A DNA stretch of 37,316 nt from Candidatus Zixiibacteriota bacterium (lineage in GTDB: Bacteria > Zixibacteria > MSB-5A5 > GN15 > FEB-12), in assembly GCA_020344395.1 (NCBI GenBank), contig CP070824.1:2227470-2264785 (forward strand). Direction: 5' to 3'. The translations under genes and the position numbers were made by a program. The stretch's first letter is position 1. Each line of letters starts with the position of its first letter. The notes beneath the pieces are model-generated. The model saw only the letters and a list, made by a program, of their open reading frames with translations, did no database searches and had not been told where the DNA came from. Of the stretch, positions 1 through 37,316 are shown piece by piece.

Positions 1-234
1 ATCCCGCCGTAACCGATCTTGCTTACAATCTTGTAGTGCTATACTGCCGTGCCGGTTGATAGGGATACAAACGACTCGGTACGATCATCTCTTGAATCAT
101 CGGTATGCATAAATAGGCAGCTTCCAAACGGTGCTCCTCAGATCTTATGATGTTGACATACCGGAAGATAGGAAACGCGCGCCCCCAATGCAAACTCAAA
201 TACCAAGCAGGCCGAGTGCCCCACCGCGTATTAT
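1..234. other. No supported gene (downstream flank of FN3-dockerin gene)
   Basis: I see no convincing coding region, RNA gene or repeat here. A 76-codon open frame on the minus strand (23-253) begins inside the hairpin that follows the upstream gene. It is rich in Trp, Arg and Tyr, has no recognisable domain, and is most likely chance. Confidence 0.4.
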
Positions 235-250
235 GGATGGCTCCCCATCC
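235..250 (-). terminator. Stem-loop after FN3-dockerin gene
   Basis: On the minus strand GGATGG-GGAG-CCATCC forms a perfect 6-bp stem with a 4-nt loop, starting a few bases after the TAA stop of the gene at 257-862. No run of T follows it, so it is either a weak or factor-assisted terminator or simply a 3'-end stabilising hairpin. Confidence 0.35.
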
Positions 251-256
251 CACACA

Positions 257-862
257 TTATTGACAAAGTGGCAGGTCTGTGGATGGCAGCCTGAACAGAT
301 GAGTGATTAGCGTAGTCAGATCAGCGATGTCTATCAGGCCCTCGGGGTCCTGGTTAACATTCGCCTCCTTCTCGTGGCAGATAATACCCTCATCATAAAA
401 CAAGAAGGTTATCAGCGCTGTAAGGTCTGCAATGTCGACAATATCGTACTCATCTCCATCAACATTTCCGGCCAATCCCACACACTCGTCCAATGGTGCC
501 CTCTTGACTACTACGTTTGACATCTGTGACCAGTTTCCCGCGTCATCAGCCGCCCTGATGGCAAACCAGTAGTCCTTACCGCCTTCCAGCCCCGATACCG
601 TGAAGAACTCACGCGAACCGGCTTCCCTTGGACGTATGGGAAGTGTCACTTTGGTCGCCGAATCCCAGTTGTCAACGGTGAGAACGTTATCTGAATATCT
701 CAGTTCGTATACGGACGCTCTGCCGATATAACCGTCGTCACCAGGCGCCGTCCAGGTCAGTTCCAGACAGGAAGGATATACGGTACAAGCAGCCACCGAA
801 ATTAGAATGGCTAAAATCGTTCCACGGCCCGGAGATAACCTGATGATCGTGTCGTAACCCAT
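257..862 (-). CDS. Secreted FN3-dockerin-like protein, probable lipoprotein
   Basis: This 201-residue exported protein has no enzymatic motif. A hydrophobic segment (about residues 14-26) ends in V-A-A-C, a good lipobox that would make Cys26 the lipidated residue. Residues 33-121 look like one fibronectin type III domain (L-x-W-x-A-P-G-D-D start; Y-W-F-A-I-R-A-x-D-x-A-G-N-W-S end). Residues 127-201 hold two dockerin-like calcium-binding segments, each with D-I-A-D-L-T-x-L-I-T-x-L-F, separated by a short Cys-containing linker. The ATG is preceded by AGGAG at 10 nt and a sigma-70-like promoter (886-915). The same C-terminal type ends the large protein at 28278-30953. Cohesin partners are not visible, so the repeats may serve sorting or anchoring instead of cellulosome assembly. 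Domain calls are firm; the role is unknown. Confidence 0.8.
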   Translation of the reverse strand: MGYDTIIRLSPGRGTILAILISVAACTVYPSCLELTWTAPGDDGYIGRASVYELRYSDNVLTVDNWDSATKVTLPIRPREAGSREFFTVSGLEGGKDYWFAIRAADDAGNWSQMSNVVVKRAPLDECVGLAGNVDGDEYDIVDIADLTALITFLFYDEGIICHEKEANVNQDPEGLIDIADLTTLITHLFRLPSTDLPLCQ

Positions 863-885
863 GGTGTTGTATCTCCTACATCACA

Positions 886-915
886 AATGTAATGTCGCTT
901 GCCTGCCTGTGTCAA
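886..915 (-). promoter_or_regulatory. Sigma-70-type promoter of FN3-dockerin gene
   Basis: Minus strand: TTGACA (910-915) is a perfect -35. After 18 nt comes TACATT (886-891), a 4/6 match to the -10. The predicted start site lies about 15-20 nt before the ATG, so the ribosome-binding site AGGAG would sit at the start of a very short leader. Confidence 0.5.
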
Positions 916-1194
916 CCTGAAAGGGTCGGCGACGATGAAGTGGGTTTTGGGTTTCCCGTGCGATCAACTCTCGGAGTCCTGTCATCCTCCGGAAAACCGG
1001 GCTAATTGGAGCTTACGCGTATCACTGCGGTTACCTGATGGTCCAAGGTACCTCCAGTGTAGGCATAATCCCTTGCCGTGTCGAACCTTAAATCAGCTCT
1101 GAACGGCTCAAGTCGGCCGGGTCGCCCATTCGCATGCGGTGGGTTCCTCGCGTCCCATTACGAATATCTATAATCACATCCGTCCCGTCTTAAG
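916..1194. other. Intergenic region between tRNA-Ser and FN3-dockerin gene
   Basis: The whole gene-free stretch from the tRNA 3' end to the next ATG is about 330 bp. Apart from the promoter at its low-coordinate end I see no gene or RNA. No intrinsic terminator is evident after the tRNA. A short CCGG-TTTT-CCGG inverted repeat on the minus strand near 990-1002 is too small to interpret. Confidence 0.4.
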
Positions 1195-1280
1195 CGGAGA
1201 GGCAGGGATTCGAACCCTGGATAGGGGCTTCCTATACACGCTTTCCAGGCGTGCGCCTTAAACCACTCGGCCACCTCTCC
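1195..1280 (-). tRNA. tRNA-Ser (anticodon GGA)
   Basis: Read on the minus strand from 1280. The acceptor stem GGAGAGG pairs with CCTCTCC, followed by discriminator G at 1195. The D stem is GCC/GGC. The anticodon arm is CACGC-CTGGAAA-GCGTG with anticodon GGA. A long variable arm (TAGG-AAG-CCCTA type) marks class II. The T arm is CAGGG-TTCGAAT-CCCTG. The length of 86 nt fits tRNA-Ser. CCA is not encoded (the next bases are CTT), so it must be added after transcription. GGA reads UCC and UCU codons. The gene stands alone between fapA and the FN3-dockerin gene. Confidence 0.97.
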
Positions 1281-1306
1281 GGAAAACCCTTGTGGTTTCA
1301 CGGGGT

Positions 1307-1335
1307 AATATATCCTGAGAACTCAGGATCTCCAA
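1307..1335 (-). promoter_or_regulatory. Promoter of tRNA-Ser with a palindrome in the spacer
   Basis: Minus strand: -35 TTGGAG (1330-1335), a 17-nt spacer, then -10 TATATT (1307-1312, 5/6). The predicted start is about 20 nt before the mature tRNA 5' end, normal for a tRNA leader. The spacer is filled by the inverted repeat ATCCTGAG-TT-CTCAGGAT (1312-1329), which overlaps the first base of the -10. It could be an operator bound between the two promoter hexamers, a hairpin at the end of fapA read-through transcripts, or chance. Confidence 0.55.
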
Positions 1336-1369
1336 CTGTAAGTAATGGAAAAAAGAGATAGGTCCCGGC

Positions 1370-2782
1370 TCAGTCACCCTTGAAAGCCGAGATCATGATA
1401 TTAGAGCCTTCAAGACTCACTTTGCAGCAAGTCTGATCCTCGAGAATCTCACGGTAGAGAATGCCAAAATGAGCCACCGAGCCTGCATAAAGGGTATCTT
1501 CCACAATAATGCAGGAATCCCGATATTCCTTCATCTTCTCTTCAACTTCGAGTTTCTGCTTTTCCAGGGCTTCAATGTTTCCCGGCAGCCCTTCCTTAAA
1601 AGCCTCCAGTTTGGCCAGCGCCTGCTCTTTATCTGGAGGGAGGCTGTCACCGGCCTGAAGCTTGTACAGCGCCTGGAGTGCATCTTTCACCCTTTGGCCG
1701 TCAGCCTGGAGACGGGCTATCTCGTTGGATATCTGGCGATGCCGTTTCATCAACTTGTGGTTATAGGCGACAAAGAGGTCGGTCTTGGTCCCGGCCTCCG
1801 AACCCGCCACCGATGTCCTTATCGCCTTACCGGCGCGAGTTACCCCGCCAACGATCTTGCCGCGCCGACCTTTAATATGAATCTTCTCTTTCGCCGTAGC
1901 CTGGCAGTTGATAAGTTCTCCGCCAACATGCAGATCGTTGCCGGCAATGATTTTCTGACCCTCGGCATACTTCAACGTAATGTCACCATCGGCGCGCAAT
2001 TGCCCCTGACCGTTGCCGAAGAATCCACCCTTAATCATGATATTGCCCTTGGTGTAAATATCCGCGTCCTCGACGTTTCCGGACACCTCAAGGTCGCCAT
2101 CAATCCTTAATTCAAACCCCGCTTTGATACACCCGGCGACCCGAACTGAACCTCTGCAATCGAGGTTGCCGACGCTAAAATCCACATCCCCCCGAACCGT
2201 AAGAACATCGTTGACTGATACCTTGCCGTTCTGGAAAAGTATAGCGCCGCTGGTGGCGGCGCGAAGTTCCAGCCCATCATCGGACAGGACGGTCTTCGCC
2301 CCGTACTTGATGGGGATATCCCGACCCGCGGGCCCCGAAATTTCCTTACCGTAAACATTCCTGCCCGGGACACCCTCAGTCGGCGGAATCTTATGAGCGA
2401 GAACTTTACCTTCCTCGATATTCTGTATGAAATTGATGTCGTGGTAATCGATCCGCCCGTCCTCATCTTCCTTGGGAGTGTGTTTGTCCAGGGTGTCAAA
2501 ATGATAGACTATGGTTGACGAGTTCCCTCGCTTGGGCTTAACGCCTTCAGCAGCTCTGAGCGGTGTATTGAAGGCGCGCTCATCAACCGCTTTCTTGATA
2601 CCCTCTTCGTCGATTCCGTATTTGACCCCTGCCGCCTCGAGGGCCTTCATGACGTCCTCGAATGTGGGATCGGATTCCTCCGAAGACGGATTACGCAGGA
2701 GCAGTGAGGCAACCATTGAGTCTTTTGAGATCGTGACCTTAACTAGCTCACGGGTACCGGTCTGTGTGCCCGTACTGGTCAT
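1370..2782 (-). CDS. fapA: FapA / DUF342 family protein
   Basis: This 470-residue protein matches the DUF342 (FapA, flagellar assembly protein A) family. An N-terminal alpha/beta domain (about residues 1-110) is followed by the family core with G-V-P-G-R-N-V-Y-G and many G-x-V-x-V-x-G-D-V turns (about 130-330), which form a single-stranded beta-helix of polymer-forming type. A charged coiled coil follows (about 340-425), then a short beta tail. Family members influence flagellation or cell-surface behaviour and in some bacteria bind other regulators; the molecular role is poorly defined. The ATG is preceded by GGGGAG at 5 nt. The gene is the last of a run of motility-regulation genes and lies 14 nt after a CheY-like regulator, which fits a partner of that response regulator. 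The family call is secure; the function is inferred from context. Confidence 0.85.
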   Translation of the reverse strand: MTSTGTQTGTRELVKVTISKDSMVASLLLRNPSSEESDPTFEDVMKALEAAGVKYGIDEEGIKKAVDERAFNTPLRAAEGVKPKRGNSSTIVYHFDTLDKHTPKEDEDGRIDYHDINFIQNIEEGKVLAHKIPPTEGVPGRNVYGKEISGPAGRDIPIKYGAKTVLSDDGLELRAATSGAILFQNGKVSVNDVLTVRGDVDFSVGNLDCRGSVRVAGCIKAGFELRIDGDLEVSGNVEDADIYTKGNIMIKGGFFGNGQGQLRADGDITLKYAEGQKIIAGNDLHVGGELINCQATAKEKIHIKGRRGKIVGGVTRAGKAIRTSVAGSEAGTKTDLFVAYNHKLMKRHRQISNEIARLQADGQRVKDALQALYKLQAGDSLPPDKEQALAKLEAFKEGLPGNIEALEKQKLEVEEKMKEYRDSCIIVEDTLYAGSVAHFGILYREILEDQTCCKVSLEGSNIMISAFKGD

Positions 2783-2796
2783 CCGCGCTCCCCTTC

Positions 2797-3201
2797 CTAA
2801 GCTCGCTCCGTGTCCTCTTTCGGTGCGGATAGAAGGCGCCGGTAGGCACGTTCCACTACTAAGGAAATTTCGTGGCTCTTGAATGGCTTGGTAATATACT
2901 CGTCTGCTCCAAGCAGCAGGGCATCCTTGACCGTATATGTGTCACCATAGGCCGTCATCATGATAACGCCCACGCCCGGATAGTCTTTCTTGATGACGCG
3001 CAGAAGGTCAAATCCGCCCATACCGGGCATCTTCATGTCCGTAATCACGAGCTGTGGGCTCTCGTTTTTCAGCACTTCCAGAGCCTCTTCCCCGTCTCCG
3101 GCCAGCAATACGCGATACCCGTCGCGAGAAAGAATCTTGTCCAGCAGATCTCTCATGCCGACTTCATCGTCCACGATAAGTATGGAAAGAAGATTCTCCA
3201 T
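2797..3201 (-). CDS. Single-domain response regulator (CheY-like)
   Basis: This 134-residue stand-alone receiver domain has the acidic pocket D11-D12, phosphoacceptor D55 (T-D-M-K-M-P-G), switch T83 (M-M-T-A-Y), and K105-P106 in the T-K-P-F motif. No output domain follows the receiver, so it must act by protein contact, as CheY does. The T-A-Y and A-D-E-Y-I-T-K-P-F pattern is closer to receivers of NtrC/sporulation type than to classic chemotaxis CheY. It is followed after 14 nt by fapA and preceded by a second receiver gene, so a phosphorelay or a FapA partner are the likely roles. All catalytic residues are present. Confidence 0.88.
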   Translation of the reverse strand: MENLLSILIVDDEVGMRDLLDKILSRDGYRVLLAGDGEEALEVLKNESPQLVITDMKMPGMGGFDLLRVIKKDYPGVGVIMMTAYGDTYTVKDALLLGADEYITKPFKSHEISLVVERAYRRLLSAPKEDTERA

Positions 3202-3274
3202 TGCCCTCAGTCGTCCCTCATCTTATCACCTGGAAGTTAATCGATTCAATCAGGGCGTTCACCCGCTATCCCTG

Positions 3275-3691
3275 CTAACCCAGCAGGGTTGCGTTGAGCG
3301 CCCCTATGAATTCATCCAGCTTGATCGGTTTGTACACTACCTTGCAAGCACCGAGCACGCCGGCTTGATTGACCAGTTTCTCGGTGGCATTTCCGGTGAT
3401 GACTACGATGGGCGTACGAGGCGACAACTCCTTGATCCGATCAAGGGCATCCAGCCCCGACATCTCCGGCATCACCAGATCCATTGTCACCAGGTCGTAG
3501 GTCGTCTTGCTGACCAGCCCCACGGCTTCAGTTCCGCTGGAGGCCATGTCAACTTCGAAGGCGTCCGTCAACTCGCAGAAATCTCTAAATACGTCGCGCA
3601 CCCAGGGCTCGTCATCCACAATGAGGATTTTGAACGGCTGGCCTTTTTCACGGGCCTTCCGACTCAGGTTTTCAAGATCATTATCTGTCAT
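3275..3691 (-). CDS. Single-domain response regulator
   Basis: This 138-residue receiver domain carries D26-D27, phosphoacceptor D71 (M-D-L-V-M-P), T99 (V-I-T-G-N), and K121-P122. A helical N-terminal tail of about 18 residues precedes the domain and there is no output domain. I chose the ATG at 3691. A TTG at 3760 would add 23 residues, but it lies within a few bases of the start implied by the candidate FliA -10 element at 3764-3771. It is the second of two receivers following a GAF/kinase-like gene. The V-I-T-G-N-A motif is typical of receivers paired with hybrid or NtrB-type kinases. The partner is unknown. Confidence 0.85.
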   Translation of the reverse strand: MTDNDLENLSRKAREKGQPFKILIVDDEPWVRDVFRDFCELTDAFEVDMASSGTEAVGLVSKTTYDLVTMDLVMPEMSGLDALDRIKELSPRTPIVVITGNATEKLVNQAGVLGACKVVYKPIKLDEFIGALNATLLG

Positions 3692-3763
3692 ATGCTTACT
3701 CACTTGGCGGGCGTTGCAATCCGCTTGTTTTGGCGGTGAGCCAAATCCGGCTCCCCTCAAGGT

Positions 3764-3771
3764 TTATCGGC
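3764..3771 (-). promoter_or_regulatory. Candidate FliA (sigma-28) -10 element
   Basis: The minus strand reads GCCGATAA, a perfect match to the sigma-28 -10 consensus, in the gap of about 158 bp before the second receiver gene. The -35 position (15 nt upstream) reads GAGG in place of TAAA, so this half is not supported. fliA lies upstream in the same gene run, making a FliA-dependent internal promoter plausible but unproven. Confidence 0.3.
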
Positions 3772-3849
3772 AATCGGGGCCGCTTCCTCAATCCGCTGAA
3801 TACACCAATTCGCATGGCCGACCGGGATTCTCGCACCTGGCGCATAGAA

Positions 3850-4218
3850 TCACGCCATCAGGTCCCTGAGTTGAGAGAGAGAGCCCAGGACCCTTGAGCA
3901 TTGCTCCAGTATACCGTGAAGCTTCACCTCAACATGATCCTTGGCGAGTCTTCCTGAGGGCACTTCGTAGGCCATAACCTCCTTATGCTGGGCCGCATTG
4001 AGGATGGTCGTAACCTCCTGGACCACTTTCACCGTCCCGTTTATCAGTCTGACAAAATCAGGTTCCAGGACGACGAATTTACCGCTGGTATCCTTCTGCT
4101 TAAACCTGGCCAGCAGGATAGCGAGGTTGACAGCCAGTGATTTGACCTCATCATTGAGCCGGTCAACTTCGCAGATGATCTGCGGAACCTGGTCTTTTGT
4201 TTCATTGTTCTCAGACAT
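3850..4218 (-). CDS. Small all-helical protein of unknown function
   Basis: I do not recognise this 122-residue protein. It is predicted to be mostly alpha-helical, with heptad-like stretches (about residues 15-40, 58-78, 95-121) and no signal peptide or membrane segment. Met, Cys and His are few and no catalytic motif is visible. The ATG follows GGTGAG. It lies 39 nt after the GAF/kinase-like gene and before two receiver genes, so a helical-bundle partner for one of them (phosphotransfer or phosphatase scaffold) is possible, but there is no direct sequence support. Confidence 0.7.
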   Translation of the reverse strand: MSENNETKDQVPQIICEVDRLNDEVKSLAVNLAILLARFKQKDTSGKFVVLEPDFVRLINGTVKVVQEVTTILNAAQHKEVMAYEVPSGRLAKDHVEVKLHGILEQCSRVLGSLSQLRDLMA

Positions 4219-4257
4219 TCTATCTCACCGATTCACCGAACCGCTGTGTATCCGCCT

Positions 4258-5118
4258 CTAACCGGGCGATTTAGCTCCTGTCTCCTGAGCTTGCCGACCG
4301 GATGACATCACCGAGCCTATCCCGAGCATACGGCGGTTTACCTCGGTGATGGCGAGAGCCGCGGCCTCAATACGTTTCAGACGAGTGAGGGTTTTCTGAT
4401 CATAACCCTTGAGTTGAATCCGCAGACATTGAGCGCTGCCCACGATCACCTCCAGAAGATTGCAGGCCTCATGAAAGGCCGCTGAGGCCAGTTCATCCGC
4501 TGCAACCACCCGCTCTCCAGGGACAACCATACATCGAATCGCATCGAAATCCTGCTTAGTCTTGTCCAGCTCGAGTTCCAGGGCAGATATTATCTGTTCG
4601 TAGATCAGCCGCTCCATCGAAATACTGAGTTGATCCGCCACTATCGCCAGCAGTCCGAGATGATGATCGGCAAGGCCCTGCGGCCGTCGGCAGCCCAAAT
4701 TCAGTACTCCAATAAGCCGCTCATCCCTGACCAGGGGATAAGAGAGAACGCATGCGAAATCGACTTCCGGATCGAAATTGCTCTTCTTAGTGCGATCGGA
4801 CAGCAGGATTGGCTTGCGGCTGCGTGCCGTCCACCCGGACAGACCATCCCCTAACTTCAGCCTGAAATTCTCGAGTATCTCGATCCGAGAACCGAGCGTT
4901 GCCCGTTCCTCCAAACGTTTGCCCGCAGAATCGACAAGGAACAACGTAGCCGCGTCGAATGGCACCAACTGCTGCACAAGGCCGAGCACATCCCGGTAAA
5001 CGGTTCCGGATGCCCGGTCTCTGCGGCATCGTGCTGAAATCTCGGCCAGCAGACCGATCTTCTTCCAGAAATCCGGCGATTCGATGTTACCTTCCGGCCG
5101 CACTTTGTCAGCGTACAA
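4258..5118 (-). CDS. GAF-domain protein with DHp-like end lacking a kinase ATPase domain
   Basis: This 286-residue soluble protein starts with a helix, then a GAF domain (about residues 35-172; V-P-F-D-A-A-T-L-F-L start, later G-D-G-L-S-G-W and L-I-G-V-L-N-L). A coiled linker (170-195) leads to a segment (about 207-265) resembling the dimerisation/phosphotransfer helices of NtrB-like histidine kinases: A-A-F-H216-E-A-C-N-L-L, then A-Q-C-L and a long second helix. The protein stops there, with no N, G1 or G2 boxes of a catalytic ATPase domain. The start is TTG, one base after the stop of the preceding gene, with AGAGG at 8 nt; no in-frame ATG occurs before the GAF domain ends. It may sense a ligand and pass or receive phosphate for the two receivers downstream. 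The GAF call is secure; the DHp call is moderate. Confidence 0.8.
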   Translation of the reverse strand: MYADKVRPEGNIESPDFWKKIGLLAEISARCRRDRASGTVYRDVLGLVQQLVPFDAATLFLVDSAGKRLEERATLGSRIEILENFRLKLGDGLSGWTARSRKPILLSDRTKKSNFDPEVDFACVLSYPLVRDERLIGVLNLGCRRPQGLADHHLGLLAIVADQLSISMERLIYEQIISALELELDKTKQDFDAIRCMVVPGERVVAADELASAAFHEACNLLEVIVGSAQCLRIQLKGYDQKTLTRLKRIEAAALAITEVNRRMLGIGSVMSSGRQAQETGAKSPG

Positions 5119-5119
5119 G

Positions 5120-5731
5120 TTACCTGCCTCTCATCAGCATTTTCGTTCGCGTGGCCAGCCTCTCGGCCAGACGATTCTCAAGACGATCGAACAGATCCAA
5201 CTTTTCGGACGCCCGCAGGACCAGATCGGGATCATCACGGTTGTTATCAGGATCACCCTGAATCACCCGTCTGGCACAACATATTTCCCGAAACGGCTCG
5301 GCCGCGAGCATTCGTCCTCGTTGCAGATCGAGGAGGCGATATTCCCCCTGTACAACACCCACTGTCTCCCAGCGGTGCAACAGCAGCGGAATGCCTGTCT
5401 TCTTCTGGATTTCCAGCCTTTCCTTGGCCACCTGAACGACCAGCAGATAGCGCATCCCCAGTTCTCTGCCCCAGTCAATCAGACTATCCACATCATAAGC
5501 CGCGTGCGGGAAGGGCGGGGTTTCCTCACCCAGTCTCTCGGACAACACGACCCTCAGATCTCGATTGCGTGTGAGATGCTGAGCGACTTTCTGGGTGATG
5601 GCAGACTCCATCCAAGGCAATGCCGGTTGCTCAACGTGCAACAGCACGGTTCGAGTGTTGGACAACAGATTACCGCCGCCGCAGATAAGGATGGCCAGAA
5701 GCAGCCTGATTATCATGCGCCTGTTTACCAT
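5120..5731 (-). CDS. Secreted or membrane-anchored protein of unknown function
   Basis: This 203-residue protein has a signal peptide or N-terminal anchor: N-R-R-M then a hydrophobic run at residues 7-24, without a good lipobox. The rest is alpha/beta in pattern: a strand (T-V-L-L-H-V), an amphipathic helix, then about residues 78-100 the pattern D-x-x-x-L-I-D-W-G-R-E-L-G-M-R-Y-L-L-V-V-Q-V. This recalls the helix-strand unit of CsgG/FlgO-like envelope proteins, which use a similar L-G-x-x-Y-L-V-x-G motif. That resemblance is weak and is my inference. It sits 9 nt after a PilZ gene and 1 nt before the GAF gene, suggesting an envelope component of the same regulatory unit. Confidence 0.7.
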   Translation of the reverse strand: MVNRRMIIRLLLAILICGGGNLLSNTRTVLLHVEQPALPWMESAITQKVAQHLTRNRDLRVVLSERLGEETPPFPHAAYDVDSLIDWGRELGMRYLLVVQVAKERLEIQKKTGIPLLLHRWETVGVVQGEYRLLDLQRGRMLAAEPFREICCARRVIQGDPDNNRDDPDLVLRASEKLDLFDRLENRLAERLATRTKMLMRGR

Positions 5732-5740
5732 GGCCCTTAC

Positions 5741-6253
5741 CTACTCCGCCGGCTGGCGATACATGTATTGTTTTAGGACTCTGCGCACCGATCCGTCGAA
5801 ATCCGTATAATTGCCCGCAATCAGATCGATTTCCGCCTTACTCAACATATCCTCCAGCCGCTCCCGGGACAGGAACTCAATGCCGGTCAGGCAACCTTCC
5901 TCTGTCTGTTCCACTCGCTTGGTAAGTCCCAGAACGTCGTCGAGGGGTTCAATATCCTGAAGGATGAAGTGCATCGACACAATATCGCCGCAGCAAATGG
6001 CTTCATTGAGGTCCACCAACACTCCGCCGGCTGAAATATTTAGCACGGTACCGGCGATGACCCGATCATTCCCGTCCGGCCAAAAGCCGCCATGGGTATC
6101 CTTAAGGGTCTGCAGAGACATCGGGGTCGATATCTCGAGCCGAATGAAGCGCCTCTTGTTGCGCCGCTCCACTTTGAACGGACGGCGAACATCCGTGTCG
6201 CCGGTGGCAGTGTCGACCTCACTGATTAACTTGACCTTCGAATCTGGTTTCAT
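5741..6253 (-). CDS. PilZ-domain protein (c-di-GMP receptor), third of three
   Basis: This 170-residue protein consists of a short charged N-terminus and one PilZ domain. Both c-di-GMP-binding motifs are intact: R34-x3-R38 (R-R-F-I-R) and N72-I-S-x-x-G77 (N-I-S-A-G-G). The domain closes with T-G-I-E-F-L, followed by a helical tail. I chose the ATG at 6253 because it overlaps the upstream stop codon by 4 bp and has GGGAG at 6 nt; an ATG at 6298 with GGAAG is an alternative. Unlike its two upstream neighbours it has no YcgR-type N-terminal domain, so it may be a bare receptor or adaptor. Location after fliA suggests motor or surface-behaviour control. Confidence 0.88.
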   Translation of the reverse strand: MKPDSKVKLISEVDTATGDTDVRRPFKVERRNKRRFIRLEISTPMSLQTLKDTHGGFWPDGNDRVIAGTVLNISAGGVLVDLNEAICCGDIVSMHFILQDIEPLDDVLGLTKRVEQTEEGCLTGIEFLSRERLEDMLSKAEIDLIAGNYTDFDGSVRRVLKQYMYRQPAE

Positions 6254-7026
6254 TGCTTGCTCCCATATGCAAATTGACTTTCTTTGTCCGGGTTCCATAA
6301 TTGTAGCTTCCGGTTCAAGCGGCTGCGGCTCTGAAGAGTGTACCGAAAGACCGACTGCGGCAGCAATTGTCTGGCCGCCCTCGGCAGAAGCCTCAGGCTC
6401 TCTTCTCTCACCAGAAACTCAATGCCCACCATGAACTGACCGTCCTCATCCTGAAAACTATGGCATACTCTGCCCAGAACCATCGGCGGCAGGAACGCCT
6501 GTTCCCAGTCGACATTGATCAGCAGGTACACTCCCTCCTGGAGGCAAGTCGGCACCTTCATGAGCAACCCGCCGCTTGACAGATTGACGCTGTCGGTGGC
6601 CACCCACCGCAAACTCGACAGGCTCCGACGGGAATGCGTGGCAACGGGGAAAGCCGCCATACTTACCGAACGCTTCAGGTCAAGACGAAGGAACCGTCGC
6701 TGAGAAAGGGGTGTGGCCTTCTGGTTCAGTATAAAATTGCACGTGCCGCCCAGGCTGCGCTTCAATCTCGCCCGTACCGATACTTTCTGCCCTTTGTAGG
6801 AAAACCGTAGCACGACGGACTGCAGATTTGCAAGGTTACTGAGCGGTCCCTTACGATCTCCGCGCTCGACCGTAATCTGATGCGGTTGCACCGAAATTAC
6901 CCGGCCTGTCAGACTCTTGCCCTGAAATTGCTCCGAGAATATGGCAATCTCGGTCCCGACCAGGCAGGAAAGATCGAATGCCTGTGTTGCCACAAACCTC
7001 CCTGATGAGGAGCCTTCATGTGCCAT
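6250..7026 (-). CDS. YcgR-like PilZ protein (flagellar brake type), second of three
   Basis: This 258-residue protein has two domains. Residues 16-100 form a beta-rich YcgR-N-like domain (V-G-T-E-I-A-I-F, then L-x-G-R-V-I-S-V, and V-V-L-R-F-S-Y-K-G). Residues 108-235 form a PilZ domain with R110-x3-R114 (R-R-F-L-R) and N148-L-S-S-G-G153, closing with V-G-I-E-F-L-V. Both c-di-GMP motifs are intact. The ATG at 7026 lies one base after the upstream stop and has AAGGA at 10 nt; an ATG at 7056 lacks a ribosome-binding site. YcgR family members bind c-di-GMP and slow the flagellar motor. Here the gene is downstream of fliA, which fits that role, but motor contact is inferred. Confidence 0.9.
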   Translation of the reverse strand: MAHEGSSSGRFVATQAFDLSCLVGTEIAIFSEQFQGKSLTGRVISVQPHQITVERGDRKGPLSNLANLQSVVLRFSYKGQKVSVRARLKRSLGGTCNFILNQKATPLSQRRFLRLDLKRSVSMAAFPVATHSRRSLSSLRWVATDSVNLSSGGLLMKVPTCLQEGVYLLINVDWEQAFLPPMVLGRVCHSFQDEDGQFMVGIEFLVREESLRLLPRAARQLLPQSVFRYTLQSRSRLNRKLQLWNPDKESQFAYGSKQ

Positions 7027-7027
7027 A

Positions 7028-7768
7028 TCAGAACAGTCCTTTCTTTCGCATCTCATTCTGGTCAGAAAGAATGCGAGCGGCTAACTCCGTCCGCTTAGGT
7101 CTGGTGAACTCCTTGACTGCCTGAGGCAGGAGACGAAGAGTCTCTTTCGGGAAGAGCCTGGCCAGTCTTTCCGCCAGGATGAATTCGACTCCAGCCTGCC
7201 TCACCTCGCCCTGATCAACCGTCCTTTGACATATGGCTGCCATTATCCCGGGCAATCCCTGACCTTCAACGAACTCCAGCCTCACCAACAGCAGGGAGTT
7301 CACGTTTATCCTGTCCTGAACTGTTATCAGGGCTCCGCCCCCGCTGATGTTTACACAGCGCGATTCCAACCAGATAAGATCACTCTTCAGCTCCTGCTGC
7401 GGCGCCACCGGCGTGTAAAGAGCTTTCGTGTCCGTACCGGTTCGGACGAACAGGCGCCGCTGAACCCGTTGAAGTCTGGTCGGAGGGCTCAACACCATCT
7501 GCCGGCCATGTTTGAGCCGGCGCCTGATAATCCTCGAATGAAATTGATAAGCAGCATCCTCTCGCGTGAAGGTTACCACCGTCGGTATCTTATCCCTGAG
7601 GCGCGTGTGCCCGCGAACGAATTCAGGCTGGGTGATGACTATGCCGCCATTGACGAAATCTTCGATGCGTGCCTCGTAGATTCCTGCCGCCTTATCCTCA
7701 CCTACGAGCAACGTTATCTTCTCATGCACTCTGAAGAGGTGTTCGGTCTTTTGATCCAGGGCGCGCAT
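7028..7768 (-). CDS. YcgR-like PilZ protein (flagellar brake type), first of three
   Basis: This 246-residue protein has a YcgR-N-like beta domain (about residues 10-98: K-I-T-L-L-V-G, Y-E-A-R-I-E-D, F-H-S-R-I-I-R) and a PilZ domain (about 100-215). The binding motifs R105-x3-R109 (R-R-L-F-V-R) and N140-I-S-G-G-G145 are intact, and A-G-V-E-F-I-L closes the barrel. A C-terminal helix with L-P-K-E-T-L-R-L-L-P is shared in spirit with the second PilZ protein (L-L-P-R-A-A-R-Q-L-L-P), so these two look like diverged duplicates. It is preceded at 17 nt by a DUF2225 gene. Confidence 0.9.
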   Translation of the reverse strand: MRALDQKTEHLFRVHEKITLLVGEDKAAGIYEARIEDFVNGGIVITQPEFVRGHTRLRDKIPTVVTFTREDAAYQFHSRIIRRRLKHGRQMVLSPPTRLQRVQRRLFVRTGTDTKALYTPVAPQQELKSDLIWLESRCVNISGGGALITVQDRINVNSLLLVRLEFVEGQGLPGIMAAICQRTVDQGEVRQAGVEFILAERLARLFPKETLRLLPQAVKEFTRPKRTELAARILSDQNEMRKKGLF

Positions 7769-7785
7769 TTACCATCCCGCCAATA

Positions 7786-8964
7786 CTATGACTTCGTGGC
7801 GGCAGCCAGGTTAACCCGGCCTTGCTCGACAGCCAGTTCAAGAATCTTGCGTGCCAGCGCCGTCCGTGATTGATCGCTTCTATTCTGGTAGATAAAATCC
7901 TGCCCTGTCTTGATGGTGCTCGCGAAGAATCGCTTGGCCTCATCGTAGTCACCAATCCGCCGCGAAAGCTCGGCGATCATGTACGAGGCCTGGATCTGCT
8001 GCGGACCGGGAGCGATATCGCGTCCGGCCGAGAAGGCCTTCTTGTAGTGAAACGCCGCCTTCTGGAGTGCCTCGTGCTCGTTTGTGACTATCTCCGGCCA
8101 TGCCTTGCGCAGATCGCCCAGAAACTTCCCAAACGATTCGTGGCTGCCGAAACCGGTCCCGCTGTCCCCATCGCCGGAGCCCAGTGTGGCCTGCTTGTAT
8201 TCCTCGATCAGACTACCCAGGCTGGACAACTTGCCTCGCGTTTCTTCGATACAACCCGACAGGCCGTCCAGTGATTCGCGGTACCGATCTTGAAAAGCCA
8301 GCATTTCCGATTTCAGATCAGCCGCGATTTGATCCGTCTCGATATGTGATCTGACCTGTTGCTCGAATGTCTTCAGTTCAGTCTCGACAGAGTCCACCAC
8401 CTGGTTCAGTTGGCCGTATTCGTTGTCCAGCTCATGCATCAATCCGCTTACATGAAGGTGTTGAGGGTTATCACCCTTTTGGAGATCGCGATATACCCAG
8501 CCTATCCGCAGATAGAACCTGCCGAGATCCAGTTCGTTGGCATGCTCGGCCAGGAGTTCATCATAAATGGCCAGATGAAGCTTCAGAACCGCCGATTCGT
8601 TGGGATAGCGGTGTATGTCGATTGCCTCGCCGAACTGCTTGATGATCGACTCGGCGGATGACAATTGCTCCAGGTGTTTGTCCTTCACCTGCTTGAGTCG
8701 ATAAGTGCGGAAGGTGTTGTCACTCTTCCAGTCCTTGTACTTGCTGGTGAGTTCGCGCGTGTAGAAGCAGTTGCTACAGGTAGCGGTGAAGAAGACCAGT
8801 GGGTTAAATGCCTGGTAGCGGGGAGTTCGCCAGGTTATGCCCATGGGACTAAAATCGGAATCCCTTCCATCTTCAGTATATGCCCCAACTCGCACCATCT
8901 CAAACTCGTTGATTGTCCTGCATATCGGACACTCAATCTTCAGCAATAAGAACGGATTATCCAT
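7786..8964 (-). CDS. DUF2225 family protein with zinc ribbon and TPR-like helices
   Basis: This 392-residue cytoplasmic protein has an N-terminal zinc-ribbon-like unit (C12-x2-C15 and C63-x2-C66) around the DUF2225 core (R-D-S-D-F, then F-N-P-L-V-F-F-T-A-T-C-S-N-C). A helical middle includes a long coiled coil (about residues 185-255), and the C-terminus has TPR-like helix pairs (about 300-365; A-L-Q-K-A-A-F-H-Y-K-K-A). DUF2225 proteins have no assigned biochemical function; TPR parts usually bind proteins. The spacing to the PilZ genes (17 nt) and the upstream small membrane gene (25 nt) indicates one transcription unit. A scaffold role in the c-di-GMP module is my inference. Confidence 0.82.
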   Translation of the reverse strand: MDNPFLLLKIECPICRTINEFEMVRVGAYTEDGRDSDFSPMGITWRTPRYQAFNPLVFFTATCSNCFYTRELTSKYKDWKSDNTFRTYRLKQVKDKHLEQLSSAESIIKQFGEAIDIHRYPNESAVLKLHLAIYDELLAEHANELDLGRFYLRIGWVYRDLQKGDNPQHLHVSGLMHELDNEYGQLNQVVDSVETELKTFEQQVRSHIETDQIAADLKSEMLAFQDRYRESLDGLSGCIEETRGKLSSLGSLIEEYKQATLGSGDGDSGTGFGSHESFGKFLGDLRKAWPEIVTNEHEALQKAAFHYKKAFSAGRDIAPGPQQIQASYMIAELSRRIGDYDEAKRFFASTIKTGQDFIYQNRSDQSRTALARKILELAVEQGRVNLAAATKS

Positions 8965-8989
8965 CAGTCAAATCTCCAATTGTATAGCG

Positions 8990-9424
8990 CTAGTTGCGAC
9001 TCAGAAAGGCCAGTTCACCCTCGGTTATCGGTAAAGTACGCCTGATTCTTTCCGCAGGCACACCGGTGGACAGCATTTTGCGAGCCAGACGAACCGTCTC
9101 CGCACGATCCCGGCGGCCCGACGCAGACCCTCCGTCATACTCACTCTCCTGCGGAGTAGCCGGCGATCCAGCATCACCGGAGGAAGTATCGAAGTGCAGG
9201 TATTCGCCCCCTGTAGCCTTGATGGATCGTGGCTGCTTCGCGTCGGATTTTCCCGATGCCACATCCGGTTTGACGGCCAACGACTTATGCTGTTGCGTTT
9301 TCTTCTTTCGACGGAACGCGGTAAAAATGAGCGCCCAGAGGAACCCTGCGGCAACGTATCCCAGCACGTTCAGTCCTGTGTCTACGAATCTTTCGCTGAA
9401 AACATCCATGTTAAAGACTTCCAT
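8990..9424 (-). CDS. Small single-pass membrane protein, DUF2802-like C-terminus
   Basis: This 144-residue protein has one transmembrane segment (about residues 17-37) followed by a basic stop-transfer stretch (R-R-K-K-K). A low-complexity linker of about 65 residues leads to a C-terminal helix-turn-helix-like unit (R-A-E-T-V-R-L-A-R-K-M-L, then P-I-T-E-G-E-L-A-F-L). The last part resembles the DUF2802-type module found near fliA in other flagellar operons. The ATG lies close after AGGTAGGA. The function is unknown; position and architecture suggest a membrane-tethered cytoplasmic adaptor. Confidence 0.7.
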   Translation of the reverse strand: MEVFNMDVFSERFVDTGLNVLGYVAAGFLWALIFTAFRRKKKTQQHKSLAVKPDVASGKSDAKQPRSIKATGGEYLHFDTSSGDAGSPATPQESEYDGGSASGRRDRAETVRLARKMLSTGVPAERIRRTLPITEGELAFLSRN

Positions 9425-9450
9425 GTCATCCTACCTCTCTGTCCGGAAAA

Positions 9451-9774
9451 TCATGCCTTCAGGTCGACATGGGTGGTGTCGTCGACATCACCGTCGTCCG
9501 GAGGCAAAGCTCTCTTTTGCCCTGGCGAATCGTCCACATTACCCTCTGCATCTTCCCCTGTCTGTGCGTCCCGGGGAGACTGATGATCTTCTCCGAGCAC
9601 CACTTCATCCTGCATCTGCTCTCTCTTCCGCTTGGTCAGATCATCCTCCATCTTCTCCTTGAGGGCTCGCGACGACTGTCTCTGTTTCTCGCGCTCCGAC
9701 TCCTGCATCGGGTTGACTTTGCCGGGCGGTTGATATGAAATCGCGTCCGTTCCATCCAGCGGCGTATCCACCAT
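9451..9774 (-). CDS. Small charged hypothetical protein
   Basis: This 107-residue hydrophilic protein is unrecognised. Residues about 23-60 are a highly charged probable coiled coil (E-R-E-K-Q-R-Q, K-E-K-M-E-D-D-L-T-K-R-K-R-E). The remainder is acidic and disorder-prone, ending in an Asp-rich stretch. It has no signal peptide or membrane segment. It sits 30 nt after fliA and 26 nt before the DUF2802-like membrane gene, consistent with co-transcription. Small charged proteins are common at this place in flagellar operons, but I cannot assign a role. Confidence 0.65.
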   Translation of the reverse strand: MVDTPLDGTDAISYQPPGKVNPMQESEREKQRQSSRALKEKMEDDLTKRKREQMQDEVVLGEDHQSPRDAQTGEDAEGNVDDSPGQKRALPPDDGDVDDTTHVDLKA

Positions 9775-9804
9775 CAGACACGCTCCCTGTTCGTGTTCTT
9801 CCTG

Positions 9805-10680
9805 CTATCCCGTCAGGGCAAACTTTTCCCTGACCATATTTCTGAGTTTCATCACTGCTCTGGTGTGAATCTGCGATACCCGAGATTCGGAAATCGACAT
9901 CACCTCACCGATTTCCTTGAGCGTCAGCTCCTCGAAGTAATACAGCGCAATCACCAGCTTTTCCTGTTCCGTCAGACGATCGATGGCCACCACTAGGTAT
10001 GAACGTAACTCACCTCGCTCGATTTCACCGAGGATGCTCCCGGCCACTGTGTCACTGACCGTTTCAATGCGCGGAACCTGACGATTGTCGTCCTCGGGAT
10101 AGACAATTTCGTCCAGGGACAGCATGTTGGTGCTGGAGACATCGTCGATGGCCAGGTGAAGCTCACGGTCTGACATATCAAGTTGCTTTGCCAACTCTCT
10201 TCTCTCCGGCGCGCGACCCAGCTCATTCTCCAGAACGGTCATGGCCCTGTCAATCTCTCGTGACTTGGCCCGGGTCGACCTTGGCACCCAGTCCAGAGCG
10301 CGCAATTCGTCAAGTATGGCACCCCTAATCCTGGGCACGGCGTAGGTCTCGAACTTGACTCCACGATCGGGATCAAAATGCCCGAAGGCCTCGATCAAAC
10401 CGATCACACCGGTATTGATCAGATCGGTCAGTTCTACCGATCTGGGAAAACCCATGGCCATCCGCGTAGCCACGTTCCGTACCAGTGGGAGGTATTTGTT
10501 CAGAAGTGTCTGGCGACTTTCTTCCGTGCCGTAACGCTGGTAACGAATCCAGTCGTGTCTGGATACGTCCCATCTCTTTCTTCGCTTCGTTGCCTGTGGT
10601 TTGTCCGTCGTGATGGTTGATTCTTTCGCTTCAGCCATTCGTCCACGTCTCCCGAGGGGTTTTTCTAGCGTGCTAACCAT
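9805..10680 (-). CDS. fliA: RNA polymerase sigma factor FliA (sigma-28)
   Basis: This 291-residue sigma-70-family factor is of FliA/WhiG type and directs transcription of late flagellar genes. It has region 2 (L-P-L-V-R-N-V-A, D-L-I-N-T-G-V-I-G-L-I-E-A, F-E-T-Y-A-V-P-R-I-R-G-A-I-L-D-E-L-R), region 3 (W-V-P-R-S-T-R) and region 4 with the helix-turn-helix L-T-L-K-E-I-G-E-V-M-S-I-S-E-S-R-V-S-Q-I-H. Region 1.1 is absent, as expected. A 40-residue basic N-terminal tail precedes region 2. The ATG at 10680 has AAGGGA at about 11 nt; an ATG at 10638 with GGGAG is an alternative. flhG ends 7 nt upstream, the common flhA-flhF-flhG-fliA order. No flgM anti-sigma gene is in the window. Confidence 0.97.
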   Translation of the reverse strand: MVSTLEKPLGRRGRMAEAKESTITTDKPQATKRRKRWDVSRHDWIRYQRYGTEESRQTLLNKYLPLVRNVATRMAMGFPRSVELTDLINTGVIGLIEAFGHFDPDRGVKFETYAVPRIRGAILDELRALDWVPRSTRAKSREIDRAMTVLENELGRAPERRELAKQLDMSDRELHLAIDDVSSTNMLSLDEIVYPEDDNRQVPRIETVSDTVAGSILGEIERGELRSYLVVAIDRLTEQEKLVIALYYFEELTLKEIGEVMSISESRVSQIHTRAVMKLRNMVREKFALTG

Positions 10681-10687
10681 ATGAATG

Positions 10688-11542
10688 CTATTCCCTTATA
10701 TCGGCGCGGGCCGGAGTATTGTTAATTGTTGAATCTGTCCCGGTGATAGGACCAACTCTCCTCTCAGAGTCGATCCGGGCGGCTAACTCTGTAAGCTCTT
10801 GAGATACAACAGAATCACCCGCCACCGAGTATATTGAGTCTTGTGACGCTATCGACTTCCGTACAACCGGGTCCTCGCTGACAACACCAGCCAACTCGGG
10901 TACCTTCGATAGGAAGCGTCCGCTCACAGCGCAGAATTTCTGATATATATAGTGTGCTTCTTCGCCGTCTTGAGCCCGATTGAGCAGGAGACGACAGTCA
11001 AGCCCGTCACCCGACCGCTGCAGGAACTTGTATAGACCGTAGGCGTCAGATATTGACGTAAACTCCGGGATGAGCACGATCAGGCTCACGTCAGCTCCGT
11101 ATGTCATCGCTGTAAGGGCTGTCGAGACACCGGAGGCCTGATCCACGATTATCGTATCATACAACCGACTGCCCTCGCGCAACGTCTGCATGAACCTGCC
11201 GGCAACATCAATCTCATGCAAACCCAGGTCCGGATCACAGCCAACAGCCGGTAGAATGTCCAGCTTATCGGAAACCGAAGTAACCGCCTCCTCGAGCGTG
11301 AGTTTCCCCCGGGCCACCTCGCCGATACCAAAATCGCAGGTCTGATTGCACAGAATGTGTATGTTTCCACAGTAGAAGTCGGCATCGACCAGCAGCACGC
11401 GCTTCCCCAGCGCGCTCAGACGCTCGGACAGGTTGAATGCCAGCACGGATTTGCCTACCCCTCCTTTGCCGGACAACAACGTGATAATCCGTGCTTCGTG
11501 GCCAGGTCGCGTTCTGGAGTCATGAAGCTTGAGTCTATTCAT
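10688..11542 (-). CDS. flhG: MinD-like ATPase FlhG (flagellar number control)
   Basis: This 284-residue MinD/ParA-type ATPase has the deviant Walker A G-K-G-G-V-G-K-S (25-32), the switch motif L-V-D-A-D (about residues 54-58), and I-I-V-D-Q-A-S-G in place of the more usual D-T-G-A-G. Two C-terminal helices are present but a clear membrane-targeting helix is not. FlhG limits flagellar number and normally stimulates FlhF GTPase through an N-terminal D-Q-A-x-x-L-R motif. Here the 18 residues before the first strand contain no such motif. The gene overlaps flhF by 8 bp. Identity is supported by position and fold; the missing activator motif is directly visible. Confidence 0.93.
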   Translation of the reverse strand: MNRLKLHDSRTRPGHEARIITLLSGKGGVGKSVLAFNLSERLSALGKRVLLVDADFYCGNIHILCNQTCDFGIGEVARGKLTLEEAVTSVSDKLDILPAVGCDPDLGLHEIDVAGRFMQTLREGSRLYDTIIVDQASGVSTALTAMTYGADVSLIVLIPEFTSISDAYGLYKFLQRSGDGLDCRLLLNRAQDGEEAHYIYQKFCAVSGRFLSKVPELAGVVSEDPVVRKSIASQDSIYSVAGDSVVSQELTELAARIDSERRVGPITGTDSTINNTPARADIRE

Positions 11543-12677
11543 GGCATGACTCCTGTCGCATTATGGCGCTAACCATCTGATCTACACTCGGAAGGTAGAC
11601 CCGACCCAACCCGCTGGGAGCATCAGACACGAGCGAGAGGCTCAGGCCGGTCGCTTTACATGCGGCAACGAAACAGCCCCACCGCCTGGTAAGATCAAGC
11701 ATGGTCATTACCAGATGCGTAGGTTCCAGAGACATCACACCTTCAACCAACCTCGCCATATCGCCGCTATCGAAGAGACTCGATAGAACCAAGACTCGAC
11801 AATTAGGCTTCAATCGCTCTACTTGAATCGCGAAACCGGCAACACGCTCGGGGTCGGCCGACAAGGCCGGAGTGTCTATCAGAAGAACCTCGGAATCGGA
11901 CGGCTCATAAGCGGTTGATACCTGCCGCGTATCCAGGACATCGGTTCCGAGGAGATCACCGTAGCTGTGAATCTCATCCAGACCTCCGATCTTGCTTTCA
12001 TCCAGCGATACCAGCCTGACTTTCACGCCGCCCGACACCAGTTCGGCGGCGACTTTTCCCAGCACCGAGGTCTTTCCGACTCCGGCCGGTCCCATGAACA
12101 TGACCCTGTCCCCCGGTTTGAACTGAGGCTGCGACGCCATCAAATCAGACAATTGGGAAGACATTTCGCTCCGCACCGCCTTACCCAGCGCACCGGCCTT
12201 CCCTCCGGCTCGAAGAGCGTTGGTCAATACGGCCAGTGCGAATTCCTCGGGCAGCCCGGATCCCAGCAGCGCATAATAGATGGCCTGCGTGCTTTCGTCG
12301 TCAACGCCCGTGCCGGCACCGGTCGAGCTACCCATGCTCAGGAGCAGATCAAGCTTGCGGTTAACGGCATCCAGACGTGAAGACAGACTGCCGGCGTCAC
12401 CGTACCGCTGATCCATGGGCCCGACTTCCATCGGATTCGGCCCTGAGACGGTTCGGTCGCCGACGCCATCCACCTGCGACATCCCATCCTGTCCCAAATT
12501 CGTACCGGCTTGAGAGGCGGCCGGCTTGTCAAGACATGCCGTCACCTCGATCTTGCTCTCTCCCTTGTCGCCGACCGTCTGGCGCGTTTTCAGCACCACG
12601 GCGTCGCCCCCCAGTTCCGTGCGCACCGCTTTGAGCGCCGCCGCCACGGAATCAGCTGTGAACGACTTGATTATCAT
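11535..12677 (-). CDS. flhF: FlhF, SRP-type GTPase with degenerate G motifs
   Basis: This 380-residue protein starts with the typical FlhF beginning (M-I-I-K-S-F-T-A, then A-L-K-A-V-R-x-E-L-G-G-D-A-V-V-L-K-T-R). A disordered linker (50-95), an N-type helical bundle and a G domain from residue 190 follow. Walker A G-P-A-G-V-G-K-T-S (196-204) is intact. The other SRP GTPase motifs are not: D-T-A-G-R is D-T-P-A-L (268-272), T-K-L-D is T-M-L-D (325-328), the D-T-Y-R-x-x-A motif is D-E-S-K-I-G-G (226-232), and the G-Q-x-V-P-x-D closing motif is absent. It overlaps flhA by 26 bp and flhG by 8 bp. FlhF places the flagellum at the pole; here GTP hydrolysis or guanine selectivity may be lost. Confidence 0.95.
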   Translation of the reverse strand: MIIKSFTADSVAAALKAVRTELGGDAVVLKTRQTVGDKGESKIEVTACLDKPAASQAGTNLGQDGMSQVDGVGDRTVSGPNPMEVGPMDQRYGDAGSLSSRLDAVNRKLDLLLSMGSSTGAGTGVDDESTQAIYYALLGSGLPEEFALAVLTNALRAGGKAGALGKAVRSEMSSQLSDLMASQPQFKPGDRVMFMGPAGVGKTSVLGKVAAELVSGGVKVRLVSLDESKIGGLDEIHSYGDLLGTDVLDTRQVSTAYEPSDSEVLLIDTPALSADPERVAGFAIQVERLKPNCRVLVLSSLFDSGDMARLVEGVMSLEPTHLVMTMLDLTRRWGCFVAACKATGLSLSLVSDAPSGLGRVYLPSVDQMVSAIMRQESCHE

Positions 12678-14754
12678 CTTGCACCTTCACCATTCCGGTG
12701 GACACGAGTTCCACGCTCGGTATTATTTCGTTGTAAGAGAGAACCGCCACCTGCGGCAGCGATGATTCGATCAGTCTCCGCAGGCCCAGCCTGATATTGG
12801 GCGAACAGATCAAGACCGCCGTCAAACCGTTGGTCTGTATCCTCTCCGCCTCTTCTCCGATTCTCTTGATGAGCAGTTCAGACATGGCCGGATCCACCAC
12901 CAGCATGATCCCCTGCTTTGTATTCTGCACCGACTCAGCCAGCTTCTGTTCGATTGCTGGATCAAGCGTAAACACATTCACTCGACCATCCCTGTCCTTG
13001 TACATCTCCGTAATCTGCCGCTTCAGCGCCATGCGGGCATATTCAGCCAGCACGTCCGGTTCCTTGGTCGAGCCGATGTAGTCCGATACCGTCTCGACAA
13101 TACTTGCCATATCACGAATTGACACTCGCTCGGAGAGAAGCGCTTGCAGTACTTTGTGCAGCGTGCCCAGGGGGACCACCTCGGGAATGACCGAATCCAC
13201 CAATGCGGGATAATCCTCTTTGAGTGTATCCACCAGATGCTGCACGTCCTGACGAGTGAGAATCTCGGCGGAAGCACTGCGGATTATCTCAGTCAGATGC
13301 GTCGCGACCACGGCCGAGGGTTCAACGACAGTGAAGTTCTTCGCTTCAGCCACGTCACGCAGCGTCGGAATAATCCAGGTGGCTTTCAGATTGAAGGCCG
13401 GGTCTTTGGTCTCAAATCCGTCAATATCTTCATTAAGGAAACCCGGGTTGATGGCCAGCAGATGATCGGTCATCAGTTCCCAACCGGCCACCGGTATGCC
13501 CTTGATCTTCACCCGGTATTCGTTTGGTTTGAGTTGAACATTGTCGCGGATTCTTATCGGCGGAACCACTATGCCCAGTTCGCCGGCTAGCTGCTTCCGA
13601 ATTGTCGAGATGCGTTCGAGCAGGTCGCCTCCCTGGTTGGCATCGACCATCGGGATCAGGCCGTACCCTATCTCCAGGCCAATCGTATCCACCTTGATCA
13701 GATCTTCCGTCCGTTCAGCCGCACTCATTTGCTGTTTTTCTCTGGCCTTCCTGGCTTCCTCAGCCTTTTCGGATTCAACCCGTTTGCGCATGGCTCCGCG
13801 AGTCGCCAGTCCGATCACACCCACAGCCAATCCCAGTACGATGAACGTCGACGTCGGCATTCCTGGCACCAGTCCGAATAGAAGAAGCACCGTCGCTGCA
13901 ACGAGAATAGCGCGAGGCTGACGCGTCAGTTGAACGGCCAGATCAGCTCCCATGTTGTTGGTGGATGCAGCCCGGGTAACGATGACACCCGAGGCCGTGC
14001 TGACGAGCAGAGCCGGAATCTGGGTCACCAGGCCGTCACCAATTGACAGCAGCGAATACGTTCGCATGGCGTCCGGCAGCGACATATCGTTGATAGCCAC
14101 CCCGATGACGAATCCACCGATGATGTTTATCAGCGTAATAAGAATGCCGGCCACCGCGTCGCCGCGTACAAACTTCGAAGCGCCGTCCATCGCACCGTAG
14201 AAATCCGCTTCACGGGAAATCTCTTCGCGCCGACGACGAGCCTGGGAGTCGTCTATGATACCGGCGTTGAGGTCCGCATCGATGGCCATCTGTTTGCCCG
14301 GCATCGCGTCCAGGGTGAACCTGGCGGCAACTTCTGAAATACGCCCGGCCCCTTTCGTGATAACCACAAACTGAATGATCACCAGAATGACGAAGACGAT
14401 GAATCCCACGACATAATTGCCCTGGACCACGAAATTACCGAACGAGTTGATCACTTCACCGGCGTAGGCCGTACCCAGTATCAGGCGTGTGGAAGCCACG
14501 TTCAGCGACAACCGCATCAGCGTGACGATCAGCAGCATACCGGGGAACACGGAAAGATCGAGAGGGCGCGTCACGTACAGGGTCGACAGCAGGACAACCA
14601 GAGAAAAAGTGATATTGAAGGCCAGGGCGAAATCGAGGAACTTGGTAGGCAGAGGAATCACCAGCACGGTGACGATTCCGATCACACCCAGCGCAAGGAT
14701 GACATCAGAACGTGAAGCCAGCTTCGATACCAGATTGTCGTCAGGGCCTGCCAT
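12652..14754 (-). CDS. flhA: Flagellar export gate protein FlhA
   Basis: This 700-residue protein is normal for FlhA. An N-terminal block of about eight transmembrane helices (residues 18-320) contains the FHIPEP-family signature around residues 145-175 (F-T-L-D-A-M-P-G-K-Q-M-A-I-D-A-D-L). A linker leads to the large cytoplasmic domain (about 350-690) that docks export chaperones and substrates. FlhA forms the nonameric ring of the type III export gate and uses the proton motive force. The ATG is 3 nt after the flhB stop, and the end overlaps flhF by 26 bp. Nothing is missing. Confidence 0.98.
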   Translation of the reverse strand: MAGPDDNLVSKLASRSDVILALGVIGIVTVLVIPLPTKFLDFALAFNITFSLVVLLSTLYVTRPLDLSVFPGMLLIVTLMRLSLNVASTRLILGTAYAGEVINSFGNFVVQGNYVVGFIVFVILVIIQFVVITKGAGRISEVAARFTLDAMPGKQMAIDADLNAGIIDDSQARRRREEISREADFYGAMDGASKFVRGDAVAGILITLINIIGGFVIGVAINDMSLPDAMRTYSLLSIGDGLVTQIPALLVSTASGVIVTRAASTNNMGADLAVQLTRQPRAILVAATVLLLFGLVPGMPTSTFIVLGLAVGVIGLATRGAMRKRVESEKAEEARKAREKQQMSAAERTEDLIKVDTIGLEIGYGLIPMVDANQGGDLLERISTIRKQLAGELGIVVPPIRIRDNVQLKPNEYRVKIKGIPVAGWELMTDHLLAINPGFLNEDIDGFETKDPAFNLKATWIIPTLRDVAEAKNFTVVEPSAVVATHLTEIIRSASAEILTRQDVQHLVDTLKEDYPALVDSVIPEVVPLGTLHKVLQALLSERVSIRDMASIVETVSDYIGSTKEPDVLAEYARMALKRQITEMYKDRDGRVNVFTLDPAIEQKLAESVQNTKQGIMLVVDPAMSELLIKRIGEEAERIQTNGLTAVLICSPNIRLGLRRLIESSLPQVAVLSYNEIIPSVELVSTGMVKVQDDNQVVHS

Positions 14755-14757
14755 GGA

Positions 14758-15828
14758 CTATTCCGTTACCTTCTTTTTCAAGCGATAGACATAAGCCAGA
14801 ATTTCCGCCACTGCCCGGTAGAGCTTCTGGGGCACCACGTCACCCACTTCGCACACCTTGTAGAGCGCCCTGGCCAGCGGCCTGTCTTCGACGATGGGAA
14901 TATCATGCTCTCGGGCGATCTCTTTGATCTTCTCCGCAACCAGCCGGGCACCTTTGGCCACCACCTGGGGCGCGCTCATCAGATCCAGGTCATACTTGAG
15001 GGCAACGGCCAGGTGAACCGGGTTGGTGATCACGACATCAGCTGTAGTCACGTCCGCCATCATCCGCTTGCGAGACATCTCACGCTGTATCTGCCTCACC
15101 CTTGCCTTTATTTGAGGGTTACCTTCAGTATCCTTTAACTCGTCGCGAACCTCCTGCTTGGTCATGCGAATTGATTTCTCGTGCTCGTACCGCTGGTAGA
15201 TGAAATCAAGAATGGCGATGACCAGTATTCCGGCTCCCACTTTCAGTGCCACCGTTAGAGACATCTTGACCATGGTCACCGCGAACTGGGACACGCTCAT
15301 ATCAGGCAGCAGGAAAAACTCGTCGAACTCAGCCGAAATCGCCTTGTAGGCGATGAATCCGATGATCATCAGCTTGATACTGTCACGAATGAGCGTCACC
15401 AGCGAACGCAGCGAGAACAGACGCTTGAGTCCTCTAATTACGTCCAGCTTTTCGAATTTGGGTTGGGCTGCTTTAGGCGTTATCTTGAAGCCGACCTGGG
15501 CCACGTTGGCCAGCACAGCCACTGACACTGTCAACGCGAACACGGGACCGAGCATGCCGAAGAATTGGCCTATGCTGTTGGTGAAGACGCTCGCAAAGGT
15601 CGGATCGGAGCCGGCAATCGTCGGGGCGTTGGCCATGATCTGTCGCATGAATTGCTGCAACCCGCCGGACAGATGAGAACCAGCAATCCAGAGCATGAGT
15701 CCGCCGATTACAACCATAACCGCAGAGTTTAACTCGACCGATTTGGCCACGCGGCCTTCTTCACGCGCCTTTTCGCGCCGGCGTACTGTGGCTTTCTCAG
15801 TTCGTTCCTGTAAGGGTTGCTCTGCCAT
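14758..15828 (-). CDS. flhB: Flagellar export switch protein FlhB
   Basis: This 356-residue protein has four transmembrane segments (about residues 35-58, 88-112, 150-175, 188-215) after the typical E-R-T-E-K-A-T-x-R-R-R-x-K-A-R-E-E-G-x-V-A-K-S start. The cytoplasmic domain carries the autocleavage site, here N269-P270-V271-H272 followed by L-A-V-A-L-K-Y. The usual motif is N-P-T-H; cleaved Asn and Pro are kept but Thr is Val. FlhB switches export from rod/hook to filament substrates and interacts with FliK, also encoded here. It lies 6 nt after fliR and 3 nt before flhA. The family is certain; the motif variant is noteworthy. Confidence 0.98.
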   Translation of the reverse strand: MAEQPLQERTEKATVRRREKAREEGRVAKSVELNSAVMVVIGGLMLWIAGSHLSGGLQQFMRQIMANAPTIAGSDPTFASVFTNSIGQFFGMLGPVFALTVSVAVLANVAQVGFKITPKAAQPKFEKLDVIRGLKRLFSLRSLVTLIRDSIKLMIIGFIAYKAISAEFDEFFLLPDMSVSQFAVTMVKMSLTVALKVGAGILVIAILDFIYQRYEHEKSIRMTKQEVRDELKDTEGNPQIKARVRQIQREMSRKRMMADVTTADVVITNPVHLAVALKYDLDLMSAPQVVAKGARLVAEKIKEIAREHDIPIVEDRPLARALYKVCEVGDVVPQKLYRAVAEILAYVYRLKKKVTE

Positions 15829-15834
15829 CTAGCC

Positions 15835-16623
15835 TCAAGCCTTTCCCATAACACCCAAAAATGACCCGAGCTGTCCGTCCAGGTACCCGGTCGCCCGCTG
15901 CAAAACGTAGGAAAAGATCGGGAGTGAAAAGGCCAGGATCACAAGGCCGGTACCGATCTTCAGCGGAAAGCCAACGATAAACACGTTCATCGTCGGCATC
16001 ATCTTGGCTACGATACCAAGTGCCACATCCGTCAGGAACAGCGTCACCGTCACCGGGGCAACCAGTTTCAGCGCCAGGGTGAAGACATAAAAGCTGTACT
16101 TGATAACTAACTCACCGGCGCTTCCGGCCACGACTACATGACCGGGCGGCATCACCGTGTAGCTGTCCGCAAAGGCGGAGATAATCATGTGATGACCGTT
16201 GATCGTGAGAAAAATCAGCGTGGCTACCACATACCAGAGCTGGCTCATAACCGATTGCTGTGTCTTGCTCGTAGGATCCAGCACCAGGGCCATGGCGAAA
16301 CCAATCTGGTAGCCCACCAGTGAACCGGCCCCGTGAACAGCATAGAACAAGAGCGCAAAAGTGAAACCTATTATGGCACCTATGAATACTTCGCGAAAGG
16401 CAATGCCAAGCAGCTCCGGGAGTGATCTCACTTCGGCCAGATTCGGATCCGGCAGAACAGAGACCAGGATAATCGAGAACAACAGTACCAGCCCGGCCTT
16501 GGCCATCCGGGGCACAGATCGATGTGACAATATCGGCGAGATAACAAACAGCCCGCTGGCACGAAGGAGAATGAGCAGGAAGATCTGTAGCTTGTCTGCA
16601 CCGTAGTTTACGAACTCGAACAA
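15835..16623 (-). CDS. fliR: Flagellar export gate protein FliR
   Basis: This 262-residue integral membrane protein has about six hydrophobic segments typical of FliR, with the family patterns F-x-x-I-L-L-R-A-S-G-L-F, G-A-I-I-G-F, G-x-x-V-G-Y-Q-I-G-F-A-M-A and D-P-x-x-K-T-Q. It forms the FliP5Q4R1 export core. The first in-frame start is TTG at 16623 with GAGGA about 8 nt upstream; the next Met comes only after the first membrane segment. fliR is separated from fliQ by 217 bp, whereas fliP and fliQ are 14 nt apart. The spacing is unusual, the protein is not. Confidence 0.97.
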   Translation of the reverse strand: MFEFVNYGADKLQIFLLILLRASGLFVISPILSHRSVPRMAKAGLVLLFSIILVSVLPDPNLAEVRSLPELLGIAFREVFIGAIIGFTFALLFYAVHGAGSLVGYQIGFAMALVLDPTSKTQQSVMSQLWYVVATLIFLTINGHHMIISAFADSYTVMPPGHVVVAGSAGELVIKYSFYVFTLALKLVAPVTVTLFLTDVALGIVAKMMPTMNVFIVGFPLKIGTGLVILAFSLPIFSYVLQRATGYLDGQLGSFLGVMGKA

Positions 16624-16840
16624 CTCGAAATCCTCGCAATTATCCTTTATCGCCCCACCTTTAATTCAAGTCTTGTGCCGAAGTGAAACGGTTCGAGAAA
16701 TTAGCTTAACTTCTCTATCGCCAGCGACTTAGCTAATGGCCGGCGTCGTGAAATCTCGCCCGCAACTCAGATTGTGGAAATTGTTACCACCGCTGTGGGA
16801 AAATAGTTCAAGGCAAGCGATAATGGTACCGTCAGTCATT
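16624..16840 (-). other. Non-coding gap between fliQ and fliR
   Basis: This is the largest gap inside the flagellar operon. On the minus strand it contains an inverted repeat TTAGCT...AGCTAA (about 16702-16736) and, close to fliR, the string GGCGATAA, which resembles a FliA -10 element. No TAAA lies at the expected -35 distance, and I find no sigma-54 element or open frame of note. It may hold a secondary promoter or be a remnant of a lost gene. Confidence 0.45.
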
Positions 16841-17110
16841 TCAACCTACCAGGCCGGGGATGAGGGTGAAAATGTGGCGGGCAAAATCAGTCAAAGTGTT
16901 GATCATCCAGGGCAGGAAAATTAACAGAGCCAGCGCCACAGCCAGAATCTTGGGCACGAACGTTAATGTCATCTCGTTGATCTGGGTGACAGCCTGGAAG
17001 ACAGATACGATCAGGCCGATGATCAACCCGAACGCCAGCATCGGTCCGGCCACCAGCAAGACAACAGTCAACGCTTCACGACCAATACCTACTACCATCT
17101 GGGGGGTCAT
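16841..17110 (-). CDS. fliQ: Flagellar export gate protein FliQ
   Basis: This 89-residue protein is the standard FliQ length. It has two transmembrane hairpin segments (about residues 12-38 and 50-75) and family patterns G-R-E-A-L-x-V, G-L-I-V-S-V-F-Q-A-V-T-Q-I-N-E-M-T-L-T-F-V-P-K. Four copies join FliP5-FliR in the export gate core. It begins 14 nt after fliP and is followed by a 217-bp gap before fliR. Confidence 0.98.
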   Translation of the reverse strand: MTPQMVVGIGREALTVVLLVAGPMLAFGLIIGLIVSVFQAVTQINEMTLTFVPKILAVALALLIFLPWMINTLTDFARHIFTLIPGLVG

Positions 17111-17124
17111 TACAGTCTACCCTC

Positions 17125-17877
17125 CTATACCTTAAACGACTCAATAAGAGATTTCACCAGCAGGTACCATCCGTCGACAAGAACAAACAGGAGAATCTTG
17201 AATGGCAACGAAACAATAATAGGCGGTAGCATCATCATCCCCATAGATAACAGAACCGATGCCACCACCATGTCGATAACCAAGAACGGAATAAAAATGA
17301 CAAACGCTATTTGAAAGGCCGTGCGCAATTCCGAGATTACGAATCCCGGAATGAGAACGTGCAACGGAACATCATCCGGTGTCTCCGGTTGATCCAGTCC
17401 CGCAATGCTTACAAACAGGGCCAGATCCTGTTCTCTCGTCTGAGCCATCATGAATTTGCGGAAGGGAGCGGCGCTCTTGTCATATGCTTCCTCCCCGCTT
17501 ATTTCACCGTCGAGGTACGGCCTGATACCCTCGTCGTAAGACTTGTTCGCCACCGGTGCCATGACAAAAAACGTCAGAAACAGTGCCAGCCCGACCAGGA
17601 GTTGGTTGGGAGGCATCTGCTGCGCACCCATGGCATGCCTGAGAAACGACAGCACCACGGCAATACGCACAAATGATGTTGCCATGATGAGAAGAGCCGG
17701 AGCCAGTGAAAGCACTGTCAGCAACACCACGATTTGCAGCGTAGTCGACAGATCCGAGGGAGACGTGGCCTCCTCAACTCCAACAGATATCTTGGGGAGA
17801 GACTGCGCCGCGCTCGACGCCGCCAGGATAACTAGAATTATGCCGGCCAACAGAACCGGCCTCAGGGCTTTTTGCAT
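17125..17877 (-). CDS. fliP: Flagellar export gate protein FliP
   Basis: This 250-residue protein has a cleavable signal peptide (about residues 1-24, ending A-S-S-A-A-Q) and four transmembrane segments, as in canonical FliP. Family landmarks include A-T-S-F-V-R-I-x-V-V-L-S-F-L-R-x-A-x-G, Q-x-P-P-N-Q-x-L-x-G-L-A-L-F-L-T-x-F-V-M-x-P, and M-M-M-L-P-P-I-I-V-S-L-P-F-K-I-L-L-F-V near the end. It makes the pentameric ring of the export channel. fliO lies 79 bp upstream. Confidence 0.98.
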   Translation of the reverse strand: MQKALRPVLLAGIILVILAASSAAQSLPKISVGVEEATSPSDLSTTLQIVVLLTVLSLAPALLIMATSFVRIAVVLSFLRHAMGAQQMPPNQLLVGLALFLTFFVMAPVANKSYDEGIRPYLDGEISGEEAYDKSAAPFRKFMMAQTREQDLALFVSIAGLDQPETPDDVPLHVLIPGFVISELRTAFQIAFVIFIPFLVIDMVVASVLLSMGMMMLPPIIVSLPFKILLFVLVDGWYLLVKSLIESFKV

Positions 17878-17956
17878 ATCCTATATCTCTTGTTTCAACA
17901 CCGCAACATCCATGTCACGGTGATTTATCACGGCTACTGACCGTGACTCCTGCCGG

Positions 17957-18535
17957 TCAGCCTTCCTGAGCCGCCGGATCTCGTTGCAGACCAAGCTGCC
18001 GTAGTCTACTAGAAGCACCGCCCAATAGGCGTGCGAAACTACCCGGTTCCTCCTTTTCCGATTCGCCCGCAAGGATCACCGCTGTTTCGTCGGCGTCCAT
18101 TTCCGTAAGGATAGATATCTGAGCGTCCGTGACCCCTACCAGGACCGACCGATCAGCCACTCGGATCAGCGACACGGTCTTCTTGGGGCCGACGTAGGTC
18201 GACTGGATTACCTCAAGCAACGCTTTACGACCGGAGCGGCGCTGGCGAGAGGACATCAGCCGTTTCAGCAGATACAATCCTAAATACACCAATATGATCA
18301 CTACGACCAACGCGCTGATCATCTTGAGCATGCTCCACACCGGAGTTGCAGGTGCAAACCCGGATGAGGATTGACTCGTGCCCGATCCTTCCGCTTCAAC
18401 TTTCTGCCTTTCGCCGGTCGGCACCACGCGATCGGCGGAGACAGGGTCGATGTCGATGATGACCAGGCCGGTGACCGCAAGCACCAGGATGATCGTCACC
18501 ACCACGAACACGTTCCGGTCGCGTTTTTTACTCAT
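17957..18535 (-). CDS. fliO: Flagellar biosynthesis protein FliO
   Basis: This 192-residue protein has an N-terminal hydrophobic segment (about residues 10-27), a Ser/Glu-rich linker, a second transmembrane segment (about 70-92) and then the FliO cytoplasmic domain (L-E-V-I-Q-S-T-Y-V-G-P-K-K-T-V-S-L-I-R-V-A-D-R-S-V-L-V-G-V in broken form across residues 105-135). FliO is an assembly factor for the FliP ring. The start overlaps fliN by 8 bp. Two hydrophobic segments are one more than the simplest FliO; the first is probably a signal anchor. Confidence 0.92.
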   Translation of the reverse strand: MSKKRDRNVFVVVTIILVLAVTGLVIIDIDPVSADRVVPTGERQKVEAEGSGTSQSSSGFAPATPVWSMLKMISALVVVIILVYLGLYLLKRLMSSRQRRSGRKALLEVIQSTYVGPKKTVSLIRVADRSVLVGVTDAQISILTEMDADETAVILAGESEKEEPGSFARLLGGASSRLRQLGLQRDPAAQEG

Positions 18536-19205
18536 CGGCCAGTGCCTTTAGCCGTTCTTCCGGCGTCATCAATTGTGTGATGCGGAGTCCGAAATTCTCG
18601 TCGACAACTACCACTTCACCGCGTGCGACGACCTTGTAGTTTATCAACAGATCGACTGGCTCTCCTGCCAGCTTGTTCAGCTCGACGACCGACCCGGGGC
18701 CAAGCGCGAGAATATCAGATATCGGCATTTTGGTCCGACCCAGTTCAATCGAAACCGGCAAGTCCACGTCCATGAGCAGGTCGATGTTACGCGGTTCCGG
18801 ACTGGAAGCAGGCTCCTGCAACTGCTGGAACTCGACGCTGGACACAGGTGCCGATCCAAAATTGATATCATCGGGCGAACCCGCCGCGTCTTCCTCAGGC
18901 AGATCCTCCAGCATTGCCATCATGGCTGCCTCTGCCTCCGGATCGTTGGCATCTCTGTCATTAACAGCTTCGGACTCGTCGCTCTCCACCGATGGCTGTT
19001 CTCCGGGAGTCTCGACGAGTTCGTCGGCAGGCGCGTCGCCAACGGCCTCAGCCTCTGGACTTGCCTCCGCCTCTTCTACCGCCGGTTTGTCCTCTTCCGC
19101 CACAGGCGACTCGCTGGAATCATCGACTGCCTCTGGCCGGTCCGCCGACACATTCTCCGACGGTTCAGCGTCCGGGGACATTTCCATGTCCTTCTCGTCA
19201 GTCAT
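18528..19205 (-). CDS. fliN: Flagellar motor switch protein FliN with long acidic N-terminal region
   Basis: This 225-residue protein has a C-terminal SpoA domain (about residues 141-220; D-V-x-L-P-V-S-I-E-L-G-R-T, L-G-P-G-S-V-V-E-L-N-K-L, V-D-L-L-I-N, A-R-G-E-V-V-V-V-D-E-N-F-G-L-R-I) typical of FliN, the C-ring switch component that also binds FliH. The first about 115 residues are extremely acidic (Glu, Asp, Ala, Ser, Pro) and low-complexity, unlike the short N-terminus of enteric FliN and without the CheC-like domain of FliY. It overlaps fliM and fliO by 8 bp each, indicating translational coupling. Confidence 0.96.
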   Translation of the reverse strand: MTDEKDMEMSPDAEPSENVSADRPEAVDDSSESPVAEEDKPAVEEAEASPEAEAVGDAPADELVETPGEQPSVESDESEAVNDRDANDPEAEAAMMAMLEDLPEEDAAGSPDDINFGSAPVSSVEFQQLQEPASSPEPRNIDLLMDVDLPVSIELGRTKMPISDILALGPGSVVELNKLAGEPVDLLINYKVVARGEVVVVDENFGLRITQLMTPEERLKALADE

Positions 19206-20202
19206 TCTCCATCTCCTCGCTTACATTGTCGTGTATTTCGATTACCTGGAAGGCGCGCTTCTTTCCGCTGACGCCGGGACTGGCAATCATCTTCTTCTTC
19301 CTGTTGACACAAATATCTATGCTCTCGCTGATTTTCTTCTCGGAAGGGACTACATCACCAACCTTCAGATTCATGAAATCCTGCATCTTCAGCTTCGTCT
19401 GAAGAAGCTCCGCGGATACAAAGGTCGGGACCTGTTTCACGTTGTGGATATTCGTCTGGCGGTCGGAGTCCTGTGCTTTTTTCTTGGTGGCATCGATCCA
19501 GTTCTGCGCCGAGAGCTTACCCACGATCGGTTCGAGAGAAACGTACGGATAACAAATGGTAAGCAATCCGGTCGACTGGAAGAGACGTGCCTGAAATGAA
19601 ATCACCACAACTGTTTCACCGGGCGGCACGATCTGGATGAACTGCGGATTTGTTTCGAAGCTCTTCTGATCAATATTGATCTGAACCAGGTGCTCCCACG
19701 ATTTGGTGAGTTCACCGTATAGCCGCTGGACCAGACGGGACAGCACCGACCGCTCGATCCCGGTCAGTTCTCTTTCCGTCTCCAGAGTCTTGCCGTGCCC
19801 GCCGAACATGCGATCAATCACCGCGAACGACAGGGTCGGGTTGAAATCCACCAGACACACCGCGTCCAGCGGCTCCGCCGAAAACGTGTATGTGCACGAC
19901 GGCGACACCAGTGACATGATGAACTCCGAATAGGTGATCTGGTCGACCGAAACCAGATCCACATCGACAATGGTCCGAAGCACCGCTGACAACATTGATC
20001 CGAAATGCCCGGCGAAGTTGTCGTGAAGGTTCTCCAGTGTCCTGATCTGATCTTTGGAGACCCGGTTGGGATGCTTGAAGTCGTAGGCAACGACCGACCG
20101 AAGATTCTCCTCCCGGTATTCGGCACCCCTCGGCTCCTCATCGCCTGCTGTGACGGTCGTCAACAGGGCATCAATTTCATCCTGTGAAAGAATCTTGGCC
20201 AC
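19198..20202 (-). CDS. fliM: Flagellar motor switch protein FliM
   Basis: This 334-residue protein has an N-terminal CheY-P-binding peptide (I-L-S-Q-D-E-I-D-A-L-L), a middle CheC-like domain (about residues 45-235) with the M-F-G-G-H-G-K motif, and a C-terminal SpoA domain (about 250-325). FliM forms the C-ring wall with FliN and sets rotation direction when phosphorylated CheY binds. Retention of the N-terminal peptide implies a CheY acts on this motor; the two receivers encoded at 2797-3691 are candidates but not proven. Gaps are 10 nt to fliL and an 8-bp overlap with fliN. Confidence 0.98.
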   Translation of the reverse strand: MAKILSQDEIDALLTTVTAGDEEPRGAEYREENLRSVVAYDFKHPNRVSKDQIRTLENLHDNFAGHFGSMLSAVLRTIVDVDLVSVDQITYSEFIMSLVSPSCTYTFSAEPLDAVCLVDFNPTLSFAVIDRMFGGHGKTLETERELTGIERSVLSRLVQRLYGELTKSWEHLVQINIDQKSFETNPQFIQIVPPGETVVVISFQARLFQSTGLLTICYPYVSLEPIVGKLSAQNWIDATKKKAQDSDRQTNIHNVKQVPTFVSAELLQTKLKMQDFMNLKVGDVVPSEKKISESIDICVNRKKKMIASPGVSGKKRAFQVIEIHDNVSEEMEND

Positions 20203-20212
20203 GTCTTAATCC

Positions 20213-20809
20213 CTATTGAAGCACGAAGTCCGTATAGTAGACTCCTTCTATTTCATCCGTATCCAGCAACTGCGAGACACGCTTCTTGATTTGGTAGCGT
20301 ATTACTTCCTTCTGCTTGACGTCCGTTAACTGGGCCACCGTCTTGGAGGACAGAATGGTGATCAGGGCATCGCGCACCAGCGGCTCCCGGCCCTCGAATT
20401 CCTGGGCCATTTCCGCCGACGCAAGATCGAAGCCGAACGACACAGAAAGGAATCTCGACCCTCCAGTGCCGGCCGGGTTGACCACTATATCCTGAATACT
20501 GTAGACCACGGACTGGCTGGCCTCACCCTGGCCCTTCCTGCTCTTCTTCTTCGGCTTGGGTTTTGGCTTTTCCTCCGGCTCCTTATCGTTGGCCGCCGCG
20601 ACTTCCTCGGTGTCGGTAGTCGACCCGCCGTCCGATCCCGCCATCATGGGGCGAACCACAAAGAGCGCGAGCACTATCCCCAGCAGGACTACACCCAGAC
20701 CGATACCGCCGAACAAGAACAGCTTACTGTTCCCCCCCCTTTCAGTTCCTTCCTCGGCAACTGTTTCCTCTCCAACTTCAACCGTCGTTTTTTCATCATC
20801 CGCAGGCAT
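20213..20809 (-). CDS. fliL: Flagellar basal-body-associated protein FliL
   Basis: This 198-residue single-pass membrane protein has a cytoplasmic acidic N-terminus (1-26), a transmembrane segment (about 28-50), a Lys/Glu-rich linker, and the periplasmic FliL domain (about 100-198; Y-S-I-Q-D-I-V-V-N-P-A-G-T, R-F-L-S-V-S-F-G-F-D, V-R-D-A-L-I-T-I-L-S-S-K-T). FliL surrounds the stator and stabilises it. It starts 12 nt after flbD and ends 10 nt before fliM. Confidence 0.96.
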   Translation of the reverse strand: MPADDEKTTVEVGEETVAEEGTERGGNSKLFLFGGIGLGVVLLGIVLALFVVRPMMAGSDGGSTTDTEEVAAANDKEPEEKPKPKPKKKSRKGQGEASQSVVYSIQDIVVNPAGTGGSRFLSVSFGFDLASAEMAQEFEGREPLVRDALITILSSKTVAQLTDVKQKEVIRYQIKKRVSQLLDTDEIEGVYYTDFVLQ

Positions 20810-20821
20810 AGCATACTCCCG

Positions 20822-21037
20822 TCAACTGGCGGCGTCGGGACCCGGAGTCAGGCTCCGGGTCGTCGACATCCGCTTGAAATCGGCCACTCGATCGATGATC
20901 TGGTCGATCGTCTCCTTGACCATGATCTTCTTGCCCGTGGTAAGGGTTATCATGGTCTCCGGGATCGACTCCAGAAACTCAATCAGGTCGGCGTTTATGA
21001 CCACTTGCGCGTCGTTTATCCGCGTTACTCGTATCAT
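20822..21037 (-). CDS. flbD: FlbD family small flagellar protein
   Basis: This 71-residue protein matches the FlbD/YlzI family found between flgE and the stator or fliL genes: M-I-x-V-T-R-I-N, then N-A-D-L-I-E-F-L-E, and T-x-T-T-G-K-K-I-x-V-K-E-T near residues 31-44. The biochemical role is unknown. It should not be confused with the unrelated Caulobacter transcription factor of the same name. Placement 5 nt after flgE and 12 nt before fliL is the family's normal context. Confidence 0.93.
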   Translation of the reverse strand: MIRVTRINDAQVVINADLIEFLESIPETMITLTTGKKIMVKETIDQIIDRVADFKRMSTTRSLTPGPDAAS

Positions 21038-21042
21038 CTAAG

Positions 21043-23046
21043 TTATCTCTTCAAGTTCACCAGTTCATCCAGCATGCTATCGGATGTAGTGATGATCCTG
21101 GCATTGGCCTGAAAACCACGCTGAGCTGTGATCATGCCCGTGAATTCCTGGGCAATATCAACAGCCGATGACTCCAGCGTTCCGGATGTAATCTCACCTG
21201 CGATGGTGGCGCCGGCGATCCCTTCTATGGCGTCACCGGAGTTGGCCGAGGTCTGGTAGAATGAACGTCCGGCCTTGCGCAAGCCGGCCTGGTTCGTGAA
21301 ATCGGCCAGCATTATCTGCGCCAGGATTCGGCTGACACCATTTGAGAAGATGCCCGAGATATTTCCGCTCTGATCGATGGAAATGTTCTCGAGAACGCCC
21401 AGACCGTACCCGTCCTGCTGGACAAAGGTGGCGTCGTGCCTTCCTGAGGCAAATTGCGTCAAACCATCATATTCGCCGATGGTGCCGGCATCGTAGGCGA
21501 TCCGCATGATGCTCGCGCCGTTGCGCGGGTCGATGGTAACTGCTGTGGCGCCGCCGAAATACTCGAATGAGTTCAGGGAGCCGTCACTGTTGAAAGAGAC
21601 AAAACCGGTCTCACCACCGGTAATCACCTCGATGCCCGTCAACGAAGTTGTCCATTCCCAGCGGTTATCCACGATTGATTTGAAAAACTCTATCATAAGA
21701 GTGTGTTTACCGCCAAGTGAATCGAAAACGTTAATCGATGTTGACCACAGAGTTGGATCCGTCTGAACGATCAGATCGCCCGCCGTGGCACTGATCCCGT
21801 TCGGCGAAGTCAAGATTACACCGCCGCCACCCAGCCCGTCCAGACCGGTCACCAGGCCGGTAGTGTCATTGAATATGAGGTCCAGCGTGGTCATAACCGG
21901 ACCTGCAGCCGCCCCATAACCACGATCGGGCAGGAAAGTGTCAGTGGCGACAAAAGTCGAAGCCGCGCCGCCAGTCGAACTGATCCGCGATCCTACTCCG
22001 GAAACACCAAAGATCACTCCGAGGATATTCCCGGCCGTTGCTCCTCCGCCGGCTCCTGTTGTTAATTGACCATCCACTGCAGCCAGTGAATCAAAATAGT
22101 AGTCCGACGGGGCACCCGCCTTGTCTCGCACTATCTGGATTTCGCCGCCGGTAAGAGAGGCTGTCACACCGTTGATCTGATTGATGAAGTTAACTAAGTC
22201 GCCGACAGTCGTTGAGCTATCCAGACCGTCAATTCTCTGCTCGGTGCCGCCGTCCACAGATAGGCCGAAGTCATCGAATATGGTCACCCCAAGGTCGCCC
22301 AGTGTCATGCTGGCCCCCAGGTTTCCTATCAATCCGCCGGTCCCGTCATTGCCGACATTGCTGCCGGTGAAGGATGACTGAACGGCCTGCGCTCCGGTGA
22401 TCGTTATCGTGTGCGTACCGCCAACCCCATCCACGGCTTTCCCGCTGACCTGATCGATGCCGGAAGTTCCGGAGCTAATAAGATGGGGCCAGGAATCGGT
22501 GGCCGTTGCATTGATGTTTTTGGCCAGCGTCACCAGTTCCGTCGGCTTGGCCGGATCCTGCTGACCGAACGGCAGCGTTATGTTTTCGATAACGGCTATC
22601 GACGGAATGACCCCGCTGGCATCGGCCAGCTTACCCTGGACAAACAGACCGGTCGACGGGTCGACCAGGTTTGAGTCGGCGTCAAAGCCGAAACCGCCTG
22701 CCCGGGTGTAGAACGTATTTCCATTGTTATCAGCCAGGATAAAGAATCCTGCCCCCTGAATGGCCAGGTCAGTGATCTGACCGGTGGTTTCCAGACCACC
22801 CTGCAGGAACATGTTGTCAATTGCTGCCACCTGCATTCCCAGACCCAGTTGCTGCGGGTTGGTTCCGCCGGTCACCGCACTCGGCCGACCGGCCCCCTTG
22901 AACGTCTGAACCAACGCCTCCTGGAAATTAACGCGACCAGGTTTGTATCCGATCGTGTTGACATTGGCGATATTGTTGCCAATGACATTCATCTTCACCT
23001 GGTGGTTCTTCAGACCGGACACGCCGGCAAATAATGAACCCATCAT
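21043..23046 (-). CDS. flgE: Flagellar hook protein FlgE
   Basis: This 667-residue protein begins with the rod/hook N-terminal motif (S-L-F-A-G-V-S-G-L, then N-V-I-G-N-N-I-A-N-V-N-T-I-G-Y-K) and ends with the conserved C-terminal helix (F-T-G-M-I-T-A-Q-R-G-F-Q-A-N-A-R-I-I-T-T-S-D). Between them lies a Gly/Thr/Ser/Asp-rich surface region of about 450 residues, making it longer than enteric FlgE (about 400). Two adjacent ATG codons are preceded by a near-perfect AGGAGGT, consistent with the high output a hook needs, and by a hairpin at 23081-23103. TIGR02530-type and flgD genes precede it. Confidence 0.97.
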   Translation of the reverse strand: MMGSLFAGVSGLKNHQVKMNVIGNNIANVNTIGYKPGRVNFQEALVQTFKGAGRPSAVTGGTNPQQLGLGMQVAAIDNMFLQGGLETTGQITDLAIQGAGFFILADNNGNTFYTRAGGFGFDADSNLVDPSTGLFVQGKLADASGVIPSIAVIENITLPFGQQDPAKPTELVTLAKNINATATDSWPHLISSGTSGIDQVSGKAVDGVGGTHTITITGAQAVQSSFTGSNVGNDGTGGLIGNLGASMTLGDLGVTIFDDFGLSVDGGTEQRIDGLDSSTTVGDLVNFINQINGVTASLTGGEIQIVRDKAGAPSDYYFDSLAAVDGQLTTGAGGGATAGNILGVIFGVSGVGSRISSTGGAASTFVATDTFLPDRGYGAAAGPVMTTLDLIFNDTTGLVTGLDGLGGGGVILTSPNGISATAGDLIVQTDPTLWSTSINVFDSLGGKHTLMIEFFKSIVDNRWEWTTSLTGIEVITGGETGFVSFNSDGSLNSFEYFGGATAVTIDPRNGASIMRIAYDAGTIGEYDGLTQFASGRHDATFVQQDGYGLGVLENISIDQSGNISGIFSNGVSRILAQIMLADFTNQAGLRKAGRSFYQTSANSGDAIEGIAGATIAGEITSGTLESSAVDIAQEFTGMITAQRGFQANARIITTSDSMLDELVNLKR

Positions 23047-23080
23047 TTTTAGGTTACCTCCTCGCGGTTACGCAAGGTCT

Positions 23081-23103
23081 CCCCATCTCTTATGGGGACC
23101 GAC
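23081..23103 (-). promoter_or_regulatory. Hairpin in the leader upstream of flgE
   Basis: On the minus strand GGTCCCCAT-AAGAG-ATGGGGAGACC folds into a roughly 9-bp stem with a 2-nt bulge, about 35 nt before the flgE start. No T-run follows, so termination is unlikely. It is better explained as an mRNA-stabilising or processing hairpin that separates the highly needed hook message from upstream genes. The strong ribosome-binding site AGGAGGT follows it. Confidence 0.45.
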
Positions 23104-23140
23104 CCTGTACCTTGTTTATATGTTAGCTTACAATCTGTCA

Positions 23141-23539
23141 TCACAGTATCACAGCCGAGTCAATTGAGGTCACAACACCGTCCCGGAGATTCTCGCGATC
23201 GAACACCGTCACCACCGTTCGGTTCTTCACCGACACCACCAGCGCCGTATCATCCAGAAGCACGAGGGTTTCCCGTGAACCTTTCCCCGACGCTTTATCA
23301 ATAGCGCCAGCGATTCGGCCCAGTTGATCGTCGGTTAACTCGATTTTGCGTGAAAACAGCCTGCGTGAGGCGTGTTTCGAAAACGACACCGACCGGTCGG
23401 CCGCCAGTTCCCGGGAGAACATCTCGCGGAATGACTTGCCGTCCGACTCGTTGGCCGTCCTGGGTAGTCGACCACGCTCGGCGATCTCCAGCAAGTTGAC
23501 CGGTCGCTGATAGTTGGCTACACTCACACCTTCTGACAT
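23141..23539 (-). CDS. TIGR02530-type flagellar operon protein
   Basis: This 132-residue protein matches the flagellar operon protein family found next to flgD and flgE in many non-enteric bacteria. Landmarks are F-S-K-H-A-S-R-R-L-F-S-R (about residues 53-64), I-E-L-T-D-D-Q-L-G-R-I, a K-G-S-R-E-T-L-V-L-L-D-D-T-A-L-V-V-S-V-K-N-R-T-V-V-T strand pair (split here for description) and a terminal S-I-D-S-A-V-I-L. No biochemical function is assigned to the family; a hook-assembly accessory role is inferred from position. It lies 34 nt after flgD and 94 bp before flgE. Confidence 0.9.
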   Translation of the reverse strand: MSEGVSVANYQRPVNLLEIAERGRLPRTANESDGKSFREMFSRELAADRSVSFSKHASRRLFSRKIELTDDQLGRIAGAIDKASGKGSRETLVLLDDTALVVSVKNRTVVTVFDRENLRDGVVTSIDSAVIL

Positions 23540-23573
23540 ACTCTGATCTCTCCTTCACTCACCCGGTGATTCG

Positions 23574-24269
23574 TTATTCCCCGCCACTGCTGCCGCCCGG
23601 CTCACCCACGGTTTTCACATCGCCCAGAGCGATTTCCGTCCCGTCGACCATCAGAAAGGCGACACCGTCCCGGTAAATGACCGATGACACCACACCGATC
23701 AAGGAAAGACGCGGCGTCATCGACGAACCGGCTAATGATGTCCCGCTCGCACTTACCGTGTAGAAGCCTTCTGCTACTCGATTGCCGCGCTCGTCTTTCC
23801 CATCCCACTGGACGTTCCCGTTACCGGCGTTTGCATCTTCGACCGTTAATGTACGAACCACATTTCCTTCGGCATCAATGATCTGGAATTCGAGCATCCT
23901 GGCCGGCTCTGAACAATAGTATGAAACGGTCGGCTGGTTCTGATCGTTAAGGTAGACGCCCGAAAAATCAGCTTCGATCTCCCGGCCGATGAAGCCAGCC
24001 GCCATTACGTTATTCATTGACTGCATTTGCAGATAATCCCACTGATTGGACGCCTCTATTCCGCTGGCGATGTTGCTCATCTGTTCCAGTGTCGAGAACT
24101 GCGCCAGTTGTGCGATGAAATCCTCGTCCTCCATCGGTTTCAGCGGGTCCTGGTGACGAAGTTTCGTAACCATCAATTGAAGAAAATCGTCCTTCCCCAG
24201 CACGCGCTGGGATCCGGTGGCCTTCGCACTGCCATCCGGATTAGTCTGAATAGGAGATATGAACGACAT
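23574..24269 (-). CDS. flgD: Flagellar hook cap / assembly protein FlgD
   Basis: This 231-residue protein has the FlgD N-terminal motif ([20 protein letters not shown], residues about 24-43; [17 protein letters not shown]) followed by a FlgD-Ig/TUDOR-like beta part with the insertion [17 protein letters not shown]. FlgD caps the growing hook. It lies 12 nt after fliK. The length is usual and no motif is missing. Confidence 0.97.
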
Positions 24270-24281
24270 GTTTAAGGCCTC

Positions 24282-25883
24282 CTAGGCATAAAGATTGACC
24301 CCGTACCGGCTGATCTCTCCTACCGAAGAAGGAGTTGCCATCGACATCAATTGTTCCGTCTCATTTGCAGAATCTCTGGTAATTGCGGCACCCCGGCTGC
24401 GCAATCTACTGGAAAAGTGCGGTCGTCTTTCATAGAACGGAAGGCGCTCCTCCCCACCGCCTACTGTCACTTCCAAGTGATCGACCTTGATACCGGCCCG
24501 CGAAAGCTGATCATTCAATTGATGGAGAGAACTTTCAACGGCTGCCTTGGCCTGCACTGAATCGACAACGACCCGTGCCACCAGAGCATCTCCTCGCATA
24601 CACAGATTTAGTCGCGCCGGTCCGAGATGTTCCGGCTCTACCTTGATCATGATCGTCTGGTTGTGGGGCCTGAAGGACTGCTGAAAGCGATCCGGCAAGA
24701 TAAACCTGATCGATTCGGACTGATGGAGGCGATCCGTCGGGTTTGTCGACTTGTCGCTACTGTCGGCTGACAGATCAGTCGAAGCACGATTCGGGGTCAC
24801 CGGTCTGGTCTGATCGGTTCTGGCTTGATCGGCCAGTGTCAATTCCTGGATCATCTGCCTGTCCTTAACCTCAACGGCGGCCTTTCGAAGGGTTGCGCTG
24901 TCTCTGGGCTTGGCGGACTGTTCATCATGCAGGTCCGCCTCAGGATCGTCAGGATCAGACGTCTGGAACAGGGGCTCTTGGGCCTGGCCCGATGGCTCCG
25001 GTTGACGATCACCCACAGGGCGCTTTTCAACTGTCCTGGGATCGAGTTCGGTAAGGGAAAGGCTTGCCCTGACGTAAGATTCATGGCCCGCATTCTCAAC
25101 AAACAGCCTTACTTCAACTTTGTCATCACTCGCTTCCGCCGGATGGTGAGCGGTTGTGGGCAGGATCTCTATCGCCTTGACGTTTACTTTCGCCGCAACG
25201 TCGGCAAGCAGCTGCATCGACACCGCCGGTGTTTTCAGGGCAACCCGACTCGGACCGGCCGATCCCTTCATGCCGGACAACTTGCCCGAATCAGGTAACG
25301 ACGAATCCCCGGGATCCGCCAGCAGTTCTTTAGCAATTGAAAGTCTTATAGGTTGCGGATCTGATTTATCAGTCTCGATAACATCGAGTTCAATCTTATT
25401 ATCATACGATAGTGATTTAACAACCTCATACTTCCCGGGCCCGAGTTCCACCGGTAGCAGGGTGGTCAGATCATGAATCTCACGAATCGGCAGAGCGCGA
25501 AAATCCAGTTGCCGGACCCCATGCTCAGCTTGTTTGTCCGAAGTTAACGACGTTTTGTCCGCTATGACATTCACGTCAGAAGGGTTTGATAGTCGCTCGT
25601 CCGCCACGCCGGGGGTCAGTGCGTTCATCAGGGACCTGGAAACGAACTGCGGCTGGCAAGTCGACTCCGGCGGCAGTTCTGCATTCAGCAGCATGTCAAA
25701 CGACGGCTGTTCCTCCCCGACCAGCGTCATCCTGCCCTGCGCCGGCTGCAGAAGTAATCCCAGGACATCGGCAAACCGCTGACCTTCAACGACCCCGTTC
25801 ATAGCCGGGACTTCGCCGAGCCCGGGTTGGTCAGCAATGCCCGGAAACATGTCCAGAAGATTTTCTGATGGCGCTAACATCAA
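24282..25883 (-). CDS. fliK: Flagellar hook-length control protein FliK
   Basis: This 533-residue protein has a poorly conserved, disordered Asp/Ser/Pro-rich N-terminal ruler region (1-385) and a C-terminal hook-length control domain (about 395-480) with V-E-P-E-H-L-G-P-A-R-L-N-L and L-H-Q-L-N-D-Q-L-S-R-A-G-I-K-V. FliK measures the hook and triggers the FlhB specificity switch. The start overlaps the motE-like gene by 4 bp (ATGA type), and flgD follows at 12 nt. Only the C-terminal domain supports the name; order and length agree. Confidence 0.92.
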   Translation of the reverse strand: MMLAPSENLLDMFPGIADQPGLGEVPAMNGVVEGQRFADVLGLLLQPAQGRMTLVGEEQPSFDMLLNAELPPESTCQPQFVSRSLMNALTPGVADERLSNPSDVNVIADKTSLTSDKQAEHGVRQLDFRALPIREIHDLTTLLPVELGPGKYEVVKSLSYDNKIELDVIETDKSDPQPIRLSIAKELLADPGDSSLPDSGKLSGMKGSAGPSRVALKTPAVSMQLLADVAAKVNVKAIEILPTTAHHPAEASDDKVEVRLFVENAGHESYVRASLSLTELDPRTVEKRPVGDRQPEPSGQAQEPLFQTSDPDDPEADLHDEQSAKPRDSATLRKAAVEVKDRQMIQELTLADQARTDQTRPVTPNRASTDLSADSSDKSTNPTDRLHQSESIRFILPDRFQQSFRPHNQTIMIKVEPEHLGPARLNLCMRGDALVARVVVDSVQAKAAVESSLHQLNDQLSRAGIKVDHLEVTVGGGEERLPFYERRPHFSSRLRSRGAAITRDSANETEQLMSMATPSSVGEISRYGVNLYA

Positions 25884-26638
25884 TTCTCCGCAATTGTTAT
25901 CATCTGTTTGGAAAGACGGGCCGCCCGCTTAGCCGACATCAAGGCCAGCACCTGCGAGGCCTGTTTCTGCTTCATGCGCGGCAGGATAGACACCACGGTG
26001 TCATCATCAAGATTAGCCATAAGCTTGGCTACCGAGCGTGCCTCCATGCCGTCATAAAGCTTGGCCAGATTGGCTGTTCGGGTCGATTCCGCCTGCTCCA
26101 GTTTCAACACCTTCTGGGAAACTTTCTTGTCAAGATTGCGCAGTTCCTTCTCGCGAGACTTGAGGTCCTTCTCCCACTCCGCCAGCCTGGTTTTCTCGGA
26201 TTCTATCCAGTTGACCTCTTTTATGGAATCTTCCGGCGACATTCCACCCGTTTCCCCGGTTGCCAGTTCGCTGTCGACCGGCTGGTAGTCGAGGAATTCC
26301 AGGTTCTTCATGATATTTTCAAGAACCGACTGATCCGTTTCCAACGTGGCCAGGATGGAGTCCTCTTCGCTCTGCGGGCTTTTTGTCTGGGCCGGCTGCT
26401 GTGCTGTTGATCCAGCCTCACCGGTGACCGCCGGTTTCTCTGGTCCCGTGGCTTCGCTTTGTGATGAACCACCGGTGCCGACCAGAAGTAGGGTACCAAC
26501 CACAACTACTACGGTCAGGAACAGTCCGGCCGCACCGAACACGATGTATCTAAGAAACGGGATCTTTGCAGAACTTTTGGATGTGGCTTGCGCCTTTGTT
26601 AAATCCTGATTATCTGCCTGTGTTGTTTCGTCTGCCAT
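25880..26638 (-). CDS. MotE-like protein (MgtE-N-like C-terminus), first flagellar gene
   Basis: This 252-residue membrane protein has a cytoplasmic N-terminus, a transmembrane helix (about residues 29-53) and a periplasmic part. The periplasmic part has a Gln/Glu/Pro-rich linker, a coiled coil (about 140-195; W-E-K-D-L-K-S-R-E-K-E-L) and an MgtE-N-like helical domain (about 198-252; L-Y-D-G-M-E-A-R-S-V-A-K-L-M, then V-V-S-I-L-P-R-M-K-Q-K-Q-A-S-Q-V-L). This matches MotE/YlxF-type proteins, which act as chaperones or stator-associated factors, and sits where fliJ or motE usually precede fliK. It is the first gene after a sigma-54-type promoter. fliJ is not adjacent. Confidence 0.85.
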   Translation of the reverse strand: MADETTQADNQDLTKAQATSKSSAKIPFLRYIVFGAAGLFLTVVVVVGTLLLVGTGGSSQSEATGPEKPAVTGEAGSTAQQPAQTKSPQSEEDSILATLETDQSVLENIMKNLEFLDYQPVDSELATGETGGMSPEDSIKEVNWIESEKTRLAEWEKDLKSREKELRNLDKKVSQKVLKLEQAESTRTANLAKLYDGMEARSVAKLMANLDDDTVVSILPRMKQKQASQVLALMSAKRAARLSKQMITIAEN

Positions 26639-26678
26639 ATCTAATCCAGTAAAACGCTATTTCTCCACGCCTGTGATT

Positions 26679-26694
26679 TGCAACCCCCATGCCA
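26679..26694 (-). promoter_or_regulatory. Sigma-54-type promoter of the flagellar operon
   Basis: The minus strand reads TGGCAT-GGGGG-TTGCA, matching the sigma-54 consensus TGGCACG-N4-TTGCW at all but one position, with the essential GG and GC at the correct -24/-12 spacing. The expected start site is near 26668, about 30 nt before the motE-like ATG (26638). The gap holds no other promoter of similar quality. A bacterial enhancer-binding protein encoded elsewhere would be needed; I see no clear upstream activator site. Confidence 0.72.
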
Positions 26695-26887
26695 ACCGTT
26701 CGTGTGGCCCGTTAAGCCATTATTGGATCGTGGGTTATGCTGGGCATGACGGCACTGCGGAGACCTCAGCCTCACTTCGTCTGAGAAATAGTTTCCGGCA
26801 CCAGAGGAAAGAATTGAGCGCCCGTGAGCGTCGCGCTGCCACCTCGACGATATGTTTGACGAAGGTCCAGCCCGCATGCATATGGAG

Positions 26888-26906
26888 GTTGAGTGGACCG
26901 CTCAAC
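26888..26906 (-). terminator. Palindrome just after mtaB
   Basis: On the minus strand GTTGAG-C-GG-T-CC-A-CTCAAC begins 5 nt after the mtaB stop codon. The 6-bp outer stem is perfect, with one mismatch before an inner GG/CC pair. No T-run follows, so it is a weak terminator candidate, or a 3'-end hairpin separating mtaB from the flagellar operon. Confidence 0.35.
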
Positions 26907-26911
26907 TATGC

Positions 26912-28213
26912 CTAAGAAACCACGCCCTCGACATACTTTTCGCAAGCCGACTTGATCGCAACCTTAATAACCTGTCTGCCCCCGGGGAAATCGCGCGGCA
27001 ACTTTACCTTGATATAATTGTCCGCCACCCCCCAGTAAAAGCCGCCATCTGTCTGATGTCCCTCGGCTATGACATCAAGAGTCCTGCCCACCTGCCGTCC
27101 GTTGGCCTGCGCCCGCAGTTCCTTCGAGAGTTCAGTGAGGATTGCGTTCCGCGCTTTGATCACATCCGGGCCGACCTTCTCGGGAAGGGCGGCCGCATGT
27201 GTCCCCGGTCGGTCCGAATAGCTGAATACATGCAGGTAATCAATCAGCCCGGATTCACATATCTCTCTCGTTTCCGCAAAATCCTCAAACGTCTCTCCCG
27301 GAAAGCCAACAATCACATCAGCCCCAATGATAGCTTCCGGTACAGCATCCTTTACTGATTCCAGCCTCCTGAGATACCGCATCTGGTCGTAAGGCCGCCG
27401 CATGATGCGGAGAATGCGCGGTGACCCGGACTGCATCGGGATATGAAAGTGCCGGCAAAGCCGTCCTCTGAACTGCCTATAAACCTCAAGCAACTCATCT
27501 GTTACGGTCTGCGGCTCAATCGATGATATACGCAGCTTGGCAAGGTTCGTTTGATCAAGGATTATCCTGCACAGCCCGGCCAGATTCCCGATCCTGGGTT
27601 CCGACTCGCGCCACCGATAGTGACCGATATTTACCCCGGTCAGCACAACTTCGTTGAAGCCCTGCTCGAGAAGAGTCTTAACCTCTTCGATTATCTCCCC
27701 AGGCGAACGGTTCACCAGCCGTCCTCTCACCGCCGGCAGGACACAGAACGAGCAGCGCTGATTGCATCCATCGGAGATCTTCAACCAGGCGCGGTTGTGA
27801 TCGTGGAAATCGGCTGGCCCTTCAGGCCTGTCGTCGGCGTCCGTATTCGTGAAAAGATCTGGCAGACGGTCGGGAAGGATCTTCCCGATCTCGGACTTCT
27901 GCGCGTTAGGTATGACAACGTCCACCCCCTCCCAATCCGTCATCAAATCCGGCGCTGCATCCACATAACAGCCGGCTACGACTATCGACGCCTCTGGATT
28001 CTCACGGATCGCTCGACTGATAATATTGCGGCTGCTGGAATCGGCTCGGTGCGTCACTGTACACGTATTAATGATATATAGATCGGCGGGCTCGCCATCT
28101 TCGGCCCGAGTAAAGCCAAAGGGATAAAGCTCGGCGGCCATCTTCTCGGTCTCATACTGATTGAGCCGACAGCCAATCGTGTGCACCGACAGCTTCTTTC
28201 TATCCTTTTCCAT
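26912..28213 (-). CDS. mtaB: MtaB-type tRNA t6A37 methylthiotransferase
   Basis: This 433-residue radical-SAM enzyme has three domains. The N-terminal UPF0004 domain has three cluster cysteines (C15 in G-C-R-L-N-Q, C51 in N-T-C-T-V, C82 in A-G-C-Y). The radical SAM domain has C150-x3-C154-x2-C157 (D-G-C-N-Q-R-C-S-F-C), and a C-terminal TRAM-like region is present. The G-C-R-L-N-Q start and overall length place it with MtaB, which converts t6A37 to ms2t6A37 in tRNA, more than with MiaB or RimO. I chose ATG at 28213; a GTG sits one codon upstream. It stands alone, 61 bp after the secreted-protein gene. Confidence 0.93.
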   Translation of the reverse strand: MEKDRKKLSVHTIGCRLNQYETEKMAAELYPFGFTRAEDGEPADLYIINTCTVTHRADSSSRNIISRAIRENPEASIVVAGCYVDAAPDLMTDWEGVDVVIPNAQKSEIGKILPDRLPDLFTNTDADDRPEGPADFHDHNRAWLKISDGCNQRCSFCVLPAVRGRLVNRSPGEIIEEVKTLLEQGFNEVVLTGVNIGHYRWRESEPRIGNLAGLCRIILDQTNLAKLRISSIEPQTVTDELLEVYRQFRGRLCRHFHIPMQSGSPRILRIMRRPYDQMRYLRRLESVKDAVPEAIIGADVIVGFPGETFEDFAETREICESGLIDYLHVFSYSDRPGTHAAALPEKVGPDVIKARNAILTELSKELRAQANGRQVGRTLDVIAEGHQTDGGFYWGVADNYIKVKLPRDFPGGRQVIKVAIKSACEKYVEGVVS

Positions 28214-28277
28214 CACTCAACAATATAGTGAAACTACCCGCTGGAGCATCTTTTTATTTGGAGCACACAAGCGCTGG

Positions 28278-30953
28278 CTACGGACACGGCGCGAGCGGAA
28301 CATACGATATGAAAAGGTAGTCGATCAACATCGTCAGATCGCCAATATCCTGCCCGGCCTCACCATTCAAGTTTGCTTCATCAGGACAGCAGAAACAGGG
28401 ACTCTCCGGATCGATGAACAGGTAGCTGATGAAACACGTAAGGTCCCCTATATCAACACTTTCTTCGGCATCACAGTTGACATTTCCGGTCACACCGACA
28501 CAACAACTCTCGCATTCATCACCGATTCCGTCATCATCACTGTCAGCCTGGTCGGGGTTATACACATCCGGGCAGTTATCACAGACGTTACCGACGCTAT
28601 CGAGGTCGTCATCCGCCTGCTCGGGGTTTAAAGTATCGCTACAGTTGTCGAATAGCCCCATCGGACAGGATGTATTTTCCTGGTCGGAATCTCCCCAACC
28701 GTCGCCGTCAGAATCAGTGCATGGATCACAGACATCGCCGACCCCGTCACCATCCGCATCCGCCTGATCCGGATTGAAGATACCATCGCAATTATCGCGC
28801 AGGCCGCCTGTCGGGCAGAACCAGTTGCTGAATGCCGTATCTCCCCACCCGTCACCGTCCGTGTCGGTGCACGGATCGCAGATATCCCCAATTCCGTCAG
28901 CATCCGTATCAGTCGTATCATCGCTGGCCACTCCGGGGCAGTTGTCTTCCGGACATGTGTTTGCCGGATAACCCGGATCACCGTAGCCGTCGCTATCGCT
29001 ATCAGTACAAACGTCACAACTGTCGCCGATACCATCCTCGTCTTCATCTGTCTGGCTCGGATTCACGACGCCGTAGCAGTTGTCGCACGAATCACCGACA
29101 CCATCCGAATCTGCATCGGGTTGGCCCGGATCGAACACCAGGTCGCACACATCGATATCACCGCAGATACCGTCATCGTCGATATCATTATCCTGATCAT
29201 ATGGACACTCGTCGCAGATATCGCCGTGACCATCGCCGTCGGCATCAGTTTGATCAGGATTCGGCACCATGGGGCAATTGTCAAGCAGATCACAGATCAG
29301 ATCGCTGTCGGCATCGGTGCAATCCCAGCAGTTAACACCTCTCGCTCCAATGAGTGTGCCGCACTGATTGAATATAGAGCCCGGAGCACACGGCGAGCCG
29401 GCATCGATGGTGAGATCATGTACCGCTGTATCGCAGAAGAACGGAGTGAGAGACATATTGCCGTCCGTCCAGAGTTGATCGGCGTAACTGCCAATCCAGT
29501 CTCCCCCCGCGTTTCCGTAGATATCACAGCACTCAAGGACAACAACAGTGTGCGCACCTCTCGTGCTTATTGTCGCAATAGCGCCGCCGGATTGACCGTA
29601 GGAGAGAATGCAACCTTTGAGTTCCGCATGCACGCCCTGTACACAGAGAGCACTGCCGCCATAATCAGCTGAGTTATCATAAAAAGTGCAGTTGACCAAC
29701 TGCATATAACCCCAAGAGACAGCACAGACAGCACCGCCGTACTTACTCACGTTACGCACGAAGAGACAACGGGATATTCTGGGGCCGGAGTCAGCACCAG
29801 TCAAAAGCACATCCGCAGGGCCTGAATCATAGCCGGGGAATGAAGGTCGGCCTATGTTGATCGCTCCACCCGGATACTCCGCCCCGTTGTCGACAAACAC
29901 ACAATTCTCGATGGTTGGCGAAGCACTATCAGTTAATATAGCCCCTCCCTCCCAATGGTAGCCATTTTTGATTGTGAAGCCGCTCACGAGCGACGTTGAG
30001 TCCTCGCCTGATACAAACCGAAACGCGCGGTGAAGATCGGTGGAATCTGCCTCACAGTCGATGATTGTCTGCTCGGGACCATTTTCCGACAGGAGAACCA
30101 GGTCCTTTCCGCCGAAATCGAGGTCACGGTTTCCTGGACCCGCATAAGTGCCTGGTCCGATAAGTACGGTGTCGCCGTGACCGAGTGCCGCTGAGTCGAT
30201 TCCCTCCTGTATGGTCTGAAAGTCGCCCGGCACATGTATGGTAACGGGTGGAATTGCGGTACAGCATATGGTCGCCTCAACCAGAAGAGCATCGTCCTCT
30301 CCATACAGGTCGAATAGGGTGCTCCATTCGCTGTCATGAAACGCGCTGGAACGATACTCCCCGGCATGCGGTCCCGTTGCTGAATCAGATATGCACACGA
30401 GCCGGTCGCCGGGCCCTCCAATCATAGTCCAGCCTATATGGAAGTCCTCACCGTCAACGAACGCACGCCCAAAAGCCGAGAAGTCTGCCTCAACCCAATC
30501 AGCAGACGACGGCAACACCTCGTACGGTATATCAACTGAGTCCAGAACCTGACCCGGCAGACCAGTTCCATCATCGGCCCAGACGTATACTCGCATGTCA
30601 GGCGTACCGAGCTTGGAATAGCCGAGCACGAGTATTCGAACAACTTCAAGGCTGCAGACATACCCTGGTTCAGCCGTGAATCGAGTGGCGAAATGGCTGT
30701 TAAGGCTGGATGAGGTTATCTGCCAACCCCAAAACGCAGTCGCAGAATCATCATAGTAGTACTCTATCCAGCAAGTGTCGGCGAAGCTTGCCGGGGAAAC
30801 GCTACCTGTAACGGATGGAAGCGGGGCGTTAACACTTCGGGCGAGGTCCCGGTCAGGCAGTTCGGTAGCGTCTGCTTGCGCGGTCAGACAACATACCACC
30901 GCGATCGTCACGCCTGCGATCACACGGATCAAGCACCTGAGACTCAGGTTCAT
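28278..30953 (-). CDS. Large secreted beta-helix / thrombospondin-3 / dockerin-like protein
   Basis: This 891-residue secreted protein has a signal peptide (about residues 1-28, ending T-A-Q-A-D-A). Residues 58-232 form a beta-sandwich-like adhesion domain. Residues 238-545 show a parallel beta-helix pattern (G-D-F-Q-T-I-Q-E-G-I-D start; I-x-N-C-V-F-V-D-N and L-V-N-C-T-F-Y-D-N rungs). Residues 545-815 are thrombospondin type-3 calcium-binding repeats (D-x-D-x-D-G-x-G-D-x-C-D-x-C). Residues 818-891 hold two dockerin-like segments (D-I-G-D-L-T-x-x-I). GGGAGGG lies 5 nt before the ATG; promoter and hairpin leader precede it. The right-handed helix suggests polysaccharide binding or cleavage, but no catalytic residues are evident. 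The role is unknown; surface display is likely. Confidence 0.88.
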   Translation of the reverse strand: MNLSLRCLIRVIAGVTIAVVCCLTAQADATELPDRDLARSVNAPLPSVTGSVSPASFADTCWIEYYYDDSATAFWGWQITSSSLNSHFATRFTAEPGYVCSLEVVRILVLGYSKLGTPDMRVYVWADDGTGLPGQVLDSVDIPYEVLPSSADWVEADFSAFGRAFVDGEDFHIGWTMIGGPGDRLVCISDSATGPHAGEYRSSAFHDSEWSTLFDLYGEDDALLVEATICCTAIPPVTIHVPGDFQTIQEGIDSAALGHGDTVLIGPGTYAGPGNRDLDFGGKDLVLLSENGPEQTIIDCEADSTDLHRAFRFVSGEDSTSLVSGFTIKNGYHWEGGAILTDSASPTIENCVFVDNGAEYPGGAINIGRPSFPGYDSGPADVLLTGADSGPRISRCLFVRNVSKYGGAVCAVSWGYMQLVNCTFYDNSADYGGSALCVQGVHAELKGCILSYGQSGGAIATISTRGAHTVVVLECCDIYGNAGGDWIGSYADQLWTDGNMSLTPFFCDTAVHDLTIDAGSPCAPGSIFNQCGTLIGARGVNCWDCTDADSDLICDLLDNCPMVPNPDQTDADGDGHGDICDECPYDQDNDIDDDGICGDIDVCDLVFDPGQPDADSDGVGDSCDNCYGVVNPSQTDEDEDGIGDSCDVCTDSDSDGYGDPGYPANTCPEDNCPGVASDDTTDTDADGIGDICDPCTDTDGDGWGDTAFSNWFCPTGGLRDNCDGIFNPDQADADGDGVGDVCDPCTDSDGDGWGDSDQENTSCPMGLFDNCSDTLNPEQADDDLDSVGNVCDNCPDVYNPDQADSDDDGIGDECESCCVGVTGNVNCDAEESVDIGDLTCFISYLFIDPESPCFCCPDEANLNGEAGQDIGDLTMLIDYLFISYVPLAPCP
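28509..29321 (-). repeat. Thrombospondin type-3 repeat-coding region
   Basis: About nine imperfect 27-40-codon units encode Asp/Cys-rich calcium-binding repeats, each with a D-x-D-x-D-G pattern followed by G-D-x-C-D. The DNA repeats are diverged, so they are unlikely to slip often, but unit gain or loss between strains is plausible. Long open frames on the opposite strand here arise from the repeated codon pattern and are not genes. Confidence 0.85.
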
Positions 30954-30980
30954 ACGTCCCTCCCGCTATGAGTGACACAA

Positions 30981-31008
30981 ACAGGGAGCCCTGCCCGGGC
31001 TCACCTGT
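30981..31008 (-). promoter_or_regulatory. 5'-leader hairpin of the large secreted protein gene
   Basis: Minus strand: ACAGG-T-GAGCCC, loop GGGCA, GGGCTC-CCTGT, an 11-bp stem with one bulged T, at the very 5' end of the predicted transcript. It is followed by TTGTGT in place of a clean T-run. It could stabilise the message, act as an attenuator, or bind a regulator. Confidence 0.5.
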
Positions 31009-31017
31009 GCTCAGTAC

Positions 31018-31045
31018 ATTATGATCGATTTTCACAGTTTGTCAA
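31018..31045 (-). promoter_or_regulatory. Sigma-70-type promoter of the large secreted protein gene
   Basis: Minus strand: TTGACA (31040-31045, perfect -35), 16-nt spacer, CATAAT (31018-31023, 5/6 -10). The predicted start near 31011 leaves a leader of about 57 nt before the ATG at 30953. Confidence 0.65.
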
Positions 31046-31182
31046 GGATTCAGTGGGGCACCACAGAGCCGGGCTCAGGATCGATTGGTGACTCAATGGA
31101 GGGCGGTCTTGCGCCATGCCATAACAAAGATGAGCACATTTGGCGGTCGTCTTGATTCCCCCACAGAGTCCCGATTAGAGAC

Positions 31183-31216
31183 AAAGAAAAACAGCGACCC
31201 GACCGGGCCGCTGTTT
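31183..31216 (-). terminator. Intrinsic terminator of rpsA
   Basis: Minus strand: AAACAGCG-G-CCCG-GT-CGGG-T-CGCTGTTT, a 12-bp stem with one G/T pair position and a 2-nt loop, followed by TTTTC-TTTG. It starts 26 nt after the rpsA TAG stop. This is the clearest rho-independent terminator in the window. Confidence 0.88.
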
Positions 31217-31241
31217 CTGATTCAGTCCGTAAACCTTCGGA

Positions 31242-33482
31242 CTATTCGGTCTTCTCCTCGGGAGACTCACCAGCCGGTGCATCCCCGGAAGACTCCTCCT
31301 CGCCCGCAGCTGCTTCGTCCACGGATCCGCTCTCAGACAGCTCTGTGCTGGTCGTCTCGTCAGGTTCCTCCACGACCCCTGTCCCTTCATCCAGGTCAGG
31401 GGTGTGTTCTGATTCCCTGGCTTCAGGAACGTCGGCGGTCTCAGCAGCAGTTTCAGCCGGTGCCGCGACGTCAGCCGGGGTTGTCGGCGCGGCGGGCTCT
31501 TCCGGCACGGCCTGCGACGCCGCAGCCCTGATGTCATCGGGCATCGCATCGCCCACAGTACCCGCCGAAGCAGTGGTGTGTTCGGCCAGGTACTGCTCGT
31601 ACTCAGTCCGTTCCCGCTTCTTATAGTACGCCACAACCGAGAGAACAATCTTGTGCTGAACGCGATCAAACTCAATGACCTGAAGGGGGATTTCCTCACC
31701 CTCCCTGAAAAAGCCGGTAGGGTTGGCCATCTCTCGGGACCCAAGCTGACTGCTCGGGACAAATCCCTCCACGCCATCGCCCACATCCACGACTACCCCG
31801 CGGTCCAGCACCTTCACTATGGAGCCGAGACACTCTGTCCCGATCGCCAGTTTCTCGGCCAGAACCGGCCAGGGATCCTCAACCAGCTGCTTATAACCGA
31901 GAGAGATCCGTCGAGTGTCATGATCAATCCTGATCACCTTAACATCGACCGTGTCCCCCTTCTTCATGATTTCCGACGGATGTTGAACTCTCCGGGTCCA
32001 GGACATATCGGAAATATGCACCAGACCGTCAATCCCCTCCTCCAGTTCGACAAAGGCTCCAAAGGCGGTAAGATTCCGTACCTTGCCCGTGACAACCTTG
32101 TCGATAGGATATCTATCTTCAATTGTCAGCCAGGGATCCGGTTCCATCTGCTTGATACCGAGCGATATCTTCTCATTGTCTTTGTCAACTGAGAGGACTA
32201 TCGCGTCAACCTGGTCATTGACACTCATGATCTTGGAGGGATGCTTGATGTGCTGAGTCCAGGACATCTCTGATATGTGAATCAACCCCTCTATCCCCTT
32301 CTCCAGCTCGACAAAGGCACCGTAATCTGTAATGGAGACTACCCGTCCCGTCACTTTCTTGCCGACCGGGTATTTTCCCTCAATGTCCTCCCACGGATAT
32401 GGTGTCATTTGCTTCAGCCCGAGCGATATACGCGAGGTCTTGTCGTCAAAATCAAGGATCTTGACATCGATCTTGTCGCCCAACGATACCACTTCCGATG
32501 GATGCCTGATGCGGCCCCATGACATATCCGTAATATGCAGCAGGCCGTCCACACCACCCATGTCTATAAAGACACCAAAATCGGTGATATTTTTGACCGC
32601 ACCCTGGCGTATCTGTCCGACTTCGATCTCGTTGAGTAATTTACCGCGCATCTCTTCGCGCTCTTCCTCGAGCACCACGCGCCGTGAAACGACAATATTG
32701 CGTCGGTTCTTATTCAGCTTGATAATTTTGACTTCCATCATTCGGTCGATGAGGGCGTCGAAATCAGGCACCTGACGCAGTGATATCTGAGAACCCGGGA
32801 GGAACGCGTCCACACCCAGGATGTCAACCACCACGCCACCCTTGATACGACGGGCCACCCGTCCCTCGATGGTGTCGCCGGCATCATGTACCTGGCGGAT
32901 CTTGTCCCAGACTCGCATGAAATCGGCCTTCTGCTTTGACAGAATCAACTGGCCGTTGGAGTCCTCGATCTGCTCGAGAAAGACCTCGATCGCATCACCC
33001 ACGGCGATGTTGATGGGACGCGGAAATTCGCCGATGGGGATAATCCCCTCGGATTTGAAGCCGACATCCACGATCACATCATCCATGGTCACGCCGAGCA
33101 CACGACCGTTGACGATCTCCCCCTCCTTGATGTCCTTGATGGTGGAGTCATACATTGCCACCATGGCGTCGTAATCAACTTTGTCATATACGACACCCGA
33201 GACATCTGTGATCTTTACTGCTTTTACCTCCGGGACTACTTCGGCGGCCGGCTCCCGTGATACCCTGGTTCGAGCTCTCTCAGCTACCCGCTCCCGCCGA
33301 GCGGTCATCACCAACTCCTGCTGACTCTGGTCCTCTGCCTTTACAGCAGCACCCGTGGCCTCAGTGACCTTGGTCTTGGTGATTTTGGTCTTGACCTTGC
33401 TGGTCTTTCTGCCGCTGGACGCCTTGCGCTTGGACGCCTTCCTGGCGGCAGTTTTGGTTGTTGTTTTTTTGGCCGTTGCCAT
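31242..33482 (-). CDS. rpsA: Ribosomal protein S1 with basic N-terminal and acidic C-terminal tails
   Basis: This 746-residue protein has six S1 RNA-binding domains between about residues 110 and 625 (D-V-G-F-K-S-E-G first; F-G-V-F-I-D-M-G-G-V-D-G-L-L-H-I-T-D-M-S-W third). Domains 3-5 are the best-conserved. The first about 45 residues are Lys/Thr/Ala/Arg-rich, like histone H1 tails, and the last about 105 are acidic (Glu, Ala, Pro, Thr). S1 helps the ribosome bind mRNA; enteric S1 has neither long tail. I chose ATG at 33482 (GGAGGT 13 nt upstream); 33503 and 33563 are longer in-frame alternatives. It follows cmk-plsC, a classic order, and has its own promoter. Confidence 0.95.
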   Translation of the reverse strand: MATAKKTTTKTAARKASKRKASSGRKTSKVKTKITKTKVTEATGAAVKAEDQSQQELVMTARRERVAERARTRVSREPAAEVVPEVKAVKITDVSGVVYDKVDYDAMVAMYDSTIKDIKEGEIVNGRVLGVTMDDVIVDVGFKSEGIIPIGEFPRPINIAVGDAIEVFLEQIEDSNGQLILSKQKADFMRVWDKIRQVHDAGDTIEGRVARRIKGGVVVDILGVDAFLPGSQISLRQVPDFDALIDRMMEVKIIKLNKNRRNIVVSRRVVLEEEREEMRGKLLNEIEVGQIRQGAVKNITDFGVFIDMGGVDGLLHITDMSWGRIRHPSEVVSLGDKIDVKILDFDDKTSRISLGLKQMTPYPWEDIEGKYPVGKKVTGRVVSITDYGAFVELEKGIEGLIHISEMSWTQHIKHPSKIMSVNDQVDAIVLSVDKDNEKISLGIKQMEPDPWLTIEDRYPIDKVVTGKVRNLTAFGAFVELEEGIDGLVHISDMSWTRRVQHPSEIMKKGDTVDVKVIRIDHDTRRISLGYKQLVEDPWPVLAEKLAIGTECLGSIVKVLDRGVVVDVGDGVEGFVPSSQLGSREMANPTGFFREGEEIPLQVIEFDRVQHKIVLSVVAYYKKRERTEYEQYLAEHTTASAGTVGDAMPDDIRAAASQAVPEEPAAPTTPADVAAPAETAAETADVPEARESEHTPDLDEGTGVVEEPDETTSTELSESGSVDEAAAGEEESSGDAPAGESPEEKTE

Positions 33483-33508
33483 GTCTCTAAAATAAACCTC
33501 CATCGATT

Positions 33509-33544
33509 CCAACGGTCTTGAATTTTCCCTCGGGAAACCGTCGG
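33509..33544 (-). promoter_or_regulatory. Structured leader of rpsA
   Basis: Minus strand: outer stem CCGACGGT paired with ACCGTTGG (7 Watson-Crick pairs plus one G-T) enclosing an inner stem TTCC-CGAG-GGAA. It lies just before the ribosome-binding site GGAGGT. S1 controls its own translation in enterics via leader structure; an equivalent role here is an inference. Confidence 0.5.
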
Positions 33545-33587
33545 ACGGCCCACTCATGGACAATCAAGATTGCAGAGCAAGCCCACC

Positions 33588-33615
33588 AGTATACGAAAAA
33601 TCCGCGAATTGCCAA
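33588..33615 (-). promoter_or_regulatory. Sigma-70-type promoter of rpsA
   Basis: Minus strand: TTGGCA (33610-33615, 5/6), 16-nt spacer, TATACT (33588-33593, 5/6). The predicted start near 33581 gives a leader of about 100 nt, allowing rpsA expression independent of cmk-plsC. Confidence 0.65.
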
Positions 33616-33646
33616 GTTCTTTTTGGTCAAATCGTGATTTTTCACT

Positions 33647-34294
33647 TTAGTCGACCGATTTATCAGAACCTTTAAGTCCGGTCACACGCCGGCGGATCTC
33701 CCCGATCCGCACCATCACAGATTGAGCCACGGCCCTGAAGTTCTCTTTCCCGGACTTGCCGTCAGCCGCTTCTGAAGGCAGAAGAGGCGTGCCCAGAGTC
33801 ACTGACATTCTCTTGCGACCCAGGAAGCAGTCCAAGAGCCTGTCGGTGCCGTGAAGATAGCATGGCACTATCGGAACTTCTGTCTCGAGTGCGATTTTTC
33901 CTATCCCTACTTTTGGCTCCAGGAACCGACCCGTCCGTGATCTTGTGCCCTCAGGGAATAGCACCAGTCCGAAGTCAGATCGTATCACCTCGAGAGCCGC
34001 AGCCAGAGCATGCCGATCAATCGATCCGCGGCGCAGGGGTATCGCATTGACGCGCCTGAGGATGCGCCCGAACAGCCAGTTCTTGAAAAGCTCTTTCTTT
34101 GCCAGAAAGTACACTTCCCGGTTAAGCCACGAACCGGCCACCAAAGGATCATAATATGATACATGGTTGGAAGCGAGGATGAAGCCACCCCGGGCAGGTA
34201 GATTGTCCCTCCCGGTAACTCTGATCCTGAACAGCACCGAAGTCAGAAGGCGCGTCAGGCTCCAGCCCAGATAGTACAGAATCTTGATTCTCAC
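33647..34294 (-). CDS. plsC: 1-acyl-sn-glycerol-3-phosphate acyltransferase PlsC
   Basis: This 215-residue membrane-associated acyltransferase has the catalytic N-H-x4-D box (N-H-V-S-Y-Y-D, about residues 43-49), the F-P-E-G-T-R-S box (about 116-122) and the V-P-I-V-P-C motif. A hydrophobic N-terminal segment anchors it. It converts lysophosphatidate to phosphatidate in phospholipid synthesis. The start overlaps cmk by 4 bp and rpsA follows, the cmk-plsC-rpsA arrangement known from other phyla. Confidence 0.94.
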   Translation of the reverse strand: MRIKILYYLGWSLTRLLTSVLFRIRVTGRDNLPARGGFILASNHVSYYDPLVAGSWLNREVYFLAKKELFKNWLFGRILRRVNAIPLRRGSIDRHALAAALEVIRSDFGLVLFPEGTRSRTGRFLEPKVGIGKIALETEVPIVPCYLHGTDRLLDCFLGRKRMSVTLGTPLLPSEAADGKSGKENFRAVAQSVMVRIGEIRRRVTGLKGSDKSVD

Positions 34295-34992
34295 GACATG
34301 GCGGTCTTGAAAATAGTAAGAACCCGCTCGACCTGATCTTCGACAGTGCAGTTGCTCGTGTCGACGACATAAGCGTCGCTGGCCCTGGTCAACGGCGAAT
34401 GCTCCCGGGTGGAATCGTATCTATCCCGCCGCTCAAGGTCTGCGATTTGATCTTCAATGGTGGTGGCAACGCCGGCGCGGGCAAGATCAATGAGCCGTCG
34501 CTGAGCTCTCTGCTCAGCGGTCGCCTGCAGATATATTTTTAGATTGGCGTCCGGGAATACCACCGTCGTGGTGTCGCGACCTTCGGCCACAACTGAGCCC
34601 TTTTCGCCGATCTTGCGCTGCTTGGAGACCATAGCCTCCCGCACTCCAGGATGGGCCGACACCTCTGACACAGCCGCTGTAACTTCCGGGGAACGTATCT
34701 CTTCGGTTACATCCTCACCAGCCAGGAACACCCGGTTTACGCTCTCACCGGTCTCGAAGCCTATGGAGAGCTTCTGCGCCAGTGCCGTCAGGGCTCCCTC
34801 ATCCCCGGGAGAGATTCCGTGCCGGAGCGCGAAATAGGTCAGGGCGCGATACATCGCACCCGTATCGAGATACTTGTACCCCAGCCTGGCCGCTACCAGG
34901 CGCGCCGTAGTTGACTTGCCGGATCCGGCCGGGCCGTCAATCGCGATCACCTTATCCTTTAACCAGCTCAGGTTGTAAGTCATTTCGTCCAT
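34291..34992 (-). CDS. cmk: Cytidylate kinase
   Basis: This 233-residue kinase phosphorylates CMP/dCMP to the diphosphates. It has the P-loop G-P-A-G-S-G-K-S-T near the N-terminus, then Y-L-D-T-G-A-M-Y-R, V-A-E-G-R-D-T-T-T-V-V-F-P-D-A, and R-x-x-x-D-x-x-R near the end (D-L-E-R-R-D-R-Y-D-S-T-R). I chose ATG at 34992; ATG 34983 is an alternative and a TTG at 35028 is unlikely. Length fits the usual 220-230. It is first in cmk-plsC-rpsA; its promoter is not obvious in the upstream 170 bp. Confidence 0.95.
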   Translation of the reverse strand: MDEMTYNLSWLKDKVIAIDGPAGSGKSTTARLVAARLGYKYLDTGAMYRALTYFALRHGISPGDEGALTALAQKLSIGFETGESVNRVFLAGEDVTEEIRSPEVTAAVSEVSAHPGVREAMVSKQRKIGEKGSVVAEGRDTTTVVFPDANLKIYLQATAEQRAQRRLIDLARAGVATTIEDQIADLERRDRYDSTREHSPLTRASDAYVVDTSNCTVEDQVERVLTIFKTAMS

Positions 34993-35163
34993 GGCGATGA
35001 ATCTACGCCGCCGGCTTTGGCATCGCAAGATGAAAGTATCGCCGGCCAGACTAGCCCCGGAGACTTGTTTTCACGCGATTTCCTGCCGGCACACATGGCC
35101 CGCTACAGGTTCTGCCACAGGACCGGTCACTTAAGTTCCCGAAGGACCAGGGTGATGGAGACC

Positions 35164-36051
35164 CTAGTAGAAATCTATAGATAGCGACCTGAACCGATCG
35201 TCCAGGTCAATCTCGATTTTGCTCGGGGAATTTTCGTACCCATCATTGACGAAGTAGCCGTTCTGCTTTATCAGTCCGATCCGCCTGAGCAACCGGTCAT
35301 GATCACTTCCTGACACCCGTAAACCGGCGTCACGAGGAACCCTCAGACGCACCTTTGTGTCTTCTCCTCTGAGATCGACCTTGACCTGTGGGAGCAGGTC
35401 GCCCAGCTTCAAATAGACCACGGCATCATCTGCATCCAAAGACAATTCGCGAAGCGGAGTAGTTGAGAGATTTAGATGGATGTCCGAGCGATCCCCGTGG
35501 CATTCCAGGTACAGCGGGATCTGGTCACAGAACGCAATTTTCCAGTCATCCGGTTCATCCCGATCAATCGTCACGAATTTGCCCAGCGGCGACCAGGAGG
35601 TGCGCTTAAGTACAACCTCCACAGCGTTATCGGTATAAGAATAGTCGATCACCGGCTTGCGCGTCCACTCGCGGAAGCGTCCATAGATCAACTTATCAGT
35701 GGCATCACGAACCGTCAGGTCGCTGCTGCCGAGCCTCACTTCGGCGGTCATTTTCTGAATGGAAGGGTCATATTCCTCCGATATCGTCGTCGTGCTGAAA
35801 TAGTCGCCCCCGCTCCAACTGATGGCAAAGTAGACCATCACGGCCGCAAACGCGACTGTCGAAAGATACGAAAGGAACTCCAGGCGGGTGCCGGTAAACA
35901 TCTTCTCAATGCCGATGGCAATCAAAAAGAACGCAAGGTATACCACCGTGTCGACGAGGAACTCGATCTCAATCTCCCCGAAGTTATGCAGCAAAAACAG
36001 AATGCCAATCAGAATCAACAGCATGCCCCATCTGAACCTTGCGGGTGTCAT
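35164..36051 (-). CDS. LiaF-like membrane protein
   Basis: This 295-residue protein begins with a LiaI/LiaF-type membrane domain of about four short hydrophobic segments (residues 8-90; G-M-L-L-I-L-I-G-I-L-F-L-L first). A beta-rich C-terminal domain (about 110-295) follows with repeated strand patterns (E-V-R-L-G-S-S-D-L-T-V, L-S-L-D-A-D-D-A-V-V-Y-L-K-L-G), like the toastrack fold of DUF2154/DUF4097 proteins. The start overlaps the pspC gene by 4 bp, with GGAGG at 6 nt. PspC-LiaF pairs sense cell-envelope stress in several phyla; the same role is inferred. Confidence 0.82.
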   Translation of the reverse strand: MTPARFRWGMLLILIGILFLLHNFGEIEIEFLVDTVVYLAFFLIAIGIEKMFTGTRLEFLSYLSTVAFAAVMVYFAISWSGGDYFSTTTISEEYDPSIQKMTAEVRLGSSDLTVRDATDKLIYGRFREWTRKPVIDYSYTDNAVEVVLKRTSWSPLGKFVTIDRDEPDDWKIAFCDQIPLYLECHGDRSDIHLNLSTTPLRELSLDADDAVVYLKLGDLLPQVKVDLRGEDTKVRLRVPRDAGLRVSGSDHDRLLRRIGLIKQNGYFVNDGYENSPSKIEIDLDDRFRSLSIDFY

Positions 36052-36506
36052 ACGTTCCCTCCGTCATTCTTGCCATTAGGTTGGTTCTCGTTGATCGCAC
36101 CATTCACTGACCCCGGCGACTCGCCTGCCTTTGATTTTCCCCTTCCAAAGAACAACAACGCCAGGCCCGCGAGAATCAGGAAGCCTGGCCACAACTCCTC
36201 GAAGTCAAACCAGAACCAGAACTCACGTGCCATCAGCACGACACCGATCAAAATCAGGATAACCCCTGGAATATATTTGTGCCATGAGGAATAATGGTAC
36301 TGAACCTCCGCGACCTGACCTTCCGGGCGCCTGGGCATGGCAATCCAGGCCACGATGTACGCCAGCAGCCCGCCCAGCCAGGCAAAGCACAGTATGACCA
36401 GGATGATCCGGACCAGCACCGGGTCAATCTCGAAGTATTCGCCCAGACCGCCGCAAACGCCCGCTATCACCTTGTTGCTGTCTGAAAGGTACAACCTCTT
36501 TTCCAT
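36048..36506 (-). CDS. pspC: PspC-domain membrane protein
   Basis: This 152-residue protein has an N-terminal PspC domain (about residues 3-60; K-V-I-A-G-V-C-G-G-L-G-E-Y-F-x-I-D-P-x-L-V-R-I, then a transmembrane segment), followed by two more hydrophobic segments (about 80-98 and 108-125). PspC proteins signal membrane stress. GAGGTG lies 5 nt before the ATG. It is coupled by a 4-bp overlap to the LiaF-like gene. Confidence 0.9.
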   Translation of the reverse strand: MEKRLYLSDSNKVIAGVCGGLGEYFEIDPVLVRIILVILCFAWLGGLLAYIVAWIAMPRRPEGQVAEVQYHYSSWHKYIPGVILILIGVVLMAREFWFWFDFEELWPGFLILAGLALLFFGRGKSKAGESPGSVNGAINENQPNGKNDGGNV

Positions 36507-36545
36507 GCTTACACCTCGATCCTTGTCGTCCCTCGACGCGGCCCG

Positions 36546-36560
36546 GGCGGGTCAACCGCC
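36546..36560 (-). terminator. GC-rich stem-loop upstream of pspC
   Basis: Minus strand: GGCGG-TTGAC-CCGCC, extended by outer CCG/CGG with a bulge. It lies between the partial gene and pspC. No T-run follows, so termination is uncertain. Confidence 0.3.
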
Positions 36561-36583
36561 TACCCGGTTAGCCTATACGTGCA

Positions 36584-37316
36584 CTAGTCCTTAAAGTTAC
36601 CTGAATCGCGGCTCTCGCTTCGGCCAAGTCGTTGCAGGCAACTGCGGGCCATCTCGCGGTTGGGCGAACTTGCATTTTCCGAGATTCCTCTTACGATATC
36701 CAAGGCCTGCCTTACCTCTATCGAATCCGAACTCCGTCGAGCAATCTCACAGCAGGCCGTTAGCAGGTTGAGTTCGGATAGGACCAGCGAGTCGTGCACC
36801 TTTCGAGTCGAGTCTATTAGAGTTAGCTCGCGGAGTGCCTTGACTTCGACTCGGGGTCGGAGAAGGGCCAGTGCCGAATCTCTCATATCTCGCCAGAACC
36901 CGAGCGTCTGGCCTGAGTCATTAGCTTGATGCTCAAACAGTTCTACACCACTCGCAGGACTGAACGCGTCAGTGGCACTGGTTTCCTTTTTCCTGACAGG
37001 AACTTGGCGGTCTATCCCTAACTCAACCGTTTCTGCCGTAATAGACCGCTGTGGCTCGTCAATAGTTGCATCGGTACGATCACCTGCACCGATCTCCGAT
37101 GGAGCGGGCTCAGGCACTGGCTTACGCTGCGGGCGATAGTTTGGATCCTGAGTCTCTTCCTGTAGATCCGGCAGTTCCGGGCTCGGCTTCGCTGCCTCGA
37201 ATTCACCGGATCTATCAGCATCTACAGCCTCGCCCTTTTTGTCTCTCCGGGGCGCGGTTTCAAGCGCAGCTTTGCCCACTGCCCTACCATCGGTATCTGC
37301 CGGAACTGGAGAACTC
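36584..37316 (-). CDS. Unknown protein, 5'-truncated by the window edge
   Basis: The reading frame stays open to the window end, so the start lies outside; a GTG at 37279 is only an internal option. At least 244 residues are present. The first about 115 visible residues are low-complexity (Glu, Pro, Arg, Asp rich). The last about 110 are helical (A-L-R-E-L-T-L-I-D, S-E-L-N-L-L-T-A-C-C-E-I-A, V-R-Q-A-L-D-I-V), possibly a HEAT/ARM-type stretch. No catalytic motif or membrane segment is visible. It precedes pspC by 77 bp and I do not recognise a family. Confidence 0.65.
   Translation of the reverse strand, partial: SSPVPADTDGRAVGKAALETAPRRDKKGEAVDADRSGEFEAAKPSPELPDLQEETQDPNYRPQRKPVPEPAPSEIGAGDRTDATIDEPQRSITAETVELGIDRQVPVRKKETSATDAFSPASGVELFEHQANDSGQTLGFWRDMRDSALALLRPRVEVKALRELTLIDSTRKVHDSLVLSELNLLTACCEIARRSSDSIEVRQALDIVRGISENASSPNREMARSCLQRLGRSESRDSGNFKD

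Follow-up and report, generated by a model that had tools for sequence, protein, structure and literature searches.

The window (i.e., the whole stretch of 37,316 nucleotides analyzed here) comes from a Zixibacteria genome of 3.44 Mb assembled as a single contig. It carries a minus-strand module that follows flhA-flhF-flhG-fliA and continues to a FapA gene; between flhA and FapA, neighboring genes are separated by -49 to 89 nt (Table 1). A first-pass annotation had listed after fliA, at short distances, genes for a DUF2225 protein, three PilZ proteins, a secreted protein, a GAF/DHp-like protein, a small helical protein, two receivers, and FapA; all of these were present in that order. Two further small genes, o107 and o144, intervene between fliA and the DUF2225 gene. 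Pfam searches returned no family for o144 and none above the cut-off for o107. A scan of the locus found 14 sigma-70 promoter-like sites against 7 expected, with terminators at chance level.

Table 1. Features of the module in the window, in gene order. Fractions give the loci carrying each gene (flagellated vs non-flagellated).
Feature	Position	Strand	Remarks
fliA, sigma-28 family factor	9805..10680	-	Sigma70 regions 2, 3, 4; core
o107, small charged protein	9451..9774	-	flagellum-linked; 44/49 vs 0/16
o144, small protein, one hydrophobic N-terminal segment	8990..9424	-	flagellum-linked; 35/49 vs 0/16
DUF2225 protein, TPR-like C-terminal part	7786..8964	-	PF09986 7e-23; partly core; 49/49 vs 9/16
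PilZ1, YcgR-type (PilZNR + PilZ)	7028..7768	-	flagellum-linked; 39/49 vs 1/16
PilZ2	6250..7056	-	flagellum-linked, mainly in the window's taxonomic order; 31/49 vs 0/16
PilZ3, predicted core c-di-GMP receptor	5741..6298	-	PilZ domain; 42/49 vs 15/16
secr, predicted exported protein, FlgT/CsgG/PelC/LptE-like fold	5120..5731	-	flagellum-linked; 48/49 vs 0/16
GAF-DHp protein, conserved His, no catalytic domain	4258..5118	-	core; 37/49 vs 9/16
hel, stand-alone chemoreceptor (MCP) hairpin-tip homologue	3850..4218	-	core; 45/49 vs 12/16
GCCGATAA, sigma-28-type -10 element 5' of REC1	3764..3771	-	CGATA in 21/23 equivalent gaps
REC1, stand-alone receiver	3275..3760	-	flagellum-linked; 36/49 vs 1/16
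REC2, stand-alone receiver	2797..3201	-	mostly flagellum-linked; 44/49 vs 3/16
FapA (DUF342)	1370..2782	-	PF03961 8e-64; flagellum-linked; 25/49 vs 0/16

The sigma regions of FliA were in the expected order. PilZ domains were matched in PilZ1 (Pfam E-value, 1.3e-7), PilZ2 (8.8e-7), and PilZ3 (1.4e-5), and all three window copies contained both the RxxxR and the NxSxxG motif, as the annotation had stated. PilZ1 also matched the PilZNR/YcgR N-terminal domain (5.5e-7) and thus has a YcgR-type architecture; in PilZ3, Pfam detected the PilZ domain alone and no PilZNR domain. Among relatives from the window's taxonomic order, the strict PilZ motif was present in 52/52 PilZ3, 34/48 PilZ1, and 35/46 PilZ2 proteins. 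GGDEF proteins were found in 18 of the 18 genomes tested. The two receivers (8e-28 and 2e-31) were indeed output-less, with the acidic pair, phospho-Asp, Thr, and Lys kept in both, and the phosphorylation residues of REC1 and REC2 were invariant in relatives. The conserved start of REC1 is probably the ATG at 3691.

The secreted protein, secr, had a signal-peptide-like start and matched no Pfam family. Its AlphaFold2 model (pLDDT, 93) was matched by Foldseek to FlgT/CsgG-type folds with E-values of 3e-6 to 1e-4, but with TM scores of only 0.3 to 0.53 (best, 0.53 to FlgT). FapA (FapA_N, 3e-47) had been taken for an envelope component, a role for which we found no support; the signal-peptide-like start belongs to secr.

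The GAF-DHp protein (GAF_2, 8e-16) had been described as a kinase fragment. This label has to be withdrawn: the protein belongs to a conserved family of constant length (ca. 290 aa) with the His in 29 of 33 members and no HATPase domain detected by Pfam, which rules out a truncated kinase. The window copy gave no HisKA match in Pfam. Histidine phosphotransferases such as ChpT and Spo0B likewise have a DHp-like part with a conserved His and no ATP-binding domain, features that GAF-DHp appears to share; it differs from them by its GAF sensor domain, and phosphotransfer by this protein is putative. In many relatives, a PAS-GAF-HisKA protein (HK; ca. 590 aa) and a third receiver (REC3) are encoded between GAF-DHp and hel; both are missing at the window locus and in a near relative, L035 (for the locus only). 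The HisKA domain of this sensor, with its His, was detected in 22/22 proteins, and no HATPase_c match was obtained for it in the window's taxonomic order. Its N, D, and G boxes were degenerate in that order and in most of the class; two families, f13 and f14, both non-flagellated, were alone in having them intact.

We surveyed the phylum Zixibacteria for this arrangement. The succession flhA-flhF-flhG-fliA-(o107)-(o144)-DUF2225-PilZ1-PilZ2-PilZ3-secr-GAF-hel-REC1-REC2-FapA recurred, with losses of single genes, in four families of the window's taxonomic order, and variants of it occurred in many families of the class, so the gene order is not confined to the window. DUF2225 was present in 59 of 61 relatives and PilZ1 was absent in L055, L062, and L065; the relatives are metagenome-assembled genomes, in which single absences may be assembly gaps. 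In family f2, a CheW-domain gene lies between hel and REC1. As noted at first pass, one locus unites c-di-GMP receptors with phosphotransfer parts and with an envelope protein, and this combination is conserved throughout the phylum. The annotation knew of no described system of such composition, and a literature search likewise found no paper describing this locus.

Sigma-28 promoters have the form TAAA-N15-GCCGATAA. Counted as motif matches and not as mapped starts, TAAR-N14-16-NNCGATA lay 5' of fliA in 9/19 non-flagellated loci (0.09 in shuffles) and in 5/18 mostly flagellated class-level loci (0.25 in shuffles). In the gap between hel and REC1, CGATA was found in 21/23 loci of the window's taxonomic order (shuffles, 4.4, with a maximum of 10; reverse strand, 1), with a -35 element recognizable in just 5/23. 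This promoter-like site suggests a second transcript start before REC1; the spacing and conserved order are consistent with co-transcription of the module. The upstream regions of 20 flagellin genes contained no sigma-28-like site, and 10 of the 20 contained a sigma-54-like pattern (shuffles, 1.0); RpoN was present in 20/20 genomes tested. An RsiG-like anti-sigma factor was considered and rejected, since the motif E-x3-S-x2-R-x3-Q-x3-D had zero matches in all module families.

FlhA was detected in 105 of the 132 genomes of the phylum. FliG was also missing from most FlhA-less genomes, including ones with 96 to 100% completeness, and nearly all of the FlhA/FliG-less genomes encoded FliA orthologues (61 to 71% identity). 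At the non-flagellated loci, fliA was followed by PilZ3 in 15 of 16 cases, usually together with hel, REC3, HK, GAF-DHp, or DUF2225; secr, o107, o144, PilZ2, and FapA were each absent from all 16, and PilZ1, REC1, and REC2 were rare. Family f19 contains both states, with flagellated loci that carry o107 and secr (L130 to L132) and non-flagellated loci that carry fliA-DUF2225-PilZ3-hel (L144, L148, and L149; in L149, these genes lie end to end). In f6, f7, and f8, little remains besides FliA and PilZ3. The PilZ3 motif was kept in most non-flagellated loci and absent in L140, L155, and L156. Because related genomes are not independent, Fisher values for flagellated (n = 49) versus non-flagellated (n = 16) loci overstate significance, and the FliA tree is the better argument. 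On this tree, the label flagellated/non-flagellated needs eight changes, of which at least five are forced by well-supported branches; the number of changes is thus at least five and probably eight.

The link to flagella therefore holds for o107, o144, PilZ1, PilZ2, secr, REC1, REC2, and FapA, but not for the remaining genes, which also occur in non-flagellated relatives. On this evidence, the module falls into a core, which is centered on FliA and PilZ3 and does not depend on the flagellum, and a flagellar extension. Since part of the set stays beside fliA in lineages without a flagellum, the conserved fliA-linked genes probably control something besides swimming. A purely flagellar control module, in which YcgR-type PilZ proteins act as brakes, CheY-like receivers, the FlgT-like protein, and FapA tune the motor, and the non-flagellated remainder is a leftover, would explain why eight genes follow flagella and why the module lies within the flhA-flhF-flhG-fliA operon. 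It would also fit the FliW-like gene (named from sequence) downstream of the module in f13 and f14, as a remnant. We nevertheless consider it unlikely, given that entire families without flagella retain the core and that it persists after several independent losses, with the fliA promoter motifs kept and the PilZ3 motifs mostly kept in the absence of flagella.

The small helical protein of the first-pass annotation, hel, is present and can be named more precisely as a chemoreceptor-tip homologue. Its profile matched MCP signalling domains by hhalign (97.3%; P = 2e-11), as did a profile of the window's own family members only (88.7%); in control comparisons, all of ten further families from the module scored <4%. 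PF00015 was matched in 16 of 43 hel members, and an untargeted genome search with PF00015 picked up hel loci unprompted. A Foldseek search with hel returned nothing useful. After the MCP match, Hpt and CheZ were no longer considered as identities for hel. With 122 aa, hel corresponds to the hairpin tip region alone, without the sensor, membrane, and methylation regions, and most members deviate at the E385-type Glu and in the GRGF turn.

The homology of hel to MCP tips raises the question of a chemotaxis variant, in which hel would be a receptor remnant, REC1 and REC2 CheY-like, and the complex would work with CheA and CheW. The CheW gene inside the module in f2 and a CheB-like gene after hel in L145 agree with this, as does the position after fliA, where che genes are found in some bacteria: in the polar-flagellum operons of Pseudomonas and Vibrio, they follow flhF-flhG-fliA. 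The Zixibacteria loci resemble those operons in this position, in their receivers, in the MCP-tip homologue, and in the CheW gene of f2; the window module differs from them in having no CheA, CheB, CheR, or CheZ. The module contains no CheA, which rules out a canonical chemotaxis operon, and CheA is missing too from some module-bearing genomes. The module also occurs in several flagellated, near-complete genomes that lack CheA/CheW and MCPs, and we regard even the variant as improbable. It is just as doubtful that unrelated genes share one operon by history and have no common function: single members such as PilZ1, HK, and REC3 do come and go, but order and tight spacing persist over many families, and genes are lost in consistent groups with flagella.

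We hold it somewhat likelier than an even chance that the locus is a sigma-28-centered signalling operon of Zixibacteria with a core and a flagellar extension. In the most economical reading of the sequences, sigma-28 would regulate its own operon, and the encoded proteins would sense c-di-GMP as well as phosphorylation state. The core would comprise FliA, PilZ3, and often DUF2225, GAF-DHp, the PAS-GAF-HisKA sensor, REC3, and hel. The operon would be transcribed by FliA-type RNA polymerase from sigma-28-type promoters, a use of sigma-28 that we infer from the motifs. PilZ3 would bind and read c-di-GMP, and the sensor proteins would pass phosphoryl groups, or contacts, to the stand-alone receivers in a predicted phosphoryl flow; hel may be a coiled-coil docking scaffold. 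Flagellated lineages would add PilZ1, PilZ2, the FlgT/CsgG-like periplasmic protein, REC1, REC2, and FapA, with flagellar assembly or the motor as predicted targets. Lacking the PAS-GAF sensor and REC3 at this locus, the window would carry a reduced version. Its receivers would then have to obtain phosphoryl groups from some other donor, such as its CheA or an orphan kinase, unless GAF-DHp is only a platform for phosphotransfer or for binding. A direct action of PilZ3 on FliA is conjectural. A bolder form of the sigma-28-centered reading holds that the FliA-family sigma factor is not the flagellin sigma factor but the center of a flagellum-independent programme gated by c-di-GMP and a phosphorelay, with PilZ3 controlling FliA and the free chemoreceptor tip scaffolding a CheA-less complex; we put this forward tentatively, as a possibility that more probably fails than holds.

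Textbooks present sigma-28 as the late flagellar sigma factor, and WhiG is a member of the same FliA family. In the RsiG-WhiG switch, a sigma factor is tied to c-di-GMP; in Rubrobacter, type IV pili are under the control of this switch (PMC8325347). The Zixibacteria module would resemble it in such a tie that has no need of flagella; it differs in having no RsiG motif, in its PilZ receptor, and in the attached two-component parts, and control of FliA is here only supposed. FliA and FlgM are kept in the non-flagellated Legionella oakridgensis (PMC5655016), where sigma-28 has likewise outlasted the flagellar regulon. That case concerns one species with FliA and FlgM, whereas in Zixibacteria many families retain FliA with a PilZ/two-component operon. 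PilZ1 resembles YcgR and FlgZ, the latter a PilZ protein encoded in a flagellar operon (PMC3913639), in its PilZNR + PilZ architecture and in the location of its gene in such an operon. Zixibacteria differ in having three PilZ genes in a row, of which PilZ3 lacks PilZNR and persists without flagella.

If the sigma-28-centered reading is true, the Zixibacteria locus would separate those genes of a flagellar regulatory operon that serve the flagellum from those with another role. It also presents a chemoreceptor tip that exists as a protein of its own, in some genomes in the absence of CheA.

In family f2 (loci L073, L074, L075, L078, and L079), the genes for the small stand-alone homologue of the chemoreceptor hairpin tip and the stand-alone receiver REC1 flank a CheW-domain gene, the product of which often has a long, lysine-rich N-terminal tail. 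The CheW-domain gene lying between the same two genes in genome G040 is the sole CheW match of that genome.

Extra genes also occur beside the module in non-flagellated genomes (i.e., those lacking FlhA and FliG), namely, three FliW-like genes and one CheB-like gene (see table), the last with a sigma-28-like motif match 38 nt upstream. Upstream of the flagellin genes of the phylum (L191 to L210), sigma-54-like matches were present in 10 of 20 cases, approximately 50 to 60 nt ahead of the start codon; sigma-28-like matches were absent from these regions. In families f15 to f17 (L121 to L129), the module is followed by open reading frames with the lengths of flgF, flgG, flgA, flgH, and flgI, and our guess from length and order is that they are these genes.

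Features of the window and genes beside the module at related loci
Feature	Position	Strand	Remark
tRNA-Ser (gga)	window 1194-1280	-	directly after FapA
Secreted protein, dockerin-like repeats at end	window 257-862	-	repeat IDIADLT.LI..LF
Secreted protein, dockerin-like repeats at end	window 28278-30953	-	repeat IDIADLT.LI..LF
FliW-like gene	L142:5891-6361	-	downstream of module; genome without FlhA or FliG
FliW-like gene	L143:13868-14389	+	downstream of module; genome without FlhA or FliG
FliW-like gene	L155:13199-13690	+	downstream of module; genome without FlhA or FliG
CheB-like gene	L145:6061-6666	-	after hairpin-tip homologue; non-flagellated genome

The shorter secreted protein also contains an fn3-like domain scoring slightly under the Pfam cut-off.

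Five near-complete genomes, G008, G010, G017, G019, and G031 (loci L057, L035, L051, L043, and L055, respectively), yielded no CheW/CheA or chemoreceptor matches; all five carry flagellar genes and the module. Judging from gene content, these bacteria apparently have flagella without canonical chemotaxis.
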